64,000 bases of DNA from Flavobacterium crocinum (lineage in GTDB: Bacteria > Bacteroidota > Bacteroidia > Flavobacteriales > Flavobacteriaceae): NCBI RefSeq assembly GCF_003122385.1, contig NZ_CP029255.1, forward strand, positions 4,712,001 through 4,776,000, given 5' to 3'. Positions 1 to 64,000 of this stretch are shown one piece after another. The first letter of the stretch is position 1; every line of letters starts with the position of its first letter. The notes below the pieces were generated by a model. It had not been told where the DNA came from, searched no databases, and was given only the letters and a program-made list of their open reading frames with translations. The position numbers and the translations under genes are program-made.

Positions 1-573
1 GTCTAATAATTTTTTCTCTTCAGTAGCACTTAAAGAAGTTTCAATCGCTATAACTCCTCCTATTTTACCAACTTCCTTTCCAGCCCATTGTAATCTTTTA
101 ATAACTTCTGGGCGCAATTCCGGATTTTTAACTAAGTCTGTCTGAGTTCCTAACGGAAGATACGCCACTTTTACTTTCATGTTTTTCATTGCCTGAATAC
201 AATCTGTAATCATGGGTGTGATTTCTCTTGTAGCAAAAGATTGTGCATAAAATCCCGACATCGCAATCGAACTGATTCCAACTCCTGTTTCTTTTGATTT
301 ATCTAAGAACTTTTGTCTTTCTACAGGATCGCCCAGTTTACTGTCGAAAGTTGGGCGGTTTCCCAAACCTCCCATATCCAGTTCTATTCCATCAGCTTTT
401 ATTTCAGCTGCTAAAGCAAAAGAACCTAATTTTTGTCTTTTTAAAATCATCCAGTCGCAAACCGCAACTTTATATTTTTGCTTTTTGTTGGAAGACTGAG
501 CCGTCGCACAGCTGTTAAATGTTATTGATAGAACAACAAATAGCGCAACAATTAAATTTCTTTTAAATTTCAT
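1..573 (-). CDS. Sugar-phosphate isomerase/epimerase-fold lipoprotein, 3' end cut by window edge
   Basis: The gene starts at an ATG at 573 and runs off the left edge, leaving 191 codons open without a stop. The N-terminus is a lipoprotein signal with lipobox FNSC near residue 21. The following text, with KVAVCDWMILKRQKLGSF and the loop DGIELDMGGLGNRP, fits the start of a xylose-isomerase-like TIM barrel (sugar phosphate isomerase/epimerase, AP endonuclease 2 family). Such exported versions are common in Bacteroidota sugar loci, but their substrates are mostly unknown. It is the second gene after the promoter at 2064-2108. The 264-bp gap to the upstream BNR gene holds repeats only. The missing C-terminus prevents a check of the metal-binding residues. 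Confidence 0.75.
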   Translation of the reverse strand, partial: MKFKRNLIVALFVVLSITFNSCATAQSSNKKQKYKVAVCDWMILKRQKLGSFALAAEIKADGIELDMGGLGNRPTFDSKLGDPVERQKFLDKSKETGVGISSIAMSGFYAQSFATREITPMITDCIQAMKNMKVKVAYLPLGTQTDLVKNPELRPEVIKRLQWAGKEVGKIGGVIAIETSLSATEEKKLLD

Positions 574-600
574 ACTTATATATTTTTTACCACTCGCGAT

Positions 601-830
601 AGCTATTGGGATAAATGAATTAGAAAAGATTAAAAAATCTGCTTGATCTGCTCAATCTGCGGGAAAATTTTTTACTCTCGCAGATTGAGCAGATTTTAGA
701 GATTAACTAAAATAAAAAATCATTTTAATCCTTTTAATCTGTGGCTTTATATTTTTTTTCCACGAATTGCACGAATTTTCACGAATTAATATTTAAAAAA
801 TTTGTGGAAATTAGTGAAATTCATGGCGAA
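601..830. repeat. Intergenic inverted repeats (CGCAGATT and CACGAATT families)
   Basis: Positions 646-661 (ATCTGCTCAATCTGCG) and 679-694 are perfect 16-bp inverted arms around a 17-nt loop. At 726-745 is a half-element AATCCTTTTAATCTGTGGC, which in other gaps pairs with GCCACAGATT. At 760-826 copies of CACGAATT on the left face GTGAAATTCATGG on the right as an imperfect outer arm pair. No gene is visible in 574-837. Confidence 0.8.
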
Positions 831-837
831 CTTATCT

Positions 838-1983
838 TTACTCTTCTTCCGCTTTTACTGCCGTAACCACTTTTCCTTCTTCACCCGGCCAAACTCCGTT
901 TTTAATTGGAAGCGCTACTAATTTGCTAGGATCGATTTTCACATATTTCAGTTTTTCTCTTCTCCAAGTATATACAATATGTACCATTCCATCTGAACTT
1001 TGAATCATCGAAGGATAAGAATATTGACTGATTTTTGAATCTTCTAAAACTAAAGCGGCATTCCAGTGAATTCCGTCTTTAGAAACCGAAACATTCAATG
1101 GCGTTCTTGGGCCTTTTGCTTCTTTTCCTGGAGGTAAAACGTGATTGTAAACCAATAAATGTCTGCCGTCTTTAAGTGTTACAGCATCTGTTCCCGAGTT
1201 GTTGTTTGGTAATCCAATTAACTCAACATCCGACCAAGTTTTTCCGTTGTCTTTTGAGAAGGTGCTGAAAATAGCTCTGTTTCTAGTTCTTCCGATAGCC
1301 TGAATACTTCCATCTTTATGAAATAAAATACTTGGCTGAATCGCATTAATTTTTTGTTTTCCTCTCGGAAGCGTATCGCCCATTACCCAAGTTTTCCCGA
1401 AATCCGGAGTAGATTCCATACGAAGTCTCCAGCCGTCGCCTTCGATACTTGACGGACATAACAATGTTCCGTTACTTAATAATACAGGTTTGTTTTTGAT
1501 TGGCCCTAAGAAACCGTCTGGCATTTTTTTAGCCTCAGACCAGGTTTTTCCGCCATCAGATGAAGTTCTGATTACGCCCCACCATTCTGATGGTTTTGGA
1601 CCTATTTTGTAGAATAACATTAAATCGCCACCCGGAATCTGATATAAAACTGGGTTCCAAGTTGGTAATCTCGGGCCTTCTTTCATGACACCGTCGGCTA
1701 CTTTTACGCCTTCGTTCCAAGTATCGTTTCCTTTTGGTTTAATGGCCACATAAATGCAAACATCTGGGTGTCTTTCGTGCGTTCCTCCAAACCATGAGGC
1801 AACTAAATCACCATTTGTAGCTTCGACAATTGTAACGGCGTGGCAAGATGGATAAGGTGCTTTATCGTAAATAAACTGATCTACTAAAATTCCTTCTTTC
1901 CAAGTCTTTTTTTCTAAAGCCGACTTACAACTTCCTAAAAGGAAAAGTCCAAACAAGACAAATGCTAATTTTGTTATCTTCAT
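838..1983 (-). CDS. BNR/Asp-box beta-propeller lipoprotein (sialidase-fold exo-glycosidase or lyase)
   Basis: 381 aa with a lipoprotein signal (lipobox LGSC, Cys at residue 19), so probably membrane anchored. Four Asp-box-like motifs follow: SSDGGKTW near 145, TPDFGKTW near 190, SKDNGKTW near 245 and SKDGIHW near 305. The N-terminal WFGGTHERHPDV segment is typical of the BNR_2 group often annotated as exo-alpha-sialidase. True sialic acid is not a pectin sugar, so in this locus a ketodeoxy sugar of RG-II (Kdo or Dha) or a uronate is the likelier target; this is inference. It has its own promoter with the PUL operator (2064-2108) and is the first gene of a unit with the epimerase-fold lipoprotein downstream. 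Confidence 0.75.
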   Translation of the reverse strand: MKITKLAFVLFGLFLLGSCKSALEKKTWKEGILVDQFIYDKAPYPSCHAVTIVEATNGDLVASWFGGTHERHPDVCIYVAIKPKGNDTWNEGVKVADGVMKEGPRLPTWNPVLYQIPGGDLMLFYKIGPKPSEWWGVIRTSSDGGKTWSEAKKMPDGFLGPIKNKPVLLSNGTLLCPSSIEGDGWRLRMESTPDFGKTWVMGDTLPRGKQKINAIQPSILFHKDGSIQAIGRTRNRAIFSTFSKDNGKTWSDVELIGLPNNNSGTDAVTLKDGRHLLVYNHVLPPGKEAKGPRTPLNVSVSKDGIHWNAALVLEDSKISQYSYPSMIQSSDGMVHIVYTWRREKLKYVKIDPSKLVALPIKNGVWPGEEGKVVTAVKAEEE

Positions 1984-2063
1984 TCTTAATTAAATTATGA
2001 ATTATTTTTTCTGACTATAAATACATACCCAACATTTTTTTAGGTAAAAATATTTAATAAGTG

Positions 2064-2108
2064 TAAAAATAACACCAAAAAACTAACAATGCATCCTGTA
2101 CTGTCCCG
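2064..2108 (-). promoter_or_regulatory. PUL-type promoter with operator, copy 1
   Basis: Plus-strand CCTGTACTGTCCCG at 2095-2108 is followed, 23 nt away, by TAAAAATA at 2064-2071. In gene direction this reads CGGGACAGTACAGG, 23 nt, TATTTTTA. The arrangement and spacing equal those at 35565-35609 and 58711-58755. The element matches the other two at 11 (versus the GH78 copy) and 10 (versus susC) of 14 positions and is the weakest of the three. It lies about 80 bp upstream of the BNR lipoprotein start at 1983 and only about 20 bp past the stop of the GH78 gene. Confidence 0.6.
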
Positions 2109-2126
2109 AATTATTAAAAATGCAGA

Positions 2127-4877
2127 TTATTTAACGTTTATTGCATAATTTCCTGACGAAAGTGTAACAACTATTTGATTTTTTTCTATTGAATGAGCAT
2201 AAGAAGTTTTATCCAACTTTTGTTTATTAATTGAGATTGCAGAAACAGCAATAGCAGGAAGATATACTACAGCCGTTGTATTAGCAGGAATAGTAATATT
2301 CCAAACTAAAGCTTTTTTATCCTTTTTCCAGTCACTTTTAATCGTTCCGTAAATCGATTCGTAAGAAGCATTTACATAAGTCAATCCTGCATTAAAATCT
2401 GGTTTCATAATGATTTGTTTGAAGCCTGGAGTTTCAGGATTGCTTTTGATTCCGGCCATATTTTCGTAATACCAAATCAATAAATCACCTAAAAGCATCA
2501 CGTGATTTTGCGAATTCATTGCTGGATCTGCGGTGTTTCCGTTCCAAAGTTCCCAAATGGTTGTGGCACCGTTTTCGACCATATAACCCCAGCTTGGATA
2601 CGTTTTGTTTGAGGCCAGTTTGAAAGCCAAATCGCCACGACCAAAATTGGTTAACGTTCGCATTAAAAATTGTGTTCCGATAACGCCAGTGCTGACATGA
2701 CCATTTTTGGTTACTTCCACTTCATGAACTAAATTTTCGAAAACTTTTTGCTCTAATTCCTTCGGAACCATTCCGAAAGTTAAAGGCAGTAAATTCGCTG
2801 TCACAGTATTATTGGCGTAACTGTTTTTTGCTGTATTAAAATATTTAGCGTTGAATGCTCTTTTAATTCTTGAAGCTAATTCGTCGTAATGTTTGATATC
2901 ATTTTCAGCATTCGCGATTACCGCAAATTTCTTCATTATATTTAAAAGCTGATAATAAAAAGCACTCGAAATCAATTCACCATCTGTTAAACGAGAAGGA
3001 TCTTTGGAACGAATTAATTCCAATGACTCAGGCGGAACACACCAATCGCCATATTTGTCTTTGGTCATAATATCGTCAACCAAATAGTTTTCTTCCATAT
3101 AATCCATCCATTTTTTCATAGACGAATATTGTTTTTCTATTACTTTTTTATCGCCAAACTGCTGATACAGCATATCTGCAACAGTAATATACGTTCCCGG
3201 CCAAGTCACATTATCTCCGTAATAACGCCAAAAAGCTGGCGCTACATCTGGAATTCCGCCATCAATAGTTTGTGAGTTTTTAATATCGTCTAACCATTTT
3301 GCATACAAGGTCTGATTGTCGAATAAGAAACTTTCTCCATAAGCTCCAGTAGTTCTGTCCCCTAACCAAGGCTGACGCTCGTTTCGTTGCGGACAATCAA
3401 TTGGCATTCCTTTATAATTACCGCTGATTCCCCACCACGCATTTTTAAAAATCTGATTCATAATTGGGTTTGAAGAATCAAAAGTTCCTGTTGTGGCAAT
3501 ATCATCATAAACCACTTTTCCAACAAAATTCTCTAAAGCTGGTTTGGTTTTAAATCCTGAAATCTCCACAAATCGAAATCCGTGAAAAATAAAACGTGGT
3601 TCCCAAACTTCTTCCCCTTCACCTTTTAAAGTATAAATATCAGTTGTTTTAGCATCGCGTAAATTCGCAATATATAACGAACCATCTGGCTGTAAAGATT
3701 CGGCAAATTTCATTGTGATTTTGTCGCCCGAATTTCCTTTCACTTTCAATTGCAACCAGCCCACCATATTTTGCCCCATATCCAGGATATAAGTTCCTTT
3801 TGGTGTTAGTTTGATCGAAATCGGTTTTACTTCACGTTTTACCTTCATATTCGCCGACATCTGTCCTTCATAGAATCCGCCCGGTTCCTGAACATATTCT
3901 GCCGAAAGCCATTTTTTATCATTAAAATTGATGGTATTCCAGCCTTTCATTTCTTTACGGGCATCGTATTCTTCGCCGTCGTATTCGTTGTTAGATAAAA
4001 TCGGTCCGTCAGTTGTAATTTTCCAAGTATCGTCCGTTCTAATTACATCTTTACTCCCATCTGTATATTCTACAAACAACTGCAAAACCATTTTCGGATA
4101 CCCAAAAGTTTTGATTTTATACGGTTTATAATCCTGACGCATCGTGAAAAAACGTCCGTTTCCTAAAATGGTTCCCAACGCATTTTTACCTTCTTGCAAT
4201 TGCGAAGTCACATCAAAAACATTGTATTTTACATTCTTGGTATAATCTGTAGGAACGGGAGCTAAAACCTGATCTCCAATTTTATTTCCGTTAATGTAAA
4301 ACTCGTACAAGCCCATTCCCATGATATAAACTTTGGCACTTTTGACTTTCTTTTTTAAGTCGATTTCTTTTCTTAAATATCTCGCTGATAATCGAGAATA
4401 CTGCGAAATACTATCTCCTTGAGAAGTTTTTTCATACCCAATCCATCGTGTTGATTTCCAGTCGGCATAAGTCAAAATTCCGATGCTGAAATGTGCTGTT
4501 TCTTTTGATTGAACTTCTCCTTTATTGGTAAAAACCGTTACTTTCCAATAAACATCTTGTCGGTCTTTTAGCTTTTTTCCATTATAAATTACATTTACAG
4601 ATTCCTCGCTTTGTACCTTTCCGCTGTCCCATAAATCTGCGTTTCCTGCATTTAATTTTTCTAAAGATGACGATGCTAAAACTTGATAATGAGTTTGTTT
4701 TACATCATTAATATCTGCTTTAATTTTCCAGCTTAATCTTGGCTGTAAAACGTCAATTCCTTCTGGATTGGTCAGCATTTCGCATTTTAAATCACTCACA
4801 ATGATTTTGGTTTGGGCTTTCGCCGAAATTGTGAAAAGTGAAATGATTAAGGTAAGATGTAAAAAAAACTTTTTCAT
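2127..4877 (-). CDS. GH78 alpha-L-rhamnosidase
   Basis: 916 aa with a cleavable signal ending AKAQ near residue 22. The order is that of full-length bacterial GH78: an N-terminal Ig-like domain (about 25-130), two beta-sandwich domains (about 140-440, with YIMGMGLYEFYINGNKIG in the first), an (alpha/alpha)6 barrel (about 450-800) and a C-terminal sandwich. The family signature DCPQRNERQPWLGD is near residue 494. The enzyme should remove terminal alpha-L-rhamnose in the periplasm. It is the last PUL gene before the promoter at 2064-2108 and is separated from the rest of its unit by the unrelated membrane protein at 5064-6152. Which of the several rhamnose linkages it cuts cannot be read from sequence. 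Confidence 0.93.
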   Translation of the reverse strand: MKKFFLHLTLIISLFTISAKAQTKIIVSDLKCEMLTNPEGIDVLQPRLSWKIKADINDVKQTHYQVLASSSLEKLNAGNADLWDSGKVQSEESVNVIYNGKKLKDRQDVYWKVTVFTNKGEVQSKETAHFSIGILTYADWKSTRWIGYEKTSQGDSISQYSRLSARYLRKEIDLKKKVKSAKVYIMGMGLYEFYINGNKIGDQVLAPVPTDYTKNVKYNVFDVTSQLQEGKNALGTILGNGRFFTMRQDYKPYKIKTFGYPKMVLQLFVEYTDGSKDVIRTDDTWKITTDGPILSNNEYDGEEYDARKEMKGWNTINFNDKKWLSAEYVQEPGGFYEGQMSANMKVKREVKPISIKLTPKGTYILDMGQNMVGWLQLKVKGNSGDKITMKFAESLQPDGSLYIANLRDAKTTDIYTLKGEGEEVWEPRFIFHGFRFVEISGFKTKPALENFVGKVVYDDIATTGTFDSSNPIMNQIFKNAWWGISGNYKGMPIDCPQRNERQPWLGDRTTGAYGESFLFDNQTLYAKWLDDIKNSQTIDGGIPDVAPAFWRYYGDNVTWPGTYITVADMLYQQFGDKKVIEKQYSSMKKWMDYMEENYLVDDIMTKDKYGDWCVPPESLELIRSKDPSRLTDGELISSAFYYQLLNIMKKFAVIANAENDIKHYDELASRIKRAFNAKYFNTAKNSYANNTVTANLLPLTFGMVPKELEQKVFENLVHEVEVTKNGHVSTGVIGTQFLMRTLTNFGRGDLAFKLASNKTYPSWGYMVENGATTIWELWNGNTADPAMNSQNHVMLLGDLLIWYYENMAGIKSNPETPGFKQIIMKPDFNAGLTYVNASYESIYGTIKSDWKKDKKALVWNITIPANTTAVVYLPAIAVSAISINKQKLDKTSYAHSIEKNQIVVTLSSGNYAINVK

Positions 4878-4897
4878 GATATTGTTTAAATAATGTC

Positions 4898-4998
4898 AAG
4901 TCCCAGAGGGACGATATATTTATAGATTTTATAATAGTTAGTTAGATAAGCCCCAGCGGAGTGACATAATTTTCTATAGATATCGCTCCGCTGGAGCT
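4898..4998. repeat. Two intergenic palindromes
   Basis: GTCCCAGAGGGAC lies at about 4899-4911. Arms AGCCCCAGCGGAG (4948-4960) and CTCCGCTGGAGCT (985-997 of the same kb, i.e. 4985-4997) form a near-perfect 13-bp stem. The T-run after the second stem is on the plus side, so it is not a good terminator for the leftward operon. Confidence 0.65.
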
Positions 4999-5063
4999 TT
5001 TTATCAATTGGATCTTTATTTTGCTATAAATATTAAGCTTCTCCGAAGCTCAAAATTAGATTG

Positions 5064-6152
5064 TTAAGGATTTATAAATCGTCTTAATTTGTCCAATGTG
5101 CTTAAACTCTCAAACGCTATTTTATTTCGTTCTAATAATTTACTTGTTTCCCAACGTATTTTCCACTCTGGATCTTTCAGCTTTTGTCTCAGCTTCGATA
5201 CTATAGATGGATTACTCTTTAAAACCTGTTCATTAATCCAATCAGGAAGAAATTCCAAGGCATTCAAACGAGTTTCAAATTCTTTATAATCTAAACCCTT
5301 CAGCAGTATTTCTCTAACCCTTTCTGCAGGATAAGAATCTATTGTCTCGACAATAATCTCATTAATAACAGAAGAAAGTTCCTTTACTTTATTTTGCTCT
5401 AATCCTATTTGGTAAACCCTTCTGAATTCATCTGAAAGAAAATCTGCCCATTTGTCAAGATCCTCATCCTCACTCAATGCATAATAAACAAATCTAACTT
5501 TATCTGGCTGTGCATAAATATTGTTTTCACAAAAGCGCTTTACTGACTCTAGATCTTTTACCGCCAATTTCTGAATGTCTTTAATGGCTTCTTCAGATTC
5601 CTCATATTCAAGATCGTAATATTCATCTAGCGTGATGATCTGGTCAAAATCATGTATCGGTTGGTAAACTATTTTATTTTCGCTCATAGTGCTTGGTGTA
5701 AACTTTGGAGTATATTCTTTTAGAAGTTCTTTAATTTCATTTTCAGATACATCGTAATCATCTATTTTTATTTCGATCGTTTTCTGCTTATAAACAAAAG
5801 TGAGGTAAAACTCCTTGTATGACAAATTGTACTTTGCCGTGTGTTCTGTTTTGGAAATAACTCTTGGAAATATAATATCTTTCCATTCATAAAAAATCTC
5901 ATTAAGTTCTAATCCTTCTTGTGAGAAAATTATTTTTTTATGAAAATTAAAGAGAGTCATTAACGCCTTTTTTCCATAAACCACGATAAACAAAACAGCA
6001 ACAATTGGTAATATCAAATCACCAAATTTAAATGTAATCTTTTCAACATTTATGATTGATAAAAAGTAAATACCTAAAACCACAAATACCATATTCCATG
6101 CAATATGAAATACACCACCTTTGATCGAATAATTTAATACTGTTTTCTCCAA
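5064..6152 (-). CDS. Two-TM protein with PH-like and helical-repeat regions, function unknown
   Basis: 362 aa, no signal peptide. Two hydrophobic segments sit at about residues 15-35 and 45-62. A short domain follows (about 70-150: IIFSQEGLELNEIFYEWKDI and then beta-rich text), resembling the PH-like domain that often follows two TM helices in bacterial membrane proteins. The rest (about 170-362) is acidic and helical, with HEAT-like units such as PEWKIRWETSKLLERNK. Nothing links it to carbohydrate metabolism. It interrupts the PUL between GH78 and the MGH1-like enzyme but keeps the same strand, and palindromes flank it on both sides. It could be a later insertion carried along by operon transcription. 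Confidence 0.7.
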   Translation of the reverse strand: MEKTVLNYSIKGGVFHIAWNMVFVVLGIYFLSIINVEKITFKFGDLILPIVAVLFIVVYGKKALMTLFNFHKKIIFSQEGLELNEIFYEWKDIIFPRVISKTEHTAKYNLSYKEFYLTFVYKQKTIEIKIDDYDVSENEIKELLKEYTPKFTPSTMSENKIVYQPIHDFDQIITLDEYYDLEYEESEEAIKDIQKLAVKDLESVKRFCENNIYAQPDKVRFVYYALSEDEDLDKWADFLSDEFRRVYQIGLEQNKVKELSSVINEIIVETIDSYPAERVREILLKGLDYKEFETRLNALEFLPDWINEQVLKSNPSIVSKLRQKLKDPEWKIRWETSKLLERNKIAFESLSTLDKLRRFINP

Positions 6153-6188
6153 ATTTTATTTTTAACTAAATCAACTTTATCTGCTAAA

Positions 6189-6216
6189 CCCGACAGGTTT
6201 TAAAAAACCTGTCAAG
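6189..6216. repeat. ACAGGTTTT palindrome
   Basis: GACAGGTTTT at 6192-6201 and AAAACCTGTC at 6204-6213 form a 10-bp stem. It belongs to the family also seen at 8032-8060, 18618-18645 and 25450-25482. It lies just past the stop of the upstream MGH1-like gene, so it could act as a 3'-end hairpin. Confidence 0.75.
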
Positions 6217-6223
6217 TTCAAAA

Positions 6224-7792
6224 TTATTCAGAAACTAACTTCTCCAATCTCTCAGAAACTGCAATTTCTTTCCCGTTTTTAAAGATTCTAAAACCTTTTC
6301 CTTTTTTATATTTTTCTCCTGTTTTATCCCAAAGAATGGTAATAATATTTCCGTGATACAAAACGTTATCCAAACAAAACCAATCCCATTTTTCTTGCGG
6401 AATCAACGGATTTACTTCAATCTTTTCATCAGCTCTTGGACGTAAACCAACCAAACCCGTAATCACTAAATCGTTAAAAGTGGAATGATTATAATACCGG
6501 CTTCTTTCTCTGTCACCCATTAACCAATAGCCCGTTGTTTCGTCCAAATACTCGCCAAGATAAGGTTTTCCTCTATAATATTGTGATTGAACATACAATT
6601 CCATTTGCTTGAAATAATCGGGTTTAGCAACAAAGTTCTGATTGTAATTATTCAAAACATTAGCTAAAGCCGTTAACGTCTGCGAACTTGCAAATGGCCA
6701 AATCGCGCCGTCCCATTCGCAGGTTCCTGTTCCGTGTGTTCTAAATCTTGGACTTCTTCTTTCAGCCGTTGTCAAACCAAACGGAGCCGAAAATCCTTTT
6801 TCATCCTTAATCTGCTCCCAAGCTTTTTCAAATCCTTTGTTTTGCTCTGGAAGATTAAAATACCAAGGAATAAATCCGATGGCTTCTCGAACTTGTGCTA
6901 AAGTATCTTTTTCTGTAAAAGTCTCAAAAAATTCGCTTTTAGAATTCCATAATTTGGTTTCGACTAATTGTTGTAAAACGTCAGCTTTCGCTTTGAATTT
7001 GGTTTCTGTTTCTTTATCACCTTTCATTTCAGCCATTTTAGAAATCGCTACAGCATTTCCATACATATAACTATTTATCGTTGGCCTAGCATTTTGTACT
7101 TTACGCCCGCCACTTAAGGATTCCTCCATTCCATCTTTTACATCGTGTTGCCAAAACAGTCCGTCTTTACGCTGGCGATCTTTTTCCCAAACGGCATAAT
7201 CTGTAACCATATCTGGGTACAAATCCAATAAGAATTTTTCATCTTTATTCACCAAATAACGATTGTATAAGGCATCGGCTGTCCAACTGCTGAATTTATA
7301 CAATTTCCCCATTGGTTTTCCATCATTTCCCCGATACCAGATTTTCACGTCCTGCTCCAAATATTGCGGGTCATGAACCCAGCGGAATTCATTGATATGA
7401 TGTCCCAAAGCACAGCTAATCATATTGTATTTATCGGCATACGAACGGTCCACCAAAAACTCCGTAATCGCAAATCCCTGTGGTGTTTTCTTGATGTGTT
7501 TTCGCGCACTCCACCAGCGGAAATAATAAATCTCCTCAAAATTCTGCTGCGGACATTCAAACAGTGGAATATTTTTTTCCATCCAAGTCCAAGCTGAATC
7601 GTTCGGAATCGCAAATTTCAAATTTTCATCTTCCATCGTGTTGAAATAATCCACATAATGTTTGAAGTTTTTTTCTTTTAAAATAACCGATTTTCCTTTT
7701 TGTGAATGATCTACAGTCGATTTGCAACTGCTGTTTATACAAGCAACGACAATTGAAAGTATTATTATTTTATGTTTGAGATGTTGTAACAT
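6224..7792 (-). CDS. MGH1-like (alpha/alpha)6-barrel glycosidase, lipoprotein
   Basis: 522 aa with a lipoprotein signal (lipobox NSSC near residue 23). The body reads as an (alpha/alpha)6 toroid of the GH63/MGH1 type: KFSSWTADALYNRYLVN, DGLFWQHDVKDGMEESLSGG, GTCEWDGAIWPFASSQTL, YYNHSTFNDLVITGLVGL, and a short C-terminal beta segment. Acidic residues in DGMEES and CEWDG are plausible catalytic candidates by analogy with clan GH-G, but this is not certain. Related domains occur in RG-II enzymes acting on arabinose or rhamnose side chains, so an exo-acting side-chain enzyme is a reasonable inference. The exact family is not recognised. It sits between GH95 and the intruding membrane protein. Confidence 0.7.
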   Translation of the reverse strand: MLQHLKHKIIILSIVVACINSSCKSTVDHSQKGKSVILKEKNFKHYVDYFNTMEDENLKFAIPNDSAWTWMEKNIPLFECPQQNFEEIYYFRWWSARKHIKKTPQGFAITEFLVDRSYADKYNMISCALGHHINEFRWVHDPQYLEQDVKIWYRGNDGKPMGKLYKFSSWTADALYNRYLVNKDEKFLLDLYPDMVTDYAVWEKDRQRKDGLFWQHDVKDGMEESLSGGRKVQNARPTINSYMYGNAVAISKMAEMKGDKETETKFKAKADVLQQLVETKLWNSKSEFFETFTEKDTLAQVREAIGFIPWYFNLPEQNKGFEKAWEQIKDEKGFSAPFGLTTAERRSPRFRTHGTGTCEWDGAIWPFASSQTLTALANVLNNYNQNFVAKPDYFKQMELYVQSQYYRGKPYLGEYLDETTGYWLMGDRERSRYYNHSTFNDLVITGLVGLRPRADEKIEVNPLIPQEKWDWFCLDNVLYHGNIITILWDKTGEKYKKGKGFRIFKNGKEIAVSERLEKLVSE

Positions 7793-8073
7793 ATTCTAAT
7801 TATTATTTTAAAACTAATTCTTTGGGCGTGTTCGCCGTGGCGAATCGTCCTGTCCGTTCCCGCTTCCCGATGAAAAATCGAGAGAGCTCCACTCCCATCA
7901 CTCACGCAAGAGACCTTTACGTTTTCTCACTCCTGCAAGGTTTCCAAAACCTTGTAGGTGTTTTATTTTATTCACAGGATTTATCATTTATACCTACAAG
8001 GTTTTGAAAACCTTGCAGGAAACGTATCGAGACCTGACAGGTTTTAAAAACCTGTCGGGTTTAATTCATTATT
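7793..8073. repeat. Paired palindromes of two families, filling the gap
   Basis: 7932-7959 (CCTGCAAGG to CTTGTAGGT) and 7992-8019 (ACCTACAAGG to CTTGCAGG) are near-perfect reverse complements, and each arm is itself a palindrome. At 8032-8060 a third palindrome, ACCTGACAGGTTTT with AAAACCTGTCGGGT, follows. 7821-7920 holds a GC-rich stretch with small palindromes (for example TTCGCCGTGGCGAA at about 7831-7844). No gene is seen. Confidence 0.8.
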
Positions 8074-10524
8074 TTAATTCCCCACAAAAGTATAAGTCTG
8101 CCCCGCTTTCATATTCACATCGTAAATATTGTACGTTGGCAATTGTACTTTAGGCAATTTTGCTTCATTAGAAATAATCGGCTTCTTCACTTCCACATCA
8201 TAAAACAACGGATTCGGATTTTTTCCTTTTGCTTTTTTAAGCGAAGAACCTTTTAAAGTATTTTCTACTTTCAATCGGCAGTTTCCTCCAATTTTCGAAT
8301 AGATTTTCAACTCCGAAACTTTATTGTTTTTCCACGTCATATCAATTACAAATCCGCCTCTTGCCACTAACCCTTTTACATTTCCATCTTTCCAAACAGT
8401 TGGTAAAGCAGGCAATAAATGAATCGCATCTTCCTGACTCTGCATTAACATTTCGGCGAAGCCGGCTGTACATCCAAAGTTTCCATCAATTTGAAAAGGC
8501 TGATGCGCATCCAACATATTCGGATACGTTCCTCCGCCTTTTCTTTGATCTGCTGTTACCAAATGCAATTGATCCTGAATTAATTTATAAGCGTGATTTC
8601 CGTCTAATAATCTCGCCCACAAATTCACTTTCCATCCCATTGACCAGCCTGTAGATTCGTCTGTTCTGTAAATCAAAGATTGTTTGGCCGCTTCAAATAA
8701 TTCAGGTGTTTTTATTGCCGAAATCTGATTACTCGGATACAATCCATATAAATGCGAAACGTGTCTGTGATTGTCCTTCGGGTTATCCCAATCGTCCTGC
8801 CATTCCTGTAATTGATTGTGTTTTCCGACTTTCATTGGTGGCATTTTTGCCAAAGCATCACTTACTTTTTTCAAATAAACAGGATCCGGAGAAACCAATC
8901 CCGAAGCTTCCATAACATGCGTAAACAAATCAAAAACCAACTGATTATCCATTGTTGTTCCCGATGCAATTGTTGCTTTTCCTGTTCCGCCTGCGTGTGT
9001 ATTTTCAGGCGAACTTGACGGCACAACAACTAAATATTTCGTGTTTGGATCTATCACCATAAAATCCAAAAAGAAATCAGCAGCGCCTTTCATGATGGGA
9101 TAAATTTCTGCTAAATATTTTTTATCACCTGTATATAAATATCTTTCCCATAAATCCTGACAAACCCAAGCACCGCCCGTTGGCCACATTCCCGAAGCAG
9201 CGGAATCTACTGGAGCAGTAACACGCCAGATATCGGTATTGTGATGTAAAACCCAGCCATTTGCATTGTACATTGTTCTTGCCGTTTCTGCACCAGTCAC
9301 AGCTAACTCTTTTGCCATTTGCACAAAAGGTTCGTGCATTTCCTGCAAATTGGTTACTTGTGCTGGCCAGTAATTCATTTCGGCATTGATGTTTGTAGTG
9401 TATTTACTGTCCCAAGGCGGAGTGACCATATCGTTCCAAATTCCCTGTAGATTAGCTGGTTGTCCGCCCGGCTGTGAACTCGAAATTAAAAGATAACGTC
9501 CAAATTGGAAATATAACGAAGCTAACTGTGGATCAAACTGTTTCGAGAAATCTCGGATTCTTTCGTTTGTTGGCTTTTTAACTAAATCATTTGAACCTAA
9601 ATTTAAAGATACTCTGTTGAAGAATTTTTGGTAATAATCAACATGCGCTTTCTTTATTGTTTCAAAATCTTTTACTTCGGCTTTAGCTAAGTAGTCTTTG
9701 CTTTTTGCAATTTCATCTCCCGAAATATCCTGATAGTTTTTGAAGTTCGTAGCAATTGAAATATATAAAGTCACTTCATCAGCCTTGTTAATGCTTAAAA
9801 TGCCGTTGCTGGCATCGATTTGCCCCCCTTTGTTTTTAGCCGTTAATCGACCTTGAAATTTTACTTTTCCTTTTACGCCTTCAAAGTTAGTTCCAACTCC
9901 AGAAAGTATAATCTGGTTTCCTTCTGTCGAAGCCACCGTTTTATCAATCGGACTGTTCATGAAAACATTACAAGTAATCTGTCCCGGCTGACTCGCAGTA
10001 AGTTTTACCACAATAACCTGATCTGAAAATGCAGTTAGAATTTCTCTTGTAAATTCAACCCCGTTCACTTTGTATTTAACTTTCGCTGTCGCGTTGCTGA
10101 TATCTAAATCACGATAATAATCCGTATATCTTTGATGTCCTGCGAATGAAATATAAACGCTTCCAAAAGTCTGATACGGCATTCCGTCATTGGTTTGCGA
10201 CATAATATCCTGTGTCGCTAAATTCTGTGCTTCATCAAATTTTCCATCAAAAATTAACTGACGAACTATTGGAAGTGCCTTTATTGATTTAGTATGCGCA
10301 TTGCTGTTTGGAGAACCTGCCCAAATCGTTTCTTCGTTCAATTGTAAACGTTCTACAGCTGGATCGCCAAAAACCATGGCACCCAAACGTCCGTTACCCA
10401 AAGGCAAAGCTTCGTTCCAAATTGCAGCTGGTTTATCGTACCATAATTTTAGGTCATTTTGTGCTGTTGCTGTCAAGGAAAAAATTCCAAAACAGATTGC
10501 CGTTATTTTAATTTTTAACTTCAT
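8074..10524 (-). CDS. GH95 alpha-L-fucosidase / alpha-L-galactosidase
   Basis: The start at 10524 (MKLKIKITAICFG) is preferred over the in-frame ATG at 10545 because it gives a standard signal peptide ending TATAQ. About 816 aa, the usual GH95 length. The N-terminal sandwich opens with LWYDKPAAIWNEALPLGNG and LQLNEETIWAGSPN, which are diagnostic for GH95. The barrel has NINAEMNYWPAQVTNL and WVCQDLWERYLYTGD. GH95 enzymes cleave alpha-1,2-L-fucose or alpha-L-galactose; in RG-II breakdown a GH95 acts on L-galactose of side chain A. That specificity is inferred here from the locus. A large nested palindrome separates it from the upstream esterase. Confidence 0.93.
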   Translation of the reverse strand: MKLKIKITAICFGIFSLTATAQNDLKLWYDKPAAIWNEALPLGNGRLGAMVFGDPAVERLQLNEETIWAGSPNSNAHTKSIKALPIVRQLIFDGKFDEAQNLATQDIMSQTNDGMPYQTFGSVYISFAGHQRYTDYYRDLDISNATAKVKYKVNGVEFTREILTAFSDQVIVVKLTASQPGQITCNVFMNSPIDKTVASTEGNQIILSGVGTNFEGVKGKVKFQGRLTAKNKGGQIDASNGILSINKADEVTLYISIATNFKNYQDISGDEIAKSKDYLAKAEVKDFETIKKAHVDYYQKFFNRVSLNLGSNDLVKKPTNERIRDFSKQFDPQLASLYFQFGRYLLISSSQPGGQPANLQGIWNDMVTPPWDSKYTTNINAEMNYWPAQVTNLQEMHEPFVQMAKELAVTGAETARTMYNANGWVLHHNTDIWRVTAPVDSAASGMWPTGGAWVCQDLWERYLYTGDKKYLAEIYPIMKGAADFFLDFMVIDPNTKYLVVVPSSSPENTHAGGTGKATIASGTTMDNQLVFDLFTHVMEASGLVSPDPVYLKKVSDALAKMPPMKVGKHNQLQEWQDDWDNPKDNHRHVSHLYGLYPSNQISAIKTPELFEAAKQSLIYRTDESTGWSMGWKVNLWARLLDGNHAYKLIQDQLHLVTADQRKGGGTYPNMLDAHQPFQIDGNFGCTAGFAEMLMQSQEDAIHLLPALPTVWKDGNVKGLVARGGFVIDMTWKNNKVSELKIYSKIGGNCRLKVENTLKGSSLKKAKGKNPNPLFYDVEVKKPIISNEAKLPKVQLPTYNIYDVNMKAGQTYTFVGN

Positions 10525-10540
10525 AGTATATTTTTTTTTC

Positions 10541-10803
10541 GCCACGAATTACACGAATGGGCACGAATTATTTTTTAATTTTCATTTCAATTCTCTAATT
10601 TATTTTGCCACAGATTAAAAGGATTTCCACTGATTAAAAATCTGCTAGACCTGCAACTCGAGCGATAGCAAACTGGCGAAGCAAATCTGCGTGAAAAAAT
10701 TTTACTCCCGCAGATTTTGCAGATTAAGGAGATAAAAAAATCCTTTTAATCTGTGTAATCTGTGGCAAAAAAATAATTCGTGCCCATTCGTGAAATTCGT
10801 GGC
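10541..10803. repeat. Three-layer nested inverted repeat
   Basis: The outer arms 10541-10576 (starting GCCACGAATTACACGAATGG) and 10768-10803 are reverse complements with one mismatch in 36. Inside them, GCCACAGATTAAAAGGATT (from 10607) faces AATCCTTTTAATCTGTG plus CTGTGGC (to about 10766), with a 9-nt duplication in the right arm. Innermost, GCAAATCTGCG (10681-10691) faces CGCAGATTTTGC (10709-10720). Almost the whole gap of about 260 bp is self-complementary. Confidence 0.9.
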
Positions 10804-10811
10804 AAACTCTA

Positions 10812-12230
10812 TTACTTCTTAACCTCGTAAACTTTCAGATTTTTTTCTCCGAACATTTCATATAATTTGTTAATGTCTTTCAAAGCATTTTTCGGTAGTT
10901 TTTCTCCTTTATCTCCAAAAACTAACAACTTTTCTTTTGGTTCAATCACACAAGTCGATTCGTCGATCTCGCCTTTATCGTTCTTCACTTTATTCAAATC
11001 TAAATTTAAATATTTCGCCATAAACGGATACAAAGCCATACGTTTCGAGATTCCGAAATCGTGTCCTTCTTTTGCAAAATGAGCGTTTTCCACTAAATCT
11101 TTCTTTCCGTATAATTCATACGTTCTTTGGATAAAAGGAAATTCCAATTCAGGAACTGCTAATGTCCAGTCTTTTCCATCAGAAACAATTAATTGTGGTT
11201 TTGGAGCCATCATTGCAGAGATTTCAGCATTATTTGTTCCGTTTCCGCATAAGTGAATGCCACGACCACTTTCGCATGGACAACCACCTGAGAAATGAGA
11301 AGAAACCATCACAACTGGAGCCGAAACTTTAACGCGATCATCAATCGCCGATAAAAACATCGTATGTGATCCTCCGCCAGAACCTCCTGTTACACCAACT
11401 CTCGTCATATCGGCATTTTTTACGGTTGCCAAATAATCCAATAAACGAATTCCTGTCAACAATTGAACTGTCGATGCGATGCTGTTTCTGTGTGTTTCTT
11501 CTGGAAACTGCAATAACGATTCTCCCCATGCAAATAAATCGTAACCTACTACAATGGCGCCCATTTTGGCCATCATGGCACAACGGTACTGCTCGTCTTT
11601 TCTATATCTTCCGTCTCCGAAATGCCCGTCTGGCGTAATAATTACAGCAGACTTTTTATTGAACGGGTACGGTTTGTAAATCGATCCTGTGGCATAAACT
11701 CCCGGAAGAATTTCCAAAGCAATATTTTCTACACTGTAGTCTTTGTAAATTCTTTTTGGAGTTAAAAGTGGTTTAGACTTGGGCATTGGGGGTGCCTTTT
11801 CTAATCCAAATGATGCAATCATACAAGCTTTTAACTCCGTTTTGCGTTTCTCCCATTCTTCTTTGGTCGAATAAAGGCTTTCTAAGTAAAACAAGCGTTC
11901 TTTTCCTTTATCTACCGAAACTTTATGGTTTTCATACTTGCGTATGATGTAGGTTCCATCGGGTTGTTTGAAATACATCAATTCAAACGGCGCTAAAATG
12001 TTCGTTAGCGAAAGCGCTAAATTTCCAGGTTCAATTCTCCAATCGGCATAATCCAGTTCTTTTCCTTTTAATAAACCTCTGTCATCGTTGATGGTTACGT
12101 TAAAAACAGTTTCTATTTTTTTTAAAGTCTCTGAAACTGGCTTTCTAAAATTAGTATCAGAAGTGCTTTGCGCATTGGCCAATGTCAAAGCAAAAATGGA
12201 AACTAAGAAGATGTATTTTAAATTTTTCAT
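10812..12230 (-). CDS. Alpha/beta-hydrolase esterase with STN-like N-terminal domain
   Basis: 472 aa with a signal ending ANAQ near residue 21. Residues about 28-100 (ETLKKIETVFNVTINDDRG, LKGKELDYADWRIEPGNLAL, then FKQPDGTYIIRK) have the layout of an STN (secretin/TonB short N-terminal) domain, unusual on an esterase. Residues about 130-440 are an alpha/beta hydrolase: nucleophile motif GVTGGSGGGSH near 285 and a catalytic His in KEGHDFG near 390. The acid may be the Asp/Glu of VSDGKDW or PELEFP. Acetyl-xylan-esterase-like and pectin methylesterase (CE19-type) members of this superfamily occur in RG-II loci. De-esterification of a pectin side chain is therefore likely; whether acetyl or methyl is removed is open. 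Confidence 0.78.
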   Translation of the reverse strand: MKNLKYIFLVSIFALTLANAQSTSDTNFRKPVSETLKKIETVFNVTINDDRGLLKGKELDYADWRIEPGNLALSLTNILAPFELMYFKQPDGTYIIRKYENHKVSVDKGKERLFYLESLYSTKEEWEKRKTELKACMIASFGLEKAPPMPKSKPLLTPKRIYKDYSVENIALEILPGVYATGSIYKPYPFNKKSAVIITPDGHFGDGRYRKDEQYRCAMMAKMGAIVVGYDLFAWGESLLQFPEETHRNSIASTVQLLTGIRLLDYLATVKNADMTRVGVTGGSGGGSHTMFLSAIDDRVKVSAPVVMVSSHFSGGCPCESGRGIHLCGNGTNNAEISAMMAPKPQLIVSDGKDWTLAVPELEFPFIQRTYELYGKKDLVENAHFAKEGHDFGISKRMALYPFMAKYLNLDLNKVKNDKGEIDESTCVIEPKEKLLVFGDKGEKLPKNALKDINKLYEMFGEKNLKVYEVKK

Positions 12231-12249
12231 TTTAATATTGTTGTGTGTT

Positions 12250-12381
12250 GGAACACTGATGACACGGATTCGCTATCGCGAAAACACTGATTTACACGGA
12301 TTTTTTATTTATTTAAAAAAAAAAGAAAAATCCGTTTTTATCCGCGTCTTTACGAAGTAAATCCGTATCATCCGCGTTCCA
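12250..12381. repeat. Inverted repeat, ACGGATT family
   Basis: Left text with GATGACACGGATTCGC (about 12258-12273) and TTTACACGGATTTT is mirrored by AAAATCCG..., GTAAATCCGTATCATCCGCG (12357-12376). Related copies lie at 15179-15306, 37245-37305 and 58859-59097. Confidence 0.75.
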
Positions 12382-15162
12382 TTATATTGTGCATTCGATT
12401 GTATAAATTCCTGAACCAAGTTCTAATATCGGTTTCTTATCTTTTTCGTTATAACCTGCCCTAACCTTTTTATTGTCAATTTTTATTTCTGAATTTTTAG
12501 CAACCGGCAATTTTATTGTCGCAGTTGTATTCACCGGAATCTGAACTGTCAGAATAAATTTTCCGTCTTTCTTTTCCCAAGAAGAAGCAATTTTTCCGTA
12601 AACTGATTGATAGTCCGCTTTCGCGAAAGTCATATCGCCCACCACTTCCGGTTGAATAAAGAAATGTTTGAAACCCGGTTTTTCAGGGTCTGATTTGATT
12701 CCCGCTAAACTTTGGTAAAACCATTCTTCAATTTGCCCTAACATAAAGTGATTCCACGAATTTCCTTTTCTAGGATCCCATTGTTCCGTTAAAGTGGTCA
12801 AGCCAAATTTAATCTGAAAGCCATAACCCGGCGCATCATAATGATTATGCATTCTGTACATCGTTTCGTTTTCGCCGTTTCTTGCCAAAGTCTGGAATAA
12901 ATAACGGTTTCCAACATCTCCTGTTGTCAAACGATCGCCTTTTTCTTTGATATCAGCTAGTAAATTCTGCATTACTGCCTCTTTATTTTTCGGTTCTACG
13001 ATATCCATAAAAATCGGAACAGCATTACTAAACTGACTATTGGTTCCGTATTTCTTTGTTTCTTCATTAAAAAATTCCTTGTTGAAAGCCGTTTTAATCT
13101 CAGAAGCCAAAGCATTATATTTCTCAAAATCTTCCATTTTTCCTAATAATTTTGATGCTTTTGCTACTAAATAAGCTCCATAATAGTAATGAGAAGTCGC
13201 AGAAAGGGCAATCGGGCTATTTTTAGAATATCCTGCCGGATGCGTTCCGTAATCATACCAATCGCCCAATCCGTGCGAAACGATATGGTTTGTTGCTTTC
13301 GTTCCTAAATAATCCACGTAGTTTTTCATTACAGGAAAATATTTTTCTAACAATGAAGCATCTCCATAATATTCATAATACATCCAAGGCAGAATTACGC
13401 CTGTAACTCCCCATTCTGGAGAATCGGTAAAGTCGCCACCAAAAATGACATATTCAGGGACAATTGTCGGAATTAAACCATTTTCTCTTTGCGAATCAGA
13501 AATATTCTGCATGGTTGCAGGAAGGAAAGTCTGAAGATTGTAATTGAACATTAATCCAGGTCCATTCAACTGAATTTCCTCCAGCCATCCTAACTTTTCA
13601 CGTTGCGGACAATCGGTAAATACACTTTGAAAGTTACTTTTGATCGAATTATTTATCAATTCGTGTGTTTTATTGAAAATCTCATTCGAACATGAAAAAC
13701 TTCCTGCTTCTCCAGCCGAATTGTAAATGAAATTCGATTTCAAATCAACTAAAGTTGGAAGTTCCTTATTCTTATCTTCTTTGTAATTAATGTTTTCAAT
13801 CTGAACATACTGATAACCGTAGAAACTGAATTTTGGCGTCCATTCTTCAACTCTATCGCCTTTTAAAGTGTAATCGTAATAATAAGGTTTTCCAGATCTT
13901 CCTTGTGCAATTGTTCCTTCTTCATTTAAACCTTCAGCCACCCAAACACGAATCGTTTGTCCTCTTTTTCCTTTTACTTTGATGGTTGGAAATCCCGAAA
14001 GATTCTGTCCCATATCAAAAACATAGAAATTCGGTTTCAGCTCTTTTACGGTTTTAACTTCGTATTGTTTCTGAATGGTAACTGGCGGTGCTGTCTGAGG
14101 TCTTAAAACACCTTTTGGTGCTTCCTGAATAACTACTTTTTTCCAATCTCTATCTTTAAAACCTTTACGATTCCAACCTTTTTGCTCTAAACTGGCATTG
14201 TAATCTTCTCCCCCAAAAATACTGTTGTACGTAATCGGACTTTTGCTGTATTTCCAGCTTCCATCAGATTTTATAATTTCTTCTGAACCGTCATTATACT
14301 TGATTTTCATTTTAAAGAACAAAGTCGGCGGACCAAAACTTACAAAGAATTTAGTATATCTTTCGGCAAGCGTATTGTACATTCCGTTTCCTAACAAAAC
14401 ACCAATTACGTTATCGCCTTTTTGAAATTCTTTTGCGCTTAACTCATAAACATTGTAATTAACCGTTTTATCATAATCGGTCCACAAAGGCGCAAACTGG
14501 CTATTGCCCACTTTTTTTCCGTTGATAGTCAATTCATAATGTCCTAAACCTGAAATATAAACAATGGCTTCTTTGATTTCTTTTTTTACTTCGAAAGGTT
14601 TACGCAACATAATACTTCTGCGTGCCAAAGAATCGGAAGCATTGATAAAGGAGTTCTTTTTTTCTCTGTTGAAAGTGGCTGTGTGGTAATTTCTTCCTTC
14701 AGGCAAATGGCTATCGGCTTTGGTAATCGCTCCAATCCAAGTCGGATTTAAATCTGATTCTAAAGAAGCAGTTCTGAAAGTAGTTGTTTTGCTCCATTTA
14801 GAAACTTTCCCTGATTGATTCCAAACTTTCACTTTCCAGAAGTATTTGGTTTCGCTTTTTAATGGTTTTCCATTATAAACGATATGCAGATTTTTATCTG
14901 TATTTACTCGTCCGGAATTCCAGATATCTCCATCGTCATTGTTTAGTTTTTCTTCAGAAGAAGCTACTAAAATCAAATAAGCGACTTGCGATGCATCCGA
15001 TTCTTTTGAAATTAATTTCCAGCTCAATCTAGGCTGATTCTCGACAACTGCCAATGGGTTTTCGGCCATTTCTGTCGTTAAACGTACAGGCAGAATTTGT
15101 CCATTTGAAATGAACGTAATTAAAAAGCTAAGTCCTAATAAAATGTTTTTGAAATTCTTCAT
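12382..15162 (-). CDS. GH78 alpha-L-rhamnosidase (second copy)
   Basis: The start at 15162 (MKNFKNILLGLSFLIT) is chosen. An in-frame ATG at 15291 lies 129 bp further out, but that stretch is repeat DNA and encodes an Arg-rich, non-signal sequence. About 926 aa. Domains follow the GH78 order: N-terminal Fn3-like domain (LVVENQPRLSWKL region), sandwich with VYISGLGHYELTINGKKVG, barrel with DCPQREKLGWLEE near residue 517, and a C-terminal sandwich. Its signature differs from the copy at 2127-4877 (EKLGW instead of ERQPW) and overall similarity looks low, so it is not a recent duplicate and probably cuts a different rhamnose linkage. Confidence 0.93.
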   Translation of the reverse strand: MKNFKNILLGLSFLITFISNGQILPVRLTTEMAENPLAVVENQPRLSWKLISKESDASQVAYLILVASSEEKLNNDDGDIWNSGRVNTDKNLHIVYNGKPLKSETKYFWKVKVWNQSGKVSKWSKTTTFRTASLESDLNPTWIGAITKADSHLPEGRNYHTATFNREKKNSFINASDSLARRSIMLRKPFEVKKEIKEAIVYISGLGHYELTINGKKVGNSQFAPLWTDYDKTVNYNVYELSAKEFQKGDNVIGVLLGNGMYNTLAERYTKFFVSFGPPTLFFKMKIKYNDGSEEIIKSDGSWKYSKSPITYNSIFGGEDYNASLEQKGWNRKGFKDRDWKKVVIQEAPKGVLRPQTAPPVTIQKQYEVKTVKELKPNFYVFDMGQNLSGFPTIKVKGKRGQTIRVWVAEGLNEEGTIAQGRSGKPYYYDYTLKGDRVEEWTPKFSFYGYQYVQIENINYKEDKNKELPTLVDLKSNFIYNSAGEAGSFSCSNEIFNKTHELINNSIKSNFQSVFTDCPQREKLGWLEEIQLNGPGLMFNYNLQTFLPATMQNISDSQRENGLIPTIVPEYVIFGGDFTDSPEWGVTGVILPWMYYEYYGDASLLEKYFPVMKNYVDYLGTKATNHIVSHGLGDWYDYGTHPAGYSKNSPIALSATSHYYYGAYLVAKASKLLGKMEDFEKYNALASEIKTAFNKEFFNEETKKYGTNSQFSNAVPIFMDIVEPKNKEAVMQNLLADIKEKGDRLTTGDVGNRYLFQTLARNGENETMYRMHNHYDAPGYGFQIKFGLTTLTEQWDPRKGNSWNHFMLGQIEEWFYQSLAGIKSDPEKPGFKHFFIQPEVVGDMTFAKADYQSVYGKIASSWEKKDGKFILTVQIPVNTTATIKLPVAKNSEIKIDNKKVRAGYNEKDKKPILELGSGIYTIECTI

Positions 15163-15178
15163 TCTAACTTTTAAAATT

Positions 15179-15306
15179 GAACGCTGATAAAACGGATTTA
15201 CTTCGTAAAGACGCGGATAAAAACGGATTTTTTTATTTACTCTAAAATATAAAATCTGTGTTAATCTGCGTCTTCGCGGTAGCGAATCCATTTCATCCGC
15301 GTTCCA
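15179..15306. repeat. Inverted repeat, ACGGATT family
   Basis: GAACGCTGATAAAACGGATT (about 15179-15198) and ACGCGGATAAAAACGGATTT face AATCTGCGTCTTCGCGG and ATTTCATCCGCGTTCC. The arms are imperfect. It separates the BNR gene from the GH78 gene and overlaps the rejected upstream start of the latter. Confidence 0.7.
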
Positions 15307-15312
15307 TAATTT

Positions 15313-17175
15313 TTACAACTTTTTAGTTATCAACGATTCGATATTGAATACTGCTTCTGGAATTAATTTTCCGGTTTGAGGCAGATCATCGTAATCGTCT
15401 GTGTCTGGCGCTGTGTCCGGATCTGGCGAATGTCTCTGTTCCCCTGTACGGAACATGATTCGCTCGAAACCGTCTGTTGGCGCGTAAAATATCTTTGTTG
15501 ATTCTTTTCCATCATTTACTTTTATAGTGTACTGACGGTTTTTAGCATCTAACTTAACTGTGATTGTATATGCTTTGTTTGCTTCGTATTTTGTAACCGA
15601 ACTCAAACGCGCGCCATTTTTCACCTTTAATTCTCCATCCGAATCAAAAATCAATCTTACCGATGGTAAACCTTGTTTGTTTTGGAATTCAATCTGTAAT
15701 AAACCATGATTGTTTTGTTCTGGTTTTACTGTAAAAACAGCTTCCATTTTTGATGCAAAAGGAATAACTCTTTCAGCACGAGAATAATCAAAATAATCCT
15801 GATCTCTTAAAGTCAGCCATTTTTTACCATCGGCTTTCTTTTCGATTTTTGTTGATGCCCACGAAAGGTCATAAGTATTCCACAATTTTAATTCTTGTCC
15901 GTCTGGAAGAGTATTGAAAACGTCATTTACATTTTCGGTAACCACCGAAGTAACAGGAACGGGAATCGATGCTACCCAAATATCTTCTTTGTTCATACTG
16001 TAACCGACCCAGATTTTTCCGTCTGGCGGAGTTCCGTTCTTTTCTGTGATTCCACGAACGTATTGAGGGCCTGCCGATTTGTAGTTTCCACCGTAACGCA
16101 TCGGACTTACTTCTCCGTGAACCAATAATAAATCTTTATAATTTAAACCGTCGTCACTTGTTGAAATAGCCAAAGGCCAACGATATTCTGACGGATTGTA
16201 AAGTGTTGCATAACGATTGTCTGATGTTTTTTGTCCCCAGATTTTAGCATTGCTGTTTACAAATCCCGGAGCACGCAATGGCATATAATCCCAAGATTTC
16301 CCGCCATTTCTGCTGATTGAAGTTAAAGCGTGTTTCCATAAACCAACGACATTTCCGTTTGGCAAATGATAATAACTAAAGGCTTTGTAAGGTTTCTGTA
16401 ACGGAATCAATTCATCGTCACGATCGGCTTCTTCCACCCATTGCTGTAAAACTAATGGTTCTGATAAAATTTCTTCGCAGGCTTTTTTCAAACCTTTGTC
16501 TTTCGATGCAGTGTAAAATGGGAATTTCGATTTCGATTTGTTCCATGTTTTGTTGTATCTGATGAAATAGATTTCGCCAAAACTTCCGTCTTTTTTGATT
16601 TCACGAATAACACGACCAATTCCTTTTCCGTCATTTGGATCGTCTTTTTCATCCATCGCAATTCCGTAATAGGCTAAAGCAAAAAGCCGGTTGTCTTTTG
16701 ATGTATAAAAGCCCATTCTTTGGTGCATAATGGCATCCAAATTTTTGGCAACGCCTTCAACGCCTTCTTTCTTCCATCCGTCAGGAATTCTATAAATTGG
16801 GAAAATTACTTCTGGTTTTGTCCATGTTACACCGTCTTTAGAAGTCATTAATAAAGTTTGGCTTGGCGGAATATGTTCGCCCGAAGGATCGCTTAAATAA
16901 TGCAAATAAAAGGTATTGTTCCAATACGCCATCATCGGCTGGTGGTTGTAGGTCCATCCAAAACCATCTGCTTTTTCAGGATGTTCACGGCTGGCGCGCA
17001 TGATTTGTGTGGCGTGAACTCCAACCGCTGGACTTAATTGTCCGTGATGGTAATCGATGTTTGAAAGTGTTTTACCAACATAACGCACCGTGTCATTTTG
17101 TGCATTTATAGCGGTGCAAGCCAAAAGGATTGTGGCTGTGATGATGTTGGTTTTTATGTTTTGGAAAGTAATCAT
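15313..17175 (-). CDS. BNR-type beta-propeller with C-terminal LamG-like domain
   Basis: 620 aa with a signal ending AINAQ near residue 26. Residues about 30-420 form a propeller with GWTYNHQPMMAYWNNTFYLH, SKDGVTWTKPEVIF, SRNGGKSWDYMP and STSDDGLNYKDLLL. Residues about 430-600 are beta-rich and resemble a concanavalin/LamG sandwich (LLQIEFQNKQGLPSVRLIFD, YTITVKLDAKNRQYTIKV). The fold fits the BNR_4-type propellers, which include polysaccharide lyases of the PL24/PL25 and PL42 kind that act next to glucuronate or rhamnose, but no catalytic pair can be assigned with confidence. It may act on a glucuronate- or rhamnose-containing side chain. Confidence 0.65.
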   Translation of the reverse strand: MITFQNIKTNIITATILLACTAINAQNDTVRYVGKTLSNIDYHHGQLSPAVGVHATQIMRASREHPEKADGFGWTYNHQPMMAYWNNTFYLHYLSDPSGEHIPPSQTLLMTSKDGVTWTKPEVIFPIYRIPDGWKKEGVEGVAKNLDAIMHQRMGFYTSKDNRLFALAYYGIAMDEKDDPNDGKGIGRVIREIKKDGSFGEIYFIRYNKTWNKSKSKFPFYTASKDKGLKKACEEILSEPLVLQQWVEEADRDDELIPLQKPYKAFSYYHLPNGNVVGLWKHALTSISRNGGKSWDYMPLRAPGFVNSNAKIWGQKTSDNRYATLYNPSEYRWPLAISTSDDGLNYKDLLLVHGEVSPMRYGGNYKSAGPQYVRGITEKNGTPPDGKIWVGYSMNKEDIWVASIPVPVTSVVTENVNDVFNTLPDGQELKLWNTYDLSWASTKIEKKADGKKWLTLRDQDYFDYSRAERVIPFASKMEAVFTVKPEQNNHGLLQIEFQNKQGLPSVRLIFDSDGELKVKNGARLSSVTKYEANKAYTITVKLDAKNRQYTIKVNDGKESTKIFYAPTDGFERIMFRTGEQRHSPDPDTAPDTDDYDDLPQTGKLIPEAVFNIESLITKKL

Positions 17176-17191
17176 TTTACATTTTTTTTTG

Positions 17192-17476
17192 TTTCACGCA
17201 GATTTTGCAGATTTTGGCTGATTTGCTCAGATTTAATTTTAATCCTTTTGATTTATACAGATTAAAAAATCTGCTTAATCTGCTCAAATCACTTTTAAAT
17301 CTGCGTGAAATTTTTCTAAACTTTTTTTATCTGCTTGATCTGCTAAATCTGCGGGAGAAAATTTTACTCTCGCAGATTTGGCAGATTTGACAGATTTTTA
17401 TTTTTTTCTTTGCCACAGATTACAAGGATTAAAAAGATTTTTTCTATTAATCTGTGAGAATCTTTATAATCTGCGG
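17192..17476. repeat. Three consecutive inverted repeats (CGCAGATT and CCACAGATT families)
   Basis: (i) TTTCACGCAGATTT 17192-17205 and AAATCTGCGTGAAA 17297-17310 are perfect 14-bp arms, with more AATCTGC copies between. (ii) ATCTGCTTGATCTGCTAAAT (from 17329) faces CGCAGATTTGGCAGATTTGA (from 17371). (iii) GCCACAGATTACAAGGATT (from 17412) faces AATCTTTATAATCTGCGGC (to 17477). No gene lies in the 310-bp gap 17176-17485. Confidence 0.85.
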
Positions 17477-17485
17477 CTATTAAAT

Positions 17486-18403
17486 TTATTTTCTTTCAAT
17501 TAGTCCCTTTAAAACGTCTGCAGAGATTGTTGTAATCGTTCCGTGTTTGTGTCCTTCGGGAAGGCTTATTTTGGAAGATACATCTTCGAAATGAACAAAA
17601 TCTGTTGTGCTTAACGCTTTATAATTTTTTGAACCGTAATTGTCATAATACAACAGCCAGTTTTTACCGACTTTTACCACCGTTGGGCCTTCTGATAAAT
17701 ACTCCGTTAATGGCGCAGAACTTTTTTGAAACGGTCCTAAAGGCGATTTTCCGAAAGCTACTTTTATATTTCGCATCGGTCTTGTGTTGTCTTTCAAAAC
17801 CAAAACATAATCTTTCTTTCCTTTTTTAACTATTACACAATCAATTACGCTGAAGCCTGGATCGTAATATAATTTTGTATCCGAAAACGTTTTGAAATCT
17901 TTTGTCGTTACATAATACATTCTGTGGTTGTTTTTCTCGTCTTCTACTCCTTTTTCAAATCGGAACGGAATTGTCGATGCCCAAATGATTATGTATTCTT
18001 TTTTCACATCATCATAAAAAATCTCAGGCGCCCAAACGTTTACGACTTCTGGTTCGTTTTTCATTACGGGAATGTATTGCTGTTCTGACCAATGAATCAA
18101 GTCTTTTGAGCTTGCATAACCAAAACCATTTCCGCCTTTCCAGTCGGTTGTCCAAACCATGTGATACGTTCCGTCAGCTCCTTTTGTGATGGATGGATCA
18201 CGCATGATTTTACTGGCTCCGATTTCGGGTTTTAAAAATGTTCCTTCTAATCCTTTCCAGTTGTAACCGTCTTCGCTGTACGCCAAATATAAGCCTTCTG
18301 TTGCAGGTTCTCTAAACGACGTAAAAAGATATAAATCTTTCTTTTTCTGCGAATAACTAATCGCAAAAAGTGAAAGGGTTAGTATGATGAATATTTTTTT
18401 CAT
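17486..18403 (-). CDS. GH43-type five-bladed propeller glycosidase
   Basis: 305 aa with a signal ending SYSQ near residue 18. The three GH43 acidic positions are visible in order: MRDPSI near residue 68 (general base Asp), VWAPEIF near 127 (pKa modulator position, Glu in place of Asp) and LSEGPTVV near 237 (general acid Glu). The length equals a single catalytic domain without a binding module. GH43 enzymes cut alpha-L-arabinofuranose, beta-xylose or beta-galactose; pectin context suggests arabinose or a galactan stub. The Glu at the middle position is a mild departure from the family. Confidence 0.82.
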   Translation of the reverse strand: MKKIFIILTLSLFAISYSQKKKDLYLFTSFREPATEGLYLAYSEDGYNWKGLEGTFLKPEIGASKIMRDPSITKGADGTYHMVWTTDWKGGNGFGYASSKDLIHWSEQQYIPVMKNEPEVVNVWAPEIFYDDVKKEYIIIWASTIPFRFEKGVEDEKNNHRMYYVTTKDFKTFSDTKLYYDPGFSVIDCVIVKKGKKDYVLVLKDNTRPMRNIKVAFGKSPLGPFQKSSAPLTEYLSEGPTVVKVGKNWLLYYDNYGSKNYKALSTTDFVHFEDVSSKISLPEGHKHGTITTISADVLKGLIERK

Positions 18404-18417
18404 GTCTTGTTTTCTTT

Positions 18418-18646
18418 TCCTGCAAGGTTTTCAAAACCTTGTAGGTATCTTTATGTTTAATCCAGAATCCTATTGATTCCAAAAAAGCCAAATCTTTCTC
18501 TTTAGCCCCGATCGAAGTGGAAATCCTTGTGAACTGGGGTTCAGTTTACAAGATTGTAACGAAGAGCGGGACGATGTTTCCAAAAATGCCTGATATTTCT
18601 GCTTCTAATTATTAATACCTAACAGGTTTTAAAAACCTGTTAGGAT
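18418..18646. repeat. Palindromes of three families
   Basis: CCTGCAAGGTTTTC to CTTGTAGGT at 18419-18446; a looser pair GCCCCGAT (from 18524) with AGCGGGAC (to about 18572); and ACCTAACAGGTTTT with AAAACCTGTTAGGA at 18618-18645. The last lies just downstream of the GH28 stop and could be its 3'-end hairpin. No gene is seen. Confidence 0.75.
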
Positions 18647-18658
18647 ACGTCTAAATGA

Positions 18659-20227
18659 TTATTCTGTAATTGCTTTTTTATCTAAATCTTTTCCCTTTTT
18701 TACTGCTGTTGTTACATTGTTGAACACATTGTTTTTCAGGAAAATATTTTTGGTGTCTTTTCCATTCGCCTCGATAAAAATATCGGTTTGATTGAATGGA
18801 AAATTATTGTTGATCAACGCATTTGAAACATTATCTAATTTGATAACCGGAACTCCTTTTATGGCTGTTGAAGATCCTACGTTGTCTAAAATTATATTTT
18901 TTGAATCTGATATTTTGAAAGAAGAACCAATTGTCGCATTTACTTTTACATCATGAAATTCAACATCTGTGGCTGTGTTTACCGTAAAACCTTCTTTTCC
19001 GTCCATATTGATGTTCGAGAAAGTAATGTTTTGGATTGGCATTTCGGTAATTCCTAAAATCTGTCCAGCTTTGTTTACGTTTGAAGCCGTAATATTGCTC
19101 ATATGAATATTTCTGAAAATCGGCGTTTTCTCCGTAACAGGTTCAACTGTAGTTCCTTTATCGTAAAAAAGGCTCAAAACGATGGCTTCTTCTTTGATGT
19201 TTTTCATGACGATATTATCGACGCGAATATCTTCTACCACTCCGCCTCTTCCACGAGCCGATTTGATACGGATTCCGCGATCTGTCCCGTCAAAAACACA
19301 ATTTGAAATCGTGATTTTTTTGATTCCGCCCGACATTTCGCTACCGATTACAACACCGCCGTGACCGCTTAACATGGTGCAGTTGGTGATGGTTACATTT
19401 TCTGTTGCTTTTCCGTATTTACGTCCGTCGCCGTCTCTTCCTGATTTGATTGTGATACAATCATCGCCAACACTGATATGGCAATTTGAAATGTGAACAT
19501 TGGTACAAGAAGAAGGATTGATTCCGTCTGTATTTGGCGAATGCGGATTAAAAATCGAAATTCCGGTAACGGTTACATTATCACAAAATTCTGGGTTGAT
19601 TGTCCAGAAAGGTGAGTTTTTAAAGGTTACGCCTTCAATTAAAATATTTTTGCAGTTGTAAGCTTGGAAAAAAGATGGTCTGAAAAACTTTTTATCAACT
19701 GTTCTTTTATAATACGGTTCTGTGTAAAGTCCTTTATTTTGCTCTTCCCACATGGTTTGGTATTTGGTTGGAGGAAGCGGTTCTTTGGCTGTTTCGATTC
19801 TGTACACTTCGTTCCACCACGCTTTTCCTTGTCCGTCGATTACGCCTCTACCTGTAATGGTAATATTTTCTACATCTTTTGCGTAAAATAAGGGTTGGAA
19901 ACTTTTCATTACAATTCCTTCGTAACGCATTTCTACATACGGAAGAAAATCATCGAAGTTCTCTGAGAACTTTAAAAGTGCTCCAGAATCTAGATGGATT
20001 GTAATGTTGCTTTTGAGTGTTAAGGCTCCTGTTAAATATTCTCCTGCTGGAAAAAAGATTGTTCCTCCGCCGTTTTTAGAAGCTTTTTCGATGGCATTCT
20101 GAATGGCTTGAGTACATTTTATTCCTTTGTTGTTTCCGCCTTCGTTTAGGATGTTTAACCAGCCGTCGTTTGCGAAAGTGGTGTTTAATCCGGTTATGAA
20201 GCAGAGTATTATTAGTATGTTTTTCAT
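18659..20227 (-). CDS. GH28 polygalacturonase-type hydrolase
   Basis: The start at 20227 (MKNILIILCFITGLNTTFA) gives a clean signal; the in-frame ATG at 20356 lies in repeat DNA. About 522 aa. A right-handed beta-helix with all GH28 signatures: NTDGINP near residue 230, GDDCITIKSG near 252, GHGGVVIGSEMSGG near 286 and RGIRIKSARGRGG near 319. These carry the catalytic Asp triad, the His and the Arg-Ile-Lys substrate site. It hydrolyses alpha-1,4 galacturonosyl bonds of homogalacturonan or a terminal galacturonate. The long N-terminal half (about residues 30-170) and the extra insert with YKRTVDKKFFRPSF suggest an exo-acting type. Confidence 0.92.
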   Translation of the reverse strand: MKNILIILCFITGLNTTFANDGWLNILNEGGNNKGIKCTQAIQNAIEKASKNGGGTIFFPAGEYLTGALTLKSNITIHLDSGALLKFSENFDDFLPYVEMRYEGIVMKSFQPLFYAKDVENITITGRGVIDGQGKAWWNEVYRIETAKEPLPPTKYQTMWEEQNKGLYTEPYYKRTVDKKFFRPSFFQAYNCKNILIEGVTFKNSPFWTINPEFCDNVTVTGISIFNPHSPNTDGINPSSCTNVHISNCHISVGDDCITIKSGRDGDGRKYGKATENVTITNCTMLSGHGGVVIGSEMSGGIKKITISNCVFDGTDRGIRIKSARGRGGVVEDIRVDNIVMKNIKEEAIVLSLFYDKGTTVEPVTEKTPIFRNIHMSNITASNVNKAGQILGITEMPIQNITFSNINMDGKEGFTVNTATDVEFHDVKVNATIGSSFKISDSKNIILDNVGSSTAIKGVPVIKLDNVSNALINNNFPFNQTDIFIEANGKDTKNIFLKNNVFNNVTTAVKKGKDLDKKAITE

Positions 20228-20243
20228 AGTTATGTTTTTTTTC

Positions 20244-20497
20244 TCTCGCAGATTTGGCAGATTGTGCAGATTTTTTTTTCTGCCACAGATTTTACAGATT
20301 AAAATGATTTTTTTTCTGCTTGATCTGCAAAATCTGAGAGAGTTTTTTATTCTCATTTTTTGTCATTCCGAGGAACGAGGAATCTCATTAGGAATTCCGT
20401 AAAGTAATTCGCCAATCTTTGACGAGCTTCGTGTGTGATCCTTCCTTCGTCAGGATGACAAGATTGTGTGTAAATGCTATTGTTTAAACCTGACAGG
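20244..20497. repeat. CGCAGATT inverted repeat followed by GTCATTCCGA element
   Basis: TTCTCTCGCAGATTTGGCAG (from 20242) faces CTGCAAAATCTGAGAGAG (to about 20342), with CCACAGATT inside. At 20360-20461, TTGTCATTCCGAGGAACGAG faces CCTTCCTTCGTCAGGATGACAA, the second intergenic family. A broken ACCTGACAGG copy ends the gap near 20488-20497. Confidence 0.78.
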
Positions 20498-20513
20498 CTT
20501 CTAAACTCTTACC

Positions 20514-21917
20514 TTACTTTGTCTTCAAAATCAGAACCCAGTCATTACCATCTTCTTTTTTTCCTTCTGGCTGAAAATTTTGAGTTCCTTTGTTATCAAA
20601 TGTTCCGATTTTAGTTTTCTTGCCATTTCTTGGATTGTACCAACTTGCTTCGAATTTGTCCCCAGCAATTTTTCCTAGTTTTACTTCTATTATTCTTCCG
20701 TTATAAGTGTATAATAAAGCGTATTTTTCTCCTTTTATAGCTGGAATATAATCGTATTTTTCTCCTTGATTCACCACTAAAGAAACATCTGGGACTCCTT
20801 CTAAAAATGGCACTTCTTCCATTAATTTCTTAATGTAAACCATTTGTTTTGCTCCAGGTGCATTAATCGCTGACGTCCATAATTCTTTGTTTCCGTAAGC
20901 TGGTTTATCGCCTTTTCTGAACATCTGCATTACAGCGTTGTGTCCGTATGTGTAACCTGCAGCGCCTGATAAAACCGACCAATATCCGTAACGGCGAACG
21001 TCGTTTGCTGTCCACTTTGGCTGAAGTGTGTCGTGTAAACCGTGTGGAATTCCTTCGTAAGATGGTTCTCCGTCAAGTGTAGGTTTTGTTGGTTTTAATT
21101 CGAAATCTCTAAGAACAAATTTGTAATTGTCTTCTTTGAAATTCGTTTTTACAGAATCCTGATTGTATCTTCTGTGTCCTGACTGGAACATATTGAAATC
21201 CAACCATTTTGCATTATGATAATCATCTGAAGAATCGGTTCTTCCAAACGGGTGGAAAGTCACTAACTGGTTTGGATTATTGGTTTTTAATGTATTTCCG
21301 ATAGCGTTCCAAATATCCTGAAATTCATTTCCGTGTGTGTCTCCACCGTTTAACCAGATTACATTGGTTCTGTTTTTATATCGATTAGCTAAGAACTTAG
21401 CATATTCAGTTGCTTGTTCTTTGCTTACTTTATTTCCTTTTGAAACATTGGTTCCCCAAACTGGAACCATCGCTACATAAATTCGGTTTTTCTGAGCTAC
21501 GTCTAAAGTGTAATCTACGTGATCCCAATAGTCGTATTGTTTTGCATCTTTGAAATCATTTCCTGCCGTAATCAAAGGTTTTGAAACGTCTTCGTTGATC
21601 AAAGCAGCATCACCATAAACGTTAACGGCATTGATGTTATGCAAAACCATTACCTGAACTACATTAAATCCTTTGTCTTTTCTGTCTTTGAAATATTTCT
21701 CAATTCCTGCTCTGTCCAGTTTTCCGAATGCCAGCCAGCCTGTGTCGCCAAGCCAGAAAAATGGTTTTTCGTTTTCGGTAACAAAATAATGCTGATTTTT
21801 AGATACTTTGATTTCAGGCAGAGTTGCTTTTGTTTTGGCAGATTGCGAAAACCCGCTTTGTGCTGTCAACATAAAGCTTATACAAAGAGCGTATAAAGAT
21901 TTTATTTTCAGATTCAT
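20514..21917 (-). CDS. GH140 apiosidase (DUF4038 family)
   Basis: 467 aa with a signal ending SGFSQ near residue 25. The N-terminal segment HYFVTENEKPFFWLGDTGW is the hallmark of DUF4038/GH140. The TIM barrel continues with NVVQVMVLHNINAVNVYGD, the catalytic Asp in NGGDTHGNE near residue 189 and the second acid in LDGEPSYEGIP near 282. The C-terminal domain (about 380-467) fits the small beta domain that follows the barrel in this family. In B. thetaiotaomicron the GH140 enzyme BT1012 releases apiose-linked side chains from the RG-II backbone, which makes this gene the best single marker of RG-II use in the window. Confidence 0.88.
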   Translation of the reverse strand: MNLKIKSLYALCISFMLTAQSGFSQSAKTKATLPEIKVSKNQHYFVTENEKPFFWLGDTGWLAFGKLDRAGIEKYFKDRKDKGFNVVQVMVLHNINAVNVYGDAALINEDVSKPLITAGNDFKDAKQYDYWDHVDYTLDVAQKNRIYVAMVPVWGTNVSKGNKVSKEQATEYAKFLANRYKNRTNVIWLNGGDTHGNEFQDIWNAIGNTLKTNNPNQLVTFHPFGRTDSSDDYHNAKWLDFNMFQSGHRRYNQDSVKTNFKEDNYKFVLRDFELKPTKPTLDGEPSYEGIPHGLHDTLQPKWTANDVRRYGYWSVLSGAAGYTYGHNAVMQMFRKGDKPAYGNKELWTSAINAPGAKQMVYIKKLMEEVPFLEGVPDVSLVVNQGEKYDYIPAIKGEKYALLYTYNGRIIEVKLGKIAGDKFEASWYNPRNGKKTKIGTFDNKGTQNFQPEGKKEDGNDWVLILKTK

Positions 21918-21952
21918 TTTGGTTTGTTTTTGAATTGTGTTCTTATTTTCTT

Positions 21953-22070
21953 GCCACAGATTTCACTGATTTAATGGATTTCCCAGGCTTTGTCTTTATA
22001 TTTTTTCCCGCAGATTTAACAGATTAGGAAGATTTTATTTTTAATCCTTTTAATCTGTGAAATCTGTGGC
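21953..22070. repeat. GCCACAGATT inverted repeat
   Basis: Arms 21953-21980 (GCCACAGATTTCACTGATTT...) and 22043-22070 (...AATCTGTGAAATCTGTGGC) pair at 25 of 28 positions. A shorter CGCAGATT half-element sits in the loop near 22010. Confidence 0.85.
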
Positions 22071-22073
22071 TAA

Positions 22074-25000
22074 CTATTTCTTAATTAAGAAAAGCACTTT
22101 TTCTTTTATTTCAGCTTGAGGGACTGTCACTTGTTTTCCTCCACTTATATTGGCTTTTTTCGTTATATTTCCTGTTGCTGCATTGATGGCAAATACTTCA
22201 AATGTTCCTTTTTCGTTTGATAAATCGATTGTGATATCCTGATCGTTTTTCAAATAAAAAAGATAGCTTTTTCCTTTGTTTTCGAGTTTCCAAAGATTGT
22301 CTGAAAACGTATTTCCATCAACTAATTTCATTTCGCTTAAAGCGGAATAAAACTGAGGCAGTTCAATTTTTGGAATGTTTGGCAATGAAGCTCCAGCCAT
22401 TAAAGCCGACCATCCGAATCTTGAAGAACCGTCTGTTGAATATAAAATGACTTTTTCAGGATATTTTTCTCTGTATTCTCTAACTGCACGATACACCTGA
22501 TTATCGGTTTCTTTTCCGGTTTTCAGTTTTCTGGCGTGCTGTCTTGGTGCTAAATTAACGCCTCCTTGCGGTGCGTAAGCTGAACCGTCTTCTTTGTAAT
22601 ACCAATAACGAATATCGATTACATCAACGGTTTTATTTCTTTTAGCATCATTTAAAATAGCATCCTGAACGTCTTTAGTAGCACTTAATCCAATTAATCC
22701 TTTTTTGCCTGTTTCATCTTTCCACTTTTGGGCTTGGTCTAACCAAAATTCCATAAAATGTAACGGACCTGTATACTCGGCACTTGTCAATTGAATTACG
22801 TTGCTGTTTTCCTGAAAGTTTTCGAATGATTTTCTAATGAAGCCTTCGTGTAATTTTCTTCTTTGAGCATTCGTAATATCGTAAAACTGCTCCGCCATAA
22901 AAATACGTTTGTCTCCTGCGTACGGCGGTGGCTCAGGAAATCCTGTGCTGTTGATATTGTTTGCAGAACGCCAAGGTGAACTTGCCCAATGTGCTCCAGC
23001 TTCTAAAATATTATGCTGAAAATATTGCTGATTGATTAACAATTGTCCGTTTGGTTCTGCCAGCGTTGCAAACTGCGCTAAACGACTCCAGTACCAATCG
23101 TTGAATTTTGTTAAATCGTATTTACTTAAATGATCCCAAGCAAAATCTTTTCCGCTTCTTGCGAAAGGCTGTTCGTAAAACGGTGGCCAAACATCATCAT
23201 CAATTCTGCGAACACGTTCGTGATCATCCATTCTTCTGTCATACCACAAACCGTAATTGTGTTCTAAGGCAACAATATTATTTTTAGTCAAATAATCTAC
23301 CGTTTCCTGCACTTTATCGGTCAATCCGTTTCCTGTTCTTCCTGGAACGAAACGAGTAATGTGCGGTGTTGATTTGTTTACGAAATCGTCTGTTAAATCA
23401 CCTCTCCACCATGCTACGTTGGTTTGTTTTCCTGCAATTACTTTTCCTTCAAAAGTTAACCAGCCATTTTCTGTAGTTACTTTAGAAGTTGATTTTTCTG
23501 TTTTATTTGAAGCAACTTTTAAATCGTTTGCATTTTTTAAACCCTTACTGTCTGTATTAATCGGATTTGCTTTTGAAGCTTCTGCAATTAACTCGTGTAG
23601 ACTTTTTGCGGTTGTTGCTGAATTTTTAGTTAATTCTGCAGCTACTTCTACACTCGGGCTTGAAGAAGCTTCTGAACCTAAATCATAGATAAAAGGCTGA
23701 ACTGGAAGTTTTCCTAATCTGGCTTCTAACTGTGTGTAGAATAAACTTCTTGGACTGATATGTTCGTTTACGTTTTTCCAATGTCCGTTTCCTCCAAATT
23801 GTCCCCAAACTCCAAAAGCCCAGTTTTGAGCTGTTGGCGGACTGTAACATTCTACTTTTGATGCCGATGATTCCCAGATTACAGAATTCGCAGATGTCCA
23901 TCCTGCGCCTCTTCCGCCTTGTTCTCTGTTGTTATAGCTTAATGCTTTTCCGTCGATATTAGCGATGTCAAATAAAACTCCTGTTGCCCAGCTTCCAATT
24001 GCACCGCTGCTTTCGAATGGTAAATGTGATTCGCATTGTACGAAAGCATTTGGACCTGTTGTCCCGAATCCGCCAACGGCAAAATCATGATATCCAAATT
24101 CGGAGTAACAACGCTGAAATAAAGTCTGCTGACCTTCTGTATAAAAAGTATGTCTTCTAAATGAAGCTATTTCTGAAATAGGTTCTGTAGCAATACAATC
24201 TTCAACCGTAACTTGCTGACTTGTTTTTAAAACCGTAACAGCTCCTCCTGCAAAATGTTTGAAATTCACTTGTTTTACCCAAGTATTTCTAGAATTTTCT
24301 ATACTTATTGCTTGCCATCTATGTTCTTCGTCTTTTAAATTTGAAGGGGTGTAAGTTGATTTCAATAAGATATTTTCAATTCCGATATGTTCAATTCTTC
24401 CTGCCCATGAGTAAACCGTTACTTTCGAAGTCCCGAAAACATCATCCAAAGACATTGTTATTGGTGCGTTTATGGTTACTTCGTTTCCGTTTATTTTGGT
24501 TACGACACGATTCCAAGTTGTAGTCCAATCTCCTTTTTTCCAGCCAATCCAAGAAGTTTCTCCACCAAAATCCTGCATGTTTACTTCTTTAATGAAATTA
24601 TCCGTTAAAGGTTTACTGATTTCGATTTCGTCTCCCACTTTTAATTTTGAAGTATTTTTTAACAGGATTTTCTGAGTTCCAAGTGGAGTATAAGCGTTGG
24701 CAAATTCAAATGAATCTTTATACACTCTATCGTTTATGCCTACAATTCTAATTAAAGCTTCTCTTTCTAATCCGGTTCCTAAAAGTACGGTTCCGTTTTC
24801 CGAGTTACCGCTTCCTCTTAAAACTACTCCTGATTTTCTGATATATAATGTTCCGCTAATTTTGAAAACTCCATTATCCAACAAAACAGCTCCACGAAAA
24901 CCTGATTTATCTGGTTTTAATGCACTTACATAATCAATTGCATTTTGGATTTTTTGTGTTGCATCTTCTTCTTGCTGAGAAACAAAAATCTTGTTTTCCA

Positions 25001-25226
25001 GATTTGGAAGTGCGGCTTCAGAATTTCTATATCCTGCAAAAGAAAAATCAGGGATTTGATTTCCTTGACTATCTGTAGTGAAAGAAAGTTTGCCTTCTTT
25101 GGTTTTAACGATATCTGGGAAATTGTTTTGGGCTGTGATGTTTCCGCTAATGAAAAGAATGATACACATTAACGAAAATGTGTTTTTATAAGAAGAAACT
25201 ATATTTTGTAATTGATTGAAATTCAC
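22074..25226 (-). CDS. Two-domain protein: parallel beta-helix plus TIM-like C-terminal domain (uncharacterised)
   Basis: 1050 aa with a signal ending ITAQ near residue 33. Residues about 60-515 look like a pectin-lyase-type beta-helix (FRGAVLLDNGVFKISGTLYI, NTWVKQVNFKHFAGGAVTVL, EDCIATEPISEIASFRRHTF). Residues about 520-585 are a Ser/Ala/Lys-rich linker. From GWLTFEGK near 585 to the end, the text suits an (alpha/beta)8 glycosidase with a small C-terminal sandwich: WWRGDLTDDF, ALEHNYGLWYDRRMDDHERV, FMAEQFYDITNAQRRKLHEG, YSTDGSSRFGWSALM. Such proteins are annotated only by domain-of-unknown-function names (DUF6298/DUF4955 type); relation to an RG-II family such as GH138 is possible but unproven. 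It lies between PL1 and GH140 and should be periplasmic. Confidence 0.6.
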   Translation of the reverse strand: MNFNQLQNIVSSYKNTFSLMCIILFISGNITAQNNFPDIVKTKEGKLSFTTDSQGNQIPDFSFAGYRNSEAALPNLENKIFVSQQEEDATQKIQNAIDYVSALKPDKSGFRGAVLLDNGVFKISGTLYIRKSGVVLRGSGNSENGTVLLGTGLEREALIRIVGINDRVYKDSFEFANAYTPLGTQKILLKNTSKLKVGDEIEISKPLTDNFIKEVNMQDFGGETSWIGWKKGDWTTTWNRVVTKINGNEVTINAPITMSLDDVFGTSKVTVYSWAGRIEHIGIENILLKSTYTPSNLKDEEHRWQAISIENSRNTWVKQVNFKHFAGGAVTVLKTSQQVTVEDCIATEPISEIASFRRHTFYTEGQQTLFQRCYSEFGYHDFAVGGFGTTGPNAFVQCESHLPFESSGAIGSWATGVLFDIANIDGKALSYNNREQGGRGAGWTSANSVIWESSASKVECYSPPTAQNWAFGVWGQFGGNGHWKNVNEHISPRSLFYTQLEARLGKLPVQPFIYDLGSEASSSPSVEVAAELTKNSATTAKSLHELIAEASKANPINTDSKGLKNANDLKVASNKTEKSTSKVTTENGWLTFEGKVIAGKQTNVAWWRGDLTDDFVNKSTPHITRFVPGRTGNGLTDKVQETVDYLTKNNIVALEHNYGLWYDRRMDDHERVRRIDDDVWPPFYEQPFARSGKDFAWDHLSKYDLTKFNDWYWSRLAQFATLAEPNGQLLINQQYFQHNILEAGAHWASSPWRSANNINSTGFPEPPPYAGDKRIFMAEQFYDITNAQRRKLHEGFIRKSFENFQENSNVIQLTSAEYTGPLHFMEFWLDQAQKWKDETGKKGLIGLSATKDVQDAILNDAKRNKTVDVIDIRYWYYKEDGSAYAPQGGVNLAPRQHARKLKTGKETDNQVYRAVREYREKYPEKVILYSTDGSSRFGWSALMAGASLPNIPKIELPQFYSALSEMKLVDGNTFSDNLWKLENKGKSYLFYLKNDQDITIDLSNEKGTFEVFAINAATGNITKKANISGGKQVTVPQAEIKEKVLFLIKK

Positions 25227-25321
25227 TTTTTCTTATTTTAAATTTCAGAATTTAGGCTTTAGATTCTTAAAATTAACCTTTTAAGGAACAATAAATTTAT
25301 AAAATCCTATTTTCTCCAATC

Positions 25322-25484
25322 TTGTCATTTCGACGAAGGAGAAATCTTCGTTGCTATATCGCCAAAGATTGATATACTTTGTGGAGCTTCTTGCGAAGAT
25401 TCCTCGTTCCTCGGAATGACAAACTTTGGGTATATTCTTTGTGTTATTAAACCTGACAGGTTTTAAAAACCTGTCAGGTTTGCG
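25322..25484. repeat. GTCATTTCGA element followed by ACCTGACAGG palindrome
   Basis: TTGTCATTTCGACGAAGGAG (from 25322) and AAATCTTCG face CGAAGATTCCTCG and TCCTCGGAATGACAA (to 25421). ACCTGACAGGTTTT and AAAACCTGTCAGGT form a perfect palindrome at about 25451-25480, just downstream of the stop of the 1050-aa protein's upstream neighbour in coordinates and before the PL1 stop codon. Confidence 0.78.
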
Positions 25485-25498
25485 TTGAGAATACTTAA

Positions 25499-27205
25499 CT
25501 ATTGCAACAATGACTTTAACTTAGCCAAAGTATCTGTATTATTTTCGATTTTCGTCCAATCTGTTTTACTAGTTGGATCGATTCCGTTAAAATACTTTTC
25601 TATATTCGTATATCCGTCTCCATTCGCATCTTTATTAGCATCTGAAGCGTCATTTGGATTTAAACCATATTTCTTTTCCCAAGCATCTGGAATTCCGTCA
25701 TTATCAGAATCCTTATACGCTTTTCCTTTGTAAGTCGGATATCCTCCAACTTGGTTAGGATGTGTTATAATTCCTTTTTTGTAAGAATCGGCAGGTAATC
25801 TTCTTTTGATATATTCTTTTCCGATTGCATTTTCTAAACCGTCTTTTACTTCGATTTTTCCTGTTCTAACTTGTTTTAGGATTCTTTCATCTACAGCATC
25901 TCTTTTTGGAATTGTTGCTCCAACATTTGCTAAAACAAAATCATAAGCTTCTTCTGCCGACATGATATTAAACTTTGGCATCGAGAAAGGTTTTGGCTGC
26001 TTAATAGCTTCTAAAAATTCTTTCGTTTCTGCTTCTGGAAGGTTTTCCAATTGTACTCCACCATTCCAGTTATCTGCTGTAACTTCAGGAGAGCCTACTA
26101 TAAAATTTCCTGAAACATATGCTCTTCCGTATTGTTTTGGCTCAATATATCCAGACTCAGGTTTTACAATTCTATGTGAAATAGGCTCGTTTACAGGAGT
26201 TATTGGTCCTGGTTTAAAATAATTGTTGATAATGTTCAACATCGAACGATAATCTCCCCCGTCAAGTGTACGATTCCACCAATTGAATACTACGTTATTC
26301 ACAAAATTAAAGTCGCCGTACATTCCGATAGAAGCATTTCTTGAAATGTTGTCTGCCCATAAATTGCGCATAAAAGTACTATTTAATCCGCCGATTGTAC
26401 TTCCGAAAGCATGATTGTACGTATCTAAACCTTCTGATGAAATAGTGTTTTGTATCGTGATATTACAAGCAGGAAGTTTTTCCAGTTTTGATTTTGCATT
26501 AGCTGCAAACTGATGTCTGTATAAAGAAATATTTTCGTCTAATCCCCAGCTTACAGAGCAGTGATCTACGATAATATTCCCCATTGGGTTTCCTCCAAGA
26601 GCATCGTCTCTTCTTGTAACTTCAGTTGCACCACGTCTGAAACGCATGTGTCTAATAATGACATCGTGTGTATCAATTTCTAAAGTTTCTCCCGCAATAC
26701 AGATTCCGTCACCCGGAGCAGTTTGTCCTGCAATGGTCACATAAGGCGCACGCATGCTGATTCTTTTCTTTAGCTGAATAATTCCTGAAACGTTGAAAAC
26801 AATCGTTCTAGCTCCTACCGCTTCACAGGCTTCACGGAAAGTTCCTTTTCCGCTGTCTTCTAAACTTGTAACTACAAATATTTTTCCGCCACGTCCACCT
26901 TGCGTGTAAGCTCCGCCACCTTCAGCACCCGGGAAAGCAGGAATATCAGCAAAAACAAAATCTTTTGGATACGAAGCCCAAGGTAAATATGGTTTCCCTT
27001 GTTTTGCTTCTTCTTTGATTACGTGAAGATTAGCATTCCAGATTTCGCTCAGCCTTTTTTCTTCGTCAGCTAAAATAGCATCTGCTTTTGCCTGAACATC
27101 TTTTGGAATTACAGGATATTGGGCATACGCCGCTGAAACAAGCGAACAAAATGAGAAAGCCATTAAGGTTCTCTTTAAATTACGGTTTGGAAAAATATTT
27201 TGCAT
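25499..27205 (-). CDS. PL1-type pectate lyase with Ca-binding C-terminal repeat (copy A)
   Basis: 568 aa with a signal ending AYAQ near residue 29. The PL1 helix starts at AFPGAEGGGAYTQGGRGGKI near 90, with TIAGQTAPGDGICIAG, IIRHMRFRRGATEVTRRDDA and VDHCSVSWGLDENISLYR following. The Asp-rich turns fit Ca-dependent beta-elimination of polygalacturonate. The C-terminus has DSDNDGIPDAWEKKYGLNPN and DANGDGYTNIEKYFNG, a thrombospondin-3/EF-hand-like Ca-binding pair common at the end of Bacteroidota pectate lyases. It is clearly paralogous to 28219-29931, with DUF3826 between them. Confidence 0.9.
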   Translation of the reverse strand: MQNIFPNRNLKRTLMAFSFCSLVSAAYAQYPVIPKDVQAKADAILADEEKRLSEIWNANLHVIKEEAKQGKPYLPWASYPKDFVFADIPAFPGAEGGGAYTQGGRGGKIFVVTSLEDSGKGTFREACEAVGARTIVFNVSGIIQLKKRISMRAPYVTIAGQTAPGDGICIAGETLEIDTHDVIIRHMRFRRGATEVTRRDDALGGNPMGNIIVDHCSVSWGLDENISLYRHQFAANAKSKLEKLPACNITIQNTISSEGLDTYNHAFGSTIGGLNSTFMRNLWADNISRNASIGMYGDFNFVNNVVFNWWNRTLDGGDYRSMLNIINNYFKPGPITPVNEPISHRIVKPESGYIEPKQYGRAYVSGNFIVGSPEVTADNWNGGVQLENLPEAETKEFLEAIKQPKPFSMPKFNIMSAEEAYDFVLANVGATIPKRDAVDERILKQVRTGKIEVKDGLENAIGKEYIKRRLPADSYKKGIITHPNQVGGYPTYKGKAYKDSDNDGIPDAWEKKYGLNPNDASDANKDANGDGYTNIEKYFNGIDPTSKTDWTKIENNTDTLAKLKSLLQ

Positions 27206-27253
27206 TGTATTGTGTGGTCTAGTTAATAGTTTTTGGTGTAAAGTTTTAAGAGA

Positions 27254-27943
27254 TTATTCTTTCGAAGTAGAATCTTTTGATTTATTCTTCTCTCTTTCTT
27301 CGATACGTTTATGCCAGTCAGCACTTTCTTTGTTTAAATCGTAACCTTGTTTTGATAAGTAGTTATTGATTCTTCCTTTGTACTTACCAAACCATCCGTG
27401 TTTTTCTTTAGAAGAACCAGCGTCCATTGCATGTTCTCTGGCTTCTACTAAAGCTTTGTAGATGTAATCTTTTTGTTCTGCCGTTAAGTTTGGAAGCATA
27501 TCGTTATAACCTGCCACTGTGATTGGAAGAACGCCATAAGTCATTCCGTCTTTAACTTCAGTTATTTTGTCTTCTGACAATTCTTTACCTAATTTTTTAA
27601 TGTACGATTTGTGCAGTTTTGCAATTGACTCGTCTGCTTTTGTTTTCAGTTTGTCAATTTTCTCGTTTTGTTTTTCTTTAGCTAAAGAAGTATCTTCTTT
27701 TACTTTTTTGATTTCAGCATCTCTTCCATCCTGAATTTCAGTTAAATCTCTGAATTGCTGAGCGATGATATTGGAAACTGCTTTTTCTTTTACTTCGTTC
27801 TTCAAATCTAATTTGGTAACGATTTTTGCAGCTCTTTCGTTGGTAACTTTTACATATTCAGGATCTAAGTGTTGCTGAGCATTTAAAGTTGAAAATGCAA
27901 AAACCAGCGATAATAAGCCTGCGTTTATTTTATTTAGTGCCAT
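27254..27943 (-). CDS. DUF3826 family secreted helical protein
   Basis: 229 aa with a signal ending LNAQ near residue 22. Residues about 35-140 are charged, Lys/Glu-rich and strongly helical (AAKIVTKLDLKNEVKEKAVS, then EKQNEKIDKLKTKADESIAK), likely coiled coil. The second part, GVLPITVAGYNDMLPNLTAE and EKHGWFGKYKGRINNYLSKQ, is the conserved end typical of DUF3826. No catalytic motif is visible. The family is regularly found beside pectate lyases in PULs, and here it lies exactly between two PL1 paralogs, 48 bp upstream of copy A. A binding or chaperone-like role is possible; the function is unknown. Confidence 0.72.
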   Translation of the reverse strand: MALNKINAGLLSLVFAFSTLNAQQHLDPEYVKVTNERAAKIVTKLDLKNEVKEKAVSNIIAQQFRDLTEIQDGRDAEIKKVKEDTSLAKEKQNEKIDKLKTKADESIAKLHKSYIKKLGKELSEDKITEVKDGMTYGVLPITVAGYNDMLPNLTAEQKDYIYKALVEAREHAMDAGSSKEKHGWFGKYKGRINNYLSKQGYDLNKESADWHKRIEEREKNKSKDSTSKE

Positions 27944-27978
27944 TGTCTTTCTTTTTTAGTTATTTTTTAACTCAATCA

Positions 27979-28165
27979 TAAGGCCAACGGCCTTTAAGCA
28001 ACACAATAGGATAAAATCCTATGAATTACAAATCATATAGCAAAGCCCTGAAAGGGCGCAAGCTTTTGTCTGTATTGCATTAATTGCTTTCGCCCTATCA
28101 GGGCTTTTTTTCTTTTATACATAGGACGTTGTCCTATGTTAGTGCTTTGAGCCTTTCAGGCTCTT
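27979..28165. repeat. Four short intergenic palindromes
   Basis: AAGGCCAACGGCCTT at about 27980-27994; AGCCCTGAAAGGGCG (28044-28058) facing CGCCCTATCAGGGCT (28091-28105); ACATAGGACGTTGTCCTATGT-type palindrome at about 28119-28139; GAGCCTTTCAGGCTC at about 28149-28163. They fill the gap between the second PL1 and the DUF3826 gene. Confidence 0.7.
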
Positions 28166-28218
28166 TTCAAAAACATTCCTGTTTACTAAGAAACAAGAAT
28201 GCTTTCAAAAACTGTTCC

Positions 28219-29931
28219 TTATTTTAAATCTAATAAAGGTCTAACTAATGTTTCTTTGTTATTAGCCAAATCTTTCCAGTCTACTTTTATCGCAGGATTT
28301 ACACCGTTGATGTAATCTTCGATATTAGTATATCCGTCTCCGTTTAAATCTCCTTGTGCATCAGATGGATCATTTGGATTTAAACCATATTTTTTCTCCC
28401 ATGCATCCGGCATTCCATCTTTGTCTGTATCTACATAAGGTTTTCCTTTGTATTCTGGATATCCACCAACTTGAGAAATATCGGTGATAATTCCTTTTTT
28501 ATAAGAATCCATCTGTAAACGTCTGTGTTCGAATTGATAGAATTCTTTTTTCTCTAATCCTTTTGCATATTCTGGAACTCCTGTTTTTACAGTTCTTACA
28601 ATTCTTTCATCTACTTTATCTCTTATTGGTAAAGTCGCTCCAACGTTTTTAAGTACGAATTCATAAGATTCTTCAGCAGTCATAAATTTGTTGAACCAAG
28701 GCATTGGAAAAGGTTTAACTGCTTTCATTTTAGCAAAATATTCTTTTGCTTCATCGTAAGTCATTAATTCTCCTTTTTTATTTTCTAACTGAATTCCGCC
28801 ATCCCAGTTATCTTTAGTCACTTTTTCGTTTCCATTAACCACGTTTCCATTTACATAAGCTCTACCAAAAACCATGTATGGTAATTTACTTCTTCCCGAT
28901 TCTGGTTTTAAGATTCTATAGCTGATTGGTTGTGTCAAATCGGTTACTGGACCTGGTTTATAGAAGTTGTTGATGATGTTGTAGTTTGCAGTGTAATCAC
29001 CACCATCTGTTGATCTGTTGTACCAGTTGAAAACCACATTGTTTACGAAATTGAAAATTCCGTTCCATCCGATAGAAGGGTTTCTTCCTGCATTATTAGC
29101 CCACATATTTCTCATAAAAGAACAGTTTTCTCCACCTAAAGTACTTCCAAAAGCGTGATTATAAGTATCCAGAGCTTCTCCGAATAAACTGTTTTGGATT
29201 GTAATGTTTACTGTTCCCACTTTAATATCTGGATATCCAGGTCCTGGATTATACATATGTCTGTAAATTGACATGTTTTCGTCTAATCCCCAAGTTGCAG
29301 AAACGTGGTCTATCATGATATTTCCAACAGGATTTCCTCCAATAGCATCATCACGACGTCCTACGAAAGTTTCTCCACGACGGAAACGAACGTGTCTGAT
29401 AATTACATCATGCGTATCAATCCAAGTTGACTCTCCTGCAATACAAACACCATCACCAGGAGCTGTCTGTCCGGCAATTGTAATGTAAGGCGCACGAATA
29501 ATCAACGGACTTTTCAATCTGATAATTCCGGCAACATTAAATACGATAATTCTCGCTCCCCCTTGTTCACAAGCTTCACGCAAAGTTCCTGGTCCACGGT
29601 CTTCTAGACTTGTTACCGTATAAACTTTTCCACCACGTCCACCAAAAGTGTACATTCCTCCACCTTCAGCACCTGGGAAAGCAGGAATTTCTGCCTGTGG
29701 TAAATCGGTTGGTCTTGCTGCCCACGGAATATATGGCTTTCCATGTTTTGCTTCTTCTTCAATGACTACTAAAGCTTTTGTCCAGGCTTCATCAGAAAGT
29801 CTTTGAGCTTCTTCTTTAATTGCTTTTTCCTGAGCCTGAACTTCTGGACTAATCTTCGGATATTGGGCAAAACATTTTGCGCTTCCCAAAAAAAGCAGAG
29901 ATGATGCGATAAATAATGCGGAATTTTTCAT
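28219..29931 (-). CDS. PL1-type pectate lyase with Ca-binding C-terminal repeat (copy B)
   Basis: 570 aa with a signal ending CFAQ near residue 23. Same plan as copy A: AFPGAEGGGMYTFGGRGGKV near 88, TIAGQTAPGDGVCIAG, RRGETFVGRRDDAIGGNP, IDHVSATWGLDENMSIYRHM, and C-terminal DTDKDGMPDAWEKKYGLNPN with DLNGDGYTNIEDYINGVNP. It is the first gene after SusC/SusD and should depolymerise imported or surface pectin fragments. The two copies keep nearly identical motifs but differ in loops, so they are an older tandem duplication with likely divided specificity. Confidence 0.9.
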   Translation of the reverse strand: MKNSALFIASSLLFLGSAKCFAQYPKISPEVQAQEKAIKEEAQRLSDEAWTKALVVIEEEAKHGKPYIPWAARPTDLPQAEIPAFPGAEGGGMYTFGGRGGKVYTVTSLEDRGPGTLREACEQGGARIIVFNVAGIIRLKSPLIIRAPYITIAGQTAPGDGVCIAGESTWIDTHDVIIRHVRFRRGETFVGRRDDAIGGNPVGNIMIDHVSATWGLDENMSIYRHMYNPGPGYPDIKVGTVNITIQNSLFGEALDTYNHAFGSTLGGENCSFMRNMWANNAGRNPSIGWNGIFNFVNNVVFNWYNRSTDGGDYTANYNIINNFYKPGPVTDLTQPISYRILKPESGRSKLPYMVFGRAYVNGNVVNGNEKVTKDNWDGGIQLENKKGELMTYDEAKEYFAKMKAVKPFPMPWFNKFMTAEESYEFVLKNVGATLPIRDKVDERIVRTVKTGVPEYAKGLEKKEFYQFEHRRLQMDSYKKGIITDISQVGGYPEYKGKPYVDTDKDGMPDAWEKKYGLNPNDPSDAQGDLNGDGYTNIEDYINGVNPAIKVDWKDLANNKETLVRPLLDLK

Positions 29932-29967
29932 GTTAATTTGTAGTTGTGGTAATTCTTTTTAAACAAA

Positions 29968-29997
29968 TCACCTGTATCTTTTGACGAATACAGGTGA
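29968..29997 (-). terminator. Hairpin between susD and the PL1 gene
   Basis: TCACCTGTAT at 29968-29977 and ATACAGGTGA at 29988-29997 form a perfect 10-bp stem with a 10-nt loop. In the leftward direction it is followed by TTTGTTTAAAAAG, a weak T-run. This is the place where Bacteroidota PULs often have partial terminators or RNA-stabilising hairpins that raise SusCD over the downstream enzymes. Confidence 0.65.
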
Positions 29998-30032
29998 AAA
30001 GCTTTAATATATTATTTTTTTAAAATTTAAAT

Positions 30033-32012
30033 TTATTCTTGGTAGTTGAAGGTTCCAAGTCCACCAAAGTTATCATTCCAACCAATAGTTTGCAGCAACC
30101 AAGGATTTGACGTTAAAGCTGTAGTATTTAAACCATTAATGTAGTAGTTCGGATTAAACTTAATATTTACAGCTGCTCCATTAAAATTATCCATAGGCGT
30201 AACTAAATTTGTACGAATAAAGTTTGTATTGTAGAATGTTGCTAAAGTTGCTAATTGAGCATTGAAATTTGTTGCATCAGGATCAGCTACTATACTTGCA
30301 CGTGCAGTTGCCAATGGATCTGTAGTTGCAGACGTTGTTGCAACTCTATATTGTAAGAAGTTACCAGTACGTTTTGTTCCGTTAATTGGAGTTAAACCTA
30401 ATTTGCTTACAGTACCTCCAGTAACCCCAGGTAAAACTTCATTATCATATAACATCCATCTTTGTACATCCCAAAAACGTTTTCCTTCGTAAGCTAACTC
30501 TACCCTTCTTTCATATAAAACAGCTTCAATTGCTTTGTATTTATCAGTTAGTACACCAATTCCGTAATTATTATTCCCTTGAGGGATACCAACACGATTT
30601 CTAATTCTTCCTAAATAAGCTAAAGTATTATTTGTCTGACCTAAAGCGGCATAACATTCAGCGATATTCAACAATAACTCAGCATAACGATATTCAAAAA
30701 TATCAGTTCCCGAATATTGGAAGTTAGTTTCTTTACTAGCAGCAGTATTTGACATTTTTCTAATGAAAGCCGGACTAGATATAGCGGTGTTTCCATCTGA
30801 AAAACCTGCTTTATTTGAGCCATCTACCCAGCGGTATGCCCAGAGAACACTATTAGGAGTTTCTTTGCTTCCCCATTTAACACCAGAAAAAGCAAATGTT
30901 CTATAGAATCTAGGATCTCTATTAAGGAAGAAAGTAAAATCGTTGTAACCATTTGCTGCAGTCGGTCTACTACCATCCGCCATTGGGAACAAATCAATCA
31001 TTTCTTTAGGAGCAGCGACTCCTCCTCCTGTTCCACCTAAGCTTAATAAACGAATTCCTTTTTCCCAAGAATTATTAATAGCTTGCGATGTAACACCAAC
31101 TCCACATAGTTGTACCGTGATAGCTTCTGAACAAAATGCATTATCAATTAAAAACATTTGTTCCCATTGTTTTGCAGTACTTCCATATAATCCATATCCG
31201 TCAGCAGTCAATTGAGCTTCTGCTTCCAATCCAGCCTTTAAAGCCGCTTCCCAACGCTCGTTTGAACCATCCCAGTTTTTATTAAATAAAGGACTTGCAA
31301 ATGTTAGAAGTACTCTTGATTTTTGTGCTAAAGCTGCTCCTCTTGTAAAACGACCATAAGAACCAGAAGCCCAATTTCCAGGCAATAAACTTGCCGCCAT
31401 GTCTAAATCTTTTACAATTTGTGCTACAACTTCAGAAGGTTTAGCTCTTGGAATTTGAATAGATGGATCATTAGCTGACGCAGCCTGAACAGTCGTAACA
31501 ATAGGAACTCCTCCATAAACACGCATCAAATCAAAGTACTGCATAGCACGCATGTAATACATTTGCCCTTTTGCCTGATCACGAAATGTTTTATCTAAGT
31601 TTGAACCTTTTACATCAATATCTTCTAAGAAAGCATTACATTCTCTAATTCTATTATAGGGATGATTATTAATGCTTGTTCCTAATTTTGCTCCATAATA
31701 ACCACTTGCATCCTGTGAGTTTATAATGGTTTTATTAGGATTTATAAAATCCTGTGTCCCACCTAATTCTTCTGTCAATCTTGAATTGGTATCTGTATAG
31801 GAACCAATAACTGTAGCTGTCGGCGATTTGTAAGCGTTATAAAAATCATAGTACTGATTGTCTACATAGGCTTGCGCACGCTCTTGTGTCTGGTAGAATG
31901 TATCATCGTAAAAACCATAACCTTTCTTGTCCTTTAGAAAATCATCACTACAAGAAGCAGCACCTGCAGCAAGTAATAGTGATAGTGTTATATATTTAAA
32001 TGGTGTTTTCAT
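30033..32012 (-). CDS. susD: SusD/RagB-family glycan-binding lipoprotein
   Basis: 659 aa lipoprotein (lipobox AASC near residue 20). The residues after the Cys, SDDFLKDKKGYGFY, are acidic as in surface-exported Bacteroidota lipoproteins. SusD features: FYQTQERAQAYVDNQYYDFY, NAFLEDIDVKGSNLD, GQMYYMRAMQYFDLMRVYGG, YRYAELLLNIAECYAALGQT, and the C-terminal RRVELAYEGKRFWDVQRWML. It forms the hinged lid over the SusC barrel and binds pectin oligosaccharides outside the cell. It lies 18 bp after susC and is presumably co-transcribed. At 659 aa it is somewhat longer than SusD itself. Confidence 0.95.
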   Translation of the reverse strand: MKTPFKYITLSLLLAAGAASCSDDFLKDKKGYGFYDDTFYQTQERAQAYVDNQYYDFYNAYKSPTATVIGSYTDTNSRLTEELGGTQDFINPNKTIINSQDASGYYGAKLGTSINNHPYNRIRECNAFLEDIDVKGSNLDKTFRDQAKGQMYYMRAMQYFDLMRVYGGVPIVTTVQAASANDPSIQIPRAKPSEVVAQIVKDLDMAASLLPGNWASGSYGRFTRGAALAQKSRVLLTFASPLFNKNWDGSNERWEAALKAGLEAEAQLTADGYGLYGSTAKQWEQMFLIDNAFCSEAITVQLCGVGVTSQAINNSWEKGIRLLSLGGTGGGVAAPKEMIDLFPMADGSRPTAANGYNDFTFFLNRDPRFYRTFAFSGVKWGSKETPNSVLWAYRWVDGSNKAGFSDGNTAISSPAFIRKMSNTAASKETNFQYSGTDIFEYRYAELLLNIAECYAALGQTNNTLAYLGRIRNRVGIPQGNNNYGIGVLTDKYKAIEAVLYERRVELAYEGKRFWDVQRWMLYDNEVLPGVTGGTVSKLGLTPINGTKRTGNFLQYRVATTSATTDPLATARASIVADPDATNFNAQLATLATFYNTNFIRTNLVTPMDNFNGAAVNIKFNPNYYINGLNTTALTSNPWLLQTIGWNDNFGGLGTFNYQE

Positions 32013-32030
32013 AATTTCTTTTAATTTAGA

Positions 32031-35000
32031 TTAGAATGATACGTTAAAATTAAGCGACCAAGTTCTAAGTGTAGGATAATTTACAGAAGAATTATCATAC
32101 ATATTTCTATAATGATCCGGATAAGGATTGTATAAATCCCAAAGATTATTACCTGTTATACCTAACGTGATAGCAGCGATTTTCGTGTCTGCAAAAACTT
32201 TCTTAGGAATATCATAATTAAGACTTAAGTTTCTAACAAAACAACGGAAAGTATTTAGCTGCCAAAAATCTGATGGGCTAGACATATAAGTCCATTGTGC
32301 AACGTTAGGATATTTACCATTTGGATTATCATCACTGTACATATCTCTCCAGAAACTCTCACGAGACCACATATTGTGCGCAGATGAAGTGCCTTGGTTT
32401 ACTAAGTCAACAAAATTGGCTCCTCCCCAAGAAGTTGATATTTGAGTTCTCAAAGAAAATGCGTCATATTTGAAACCTAAGTTTGTTATGACATTATAAG
32501 TTCTACTGCTGTTTGCTAATTTCACATAATCATTTTCTTTGATAATTTGCCCATCAGCCCCTGACATTGAACCATCTGGATTAAGCTGACCTGCAACATC
32601 CTGATAAGCCAAAGATCCTTTTCTCATTCCGGCAGCAGAATTAATATCAAAATATCTTGGTACTCCACCAACTGCAGTAGCACGTTCTGTTAAATATGCC
32701 CAATAATTTGCAATATCTTCATCTGTACGCAAAATACCATCTCCTGTTGATGTTCCTTTCCAAACTGCAAATCCCCATACTGGATTAAATGTTGAATAAC
32801 TCTCTCTTTTAGTTTGATTAGATGGAACCATATTTCCCTGATCAGGATACAATTTGATTTCATTATTGTTATAAGCAAAGTTTAATCCAACATTATAACT
32901 CATATTACTTTTTATCTTATCACTCCAATTAAGGCTAATTTCATGTCCCCATGCATCAATCCTACCGTAATTTTGTTCAGCATAAGCTCCTCCTACAGAA
33001 ATTGGCACACCTACGGCACTACTCATATCTGTCAACATTTCTTTATTCTTATCATAATAGAAATCATAAGTTAAGCTTAATCTGTTTTTCAACAAAGTAA
33101 TATCAACTCCTACGTTGTTTTTTATAGTAGTATCCCAAGTTACATCTCTATTTGGATTTACTCTAGGAGTTAAACCATTTCCGTTCCATCCACCACCACT
33201 AGTAGCTGTACCAGGACCGAATTGAAATCCTTTATCTACGATAAGATCATAATACTGTTCCCACCTCCATGGCATAATATTATCTTTACCCGTTTTCCCG
33301 ATAGAGTAGCGAATTTTAAAGAAGTCAACCCATGGCACACTTTTTTCAAACCAATTTTCTTTAGACATTACCCAACCGACTTGAACAGATGGGAAAGTTC
33401 CCCAATAATTTTCCGGCGCAAATTTTGTCGAAGCATCACTACGAAGAATAAATTGGAACAAATATTTTTGTTTAAAACTATAATTCAAACGTCCAAAATA
33501 AGACAACGTACCTCCCTCTACTTTTGTAGCCTGACTATTAGAAGTACTCAATGTACCGGCTGTACGATAATCTCCTAAATAGTCTTTTCCAGTTTGTTCG
33601 TATGCCAAACGTGTAAATGTACTATATACTTCAGAAGCTTCACCTCCTACCATAGCCCCAATTTGGTGATCTCCAAAAGTTCTGTCGTAGTTAATCAAGA
33701 AATCTCCCTGGGTACTTTTACCATTTGTAGTATTATAATATACTCTAGAGTTTCTTACGTTAGTTTCTAGTATATAACTACCTGTCGGATTAGTGGTAGC
33801 ATTATAAAAACTAGGATTAGCTGCGCTCGCTAAGTGTTTGTCTTGAAGTTGGTAATCTCTAATTCTAACTAAATCGTATGGCAGTTGAATTTGTTCATTG
33901 TAAGTTGAACTTTGATTTCTTGAATAACTTACTTTGAAAGATAATCCTTTTACTGCTGCTACCTTATAATTCAATGAAGCATTGACATTAAATGTATTAT
34001 CATCAGTAGTCTGATGTGAACCATTATTTAAATTTGCAAAATAGTTCCAGCCTGCAATATTATTATTTGCATTTGCACTTCCAAAGTTTTTGTTTGAATT
34101 AGGAAATGGAGATACATAATAATTTTTCCCATCCAAAGTTGTCTCCCAAGGCACATGTTGTGGCATGTGTAACAAGAATCCATAATCAGCTTGTTCTCCA
34201 CCTGCTGCAGAACCATAACTACCGTCACTAATATTTGATGATGCTTTAGTAAAAGATTTATCGATAAATCCAACATTTCCAGAAACAGAAGCAGAAAAAT
34301 CTAAATTCTTAGCAATTTTTGCATTAATACCAGTACGGAAATTCCACTTCTCATATTTTTGATATCCTAAATTAGCATCTTGTGTCAGATAAGTTGCACC
34401 AGCAAAATAGGTAATATCTTCGCTACCACCACTCACGTTGAAAGAGTGTTTTTGTTGAATAGCCGGTTTCCAGGCTTCATCTAACCAGTTATAATTTAAA
34501 CCTTTCATTTGCTCCAATTCTGAATCTGAATATATGGTAGCCGGATCAATTACAGCTGGAGCTGCTACTCTTGATTTAAAATATCTATTACTAAAAACAC
34601 CAAACTCATAAGCATTCAATACTTTACTATGACTAACAGCATCATTTATAGCAAATTGACTGTTATATGAAAATTTTGCTTTACCTGCTTTACCACGTTT
34701 GGTTTTTACCACAATTGCTCCTTGTGAAGCACGAGAACCATAAATCGCAGCCGAACCATCTTTTAAAACCGTAATACTTTCAATTTCTGAAGGATCTAAT
34801 CTATTAAACTGTTCTAATGTAGGTTTACCGTTACTTGGATCTACCTGAATCATATCGTCAATAATAATCAATGGAATATCAAACCCCCCATCTTTAGACA
34901 AACTAAAAGTTTGACGAATCTGAATACTTCCCGCTTCTCCGGGACGACCAGAACCACTAGTAACATTAAGATTTGGAACTAATCCTTTTAATGCATCAGA

Positions 35001-35429
35001 TAAATTAGTTACTGGCAAATCCATTACATCATCTGGTTTGATAGTAGCAATAGCTCCAGTAAGTTCCTTCTTCTTCTGACTACCATAACCAACTACTACA
35101 ATATTTTCTAATTGATTGAAATCGTCTTCCATTTTCACATTAACAATAGAACGATTATTAAGAGGTACTTCTATCTTTTTCATTCCAATGAAAGAAAAAA
35201 CTAATGTTCCTCCACTTTTAACTTTAATCTGGTATTTTCCATTGTAATCTGTAGTGACTGAATTTTTAGTAGATTTTTCAGTTACGTTAACTCCCGGTAA
35301 CAGGCCACCTAAATTATCGGTAACTGTTCCTGTAACTGTAACTTGATTACTTGAGTTTTGAGCAAAACTCAGCACACTCATCAGTGTAAACAAAAGAAAA
35401 CTACATCTTTTTATAAGTGCTTGTTTCAT
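32031..35429 (-). CDS. susC: SusC/RagA-family TonB-dependent outer-membrane transporter
   Basis: 1132 aa with a signal ending SFAQ near residue 24. Residues about 28-110 are a carboxypeptidase-D-like regulatory domain (VTVTGTVTDNLGGLLPGVNV). The plug begins with the SusC signature VVGYGSQKKKELTGAIATI near 113. The beta-barrel fills the rest, ending SLNFNVSF with a terminal Phe as usual for outer-membrane barrels. No STN domain precedes the plug, so no FecR/ECF signalling is expected. It imports pectin fragments with SusD. It is the first gene of its transcription unit, behind the promoter at 35565-35609 with a leader of about 130 nt. Confidence 0.96.
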   Translation of the reverse strand: MKQALIKRCSFLLFTLMSVLSFAQNSSNQVTVTGTVTDNLGGLLPGVNVTEKSTKNSVTTDYNGKYQIKVKSGGTLVFSFIGMKKIEVPLNNRSIVNVKMEDDFNQLENIVVVGYGSQKKKELTGAIATIKPDDVMDLPVTNLSDALKGLVPNLNVTSGSGRPGEAGSIQIRQTFSLSKDGGFDIPLIIIDDMIQVDPSNGKPTLEQFNRLDPSEIESITVLKDGSAAIYGSRASQGAIVVKTKRGKAGKAKFSYNSQFAINDAVSHSKVLNAYEFGVFSNRYFKSRVAAPAVIDPATIYSDSELEQMKGLNYNWLDEAWKPAIQQKHSFNVSGGSEDITYFAGATYLTQDANLGYQKYEKWNFRTGINAKIAKNLDFSASVSGNVGFIDKSFTKASSNISDGSYGSAAGGEQADYGFLLHMPQHVPWETTLDGKNYYVSPFPNSNKNFGSANANNNIAGWNYFANLNNGSHQTTDDNTFNVNASLNYKVAAVKGLSFKVSYSRNQSSTYNEQIQLPYDLVRIRDYQLQDKHLASAANPSFYNATTNPTGSYILETNVRNSRVYYNTTNGKSTQGDFLINYDRTFGDHQIGAMVGGEASEVYSTFTRLAYEQTGKDYLGDYRTAGTLSTSNSQATKVEGGTLSYFGRLNYSFKQKYLFQFILRSDASTKFAPENYWGTFPSVQVGWVMSKENWFEKSVPWVDFFKIRYSIGKTGKDNIMPWRWEQYYDLIVDKGFQFGPGTATSGGGWNGNGLTPRVNPNRDVTWDTTIKNNVGVDITLLKNRLSLTYDFYYDKNKEMLTDMSSAVGVPISVGGAYAEQNYGRIDAWGHEISLNWSDKIKSNMSYNVGLNFAYNNNEIKLYPDQGNMVPSNQTKRESYSTFNPVWGFAVWKGTSTGDGILRTDEDIANYWAYLTERATAVGGVPRYFDINSAAGMRKGSLAYQDVAGQLNPDGSMSGADGQIIKENDYVKLANSSRTYNVITNLGFKYDAFSLRTQISTSWGGANFVDLVNQGTSSAHNMWSRESFWRDMYSDDNPNGKYPNVAQWTYMSSPSDFWQLNTFRCFVRNLSLNYDIPKKVFADTKIAAITLGITGNNLWDLYNPYPDHYRNMYDNSSVNYPTLRTWSLNFNVSF

Positions 35430-35564
35430 AAATGTTTTTTTTGGTTAGGTTATTAATTGTTAGTTAGTCATGTTAAATATGCCTCATTAAATAATAAAAT
35501 TTAACTTAAAGAAGTCTTAAAGAATTTTATTAAATGTCTAAAACACATTTATTTTTTTGTATCC

Positions 35565-35609
35565 CAAAAATATAACGATACTATATTAGAACCGTCCTGC
35601 TCTATCCTG
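35565..35609 (-). promoter_or_regulatory. susC promoter with PUL operator, copy 2
   Basis: Plus-strand CCTGCTCTATCCTG at 35596-35609 and CAAAAATA at 35565-35572 are separated by 23 nt. In gene direction this is CAGGATAGAGCAGG, 23 nt, TATTTTTG, the latter a perfect Bacteroidota -7 box (TAnnTTTG). No -33 TTG is seen at the usual place, which fits an activator-dependent promoter with the operator covering the -33 region. The rest of the 690-bp gap 35430-36121 is very AT-rich, holds no gene, and carries the half-sites and terminator listed separately. Confidence 0.72.
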
Positions 35610-35728
35610 TTTTAATCATGTATTCTCAAAAAAAAACACTTAAAAAAAACAATATTAATAAAAATTGGATGGAAAAAATAAATTGAATAAAATATTTGAG
35701 ACAAATGTTTGCTTAAAACAAAATTTAA

Positions 35729-35921
35729 TATCCTGTTTTGACTTAAAAACAATAAGATTTTTATCAAAAATAAACATCTACTATTTATTCTGCAAAATTA
35801 AATACATCACAACTGATTCCTAAGTTCTTACAAAAATGCCCTTTTTTACGAAAACGATAGAGTTAATTAGTAAAAAGAAATACATTTTACACTAAAAAGC
35901 CTACAAAACAAATACAGGATA
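35729..35921. promoter_or_regulatory. Additional TATCCTGTnTT half-sites upstream of susC
   Basis: TATCCTGTTTT at 35729-35739 (same orientation as the operator) and its reverse complement AATACAGGATA at 35911-35921. The operator itself continues as TATCCTGTTTT (35604-35614). Three copies of an 11-mer in 320 bp of otherwise featureless AT-rich DNA suggest extra protein-binding sites, but the second CCTG half is missing in these two. Confidence 0.4.
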
Positions 35922-36036
35922 GCGAAAAGTAAAGCAAAAAAAATAATTCTAAAAAAAGAAAAATTTAAAAGTAAATTCTGATTAATGAAAATTAAATGTC
36001 CTTAAAGAGACTTTTAAAAAAATTGAAACAATAAAA

Positions 36037-36058
36037 AAACCTGCCAAAAGACAGGTTT
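36037..36058 (-). terminator. Intrinsic terminator after the CE8 gene
   Basis: In the leftward direction AAACCTG and CAGGTTT (36058-36052 and 36043-36037) form a 7-bp stem with an 8-nt loop, extended directly by a T-run (CAGGTTTTTTTATTG). It lies about 65 bp past the CE8 stop, so it closes the 58.7-36.1 kb transcription unit before the susC promoter. Confidence 0.85.
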
Positions 36059-36121
36059 GTACACTATTAACAATGTTTTCTTTGAAATATTATTTGTTCT
36101 ATATTTAGTTAAAAATAGAAA

Positions 36122-37114
36122 TCACTCTTTTTCAGTAGGATTCCATCTGTTCAAAACTAAATCTCTGCTATATTTTTTGATATCGTCTTTCGTTAATTGA
36201 TGCGACCATGATACTCGTTGTGAAATATTTTTTGCACTTGCACCTTTACTTCCGTATTCTGCGTAATAAGCCGTTTTATCTTTGTCTGGAAATCGAGTAT
36301 CAATCCACGCATTCCAACCTTCGGGAATAATATGTGAACCTAAATCTGTATTGATAAAAACAGTTTGCGCATAAGGTCTCCAAGGTCTTCCCAGAAATAC
36401 TTTATCTACCAATTTGTCTTTTGCCGTAAGTTTACAATCCATAAAAACAAAACCATAAGCCTGTCCTTGCGGAGTCGAAGCTGCTGTAATATAAGAATTG
36501 ATTAAACTTTCAATTGTACATTTATAGAAATAAGCCGTTGCTGCACCAAAAATAAAATCAGTTGTTCCGTTGATGAAACAGTTTTCAAAATAAATGCGCG
36601 TATTTCCTTCTGATAAATAAAGGGTATCCTGATTGGCTAAAAGATTGCAATTCTTCACTATAACTCGATCGCCTTTAATATGAAGTGCAACTGCCTGTCC
36701 TACTCTACCCGCTGTATTTTCAACAGTTAGATTTTCTAGTGTGCAATCATTTCCCTTAACCATGAAAGAATACGAAGTTCCTGTTCCAAATTCTTTTTTC
36801 CCTGGAGGATCAGGTTCGCGAAGGGGTTTTCCAGAATAATCATCAAATGAAATAATAGTTTTATTTCTATCTGTTCCTTTTAAAGTAATAAAAGGTTTAG
36901 AAACCGGAATTTCTAACTTCTCAATATATTTCCCAGGCTTTATAGTAATTACAACTCGTTTTTCTGAATTGTCTTTGACATTATTTATCGCTTCCTGAAT
37001 GGTTTTAAAATCTCCTGAACCGTCTTGAGCAACGGTTAATGATAATTTGTTATCTAGCGTTTGGGCTGATAGAGAAAGTGTTGTTATTAAAAATAGCGTT
37101 AGAATGTATTTCAT
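36122..37114 (-). CDS. CE8 pectin methylesterase
   Basis: The start at 37114 (MKYILTLFLITTLSLSAQ) is chosen; a longer frame to 37285 uses a TTG and crosses repeat DNA. About 330 aa, the size of a single CE8 domain. A right-handed beta-helix with the CE8 signatures: QAVALHIKGD, QDTLYLSEG near residue 161 (catalytic Asp/Gln region), DFIFGAATAYFY near 183 (nucleophile Asp) and LGRPWRPYAQTVF near 240 (Arg/Trp substrate site). It de-methylates homogalacturonan to give substrate for PL1 and GH28. Last gene of its unit, directly followed by a terminator. Confidence 0.93.
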   Translation of the reverse strand: MKYILTLFLITTLSLSAQTLDNKLSLTVAQDGSGDFKTIQEAINNVKDNSEKRVVITIKPGKYIEKLEIPVSKPFITLKGTDRNKTIISFDDYSGKPLREPDPPGKKEFGTGTSYSFMVKGNDCTLENLTVENTAGRVGQAVALHIKGDRVIVKNCNLLANQDTLYLSEGNTRIYFENCFINGTTDFIFGAATAYFYKCTIESLINSYITAASTPQGQAYGFVFMDCKLTAKDKLVDKVFLGRPWRPYAQTVFINTDLGSHIIPEGWNAWIDTRFPDKDKTAYYAEYGSKGASAKNISQRVSWSHQLTKDDIKKYSRDLVLNRWNPTEKE

Positions 37115-37131
37115 TTTTTTATTAATCTTCT

Positions 37132-37305
37132 TTTTGTCAATTTCGACGAAGGAGAAATCTCCGCAAGTGACTCCGCAACAATTGTCCAATCTTTGTCGAG
37201 CTTCTTGCGGAGATTTCTCCTTCGTCGAAATGACAAACTGTGTGGTTATTAAAATCCGTTTTACTCCGCGTTTTGCCAAGGGCAATCCGTTTCATCCGCG
37301 TACCA
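37132..37305. repeat. GTCATTTCGA element and ACGGATT half-element
   Basis: The arms 37137-37166 (ATTTCGACGAAGGAGAAATC, then TCCGCAAG) and about 37200-37236 (CTTGCGGAGATTTCTCC, then TTCGTCGAAATGAC) are almost perfectly complementary; this is the cleanest copy of this family. At 37245-37305 AAATCCGTTTTACTCCGCG and ATCCGTTTCATCCGCG are direct copies of one arm of the ACGGATT family. Confidence 0.8.
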
Positions 37306-37307
37306 AA

Positions 37308-39326
37308 TTAATGCGACATCCAAACCGTCATTTCTCCTTTTCCCTTATTTCCCCATGCAAAATACGGAATCAGCTTTACTTGTACCGTATTTTCATTTTT
37401 AGCAGAAAGCGGTTTGTATAACGTTTTTTCCCATGAATTATTAGAATTTATTACGGCTTCAGCATCAATACTAACTAAATTTCTATTGTTTAATGTAAAA
37501 GGATTCGTTTTAAATTGTGAATTCACTTTTAAAGCCACATCATTCACACTAATTTTAGCTGGCAATTGATTCGATTCTAAACAATACACCAAAGGACCTC
37601 TTTTTACAGCGACTTGATTTTTAACTTCTTCTACTAACGGATTGGCTTCCATCAATTCAACTGGCATTGGAAGATTCAATTCAATAACATCTCCTTTTTT
37701 CCATTTTTGATTCACTTCGAAATAAGTGCCTGAAAAGATTTTACCAATAATCTGTGAGTTGTTTACAAAAACTTTTGCACCTGAACCCCACCCTGGAATT
37801 CTTAAAAGAATTGCATAATCTTCTTTTGGCGCTTTGATAATTTTCAAAGTAATTTTTCCATCCCAAGGATAATTAGTCTGCTGTTCAATTTGCAATGCTT
37901 CTCCGTTAATTGTTTTAGTATTCAAAGAATTGCTTCCGTATAAATTGACAAACAAACCTTCTTTGGAAAGACTGTAAGCATAATTTCCAACTTCGGCAAT
38001 TGTTCGAGTTACGTTTGGTGCACAACAGTTTGACAAAGCAATGTAACCTTCGCGTTCGTTGCCCCATCTTTGGTGAAACGGCAAATCATTTGAAACATTT
38101 AGGGGATTATTGTATAAGAATTTTTCTCCTTCCAAATCCATTCCCGAAAGTACGCTGTTATAAAGTGCCAGCTCTACAATATCAGCATATTTGGCATCTC
38201 CAGTAATTTGGAGCATTCTCCAGTTCCATAAAACATTTCCGATATTGGCGCAGGTTTCGGTATGAGCGGTTGCGTTTGGCAATTGAAATGGTCTTCCGTA
38301 AGCCTGATGAATTTTCTGAACTACAGTTGGATCATAAGAAGTTCCGTCTGGCGAAACCCCATCGTACAAAGCACCACAACCTCCTGTAATATACATTTTA
38401 CGATACGTCACATCGTCCCAAATGGATTCTAAATTGTCTAACAATTTCTTTTCGCCTGTTTCAGCATACAAATCAGCAATTCCTGCATACAAATAATTCG
38501 CTCTTACAGCGTGTCCCATTGCGGTGGTCTGCTGTCTAAACGGAATTCTGTCCTGATTATCATCGGTTCCGTCATTTGTAGTTCCGCGAATGTCGATAAG
38601 ATTATTGGCTAATTCTAAATATTTAGGATCTTTTACTGTTCTGTACATCTCAACAATTCCCATATAATGTGATGGACAAATTGCATTTCTGGCCAATTCT
38701 GGTGATGCTTTTTTGTAGAAATCATACAAGAAATCGGCAACTCCTTTGGCAATATTCAGGAAATTTGTTTTTCCTGTAGCACGATAATGAATACAAGCAG
38801 CAGTCATTAAATGTCCCATATTGTATTTTTCAAAGCCTAACTGCTTTTTCACTTCTTCCGGGCCTAAAGTTCCCCAGCGTTCGTCAATTAAAACCGGAGT
38901 ATGGATATAGCCGTCTTTACGCTGTACTTTCGCGAAAAGCGCAATGGCTTTATCCATTTCGGCATCGAGTTTTTTATCTTTTGTAACGGCATACGTTGCC
39001 GCCATTCCTTCAAAAATCTTGTAGAAATCACCATCATGAAATGAAGGTCCTTTAAAAGCTCCTTTGCTTAATCCTGCTGCAATTTCGAAGTTTTTGTATG
39101 CATGCGAAATCTCGTCATTATGATACAAATCCCACATATAAGGCAAGGTATTTTTGGTTTCTACATCAAATTGTTCTTTCCAAAAACCGTTTGTCCATTT
39201 TACATCTTGTAAACCAACACTCTGTAATTTCGAATACGGACTTTCTGAATTGGCAACCAAGCCTTTGTTCTGTGCAAAGATTACGGTTGAAAGAAATAAA
39301 GAGGATATGATGATGTTCTTTTTCAT
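37308..39326 (-). CDS. GH127 glycosidase (beta-L-arabinofuranosidase or aceric acid hydrolase type)
   Basis: 672 aa with a signal ending IFAQ near residue 19. The text has GFWKEQFDVETKNTLP, KIFEGMAATYAVTKDKKL, TAMGHAVRANYLYAGIADLY, YITGGCGALYDGVSPDG, the zinc/catalytic set HTETCANIGN near residue 356 and SNCCAPNVTRT near 432. The Glu, Cys, Cys and Cys of these two motifs form the metal site and Cys nucleophile known from GH127. C-terminal beta domains follow. In RG-II breakdown a GH127 (BT1003) releases aceric acid; other members release beta-L-arabinofuranose. Either fits. Placed between CE8 and a PL1. Confidence 0.9.
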   Translation of the reverse strand: MKKNIIISSLFLSTVIFAQNKGLVANSESPYSKLQSVGLQDVKWTNGFWKEQFDVETKNTLPYMWDLYHNDEISHAYKNFEIAAGLSKGAFKGPSFHDGDFYKIFEGMAATYAVTKDKKLDAEMDKAIALFAKVQRKDGYIHTPVLIDERWGTLGPEEVKKQLGFEKYNMGHLMTAACIHYRATGKTNFLNIAKGVADFLYDFYKKASPELARNAICPSHYMGIVEMYRTVKDPKYLELANNLIDIRGTTNDGTDDNQDRIPFRQQTTAMGHAVRANYLYAGIADLYAETGEKKLLDNLESIWDDVTYRKMYITGGCGALYDGVSPDGTSYDPTVVQKIHQAYGRPFQLPNATAHTETCANIGNVLWNWRMLQITGDAKYADIVELALYNSVLSGMDLEGEKFLYNNPLNVSNDLPFHQRWGNEREGYIALSNCCAPNVTRTIAEVGNYAYSLSKEGLFVNLYGSNSLNTKTINGEALQIEQQTNYPWDGKITLKIIKAPKEDYAILLRIPGWGSGAKVFVNNSQIIGKIFSGTYFEVNQKWKKGDVIELNLPMPVELMEANPLVEEVKNQVAVKRGPLVYCLESNQLPAKISVNDVALKVNSQFKTNPFTLNNRNLVSIDAEAVINSNNSWEKTLYKPLSAKNENTVQVKLIPYFAWGNKGKGEMTVWMSH

Positions 39327-39350
39327 TTTGATATAAATTTAATCTGCTGG

Positions 39351-39554
39351 ATCTGCTAAATCTGCGAGAGTTTAAATTTTTCTCGCAGATTTAGCAGATT
39401 GCGCTGATTTATTTTTTTCTTTTAATCTATTATAATCTCCTAATCTGATTTTTTTTTCACGCAGATTTTGCAGATTTTAGCAGATATTTGTTGATTTTTA
39501 TTCTTTAAGAAAATCTGCGCAGATCTGCCTAAATCAGTCAAAATCTGCGTGAAA
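39351..39554. repeat. Two CGCAGATT inverted repeats
   Basis: ATCTGCTAAATCTGCGAGA (39351-39369) and TCTCGCAGATTTAGCAGAT (39381-39399) are a perfect 19-bp stem with an 11-nt loop. TTTCACGCAGATTTTG (39455-39470) and CAAAATCTGCGTGAAA (39539-39554) are perfect 16-bp arms with further AATCTGC copies between. The remaining 20 bp up to the next start hold nothing. Confidence 0.9.
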
Positions 39555-39561
39555 CCTTTTT

Positions 39562-42021
39562 TTATTTTACAAAGAAATTAATGGTTCTGCTCATTGAATC
39601 TCCGTCTGCATCTTTTACTGTTAGGAGAAAAGAAGCAAATCCTTTTTCCACAGTTGTAAACTGAATTTCTTTTCCTTTTAAAACCACTTTTCCATTTTTA
39701 AGATCAGAGAACGTGTAAACAGGTTTGTTTTCATAACCTTTGAAATAATCAGCAGCAGTTAAAGTCTTTTTTTCTCCCGAATTTACAAAATAATGAGGTT
39801 GCGCCAACCAGTCTAAATAATTATCCAACTGCGTGAATCCGTCTTTGTCTGTATCTTGATTAGCATCTGAAAAATCTCCTGATGCCGAATTTTCATTTAA
39901 ACCAAAAGCTTTTTCCCACCAGTTTGGCAAACCGTCATGATCGGTGTCCCAATCAGCTGGGCGGGTTTCTGAAACAAAGTTAGGCCATCCTCCTGCATCT
40001 TGTTCGTTATCAATCATTCCGCCTAAACCGCTTTTGCTACCTTTATAAGTGAAGGTTCCTTTTAAAGTTTCGTCGATGATTCGGTTATCGTGTTTGTCAA
40101 AAAACGGCTGATTTGCCCCAACATCCGAAAGCACATTTTTATACGCTCCTTTCGCTGATTGTGTATTTACATATGAAGGAAAAAATGGTTTATCAACGAA
40201 AGTTTCATATACTACTTTTTCATTATTGCTTATAGTAGATTTTCTTCCTTTATCCTGAGATTTTTCGTCAAAATAACCCGGCATTATATTTCCGTCAAAA
40301 TAGTAGCGTTGCATTCCTTTTCCAACACCTTCGTGCTGTGCATTTAAAGCTACAAATATTTTAGTTGAAGCACCTGGCTTATAATAATTGTTTACAAAAT
40401 TTACTTCATTCGCACCACCGTCAGTTGTTCTGGTTCCCCAGTTGTAAACCACATTGTTTGTAATATCCAGTCTTCCCGTATAGTAACCGTCTCCGTTTAA
40501 ACCTCCACCAATACTCCAGTTACGACCTTGATTATGTGCCAATAAATTATGGTGAAAACTTCCAATATCACCGCCAATCGTTGCGGCGAAACCGTGCATT
40601 TTTCCGGCAGGATATTTATCATGTCCCGCAACATTTAAAGCTTCTGAAATTAAAGTTCGTTGTAACGTAATATGATGCGCACCACGTGAACTAAAAGATT
40701 CATCGATTGTCCAGCTTATCGAACAGTGATCAATAATACTGTAATCTGCACCCGTTAATCCCATTCCGTCAAAAGTAGTTCCGCCTCCAATTCTTACTTT
40801 CAAGAAACGAATTACTCCATCATTTCCTGTCAATCCAATTGGAGCTCTGCTAATCGTAATTCCTTCTCCCGGAGCCGTTTGTCCAGCGATAGTAATATAA
40901 GGCTGATTTGCAACCAATCTCGAAGCCAATTTGATATTTCCTGAAACATTAAAAACAATCGTTCTTGGACCAATCTCCTGATTAATAGCATCGCGTAAAC
41001 TTCCCGGACCATCGTCATTTAAATTGGTTACTTCAATCACTTTTCCTCCACGACCTCCTACTGCATAACGTCCGTAGCCTTCTGCACCTGGAAACGCCAA
41101 TTGTGCAGGTTTAAATGACCAAACATTTCCTAATGTAACTTCGCCATTATTATCCACTTCATCTACTCTCCAGTAATATGTTGTTCCGCTATATAAATCA
41201 GAAACTGAATACGATTTCTCAGTTAGTTTTCCTTTAAATTCTTTTGAAGATTCAGTTGCGTTTTCTACTGCATTTTTGTCTTCACCGAAATATATTTTAT
41301 GCGATGCTACGTTTTTTACAGCATCCCATTTTAGAGTTAAAGTTTTACCCACTTCAACATGTTCGTCTCTGTTTTTAGGTTCAGGAGTTCTGGCCTGATT
41401 CATTAAATTTGGCGTATCAATTTCAAAACCGTTGATTACAATCTGTTTTATAATATCTGGGTTTGAAGTTGGATCAATTTCAAAACGAACGATTACATCT
41501 TTTCCTTTTTCAGCATTAAAAGTAATATACGCCATCGAAGCATCAATTTTAGCATTGGCTCTCTGACTTGCATTCACGGTTTCCTGAAGTTTTCCGTTTA
41601 CGTAGATTTTAATTGGAGAAAAAGTTTTTCCTGTAATGACATCAAAAGCGTTATGAAAAGTCAAAAGTGTATGTTTTCCTGCTTTCAATCCGCTGATTTT
41701 CAATTCCAAATTTTCGGACGTAACCAAACCATCACTTCCTAATCTATTGTAAAATGGAGCGCTCATTCCAACTTTGTACCACTTTGAAGTAAAGTTTCCT
41801 TTTAACTTAAATGACACATTATTAAATGATTTTTCGGCTTCTTTTCCTTCGTTAATTACCCACGAATCATAACTTGGATCATGGACTTCTTCCAGTCTTC
41901 TTTGAAAAAAGTCAAAATCGACTTTTACAATTTGTTTATCAGTATTTTGAACTGATTGTGCTTGTCCGTTTGTGGTCAAAAGCATGGACAAAACAGCACC
42001 ACTTATTAATTTCTTAATCAT
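39562..42021 (-). CDS. Modular PL1-like pectate lyase with N-terminal carbohydrate-binding and Fn3-like domains
   Basis: 819 aa with a signal ending GQAQ near residue 22. Residues about 25-200 are a beta-sandwich with KAGKHTLLTFHNAF and a Gly-rich core, resembling malectin/CBM-like domains. Residues about 215-305 form a fibronectin-III-like domain (LKWDAVKNVASHKIYFGED, GTTYYWRVDEVDNNGEVTLG). The lyase helix follows from AFPGAEGYGRYAVGGRGGKV near 310, with TIAGQTAPGEGITISR, DHCSISWTIDESFSSRGAHH and MHGFAATIGGDIGSFHHNLL. The C-terminus has the DTDHDGLPNWWEKAFGLNEN Ca-binding repeat and a final Ig-like domain. A third, clearly distinct PL1 paralog. It starts 15 bp after the DUF5703 gene, so the two are co-transcribed. 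Confidence 0.82.
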   Translation of the reverse strand: MIKKLISGAVLSMLLTTNGQAQSVQNTDKQIVKVDFDFFQRRLEEVHDPSYDSWVINEGKEAEKSFNNVSFKLKGNFTSKWYKVGMSAPFYNRLGSDGLVTSENLELKISGLKAGKHTLLTFHNAFDVITGKTFSPIKIYVNGKLQETVNASQRANAKIDASMAYITFNAEKGKDVIVRFEIDPTSNPDIIKQIVINGFEIDTPNLMNQARTPEPKNRDEHVEVGKTLTLKWDAVKNVASHKIYFGEDKNAVENATESSKEFKGKLTEKSYSVSDLYSGTTYYWRVDEVDNNGEVTLGNVWSFKPAQLAFPGAEGYGRYAVGGRGGKVIEVTNLNDDGPGSLRDAINQEIGPRTIVFNVSGNIKLASRLVANQPYITIAGQTAPGEGITISRAPIGLTGNDGVIRFLKVRIGGGTTFDGMGLTGADYSIIDHCSISWTIDESFSSRGAHHITLQRTLISEALNVAGHDKYPAGKMHGFAATIGGDIGSFHHNLLAHNQGRNWSIGGGLNGDGYYTGRLDITNNVVYNWGTRTTDGGANEVNFVNNYYKPGASTKIFVALNAQHEGVGKGMQRYYFDGNIMPGYFDEKSQDKGRKSTISNNEKVVYETFVDKPFFPSYVNTQSAKGAYKNVLSDVGANQPFFDKHDNRIIDETLKGTFTYKGSKSGLGGMIDNEQDAGGWPNFVSETRPADWDTDHDGLPNWWEKAFGLNENSASGDFSDANQDTDKDGFTQLDNYLDWLAQPHYFVNSGEKKTLTAADYFKGYENKPVYTFSDLKNGKVVLKGKEIQFTTVEKGFASFLLTVKDADGDSMSRTINFFVK

Positions 42022-42036
42022 TTTTGTTAGTAATAG

Positions 42037-44367
42037 TTAGTTTAATTTTGTTTTCTCTACTTCAGATTTTCCTAGCAGATTTATAATGTCTTTTTTTCTT
42101 TCTTCTGGAATTACTTTTAAAACCTTCAATTCTCCATTTAAGAGTTCAGCTTCAATTGTAGTATTTTGTTTGGCGTGTAATTTAAAGTGCACATTCCATT
42201 CTTTTGGCCACGCTGGAAAAAGATAAATCTTGCCGTCCGTTTCCTGCAAAAGCATTTCCTGCATGCCAATCATTCCCGATCCGCCCCAATTATGATCTGG
42301 AACCCAATCAAAGCCAGGGCCCCAAAAAGCTGGAAAACGTCTATCCGAATTTACCATTTTTAGTGTATTGTATTTCATCGCTTCCTCGGTTAAACCTAAA
42401 CGAGCGGAGAAAATATTGTCTTGTTTCCAGCCAATATGACTTCTGAATTTTAAAGCATCTGGATCGTATTTCCATGTATTCAAAGCTGTTTCTAAATCTG
42501 GTTTTCCAACACCATAAATTCCCCACGGATAAACAGGATATAATTGTGGAACTTCAGAATTATTAACTCGTTCCCACGTTTTGGCAGGAACTAAAACTTT
42601 ATGATTTTCAATTTGCCCGAAATTTAAAGGCGGGATTCTCGTTTGGAAAGCTTTTAAATATTCCAAATCTTCTTTAGACAATCGATTCGACGAAAGGTTT
42701 AAAAGATTTTCTGTAATTACCTGTAAAGCAGAAATTGTACTGTTAGCATTATTCGCCATTTTATAAGTTTCTGCTCCTGAACCCGGAAAGAGAATTAATT
42801 TTCCATTTCCGTCCAAAGCTTTTCTTCCTCTTTGTTTGGCTAAATATTGATAATGTTCATCAAAAAATCGAAGACAGCTGATGATGAATGGATTGTATTT
42901 CTGAATATCTTCTCCTCCATATTCTTTTTGCTGAAGCATCATTTGGCAGAATTCTAAAACCGTATCCCATTCGTATTCCAGCCATGCATTGTATTCCATT
43001 CCCGGATCATAATCTGCGGGACGCTTCCATTCGTATTCGGCCGGATTTGGTAAGCCGAAATTTTCTAATTGTTCTGTAAATGAAGCACCGTTATGATTCC
43101 AATACACTTTAGAGCGTAATTCGGCATTTTTTTGAAGAGTTACATAATAATCCAATTGCGATTTCATCATATCAAAATCCCCGCTTTTTATCATCGGAAA
43201 ATAAACCAATCGCTGGTTTTGAGCCGTCATGGTTCCTCCACCCCAATTTCTGAAATCGGGTGTGAAATTTAGGTCTTTATTGGTGTAAACAGGATCAACC
43301 GTAAAAAGTCCACCGTTGAATTTTGTTGGATATTTTCCATACGCATTGCATCCCAACATATATCGGAACAATTGATAATTCTGCCCAATTTGATATACCG
43401 TATCTTTGGCAGTTGACTGATTTTTTTGAGTAAAAATAAAACTGCGATTCCAGAAAGTATTCCACCATTTTTGAGTGTTTTTTTCTGCTTGTTTTGCTGT
43501 GTTTTTGTTTGCCGAAATCAAACTTTTCAATCCATTATCCCAAGTATAAAAATCAGATTGATTGGTATTTAAATAAATTTCTAACGAATGTTTTTTGGAT
43601 GGTTTTATGCTTGTTAATTTAAAACCTTTAAAATCGGTATCCTGATATTTCCCAAGATATGTTCCGTCTGGTTTTAAGTTATCGGCTTTCATAAATCCAC
43701 CGAAAGTCAGATTCGCAATCGGATTCAGCATTTGGTCTTTGACCGATTCCATTTTTTGCTGTTTTACCGCAACATCAAAAACCGTGTTTTCTCGATTTCT
43801 GTGGTAAAATTTGATGCCGTTATTTTCAAACGAAATAGAATCTTTATAGGTAATAAGTTCTCCCTGAGGCGCCCATTTATAAGAATTGGCATTATTTTCC
43901 TTCCCTTTCGGATAACGGTTTTGATAACGCCAGCTTTCGTACGAAGCCGTCATTTGCAACGCATTTTTACTTTCTAAATCAACATGAATGATCGGTTTAA
44001 AAACATCTACCCAAAGTTTGATTTTAGTATCATTCTGCCCAACCAAAACATAACCATCTTTAAGTTTTAATTCCTGATGAAAACTGTTTTTCCCTTCAAA
44101 CGGATTCGGCGTTAACGTTACTTTTACTCTTCCTAATTTCAGTAAAGTATTATGTTCATCAAAAGTCCCACTTCGTGAAAAATAAAAATACAAATCGCCT
44201 TTCTCTACCCAAACGTTCATACCAATATCACCGCCTCCCAAAGGCATAGATTCTGATGAATTATTGCTCTGCGTTGTCCAAACCTGATTGTAATTATCAA
44301 GCGCAGGGATTTGCGCTTTAAGGCAAAGCGTAGTGAAGAGAAGTAGTAATAGTATATTATTTTTCAT
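42037..44367 (-). CDS. DUF5703-domain (alpha/alpha)6-barrel protein, putative glycosidase
   Basis: The start at 44367 (MKNNILLLLLFTTLCLKAQ) gives a proper signal, 6 codons inside the longer frame. About 776 aa. The N-terminal sandwich, SMPLGGGDIGMNVWVEKGDL followed by YFSRSGTFDEHN, is the DUF5703 hallmark and resembles the opening of GH95 (PLGNGRLGAMVFG). A helical barrel follows with YWNHNGASFTEQLENFGLPN and YNAWLEYEWDTVLEFCQMML, then a small C-terminal domain (GKIYLFPAWPKEWNVHFKLH), again like GH95. It is likely a distant GH95-clan glycosidase; substrate unknown. It is coupled to the modular pectate lyase. Confidence 0.65.
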   Translation of the reverse strand: MKNNILLLLLFTTLCLKAQIPALDNYNQVWTTQSNNSSESMPLGGGDIGMNVWVEKGDLYFYFSRSGTFDEHNTLLKLGRVKVTLTPNPFEGKNSFHQELKLKDGYVLVGQNDTKIKLWVDVFKPIIHVDLESKNALQMTASYESWRYQNRYPKGKENNANSYKWAPQGELITYKDSISFENNGIKFYHRNRENTVFDVAVKQQKMESVKDQMLNPIANLTFGGFMKADNLKPDGTYLGKYQDTDFKGFKLTSIKPSKKHSLEIYLNTNQSDFYTWDNGLKSLISANKNTAKQAEKNTQKWWNTFWNRSFIFTQKNQSTAKDTVYQIGQNYQLFRYMLGCNAYGKYPTKFNGGLFTVDPVYTNKDLNFTPDFRNWGGGTMTAQNQRLVYFPMIKSGDFDMMKSQLDYYVTLQKNAELRSKVYWNHNGASFTEQLENFGLPNPAEYEWKRPADYDPGMEYNAWLEYEWDTVLEFCQMMLQQKEYGGEDIQKYNPFIISCLRFFDEHYQYLAKQRGRKALDGNGKLILFPGSGAETYKMANNANSTISALQVITENLLNLSSNRLSKEDLEYLKAFQTRIPPLNFGQIENHKVLVPAKTWERVNNSEVPQLYPVYPWGIYGVGKPDLETALNTWKYDPDALKFRSHIGWKQDNIFSARLGLTEEAMKYNTLKMVNSDRRFPAFWGPGFDWVPDHNWGGSGMIGMQEMLLQETDGKIYLFPAWPKEWNVHFKLHAKQNTTIEAELLNGELKVLKVIPEERKKDIINLLGKSEVEKTKLN

Positions 44368-44378
44368 CGTTTTTCTTT

Positions 44379-44611
44379 CCTGCAAGGTTTTTAAAACCTT
44401 GTAGGTATATTTTTTTATTTTCTCTCGCAGATTTAGCTGATTGAGCAGATTTATTATTATCTCATAAATCTGCCAAATCTGCGAGAGTTATAAATTAAGC
44501 GTGTCTAAATCTTTGTCGAGTTACTTGCGGAGATCCCTTGTTCCTCGGGATGACAAACTAGACGTTAAACTCATAATTCAAACACCTACAAGGTTTTGAA
44601 AACCTTGCAGG
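44379..44611. repeat. Nested repeat: CCTGCAAGG arms around CGCAGATT and GTCATTTCGA elements
   Basis: 44379-44406 and 44584-44611 are near-perfect reverse complements (27 of 28), each also a self-palindrome of the CCTGCAAGGTTTT/CTTGTAGGT kind. Between them, CTCTCGCAGATTTAG (from 44422) faces CCAAATCTGCGAGAG (to 44487), and one arm of the GTCATTTCGA family (TCTTTGTCGAG to GGGATGACAAAC) fills 44509-44558. Confidence 0.85.
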
Positions 44612-44623
44612 AGCATCCGTATA

Positions 44624-46048
44624 TTACCACTCGTCTGTTCTAAACGAAGAAACCGGTAAACCGCCTGCGCTAAACAATTCCGCTTTAGCGAAATCTTTCC
44701 ATAAATAACGAACTGCCACTGGATTTTTTACTTTATCAGAACTCAAAACCACTGATTTTCTTCTTACAACAGTTTTTGCCGGATAAAAAACTTTGTCTGT
44801 TCCCGCTATTTCAAAGCCTAAAACTTCTTTATCATAAGATGTAATTCCGTTATTAACATCATCAAAAGAAACCGTAACCGATCCATCTTTTATTTCCATT
44901 GATTTGTATTTCGGGCTTTCGAATTCGAAACCTTCAATTCCGTACGTTCTTGCCAAAGCTTGAAAAGCCAAACGGTTTCCTCCTTTTTCCTTATCCATTG
45001 GGTGAATGTTATTTTCTTCTCCAACATCCATTAAAACTGCCATTGCTGAATTTGGAATTTCCTTTGAAGCTCTAAACTGTGCTTCTCTCAAATAAGCTGA
45101 ATTGTACTTTTCTAGATAATCTTTTGGATGAAATGAAGCGTAATTAAACGGCGCAATCTGAGCGAAATAAAAAGGAAAATCTCCCTGATTCCACAACGTT
45201 CTCCAACTGCTGACCATTTTCTTCATTAAAGCGGTATATTCAGAAGCTCTTTCATAATTCGACTCGCCTTGATACCAAATACAGCCTTTGATTCCATAAC
45301 CAACTACAGGAGAAAGCATTCCATTAAACAAAGTCGTTGGAACACGATTTGGGTCTTTTGCTAATTCTTCTTTTGTGTTCGGAATTTTAGCGCTAGCAAA
45401 ATCTTTCAGCATTTCTTTGTTCATCCAAGCTTCCATGCTTGAACCGCCATACGAAACGTGAATTAATCCCACAGGAACATTTAAAACTTCCTGTAAAAGC
45501 GATCCAAAATACCAAGCTGTTGCACTAAAATTGGAGGTTGATTTTGGAGAAGCTTCTTCCCATTTTCCTTCGAAATCCTGTAAAGGTTCCAAAACCGTTG
45601 CTCTTGGAATCGTAATTAAACGAATGTTTTTATTGGTTGATCTTACGATGATTTCGTTTCCGTTTTTAACAGGCTGTCCCTGAAAACCTTTTAATGGCAT
45701 TTCCATATTTGACTGTCCTGAACAAAGCCAAACTTCGCCCAACAAAACATTTTTGATGGTTACTTTTTCGTTTCCTTCGGATACTTCAATCGTGTATGGG
45801 CCACCAAAAGAAACCGTTTTTAATTCTGTTTTCCACTTACCTGAAGCGTCTGCTTTTACTTTGTAAATCTTAGAATCCCAAGAAGTTTTGATTACGATGT
45901 TGGCATTCTTTTCTGCCCAGCCCCAAATTGGTGCGCTGGATTTTTGCTGCAGCATCATATTGTCAGTAAACAATGCTGGCAGTTTGATTTTTGCATTGAT
46001 TTGAAAGGTTGCTAAAATCGTTAATAATGCAATAATTGTTTTTTTCAT
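44624..46048 (-). CDS. SGNH sialate-O-acetylesterase-type carbohydrate esterase (CE20-like)
   Basis: 474 aa with a signal ending QINA near residue 19. Sialate O-acetylesterase layout: an N-terminal Ig-like segment (LFTDNMMLQQKSSAPIWGWA), nucleophile block GEVWLCSGQSNMEMPL near residue 107, block GCIWYQGESNYERASEYTAL near 260 and catalytic His in ENNIHPMDKEKGGNRLA near 347. It removes O-acetyl groups from sugars; in pectin the target could be acetylated fucose, aceric acid or galacturonate. It is located between GH106 and the DUF5703 protein. Confidence 0.85.
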   Translation of the reverse strand: MKKTIIALLTILATFQINAKIKLPALFTDNMMLQQKSSAPIWGWAEKNANIVIKTSWDSKIYKVKADASGKWKTELKTVSFGGPYTIEVSEGNEKVTIKNVLLGEVWLCSGQSNMEMPLKGFQGQPVKNGNEIIVRSTNKNIRLITIPRATVLEPLQDFEGKWEEASPKSTSNFSATAWYFGSLLQEVLNVPVGLIHVSYGGSSMEAWMNKEMLKDFASAKIPNTKEELAKDPNRVPTTLFNGMLSPVVGYGIKGCIWYQGESNYERASEYTALMKKMVSSWRTLWNQGDFPFYFAQIAPFNYASFHPKDYLEKYNSAYLREAQFRASKEIPNSAMAVLMDVGEENNIHPMDKEKGGNRLAFQALARTYGIEGFEFESPKYKSMEIKDGSVTVSFDDVNNGITSYDKEVLGFEIAGTDKVFYPAKTVVRRKSVVLSSDKVKNPVAVRYLWKDFAKAELFSAGGLPVSSFRTDEW

Positions 46049-46059
46049 TTTCTATTTAT

Positions 46060-46347
46060 TTTTTGCCACAGATTAAAAGTATTATTTGGATTTTTTTTAT
46101 CGCCACGAATTCACGAATTTTCCTCAATTCTCCCCCTTTTTATGTGTACTTATTTTCTTTTTTAATTGCCTCCAGCTTTAGCTGGAGGATTATCAAATCT
46201 TTCTTCTCAATGGGCTTTAGCCAAACTAATTATTTGGCTAAAGCCCTGTTGTGGATTCTTCTAAACCTCCAGCTAAAGCTGGAGGCAATTAACTTTTTTC
46301 TTTGTCAAAAAAAAAAATCTTTTTTAATCCTTTAATCTGCGGCTAAA
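46060..46347. repeat. Nested inverted repeats: CCACAGATT around CTCCAGC around GGGCTTTAGCC
   Basis: 46162-46188 (TTAATTGCCTCCAGCTTTAG...) and 46266-46292 are perfect 27-bp arms, each also containing the palindrome CCTCCAGCTTTAGCTGGAGG. In their loop, GGGCTTTAGCCAAA (46212-46225) and TTTGGCTAAAGCCC (46233-46246) are a perfect 14-bp stem. Outside, GCCACAGATTAAAAG (from about 46064) faces AATCCTTTAATCTGCGGC (to 46346). No gene in the 301-bp gap. Confidence 0.88.
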
Positions 46348-46349
46348 AC

Positions 46350-49300
46350 TTATTTTTCTTTTACGATACTTACTGGCCCCAATAAACCTGCTTTCAACAA
46401 CGGTTCTCCTTCTAAACGAAATGGCGCTGTTGTCCAAGTTAATCTCTCTTCTTTTGGCAATTTTTGATCGCCAATTAATCTGTTTCTCCAGGTATTTGTG
46501 ATTTTAATTTCTATTGTATTTTTTCCTTTTTGTAAAGCTTTTGAAATATCAGTTTTGAAAGGGAAAGTCCAAAGTGTTCCGCAATCTTTTCCGTTGATTT
46601 TGATTTCGGCAATATTTGAGATTTCTCCTAAATCCAACCAGATTTTATCTGTGTTTTTTCCTTTCCAAACAAAATCTTTTCTGTAAATCACAGTCCCTGA
46701 ATAATATTTAATCTGATCATTTTCAGAAGTACTCCAATCAAAAAGCTTGTTTGTTTTTACCACTTCTTTCGGGCCTTTAAAAGCTGAATCAAACTGCAAT
46801 TCCCAATTTTCATCTAAAGTCTGAACTTTTTCAAATTCAGAAGATTTTCCATGTGCTAAAACTTCTTTCGTTTCTCCTTTAAAAATCACAAAACCAGATT
46901 CGTTGGCATCTAAAGCTATCGAAACAATTGTTCTTCCGTTTTCTATTTTCCAATTGGCTAAAGTCGAAGTTTGATCTGTTACAGGATTGTACCATTGTGG
47001 CACTTTTCCAGCTATTCTGAAAGACGCATCAAATGTTCTTTTTTCTCCTTTTTGATTGGAAATAAAATAAACATCTTCCGTATTCGATTTACGATGTGTC
47101 CACGCCAATGTTTCTGAATCAGCTCGGTTTAAATTTGGAAAATAAACGTCTTGTGTGATTCCGATGGAAGTAAAATCATTTCCTAAATACGGTAATTTAA
47201 TAACTGTACCTTTTCCTATTTTCCATGTTGATGAATTAGAATTATTCCAGATTTCTTCAATTACATTCTGCCATTTCTTTTGATCGGCTTCTGATTGAAT
47301 TCCCGGCTGAATATTTGGTTTTTCATTTACAAAAATGGTTGCACCGTCTTTTAGCAATTGTAATATTTTTTCGGCGGAAGCCAAAGAAAGCATCTTATTG
47401 GGTGCCATTTTATGACTTCCCGGAAAGAATAAAGCGCCGTATTCAATTCCGCCCTCAAATGAAATTTTTCCATTTACCACTTTCGCACGATTAATTAAAA
47501 CATCGGCATTGAAAGAATCGTATTGATATCCATTTAGCGGATTAATCCATTGGGATAAATCAGTTATGTTTTTAGAATAGGTCACTTCTTTCGGCATTTT
47601 AGCCGTTGGCTGACCTTCATTTTCTAAACGGATTTTCTCGCTTTCTAATCTTTCCTTTCCAAAAACATTGGGCATAAAAGGCACTAAACGATCAGGCACA
47701 AAAGAACGAGAAGGAAAATCTTCACCAATAAAAACCGCCAAGTCGATTACAGGTTTTCCTTTTTGCAACTGAAACTGTACTCTTTGGCAATAATCAAACC
47801 AAGCTTTTCCAGGTTTCCACCAAGTTTGGTCTCTTTGGAAAAAAGTTCCGATATCATCCAAAGTCATTCCTGGTTTCCTGTCCGTCCACGGATTATGTAC
47901 AAAAACATGATAAAATAAACGGTTAATTCCTAAGGCATAATTGCGGTCTGCTGTTGTTTTTAGATTTCCGGGATGTTCGTCCCAATCCATTCTCAGCGCT
48001 GTAAAAGATTCTGCCTGAATAATATCTTTTCCGTAAATATGTCCGCCCGAAATGGCATCGATCATATCAAAAGGTTTGTCGTGTGTCGGGCTTTTCAGCC
48101 AAAATTCACCACCTGGATAATCGACATATTTATAATGCAGCAAAGCATCACTCATCATTGTTGGCGCAACGTTTTCTGAACTTAACTTAACGTTATATTC
48201 TTTGGCAATCTGAGCGACAGTTCCGTAGAAATTATCAGCTACTAAATCGGCAATTGTTTTGCGAACATCGTATAAAACTTTCTCTGAAAAATCGGCATTT
48301 TCTATCGGAATTCCAGCCATAACTGGAAGATATTCTACAAGATCGTAGCCACGTCTCTTTTTAAATTCAGCCTGAAAAACCGAAGACCAATTTTGGCTTC
48401 CACATTCCCAGCTGTCAAAATGCAGAATTTCTAAAACTTTTGAAGCTAATTCGGGCCCGGCCGAGCGAACGGCTTCCCCAAACCAATGATCCAACTGAAA
48501 ACGAATTAATTCTGGATCGAATTTATCAACTTCCAGTCCTTTTCCTGCTCCGCCAGTGGCATTTTCATGTCCTGTCGAAGTATGTCCCATTCGGATGATT
48601 TTCCACTTTCCTTTTGGTGCTTTCCAGTTCAAATTTCCTTCCGCATCAACAAAATTCGAAATATTGATAATTTCTGATTTTTTGAATGTATCAGAGTTTG
48701 GAATTTCTTTTTCTGTAGTCTGTGGAGTCAAACGCCAAATCGCTCCTGATTTCCCTTCGTAATTATCAATCAGAGATTGATTTGAAAGGGTTATTTTACT
48801 CACTTTCAAATTTTGTTTCCACTTCGCAAAATCCAAATCTTCTGCTCCAGGTTCAGTTCCTTTTGGATCATAAACAAATCTGAAATATTTTGCCGTAACA
48901 GGCGTAATGGTGTGTGTATTTGGGAAATCCATATCCTGCCAACCGTGACGTGGTGCAATCATTCTTTCGTGGAATCTAAAATTGACTCCATCATCACTCA
49001 CTTCTACAATCAGACGCTGTGCCTGAAAATCTCTTCCTTTGGTTTCAATCACAATAGATTTACAGGTAAAAGGCTGTGCAAATTCATACTGAATCCAACC
49101 TGCATCAGCAAACTTGAAGTTTTCATCTTTTTTAGGATCAGCCAAAAACGAGGCATCGGTATTGTTTGATGTCGTTACTTTTGGCAATTGAATTTGCGAA
49201 GTAATTTGGTATTCCTTTATCGGAATAGCAAAAGTAGCAATGTCTTTATAATAATCTTTGTAATGCTCTGGAACTGGTAATTTCGAAACAACTTTTTTAC

Positions 49301-49736
49301 CTCCTAAAATTTCAATCGTTGACCAGACTACTTTCTGCATTGACATTTCTGGGGTAATCCACGGCCCTCCTGCAACAGCAAATCCGTCAGCTCCGTGAAA
49401 AGCTAGTTTCAAACCTAAACGATCTGCTTCTTTGAAAGCCCAATGAATCATATCCCAAAATTCAGGACTCAACTGTAAAACCGGCGGGTCTATCAATGGC
49501 GGATTGGCTGGACCTTTAATAGTCATTAAATAAGCGCCCGCAATGCCGGCTTGTTTCATGGCTTCTAAATCGGCTGTGATTCCTGCTTTAGAATACGCCG
49601 ATTTCATCCAATACCAATACACCCAAGTTTTGGAGGATTCTAATGTTGGTTGAAAAGATTCTTTTTTATAGACTTCCTGTGCAGAGACAATACTTGCAAG
49701 GAGAAGGATAAAAAAGAGGTGTTTTTTTTGAAACAT
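46350..49736 (-). CDS. GH106 alpha-L-rhamnosidase
   Basis: 1128 aa with a signal ending VSAQ near residue 19. N-terminal barrel segment SSKTWVYWYWMKSAYSKAGI and AGIAGAYLMTIKG are typical of GH106, followed by an inserted discoidin-like sandwich (about 200-320), LHFDSWECGSQNWSSVFQAE near 465, and VKLSSENVAPTMMSDALLH near 550; conserved acids in these two blocks are the likely metal/catalytic residues. The C-terminal part has a galactose-binding-like domain (IWLDLGEISNIAEIKINGKD). The RG-II enzyme BT0986 belongs to this family. It removes rhamnose left by the GH78 enzymes. Confidence 0.9.
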   Translation of the reverse strand: MFQKKHLFFILLLASIVSAQEVYKKESFQPTLESSKTWVYWYWMKSAYSKAGITADLEAMKQAGIAGAYLMTIKGPANPPLIDPPVLQLSPEFWDMIHWAFKEADRLGLKLAFHGADGFAVAGGPWITPEMSMQKVVWSTIEILGGKKVVSKLPVPEHYKDYYKDIATFAIPIKEYQITSQIQLPKVTTSNNTDASFLADPKKDENFKFADAGWIQYEFAQPFTCKSIVIETKGRDFQAQRLIVEVSDDGVNFRFHERMIAPRHGWQDMDFPNTHTITPVTAKYFRFVYDPKGTEPGAEDLDFAKWKQNLKVSKITLSNQSLIDNYEGKSGAIWRLTPQTTEKEIPNSDTFKKSEIINISNFVDAEGNLNWKAPKGKWKIIRMGHTSTGHENATGGAGKGLEVDKFDPELIRFQLDHWFGEAVRSAGPELASKVLEILHFDSWECGSQNWSSVFQAEFKKRRGYDLVEYLPVMAGIPIENADFSEKVLYDVRKTIADLVADNFYGTVAQIAKEYNVKLSSENVAPTMMSDALLHYKYVDYPGGEFWLKSPTHDKPFDMIDAISGGHIYGKDIIQAESFTALRMDWDEHPGNLKTTADRNYALGINRLFYHVFVHNPWTDRKPGMTLDDIGTFFQRDQTWWKPGKAWFDYCQRVQFQLQKGKPVIDLAVFIGEDFPSRSFVPDRLVPFMPNVFGKERLESEKIRLENEGQPTAKMPKEVTYSKNITDLSQWINPLNGYQYDSFNADVLINRAKVVNGKISFEGGIEYGALFFPGSHKMAPNKMLSLASAEKILQLLKDGATIFVNEKPNIQPGIQSEADQKKWQNVIEEIWNNSNSSTWKIGKGTVIKLPYLGNDFTSIGITQDVYFPNLNRADSETLAWTHRKSNTEDVYFISNQKGEKRTFDASFRIAGKVPQWYNPVTDQTSTLANWKIENGRTIVSIALDANESGFVIFKGETKEVLAHGKSSEFEKVQTLDENWELQFDSAFKGPKEVVKTNKLFDWSTSENDQIKYYSGTVIYRKDFVWKGKNTDKIWLDLGEISNIAEIKINGKDCGTLWTFPFKTDISKALQKGKNTIEIKITNTWRNRLIGDQKLPKEERLTWTTAPFRLEGEPLLKAGLLGPVSIVKEK

Positions 49737-49763
49737 TATTCTTTGTTTTTTTTATAATCTGTT

Positions 49764-49946
49764 TTATCTGCCAAATCTGCGGGAAAAATTTACTCTCGCA
49801 GATTTGGCTGATTTGGCAGATTTTTTACTTTTTTTTCGTCTTTTTTGTCATTTCGACGTAAGGAGAAATCTTCGTGAGTAGCTCCGCATGGTAGATCACC
49901 TTTGTAGAGTTTCTTGCGAAGATTTCTCGCCCCTCGAAATGACAAA
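49764..49946. repeat. CGCAGATT inverted repeat and GTCATTTCGA element
   Basis: ATCTGCCAAATCTGCG (49766-49781) faces CGCAGATTTGG (49797-49807) and GGCAGATTTTTT (to 49826). TTTGTCATTTCGACGTAAGG (from 49844) with GAAATCTTCG faces TGCGAAGATTTC and CCCTCGAAATGACAAA (to 49946). Confidence 0.82.
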
Positions 49947-49980
49947 CTGTACCTTAAACTTTTAGTTCTTAATTTTAAAA

Positions 49981-50015
49981 TTATCAATTATCAATTATCA
50001 ATTATCAATTATCAA
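49981..50015. repeat. Five tandem copies of TTATCAA
   Basis: A perfect 7-bp microsatellite, five full units with a partial sixth (TTACT), ending 3 bp before the stop codon of the GH2 gene. Copy number could vary between strains. It does not touch the reading frame. Confidence 0.9.
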
Positions 50016-50018
50016 TTA

Positions 50019-53372
<3,354 letters not shown>

Positions 53373-53378
53373 TCAATT

Positions 53379-53445
53379 GTCCCTATGGGACAAAATTTTC
53401 GATGCGCTATTTTTTTTCTACCGACGAGAGCCTCCTAACGGAGTC
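53379..53445. repeat. Small palindromes upstream of the GH43-like gene's neighbour
   Basis: GTCCCTATGGGAC at 53379-53391 and a loose CCTCCTAACGGAGT pair near 53431-53445. The rest of the 131-bp gap has a direct repeat AACTCATAACTCATAACT near 53473-53490. Confidence 0.55.
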
Positions 53446-53491
53446 ATTTCAGTTGAGAGTATTAAAGTATTTCATAACTCATAACTCATAA

Positions 53492-54616
53492 CTATTTCTT
53501 AGCCTTTTTCTCCGGCGGTGCCACAAAATTCAATTTGCTTTTTCCTAAATCTTTAGACGTTGCGATGGCAATTCCTCTTTGCTCTGCTTTGTTAACAGCA
53601 CAATAAAAATGATAGACAACGCCATCATGTTTTACCACAAATGACTTATGTGCAAACAAATCGTCGTATGGTTCTGATGATTTAACTAAATCGTCGCCTT
53701 TCCAGTCCGTCCAGTTTACTAAATCATTTGAAACGGCGAAACGGTTAAATGCACCTTGATTCCAGCCCGTCCAAAAAGCTCCAAAATAGAACATTACCCA
53801 AGTATCATTAATACGCTGAATATAAGCGTCTCCTGAGATTCCTTTATGATGGTTTATTAAAGTTTTATCGCCATAACGTTTCCATGTTTTCATGTCGTTT
53901 GATACTGCCATAGCAATACGCTCAGCACCTTTTGCAGGATTGATACTATCGCCACGAGCATTGTAATACATGATAAAATTGTGTCCTGTAACTTTGTCTT
54001 TATCACGAATTACACTGTTTTTATACATTGTACTATTATCCCACCATTTGGCGTCTTTATCTTTTGGAGTCAAAACCGGATTTTCTAACCTTTGAAATTC
54101 GTGTGGTTTTGTCGGAGCTTCTTTTGTGTAAGCCATTCCTATTGATAAAACACCCGCTTCGTAACCTTTGCTGTCTCCTCCAAAATAACTCATCCAGTAT
54201 TTATCATCATATTTTTCCCATTCGTAGCTTCCGCCCCAGGTCATGTCTTGCAACGAAATATAGCCTGCTTTTTGGTTGGCGTCCCAATGTTTTTCATTTT
54301 CTGAGAATGACATTACTTTTCCTAGATGTTTCCAATCTAAAAGATTGTCGCTTTCTGCTAACCATGTTTCGTAACCTCTTCCGTCGTAAATTAAATACGT
54401 CATGTACCATTTACCGTCTTTTCTAAACACACTCGGGCAATCCATCTTATATGAATTATCAGTTGGAACCATTACTAAACCGTATTTATAAGGCGTTTTG
54501 ATTTCTTCGTAAATCTCCTGCATTACGCTATCGGTAATTTCTCTTTTCTTGTATTTGGTTGCACAGCTGGTTATAGCAAGTGCTGAAATGGTTAGGATTA
54601 GGTATTTAATTTTCAT
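53492..54616 (-). CDS. Five-bladed beta-propeller glycosidase-like lipoprotein (GH43-like/uncertain family)
   Basis: 374 aa lipoprotein (lipobox ITSC near residue 18). Propeller blades are evident: NSYKMDCPSVFRKDGKWYMT, YETWLAESDNLLDWKHLGKV, HNFIMYYNARGD, AMAVSNDMKTWKRYGDKTLI, SGDAYIQRINDTWVMFYFGA, FAHKSFVVKHDGVVYHFYCA. The Asp in MDCPSV corresponds to the blade-I base of GH43/GH32/GH130-type enzymes, but the SEGP acid motif of true GH43 is absent, and the middle acid may be the Asp of SGDAY. GH137, GH117 and GH130 are also five-bladed, so the family is left open. Followed by GH2 downstream and preceded by another propeller gene 43 bp away. Confidence 0.62.
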   Translation of the reverse strand: MKIKYLILTISALAITSCATKYKKREITDSVMQEIYEEIKTPYKYGLVMVPTDNSYKMDCPSVFRKDGKWYMTYLIYDGRGYETWLAESDNLLDWKHLGKVMSFSENEKHWDANQKAGYISLQDMTWGGSYEWEKYDDKYWMSYFGGDSKGYEAGVLSIGMAYTKEAPTKPHEFQRLENPVLTPKDKDAKWWDNSTMYKNSVIRDKDKVTGHNFIMYYNARGDSINPAKGAERIAMAVSNDMKTWKRYGDKTLINHHKGISGDAYIQRINDTWVMFYFGAFWTGWNQGAFNRFAVSNDLVNWTDWKGDDLVKSSEPYDDLFAHKSFVVKHDGVVYHFYCAVNKAEQRGIAIATSKDLGKSKLNFVAPPEKKAKK

Positions 54617-54659
54617 TTTTATGTTTTTTTTGCCACGAAGTCGCTAAGGCACTAATTTT

Positions 54660-56339
54660 TTATTTCTTTAACTCTTTTAATTTAGACTCCATGACGTCTT
54701 TATTCAGTTTTACTTTTACCATTCCTGTTGGATGAAATCTTCTTTTCAAATCGATCGCATTATAGACTATTGTGTAAACGTCATTTCCTTCGGGGATTAA
54801 ACACAATGGTGTTCTCATAATATCCCACCATTTATCGACTTTGGTTTCGATTGGTAAATAATGGGCTTCTGCCCAATTAACGCCGTCTGCTGATAATGAA
54901 TATGCAATCATGTTTGGCAAATGATGCCCCCAGCCGTCTGGACCTCCGTCGAAAATCGCGATATACAGTCCGTTTGGTAATTGACTTACAATTGGATTTT
55001 CTACAAATAACGGATGCATGGTTTTAATGGGTTCCAAACCTTTATTCATTCTCAACCAAGGCCCTTCTAAACTTTTGGATTCGGCTAAAGCCACAAACCA
55101 GCCTTTTCCTGATTTTTTCGGATAATCTGCCCATGAATTAAATGGATATGCACCGCTATAAAATCCGAAGTATTTATCGCCAACCTGATACGGAAAAAAC
55201 GAAGCAACACCCTGACGACCTTCCCAAGGCTGAGAATCTAGTCCTGGTTCCATAATGATTCCCATATCTTTATACGGCCCGCCAATTCCGTTGATTCCTT
55301 CGACTGTTGATTCGCAACGCCAAATTCTTCCGAATGAATGATTTGGTTCTATTTCTTTACTTACAGTATACGCCAAATAATAGCCGTACCATTTGTTTGC
55401 TTTTTCATTGAAAACCGGCATATACGACCAAATTGCAGCACGACGATCATTCATCGGGTTATCATCTTCTGTAACCGCATAGACACCACTTGCTTGGTAG
55501 ATTGTAGATTCTCTTTTCCAATGAATAGCATCTTTACTTGTCCAATGTCCTATTTTGGTTTTTACACGATCATAATAGTAATCAACGCCTTTTTCACCCG
55601 CTCTTTCTGTTGGAAACATATGATACGTATCGCCAACTTTTACCACACGTCCGCCTTCAAAACCTCCCTGAATGCCTTCTGTTCCAGACATTCCTTCATC
55701 AATAACGGGTTTGTTTTCTCCGCCTATAATTTCGAAAAGCGGTTTCTCATCTGAAAATCCTTCAACGATAAAAGTTGGATTCCAAAGTTTTCCATCTGGT
55801 AATTTAACATCTCTGGCATTTAACTGCTGGTCGCTTTTCAAAACTCCCAAAACAGCAAACAATCCTTTTTGATTTGGTAATATAGTGTGAGTTCCTTTTC
55901 CATAAGGAATTGCATAAACACTTACTGGCGGTAAACCTGTAATTGTAACTCCATTTTCAAGAATCTCATTATTATTTCCAATTTGATTGGATTGCAGATA
56001 TTCAGCATCTTTATCCTGAAAAACACCAATCATAACAGTTACTGGTTCCTTAAATTTTAATTGTAAAGGTGCATTAGTTCCATTTTTATATTTCTCTAAA
56101 GGAAGTTCAATTCCAGTTAAACCTTCTAATTCTGGAGCTAAACGAACAATATTGTGTTTACTTCCTGAAAATACATGAGCGTATTGTGTGGTTTTGAACG
56201 TTTTGTAATTGGATTTTACAATTTCAAATGATGCTGGTTTCCATGCTGTGGTTTGTGCTGTGGCTTGGATGCAGACAGCGATTAGCATTAGGAAAGCGGT
56301 TTTTAATTTGAAGTTGTATGTTGCATTTTTTGAAAACAT
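54660..56339 (-). CDS. Secreted beta-sandwich plus beta-propeller protein, putative glycosidase
   Basis: The start at 56339 (MFSKNATYNFKLK) is preferred; the frame continues to 56402 through repeat DNA. About 559 aa with a signal ending QATAQ near residue 28. Residues about 35-190 are a small beta domain (IELPLEKYKNGTNAPLQLKF, VMIGVFQDKDAEYLQ). From EGMSGTEGIQGGFEGGRVVK near 220, the text is a five-bladed propeller: HMFPTERAGEKG, GHWTSKDAIHWKRES, FFPYQVGDKYFGFYSGAYPF, PNGLYIAIFDGGPDGWGHHL, KWWDIMRTPLCLIPEG. No standard GH43 acid triad is seen. It is not recognised as a named family. It is co-oriented with the propeller lipoprotein downstream (43-bp gap). Confidence 0.6.
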   Translation of the reverse strand: MFSKNATYNFKLKTAFLMLIAVCIQATAQTTAWKPASFEIVKSNYKTFKTTQYAHVFSGSKHNIVRLAPELEGLTGIELPLEKYKNGTNAPLQLKFKEPVTVMIGVFQDKDAEYLQSNQIGNNNEILENGVTITGLPPVSVYAIPYGKGTHTILPNQKGLFAVLGVLKSDQQLNARDVKLPDGKLWNPTFIVEGFSDEKPLFEIIGGENKPVIDEGMSGTEGIQGGFEGGRVVKVGDTYHMFPTERAGEKGVDYYYDRVKTKIGHWTSKDAIHWKRESTIYQASGVYAVTEDDNPMNDRRAAIWSYMPVFNEKANKWYGYYLAYTVSKEIEPNHSFGRIWRCESTVEGINGIGGPYKDMGIIMEPGLDSQPWEGRQGVASFFPYQVGDKYFGFYSGAYPFNSWADYPKKSGKGWFVALAESKSLEGPWLRMNKGLEPIKTMHPLFVENPIVSQLPNGLYIAIFDGGPDGWGHHLPNMIAYSLSADGVNWAEAHYLPIETKVDKWWDIMRTPLCLIPEGNDVYTIVYNAIDLKRRFHPTGMVKVKLNKDVMESKLKELKK

Positions 56340-56358
56340 TGTTTTTATTTTTTTGTGT

Positions 56359-56462
56359 TTTGTCATTTCGACCGAAGGGAGAAATCGCACTCGTAACCAC
56401 AAAGATTGTCGACAATTGTTGCGGAATTTCTAGTGTGATTTCTCGTTCCTCGAAATGACAAA
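56359..56462. repeat. GTCATTTCGA inverted repeat
   Basis: TTGTCATTTCGACCGAAGGG with AGAAATCGCACT (56359-56391) faces AGTGTGATTTCTCG and TTCCTCGAAATGACAA (56432-56461). Its left arm creates the spurious upstream extension of the propeller gene's frame. Confidence 0.85.
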
Positions 56463-56504
56463 CTGAGCGTTATAAGCTGTAGATTAAAAACTAATTACTA
56501 AGAA

Positions 56505-58691
56505 CTATAGAGCTTTGTAACTCACTTTATACTCCACATTCGGTTTTACAATCAATTGATATTTATTTTTTGCTAATTCTGTAATCGTTCCCGAGTTTGT
56601 TTTGGGTTTGCTGGCACTTTCAAAAATCAATTTTCCTTCTCCTTCACCTGATTTTACTTTGATTTCTTTGGTACTACAATACACGGCAACTTCTCCGTTT
56701 GGTGTTGGCACTTTTCCTTCCATCCATTTTAAACCGCCTAAACTAGGTTTGATTTCGTATTCTGAATATCCTGGAGCAGTTGGTTTTACACCTAAATAAT
56801 ATTTTCCTAGTAAATAAATCGGACTTGCGCCCCAAGCGTGGCAAAGGCTTTTCCCGTAAGGACGACCATACATCGTTAAATGTTCCGTTCCTTTTTTGTT
56901 GGGGTTGTATTCTTCCCAGAAAGATGTTGCGCCTTCATTCAACATTCCGCCCCAATAATCTTTCATTTCTTTTAAAACATAATTCTGCTCGCCCATTGCG
57001 CATAAAGCTTCCAACTCATAAAAACGCATATATGGCGTTGTGATTTGAAGGACATCTTTATTCAGTAACACTTTATTTTTTACACTTTGTTTTTGTTCTT
57101 CATTAAAATAATTGAAGAAAATTCCAAACATATTCGCGTATCTGGTTACTATGTTTTGCATTTTTCCATCGATACGCTGATGTTTCATCACGTTTTCTTT
57201 TTTATCCCAAAAGACATCAAATAATTTCGTTTTTAAATCAGTTCCTAATTTTTGATATTGTTTTTGGTCTTCGGTTTTACCAGCAATTTCAGCACTTACT
57301 GCCATTGCTTCAAGGCTTCTCGCTAAAAGCATTTGCTCAAAACTCACTTCACCTGTTTTTGGCAATCCGTCTGCCCAGTCAATAAAAACCCAATCGCCTT
57401 CTAATGGTTCAAGGAATCCGTTTTTGTTTCTTCTTTCTAAACAAAAATCCATAAGTGATTTCATTCTCGGATAAAAAGTTTTGATGAATTTCGTATCGCC
57501 TGTGTGCAAGTAGTAATCGTAAACACCTACAAACCAATACAACGAATAATCCATTATGATATTTACATGAGCCGTTACAGGGTCTTTTCCGCGAAGCGCT
57601 AACAGTGTTCGTTCTACCGAAGCCGAATCAAAGAATAAATAATAATTCATCAAATAACTTTGATATGCGTCGCCAGACCAAACCCAACGGTCACGTTTAA
57701 TTCCGTCGATAAAAAATTCACGAGACGTTAAATGCATTGTGTAAGCCGACACATCCCAAATTTTATTCAATTGCTCATCCGATGATTTGAATGCGCCACG
57801 ATAGTCTAAAGGCAGATACTCATAAAGCATCGAAATCGAATCGTATTTTACTCCTGCATCTGCTTGCACCTGAACATAACGGAATGCTTTTGAACCGTTA
57901 TGAGTGTAAATTTCAGATTGTTTTCCATCGAAAGATAGATGATCTAAAGTTTCGCATTTGGCAGAATCCAAAGCTTCTTCACGAGATTCTCCATAATAAA
58001 GAGCTAGTTTCCCTTTTCCTTTTAAACCATGAATTTTGATATAACCAAAAGTCTCTTTTCCAAAATCTACCAACTGACCCGCTCCAATTTTTTCTGTTTT
58101 TTTAGCACTTAAAGGTTTTGTCGTCAATTTGAATCCGGAAGGTTTGCTTTCTGGCGAATTAAAATTCCAAGAACCAACAGGAACCCATGGCGTACCAGAT
58201 TGTTGCGCTTTTCCGGTTTCGTCAATCCAAAGTTTATCTTCGTTAGTAACTTTCCATGAAGCATCAGATTTAACGTATTTTCCATTAATATAAATAGCCG
58301 GCAATACTTCCTGATTATAAACTTTAAAGGAAATTTTGTGTTTTCCCGCAGGAACTGCGATTGATTTTGGTTGTCCGTAAATCTGAACGCCGTCTAAAAG
58401 CAATTGAAAAGGTCCTTCCGAGTAAATTTTCACTTCGTCTGGCTGCGGAATATCTACTTCTGTTTGAAAAGTAACCAAAGCATACGGACTATAATATTGC
58501 CAAAGCGGAGGAAATACGGCTTCACGTTCGGTGCGTCTTACCTGCATTTTATTGCTTAACCACACTTCGAAATCTCCTGGATACCAAATCCATGTCGCTT
58601 CTTTTGAGTTTTCCTGTGCCGATGATGGCAAACAAAAAATAAGGGCAACAAAAATAAGCAAGATCTTAAAAATGGAAGAGCGGTTTAGCAT
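56505..58691 (-). CDS. GH78-type alpha-L-rhamnosidase (short, divergent)
   Basis: 728 aa with a signal ending PSSAQ near residue 26. It has an N-terminal sandwich (LLLDGVQIYGQPKSIAVPAG), a rhamnosidase-type concanavalin domain (LVDFGKETFGYIKIHGLKGK), the six-hairpin barrel and a C-terminal sandwich (GVKPTAPGYSEYEIKPSLGG). The usual DCPQRxER block is replaced by GIKRDRWVWSGDAYQSYLMN near residue 329, which keeps the RDR-W-GD spacing. It lacks the first Ig domain of the other two copies. It is the first gene of the 58.7-36.1 kb unit, with its start only about 20 bp from the -7 box, so the 5' leader is very short. Confidence 0.85.
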   Translation of the reverse strand: MLNRSSIFKILLIFVALIFCLPSSAQENSKEATWIWYPGDFEVWLSNKMQVRRTEREAVFPPLWQYYSPYALVTFQTEVDIPQPDEVKIYSEGPFQLLLDGVQIYGQPKSIAVPAGKHKISFKVYNQEVLPAIYINGKYVKSDASWKVTNEDKLWIDETGKAQQSGTPWVPVGSWNFNSPESKPSGFKLTTKPLSAKKTEKIGAGQLVDFGKETFGYIKIHGLKGKGKLALYYGESREEALDSAKCETLDHLSFDGKQSEIYTHNGSKAFRYVQVQADAGVKYDSISMLYEYLPLDYRGAFKSSDEQLNKIWDVSAYTMHLTSREFFIDGIKRDRWVWSGDAYQSYLMNYYLFFDSASVERTLLALRGKDPVTAHVNIIMDYSLYWFVGVYDYYLHTGDTKFIKTFYPRMKSLMDFCLERRNKNGFLEPLEGDWVFIDWADGLPKTGEVSFEQMLLARSLEAMAVSAEIAGKTEDQKQYQKLGTDLKTKLFDVFWDKKENVMKHQRIDGKMQNIVTRYANMFGIFFNYFNEEQKQSVKNKVLLNKDVLQITTPYMRFYELEALCAMGEQNYVLKEMKDYWGGMLNEGATSFWEEYNPNKKGTEHLTMYGRPYGKSLCHAWGASPIYLLGKYYLGVKPTAPGYSEYEIKPSLGGLKWMEGKVPTPNGEVAVYCSTKEIKVKSGEGEGKLIFESASKPKTNSGTITELAKNKYQLIVKPNVEYKVSYKAL

Positions 58692-58710
58692 AGTAAGTGT
58701 ATTTTGGGAC

Positions 58711-58755
58711 TAAAGATAAGTGTTATTTTTACATTTGACAACCTGCACTATCCTG
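58711..58755 (-). promoter_or_regulatory. Promoter with PUL operator, copy 3
   Basis: Plus-strand CCTGCACTATCCTG at 58742-58755 and TAAAGATA at 58711-58718, separated by 23 nt. In gene direction CAGGATAGTGCAGG, 23 nt, TATCTTTA. The 14-mer differs from the susC copy at one position only. A TTG directly after the operator (58741-58739) sits 20 nt before the -7 box, so a -33-like element may be present here. The rest of the 424-bp gap 58692-59115 is the nested repeat at 58859-59097 and AT-rich DNA. Confidence 0.7.
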
Positions 58756-58858
58756 CTATTTCATGAAAAACAATACTTTTTGATAATTTTTTAAGGGAAA
58801 AATTATGGCTTATCACTTTTTTAGTACTAAAAAAAATAATGTTACAATTTTTGTGGGA

Positions 58859-59097
58859 CGCGGATGAGACGGATTCGCTATCGCGAAGATACGGATGAAA
58901 AACGGATTTTAATTATTTGCTCTTTCTTGTCATTTCGACCGAAGGGAGAAATCACACGCGGGATTCCACAACGTTTGTCGCCAATCTTTGTAGAGTTACT
59001 AGTGTGATTTCTCCCCTCGGTCGAAATTGACAAAAGATTGCGTTTATTTTAGAAAAACTAAAAGAAAAAATCCGTGTAAATCCGTCTCATCAGCGTT
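58859..59097. repeat. Nested repeat: ACGGATT family enclosing a GTCATTTCGA element
   Basis: Outer arms ACGCGGATGAGACGGATT (58859-58876) and AATCCGTCTCATCAGCGTT (59079-59097) pair with one mismatch in 17, flanked inside by AAACGGATTTT (from about 58910) and AAAAATCCGTGT (to about 59077). The loop holds a full GTCATTTCGA element, 58927-59033, whose arms CATTTCGACCGAAGGGAGAA and TTTCTCCCCTCGGTCGAAAT pair well. Confidence 0.88.
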
Positions 59098-59115
59098 CAA
59101 TGTTATACTCAAAAC

Positions 59116-59934
59116 CTAAGCAATCATTCTATCGTTCTCATTTTCATCTTCTAAAATATAATTAGAAGGCGTTTTTCCTAAATGCTTTTTGAACATATAA
59201 ATAAAGGCGCTGGTATTTTCGTAACCTAAATTGAAAGCAATCTCTTTTATGGATTGTTTTTCGCCCAAACGTTTTATGGCTTCTAATAATTTTAGACGAG
59301 TTCGCCAGTCGCTGAAATTCATTCCAAGTTCTTTAATAAACAATCGGGATAAAGTTCTGGTACTCATAAAAGAAAGCTCGGCGTAATAATCTATTGTGTT
59401 TTTACTGGCAATATCTTCCATTAAAAGCTCGACTACTTTTTGTAATCTTTCATGATTAGTTGTAGGCAAGAAAGTGGCACTTGGCTCAATTAAAGCCAAT
59501 TCATCCAAAAAAACCGATATAATTCTATGTTGCGGAGGCGTTAAATTTCCTTCTATTCCAAAAGAAATGATTTTGAAAACCAGTTGCTTTAAAAACATCG
59601 GAATATCAAAAGAAAAACTCTTCTCTGGTAATCCTTCCATTGCAGAAGGATCGATAAAAACGCTGTAATAATTAACGTCTTTCTGAAAAGTAACCTGATG
59701 TTCTACTCCGCCTGGAAGCCACAAACCCTGTAACGGATTCACAACCCAAATATGATTGCCCACAACCACGTTCATTACACCACGGGTTGCATAAATTAAT
59801 TGTCCTCTGGGATGCGAATGCGAAATACACATTTCATTGGTTACCATTTCGGTATAACCAATAACAGGAATCGATGGATCAACTCTGTATCCATGTTCCT
59901 GCGCCATTCGATATGTCCGAATCTGGTTATTCAT
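59116..59934 (-). CDS. AraC-family regulator with N-terminal cupin
   Basis: 272 aa, no signal, cytoplasmic. Residues about 15-110 form a cupin (CISHSHPRGQLIYATRGVMN, WLPGGVEHQVTFQ) and residues about 165-262 the double helix-turn-helix of AraC/XylS proteins (YYAELSFMSTRTLSRLFIKE, SIKEIAFNLGYENTSAFIYM, KKHLGKTPSNYI). The start could also be the Met at 59907, because CAAATATA at 59939-59946, a good -7 box, would leave the first ATG leaderless. It is divergent from the MFS gene, as in NimR/NimT-like pairs, so the exporter is its most likely target. It is also the only DNA-binding regulator visible near the PUL. Confidence 0.88.
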   Translation of the reverse strand: MNNQIRTYRMAQEHGYRVDPSIPVIGYTEMVTNEMCISHSHPRGQLIYATRGVMNVVVGNHIWVVNPLQGLWLPGGVEHQVTFQKDVNYYSVFIDPSAMEGLPEKSFSFDIPMFLKQLVFKIISFGIEGNLTPPQHRIISVFLDELALIEPSATFLPTTNHERLQKVVELLMEDIASKNTIDYYAELSFMSTRTLSRLFIKELGMNFSDWRTRLKLLEAIKRLGEKQSIKEIAFNLGYENTSAFIYMFKKHLGKTPSNYILEDENENDRMIA

Positions 59935-59938
59935 TGTC

Positions 59939-59979
59939 CAAATATAGCAATTCCGACATTACTATTCTTTTAATCTTTG
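59939..59979. promoter_or_regulatory. Divergent promoter region of the AraC and MFS genes
   Basis: TATATTTG (minus strand, 59946-59939) is a perfect TAnnTTTG box for the regulator. AATCTTTG (59972-59979, plus strand) is a 7-of-8 match for the MFS gene with a leader of about 50 nt. No copy of the PUL operator is present here. Confidence 0.4.
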
Positions 59980-60035
59980 CAAAAAATAATACAGCTGTTG
60001 TTTTTTAACCTAATTTAAAAATCAAAAAATATCTC

Positions 60036-61250
60036 ATGGACACTATTAAAGCAAATCCTGACATAGTTAAAAAAACCACCTATTCGATCTTATTTATCAT
60101 CAGTTTTTCTCATTTAATTAATGATCTTTTACAGGCTGTTGTTCCTTCTATTTATCCTCTTTTAAAGGATAATTTCAATTTAAGTTTTACTCAAATCGGA
60201 ATCATTACTTTTACTTACCAAATCGTGGCTTCTATCCTTCAGCCTTTTGTGGGAATGTATACCGATAAAAAATCTAAACCATATTCTCTGATTGTTGGAA
60301 TGTGTTTTACCATGATTGGGCTTTTCTTTGTTTCGATCGCTTCGAGTTTTATCAACTTATTATTATCCGTAAGTTTAATTGGAATTGGTTCTTCGATTTT
60401 CCATCCTGAATCTTCACGTGTAGCGCATTTGGCTTCGGGCGGAAAAAGAGGTTTGGCGCAGTCTATCTTTCAATTGGGAGGAAATGCAGGAAGTGCCATC
60501 GGACCTTTATTAGCAGCATTTATTGTAATTCCGCATGGACAATCTTATATCGCTTGGTTTTGTATTATTGCGTTAGTTGGTGTTTTTGCTTTGTATAAAA
60601 TTGCGATTTGGTACACGGCACATTTATCTGAAAGAAATGCTAATAAAGCTTCTCACCAAATTGAAACACATCATTTGTCTAAAAACAGAGTAATTGCTTC
60701 GTTAATTATTCTTTTGGTTCTGATTTTCTCTAAGTATTTCTACATGAGCAGTATTACAAGTTATTATACTTTCTTCCTTATAGATAAATTTCATATTACG
60801 ATTCAGCAATCACAAGTATATTTATTCTTGTTTTCTGGCGCTGTTGCTGCAGGAACTTTAATTGGAGGACCAATTGGAGATCGATATGGCAGAAAATATG
60901 TAATCTGGGTTTCAATTCTTGGTGTTGCTCCGTTTACTTTGATGTTACCTTATGTTTCTCTTTTCTGGGTTGGAACTTTATCTGTAATTATCGGGTTGAT
61001 TCTTTCTTCGGCATTCTCAGCAATTTTGGTCTATGCAACTGAATTAATGCCTGGAAAAGTGGGACTTGTTGCGGGTCTTTTCTTCGGATTTGCTTTCGGA
61101 ATGGGCGGATTGGGTTCTGCTGTTTTAGGAAAAATTGCCGATGCAACGAGTATCGAATATGTATTTAAAATTTGTGCATTCCTGCCTTTAATTGGGGTTA
61201 TTACTGGATTCTTGCCTAATTTAGAGAAGAAAAAGAAAGCTCAGGAATAA
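60036..61250 (+). CDS. MFS transporter, fosmidomycin-resistance (Fsr)/CynX-like
   Basis: 404 aa with about 12 hydrophobic segments and a short central cytoplasmic loop near residues 185-210. The motifs LIGIGSSIFHPESSRVAHLA, AQSIFQLGGNAGSAIGPLLA and GGPIGDRYGRKYV are typical of the fosmidomycin-resistance group of drug:H+ antiporters. It is the only plus-strand gene in the window and is divergent from the AraC gene. It is probably a drug or metabolite exporter not connected to pectin use. Convergent with the symporter, separated by a bidirectional terminator. Confidence 0.88.
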   Translation: MDTIKANPDIVKKTTYSILFIISFSHLINDLLQAVVPSIYPLLKDNFNLSFTQIGIITFTYQIVASILQPFVGMYTDKKSKPYSLIVGMCFTMIGLFFVSIASSFINLLLSVSLIGIGSSIFHPESSRVAHLASGGKRGLAQSIFQLGGNAGSAIGPLLAAFIVIPHGQSYIAWFCIIALVGVFALYKIAIWYTAHLSERNANKASHQIETHHLSKNRVIASLIILLVLIFSKYFYMSSITSYYTFFLIDKFHITIQQSQVYLFLFSGAVAAGTLIGGPIGDRYGRKYVIWVSILGVAPFTLMLPYVSLFWVGTLSVIIGLILSSAFSAILVYATELMPGKVGLVAGLFFGFAFGMGGLGSAVLGKIADATSIEYVFKICAFLPLIGVITGFLPNLEKKKKAQE

Positions 61251-61347
61251 TTTAATCTCGCAAAGTCGCTAAGACGCAAAGTTTTATTTTAAAAATTAAG
61301 TTTTAATTGCGTCCCGATAAATCGGGATGAGAAAAAACATAAAGCTC

Positions 61348-61390
61348 AAAAGGCTTTAGCTAAATTGTAGATATTTGGCTAAAGCCTTTT
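61348..61390. terminator. Bidirectional terminator between the MFS and symporter genes
   Basis: AAAAGGCTTTAGCTAAA (61348-61364) and TTTGGCTAAAGCCTTTT (61374-61390) form a 17-bp stem with one mismatch or wobble and a 9-nt loop, with A and T runs on the proper sides for both strands. It lies between two convergent genes. Confidence 0.8.
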
Positions 61391-61408
61391 TCTATCCTAT
61401 TACATATA

Positions 61409-61556
61409 CCTCCAGTTAAAACTGGAGGCAACTCATAAAATAGCTTTGCTTTATTTACAATCTTTTTCAAAACATAGCGCGTGGTTTCAACCACGGGAAA
61501 CGTATTTTGGCAAACGTAATGTTATACATTGCATTCCCGTGGTTAAAACCAAGGGC
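61409..61556. repeat. Palindromes between convergent genes
   Basis: CCTCCAGTTAAAACTGGAGG at 61409-61428 is a relative of the 46162-46292 family. GTGGTTTCAACCACGGGAA (from about 61481) faces TTCCCGTGGTTAAAACCA (to about 61552). A GTCCCGATAAATCGGGAT palindrome lies at about 61311-61328. No gene is seen in the 330-bp gap 61251-61580. Confidence 0.75.
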
Positions 61557-61580
61557 TATATTTGAAATCCTTTGAATTTA

Positions 61581-63161
61581 TTAATTCCCATTAAAAACCA
61601 AATACAAAACCAAAATCACCAATCCCAACAAACCAAACAAAAGCTTCACCTTTTTACTAGTTTTAGGAATATCCGTTTCATCTGAAACATTAACTTCGGG
61701 ATTTCTATCAGTTAAAGAAATCATGACAGCTGTAACTAAAAGCACAGCAAAAATGTAAAACGAAATCAATAAAAAGTGAGGCCAAACTGGATATTTATCC
61801 GCAGGGAAAATCCATAAATATAAAACCCCAACAAACAAACTAAAGGCAGAACCCCAAGAAAGAGTTGCATTTACAGCTTTTTTTGTAGTACGTTTCCAGA
61901 AAACACTCAAAAGAAAAACAACAGATAACGAAGGCGCCAAGAAACCTAAAACGGCCTGAAAAATGTTGAATAAATTCTGTCCCTTGATATTGTCAATCGC
62001 AACAGCAATCAGAATTGCAAAAACACATCCGGCAGCAATCGTTAAACGACCAATTTTAATCTGATCCTGAATCGTCGCCGTCGGGTTGATTTTCTTTACA
62101 TAAATATCATTGGTAAAAACGGTACTCAAAGCATTTAACGAAGAACCAATTGTTCCCACCAAAACCGCAATCATCACGCAGATTACCAAACCGTTCATTC
62201 CGCTTGGGAAAAGGTTCGTAACCATGGTCATATAAGCTAAGTCAGAATTGCTTCCTAATTCTGGATATAAGGCATAACATAAAATTCCAGGTAAAATAAA
62301 TAACGGAAGCGCCATCACTTTCAACCATCCGATAAAGTTTACGCCAAGCTGTCCTTGTTCTAAGTTTTTCGCACCTAAAACACTCTGCACCATCGATTGA
62401 TCGGTACAGAAAAAAGCAACCGCCGCTACAGGATATCCTAACAAAATAGCAGGCCACGGATAACTCGCATCATCAGAAGGGCGAACTAAATTCCAAAAGT
62501 TTGAAGGTGTTTTTGCAATTAAAACATCGATTCCGCCTAACTTTTGTAAACCTAAAAAGGAAAGAGTTAATGAAACGACAATCAACAGAATCATTTGGAA
62601 AACATTTACTTTAGCAATCGCTTTTAAACCTCCTGCAAAAGTAAAAATTCCAGAGAAAATCACTAAAACCGTAACACTCTGCCACATCGGAATTCCTAAA
62701 ATCTGACGTACTAAAACACCTCCACTGAATAATCCTAAAGACAGCCAGCTTACTAATATTTTTACCAAAGCATACCAAGCCAAAATATTCTGCGTACTGT
62801 CGCCATAACGTTTCCCCATATATTCGGGCATAGTGCTTACTTTACTCGCAATATATCTTGGCGCAAAAACCATTGCCAAAAGCAGTAAAAAGACAAAAGC
62901 ATACCATTCGAAATTTCCTGCTACAATTCCAGTAGCGTAACCAATACTCGCAAAAGCCAATAACGACGAAGGCCCAACGTTGGTTCCCCACATATTAAAA
63001 CCGATGCTGTACCAGTTTAATGAATTTCCGGCCAGAAAAAGCGTTTCGTTTTTCTTTCTCTGTTTCATACTTACCACATATCCAATGACTAATAAAGCCA
63101 CTAAATAACCCGCTACAATCACAAAATCGAGCGTGGTTAATTTATCGTAGATGCTGTTCAT
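61581..63161 (-). CDS. Sodium:solute symporter (SSS family), probable sugar or uronate importer
   Basis: 526 aa with about 13-14 membrane segments. SSS features: LFLAGNSLNWYSIGFNMWGT near residue 40 (Na+ site region of TM1), TMPEYMGKRYGDSTQN, IFSGIFTFAGGLKAIAKVNV, FFCTDQSMVQSVLGAKNLEQ, IGSSLNALSTVFTNDIYVKK near 340. The group is close to glucose/galactose-type cotransporters. The start overlaps the stop of the upstream oxidoreductase by 4 bp (ATGA), so the two are translationally coupled. It may import a monosaccharide that the oxidoreductase or its neighbours use; connection to the PUL is inferred from proximity. Confidence 0.9.
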   Translation of the reverse strand: MNSIYDKLTTLDFVIVAGYLVALLVIGYVVSMKQRKKNETLFLAGNSLNWYSIGFNMWGTNVGPSSLLAFASIGYATGIVAGNFEWYAFVFLLLLAMVFAPRYIASKVSTMPEYMGKRYGDSTQNILAWYALVKILVSWLSLGLFSGGVLVRQILGIPMWQSVTVLVIFSGIFTFAGGLKAIAKVNVFQMILLIVVSLTLSFLGLQKLGGIDVLIAKTPSNFWNLVRPSDDASYPWPAILLGYPVAAVAFFCTDQSMVQSVLGAKNLEQGQLGVNFIGWLKVMALPLFILPGILCYALYPELGSNSDLAYMTMVTNLFPSGMNGLVICVMIAVLVGTIGSSLNALSTVFTNDIYVKKINPTATIQDQIKIGRLTIAAGCVFAILIAVAIDNIKGQNLFNIFQAVLGFLAPSLSVVFLLSVFWKRTTKKAVNATLSWGSAFSLFVGVLYLWIFPADKYPVWPHFLLISFYIFAVLLVTAVMISLTDRNPEVNVSDETDIPKTSKKVKLLFGLLGLVILVLYLVFNGN

Positions 63162-64000
63162 AGCCCGTATTCGTTAAGAATATCGGCAATTTTAACCGGC
63201 ATTCCAGTTTGCAAAGATTTATCCATTGCTTGTAATAAAGCTACGGTTCCAATTCCTTCTTCCATGTTTGGATACGCTTCAAAACCTTGCTCGATACTGT
63301 CCACAAAATATTCTAAGTAGTTCTGATATTCCCCACCGTGATGACTTTGTCCTTCAAAACGGAAATAATATTTTATCGTGCTGTCGCCCCAAGTAATCAC
63401 TTTTTCTTCTCCAGTTTTATCAGTAACTGCATAACGCAATTCATGATAATCGGCCTGACTTGCTCCTTCTGTTGCTCTTAAAATCGTACTCATGCCGCTG
63501 TCACGTTGTGCTGGCTGAGTCGGCGAAGTATACACACCGCTTACACGGGCAATTCTTCCATCGGTTGCTTTGAAGATAAAATGCATTGTGTCTTCATTCT
63601 TTAATCCTGCCGATTGTCCGTTACTGCTGATCATTCCGTAGCCCATCACTTCCTGAATATTCGGCAAATACCATCTAATAAAATCTACAGGATGACTCAA
63701 ACCTCCGTACAGCCATTTAAACGATTGCAAAAGCGACCATTCTTTCTTCAAAAACCATCTGTGATCGGCGTGGTATTGTGCTTCAATCGTAATCAAATCC
63801 CCAATTAAACCTGCTTCGTAATCGGCTCTTTGTCTTTTGGCTGGTTCGAAGAAACGAGAACTTTGTCCAATGAAAACTTTCTTTCCAGTTGATTTGCTTA
63901 ATTCTAATAATTCTTTGGCATCCGAAAGATCGTCGATAAACGGTTTTGTACAAACTACATGTTTTCCGCTTAATAAAGCTTGCTTTACGTGTTGTGCGTG
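63158..64000 (-). CDS. Gfo/Idh/MocA-family oxidoreductase, 5' end cut by window edge
   Basis: 280 codons are present up to the TGA at 63160-63158 and remain open to the right edge, so the N-terminal part of the Rossmann fold is missing. Visible parts: HAQHVKQALLSGKHVVCTKP (the conserved E/T-K-P catalytic-Lys segment), FIDDLSDAKELLELSKSTGK, IGDLITIEAQYHADHRW, GLSHPVDFIRWYLPN (the G-x-x-H-x-x-D catalytic motif) and a C-terminal beta-sheet domain. It oxidises or isomerises a sugar or inositol derivative with NAD(P). The 4-bp overlap with the symporter start shows an operon. Confidence 0.88.
   Translation of the reverse strand, partial: HAQHVKQALLSGKHVVCTKPFIDDLSDAKELLELSKSTGKKVFIGQSSRFFEPAKRQRADYEAGLIGDLITIEAQYHADHRWFLKKEWSLLQSFKWLYGGLSHPVDFIRWYLPNIQEVMGYGMISSNGQSAGLKNEDTMHFIFKATDGRIARVSGVYTSPTQPAQRDSGMSTILRATEGASQADYHELRYAVTDKTGEEKVITWGDSTIKYYFRFEGQSHHGGEYQNYLEYFVDSIEQGFEAYPNMEEGIGTVALLQAMDKSLQTGMPVKIADILNEYGL

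Follow-up and report, generated by a model that had tools for sequence, protein, structure and literature searches.

A fixed-distance direct-repeat element as the putative operator of a rhamnose-linked regulon of polysaccharide utilization genes in Flavobacteriaceae

The window, i.e., the whole stretch of 64,000 nucleotides analysed here (positions 4,712,001-4,776,000 of the 5.88-Mb, one-contig genome of Flavobacterium crocinum), contains three transcription units headed by the same element, a direct repeat lying at one fixed distance from the -7 box. The same element precedes genes of a second PUL, a pectate-lyase-like gene and the rhamnose operon of the same genome, as well as genes in other genera; it is not specific to the window locus. 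It quite probably serves as the operator of a rhamnose-linked regulon in the family Flavobacteriaceae, with a GntR-type class-II activator that responds to rhamnose.

The window locus encodes a large set of enzymes: rhamnosidase-type ones (GH78-type and GH106), GH95, GH28, GH127, GH2 and apiosidase-like proteins, together with a BT_1020-like propeller protein, a pectinesterase, a SASA esterase and a SusC/SusD pair, whose closest SusC relatives found belong to Flavobacterium. Judging from known Bacteroides enzymes, we take this set to fit rhamnogalacturonan II. The main features are reported in Table 1. The unit headed by the site at 2064 probably begins at gene 838-1983 and extends beyond the window. 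Adjoining the window, a single chain (L043:423-2930) joins a GH141 insertion domain and an L-rhamnose mutarotase (rhaM) domain.

Table 1. Elements and principal genes of the window (positions are those of the window).
Feature	Position	Strand	Details
Element before susC	35565..35609	-	18-mer operator 35592-35609, 19-nt spacer, -7 box TATTTTTG 35565-35572
Element before the rhamnosidase-like gene 56505-58691	58711..58755	-	Operator 58738-58755, spacer, -7 box TATCTTTA 58711-58718
Element before gene 838-1983	2064..2108	-	Operator 2091-2108, spacer, -7 box TATTTTTA 2064-2071
SusC-like TonB-dependent receptor, headed by the first element	32031..35429	-	Pfam Plug, CarbopepD_reg_2
SusD-like protein behind susC	30033..32012	-	Pfam SusD_RagB
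Alpha-rhamnosidase-like protein, headed by the second element	56505..58691	-	Pfam Bac_rhamnosid-like_N, Bac_rhamnosid6H
BNR_2-repeat protein, headed by the third element	838..1983	-	Pfam BNR_2
AraC-family gene, 272 aa	59116..59934	-	HTH_18, AraC_binding

Since the window genes lie on the minus strand, the coding order is operator, 23 nt after its first 14 letters, and -7 box; in full, an 18-bp direct repeat CAGGAYAG-NN-CAGGAYAG is followed by 19 nt and by the -7 box TANNTTTG. An earlier note on this DNA had described three 14-mers at identical spacing from a -7 box, and its sequences, coordinates and spacing are exact when read on the minus strand, as is the agreement of the 14-mers (13/14 between the first two, 10/14 and 11/14 between the third and the others). 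The 10-bp period that it had assigned to the repeat is also borne out; the repeat in fact spans 18 bp rather than 14, and its second half is degenerate (CAGGTTGT) in the 58711 site. A search for CAGGATAGWRCAGG-N23-TATNTTTR on the minus strand with up to three mismatches returned exactly three matches in the window (mean of the shuffle control 0.01; 0/100 shuffles reached three), in keeping with the statement that no other copy with this spacing was found in its gaps. The operator-first order read on the plus strand gave no match in the window, because on that strand the -7 box precedes the operator; the reversed order of the two parts gave none in the whole genome either. The 14-mer without the spacing was dropped as a search pattern, being too unspecific: 15 matches in the window versus 7.6 expected, a number reached by 1/100 shuffles, and 207 genome matches at up to two mismatches versus 74 for the reversed pattern.

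The window and the fetched loci yielded 131 distinct sites with up to three mismatches, which were thinned to 42 non-redundant ones (less than 70% mutual identity). Their consensus is CAGGAYAGNACAGGAYAG, a direct repeat with a 10-bp period, followed by 19 free positions and by TANNTTTG. The letters within the search pattern are favoured by the way in which the sites were picked; this does not apply to the empty spacer, whose columns carry at most 0.20 bits each. Outside the pattern, the most informative column (0.54 bits) lies downstream of the -7 box.

The distance between operator and -7 box is nearly invariant. When the spacer was left free from 8 to 38 nt with no mismatch allowed, 61 matches were found in 30 of the 150 Flavobacterium genomes; 59 of them have 23 nt, and the two exceptions, with 22 and 12 nt, both belong to the same genome (G117). 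The reversed-pattern control gave no match over the same 31 spacers and 150 genomes. A second histogram places 71/102 operators at 23 nt and none at the other spacers from 10 to 40 nt, but this sample is biased, since part of the loci had been fetched with the spaced pattern, and the spacing claim rests on the 59/61. The operator thus stands at a fixed distance and occupies the place of the -33 element. A TTG located 17-23 nt before the -7 box occurs in 1/42 sites versus 9/72 TANNTTTG words of the window, a scarcity partly forced by the second half-site, which covers most of those positions. The second half-site would then replace the usual -33 element, a geometry typical of class-II activators. 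The near-invariant distance, together with the occupied -33 place, supports an activator-type placement, in line with the single activator inferred in the earlier note.

In the F. crocinum genome, a tolerant form of the spaced pattern gave 11 matches versus two in the reversed control, and a second form gave 10 versus none. All the 11 tolerant matches lie in sense at a short distance before a gene: three in the window, six in the second PUL, one before a PelZ-like gene and one before rhaT. The second PUL (4.507-4.542 Mb), of rhamnogalacturonan type, has sites before three SusC genes and before GH106, SASA and GDSL genes, and it also harbors two GH88 genes as well as GH43, GH2 and GH115 genes. 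The site at 2.98 Mb precedes the gene of a secreted protein of T9SS type that weakly matches the pectate lyase PelZ. The one at 4.896 Mb precedes rhaT and then a rhamnulose-phosphate aldolase-dehydrogenase gene, in an operon that also encodes L-rhamnose-isomerase-like, rhamnulokinase-like and two lactate-oxidation-like (LutB-like) proteins. Genes for both the transport and the pathway of L-rhamnose are therefore targeted; RhaT and RhaD-ADH score above the NCBIfam cut-offs, while isomerase and kinase are similar but remain under the equivalog cut-offs. Many matches lacking a link to pectin genes would have spoken against a regulon; in this genome, 11/11 precede PUL, pectate-lyase-like or rhamnose genes. 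That the three window units share a regulon, as initially proposed, is strongly supported, and this regulon extends much further than the window. In the second PUL, an identical extra stretch, TACACTGTAAATTAGGT, starts 25 nt upstream of the operator at two susC promoters out of three (L045:12744-12813 and L045:18468-18537).

A scan of related genomes, which the earlier note had suggested, disclosed that the element is conserved at orthologous loci; the counts for the susC, BNR and rhaT sites were obtained with fixed-spacing patterns and so measure conservation, not spacing. The susC site is present in 49/62 SusC-homologue loci, that is, in 49/50 of the Flavobacterium-type ones (the exception being L114) and in 0/12 of those of other genera, including Bacteroides, Phocaeicola and Pedobacter. 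The BNR site was found, with one or two mismatches, in 14/14 regions fetched for it, and 500 shuffles of its own upstream region never gave fewer than five mismatches. The rhaT site (AAGGAYAGTRCAGGAYAG...TTATTTTA) occurs in all the 26 loci where the GntR gene adjoins rhaT; the remaining four of the 30 GntR loci scanned have no rhaT inside the 1.5-kb flank. An element resembling the 58711 site is found in several Flavobacterium genomes. Overall, the motif with at most one mismatch is present in 32/150 Flavobacterium genomes, and in a second draw the strict motif was found in 19/299 genomes of the family, belonging to 18 genera.

Two sets of motif regions were inspected individually: 20 picked from the genus matches, mostly outside the two main PULs (L170-L189), and all the 20 second-draw matches outside the genus Flavobacterium (L266-L285). 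In other genera, motif copies lie by rhamnosidase-like genes (L267-L270, L273, L275, L280, L281, L284); some of these regions (L267-L269, L273, L275, L281) are perhaps ulvan loci, a reading based only on rhamnosidase- or GH88-like neighbours. Some sites in other genomes have no visible sugar link: the gene neighbourhoods of L170-L172 and L266 display no visible link to rhamnose, and at L184 no gene in sense lies directly behind the site. In L170, L171 and L172, three Flavobacterium genomes carry the motif with N23 at similar places; in L170, the site precedes a protein that weakly matches MG2 and the TonB plug, with a TPP-enzyme gene alongside and no visible link to sugars.

The best candidate regulator is a GntR-family protein of 356 aa (G000:C1:4896591-4897658), whose gene is divergent from rhaT and lies about 120 kb outside the window. 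It combines a GntR winged helix (PF00392, above the cut-off) with a weakly matched sugar-binding domain (PF13377, Peripla_BP_3; 26.1 bits, just under the cut-off of 26.5), and in the 26/26 GntR-rhaT loci the operator is conserved between the regulator gene and the catabolic operon. Orthologs with at least 57% identity exist in 32/150 genomes of the genus, 31 of which have the motif, and 31/32 motif genomes have the GntR gene (Fisher p 8e-30). In the family draw, 19/19 strict-motif genomes fall within the 60/299 whose GntR protein is at least about 50% identical (Fisher 4e-15). Both values are overstated, because related genomes are not independent. As for the exceptions in the genus, G056 has the GntR gene and was counted as lacking the motif, yet its rhaT site is present in the fixed-spacing scan, and G061, an assembly of 180 contigs, has the motif without a close GntR. 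In the family, 41/60 GntR-bearing genomes lack the strict motif, the only form of the site counted there. A GntR gene beside rha genes, together with the motif, is also found in G117, G360, G337 and G437. In three other genera (L271, L277 and L278), the GntR gene adjoins the rha aldolase gene, with the motif (3, 3 and 2 mismatches, respectively) in or near the GntR-rha gap. Among 20 GntR loci that were fetched, a motif copy with up to three mismatches occurs in 5/5 of the clade with at least 57% identity versus 3/15 of the paralogue loci. GntR-type genes lie in 8/40 motif loci and HTH_18 genes in 5/40, in comparison with 4 such GntR and 64 HTH_18 proteins in the F. crocinum genome.

This co-occurrence is no proof of binding, since the presence of the GntR gene goes with rhamnose and pectin genes anyway. 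Proteins of the GntR family mostly recognize inverted repeats, and repression is the mode of action of many of its sugar regulators. The 42 non-redundant sites give a direct repeat with a 10-bp period, not an inverted one; both this repeat and the activator placement are unusual for the family, and the repeat type is the strongest argument against GntR as the binder.

The events might be envisaged as follows. L-rhamnose released from rhamnogalacturonans would enter the cytoplasm; rhamnose as the inducer is suggested by the gene content. The GntR protein, carrying L-rhamnose or a product of it, would occupy the 18-bp direct repeat with its subunits side by side on one DNA face. With 19 nt between the repeat and the -7 box, and with the repeat standing where a -33 element is missing, the bound protein would contact RNA polymerase there and hold it, in a class-II manner, at a promoter that would be weak alone. 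The transcription of importer, enzyme and rhamnose-pathway genes would be raised together, so that the three rhamnogalacturonan-II-type units of the window, the second rhamnogalacturonan-type PUL and the rhaT operon might be switched on jointly, with activation rather than repression as the expected mode of action. On balance, we favour a family-wide extension of this scheme, in which a GntR/sugar-domain class-II activator, acting through a tandem 10-bp repeat whose distance is fixed, would subject whole loci (for rhamnogalacturonan II, rhamnogalacturonan I and perhaps ulvan), susC/susD importers included, to a single monosaccharide signal in the cytoplasm rather than to hybrid two-component sensors encoded within the loci.

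In gut Bacteroides, where PUL control is best known, most loci are assigned a sensor of their own, according to the available text of PMC3878776; in the present case, a single sugar-pathway regulator seems to be shared by several pectin loci and perhaps by algal ones. Since both an operator and a candidate gene are named, the regulon idea is directly testable. If the GntR protein is the binder, it would represent an unusual member of its family, with regard to both the activator placement and the direct repeat. The strict spacing might also allow rhamnose-linked polysaccharide loci to be predicted in the genomes of Flavobacteriaceae from a simple promoter rule.

Some known systems share single traits with this one. 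The following statements on them are drawn from the accessible parts of the cited works. In Bacteroides thetaiotaomicron, RhaR (BT3768), a member of the AraC family, is a positive regulator of L-rhamnose catabolism with a predicted direct repeat of 21-bp period and a single reconstructed target operon (PMC3870299, PMC3878776). It is alike in controlling rhamnose genes in Bacteroidota, whereas here the candidate is of GntR type, the repeat has a 10-bp period, and many units, with susC among them, are involved. DeoR-family RhaR proteins have imperfect direct repeats with a period of 10-11 bp before rhamnose genes, their motifs are lineage-specific, and the Rhizobium member is a repressor (PMC3870299). 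The shape of the repeat, as described there, is similar, and the protein family is another one; sites of such a shape are therefore not foreign to rhamnose control. In Erwinia chrysanthemi, the control exerted by the rhamnose regulator RhaS extends to the rhamnogalacturonan genes rhiTN (PMC3870299); RhaS shares with our candidate this reach, but it is an AraC-family protein of a gammaproteobacterium. AusR of Zobellia galactanivorans, compared here by a review's description only, is a GntR-family protein controlling flavobacterial PULs, but as a repressor of alginate genes (PMC8286568). The available text of the rhamnose survey PMC3870299 contains no occurrence of "GntR" or "Flavobacter", and that of PMC5698469, PMC12125979 and PMC9296495 no mention of the element. 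A literature search covering few subscription papers retrieved, in the texts at hand, neither a GntR-type rhamnose regulon reaching into PULs nor a description of the element.

A different regulator might, of course, bind the operator. The earlier note expected a protein with two HTH motifs, i.e., an AraC-like one, which might be either the AraC-type product of the window gene 59116-59934 or, on the Bacteroides model, a hybrid two-component system encoded elsewhere and sensing oligosaccharides of pectin. Direct repeats do occur among AraC-type sites, and the F. crocinum genome encodes 64 HTH_18 proteins. Moreover, in the accessible part of PMC3878776, the Bacteroides pectin PULs (BT0981, BT4111 and others) are rhamnogalacturonan loci with susC/susD assigned to hybrid two-component systems, which have a periplasmic sensor domain, an AraC-type DNA-binding domain and 12-14 bp repeats separated by 6-9 bp spacers; for BT0981/BT0977-1030, no motif could be predicted there. 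The distribution of the genes speaks against such a protein. Orthologs of the window AraC protein (at least 69% identity) exist in 22/150 genomes, 19/22 with the motif, and none is found at E 1e-20 in 13/32 motif genomes; G065, G074 and G113, for instance, have no AraC ortholog though their sites resemble the susC site. For this reason the window AraC was set aside on its distribution, which fits far worse than that of the GntR gene; this covers one of the 64 HTH_18 proteins, and this one is not an AraC-domain regulator tracking the operator. HTH_18 genes occur in 0/50 Flavobacterium-type susC loci (flanks of up to 10 kb) and, in the 5/40 motif loci that harbor them, at about the frequency that their density predicts, with no enrichment of AraC or hybrid two-component genes near the sites. 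Over the window and its two 20-kb flanks, no hybrid two-component system was found, and no HTH_18 protein besides the 272-aa AraC, at variance with the Bacteroides loci. Finally, the rhamnose repeats reported for the AraC family have a period of 21 bp and those of the hybrid systems the architecture given above, in contrast with the 10-bp period observed here (available parts of PMC3870299 and PMC3878776). On the whole, an AraC-type binder is unlikely.

The window AraC gene is divergent from an MFS transporter gene at the PUL edge (59116-61250), and the two look like a self-contained regulator-transporter pair. In 15 of the 22 genomes, its ortholog adjoins the copy of the motif that belongs to the rhamnosidase-like gene. 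Its product may resemble the NimR/YeaM-type regulators, given the divergent MFS gene; none of the NCBIfam equivalogs reached the cut-off. The related susC genes of Bacteroides faecis (45% identity, L126) and Pedobacter (28%, L138) have an HTH_18 protein of hybrid two-component size (1449 or 1375 aa) within 10 kb, a point in favour of AraC-type control, and the operator was not found near them. The control system has possibly changed between lineages, the Pedobacter SusC being just 28% identical.

A further explanation is that several GntR/sugar-domain paralogues, one per sugar or per PUL, share the operator class, so that the units answer to different proteins. The second PUL does encode its own GntR, 44% identical to the rhaT-linked one (G000:C1:4550741-4551787 = L046:12738-13790). 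Paralogues of 33-35% (L174, L177, L272, L282) and of 47% and 39% identity (L222, L225, L232) adjoin motif copies, and for this reason the operator may serve several GntR proteins; in addition, the helix-core letters SRDT are common to 29/30 aligned proteins. Against this, the motif is absent from 12/15 paralogue loci (31-52% identity, up to 20 kb) versus its presence in 5/5 of the clade with at least 57% identity, which it tracks across genomes. A division of the units among paralogues thus seems improbable, and a single rhaT-linked GntR activator remains the preferred reading. The near-invariant spacing to the -7 box might also recall a two-part promoter of an alternative sigma factor, with the repeat as the -35 part, but this is extremely improbable: a tandem repeat of 18 bp exceeds the usual length of a -35 element, the GntR gene match in 31/32 motif genomes would be left unexplained, and the -7 part is the ordinary TANNTTTG box of Bacteroidetes.

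The repeat can also occur in a longer array: at L282:10041-10095, three tandem CAGGACAG units are located beside a GntR paralogue of 34% identity.
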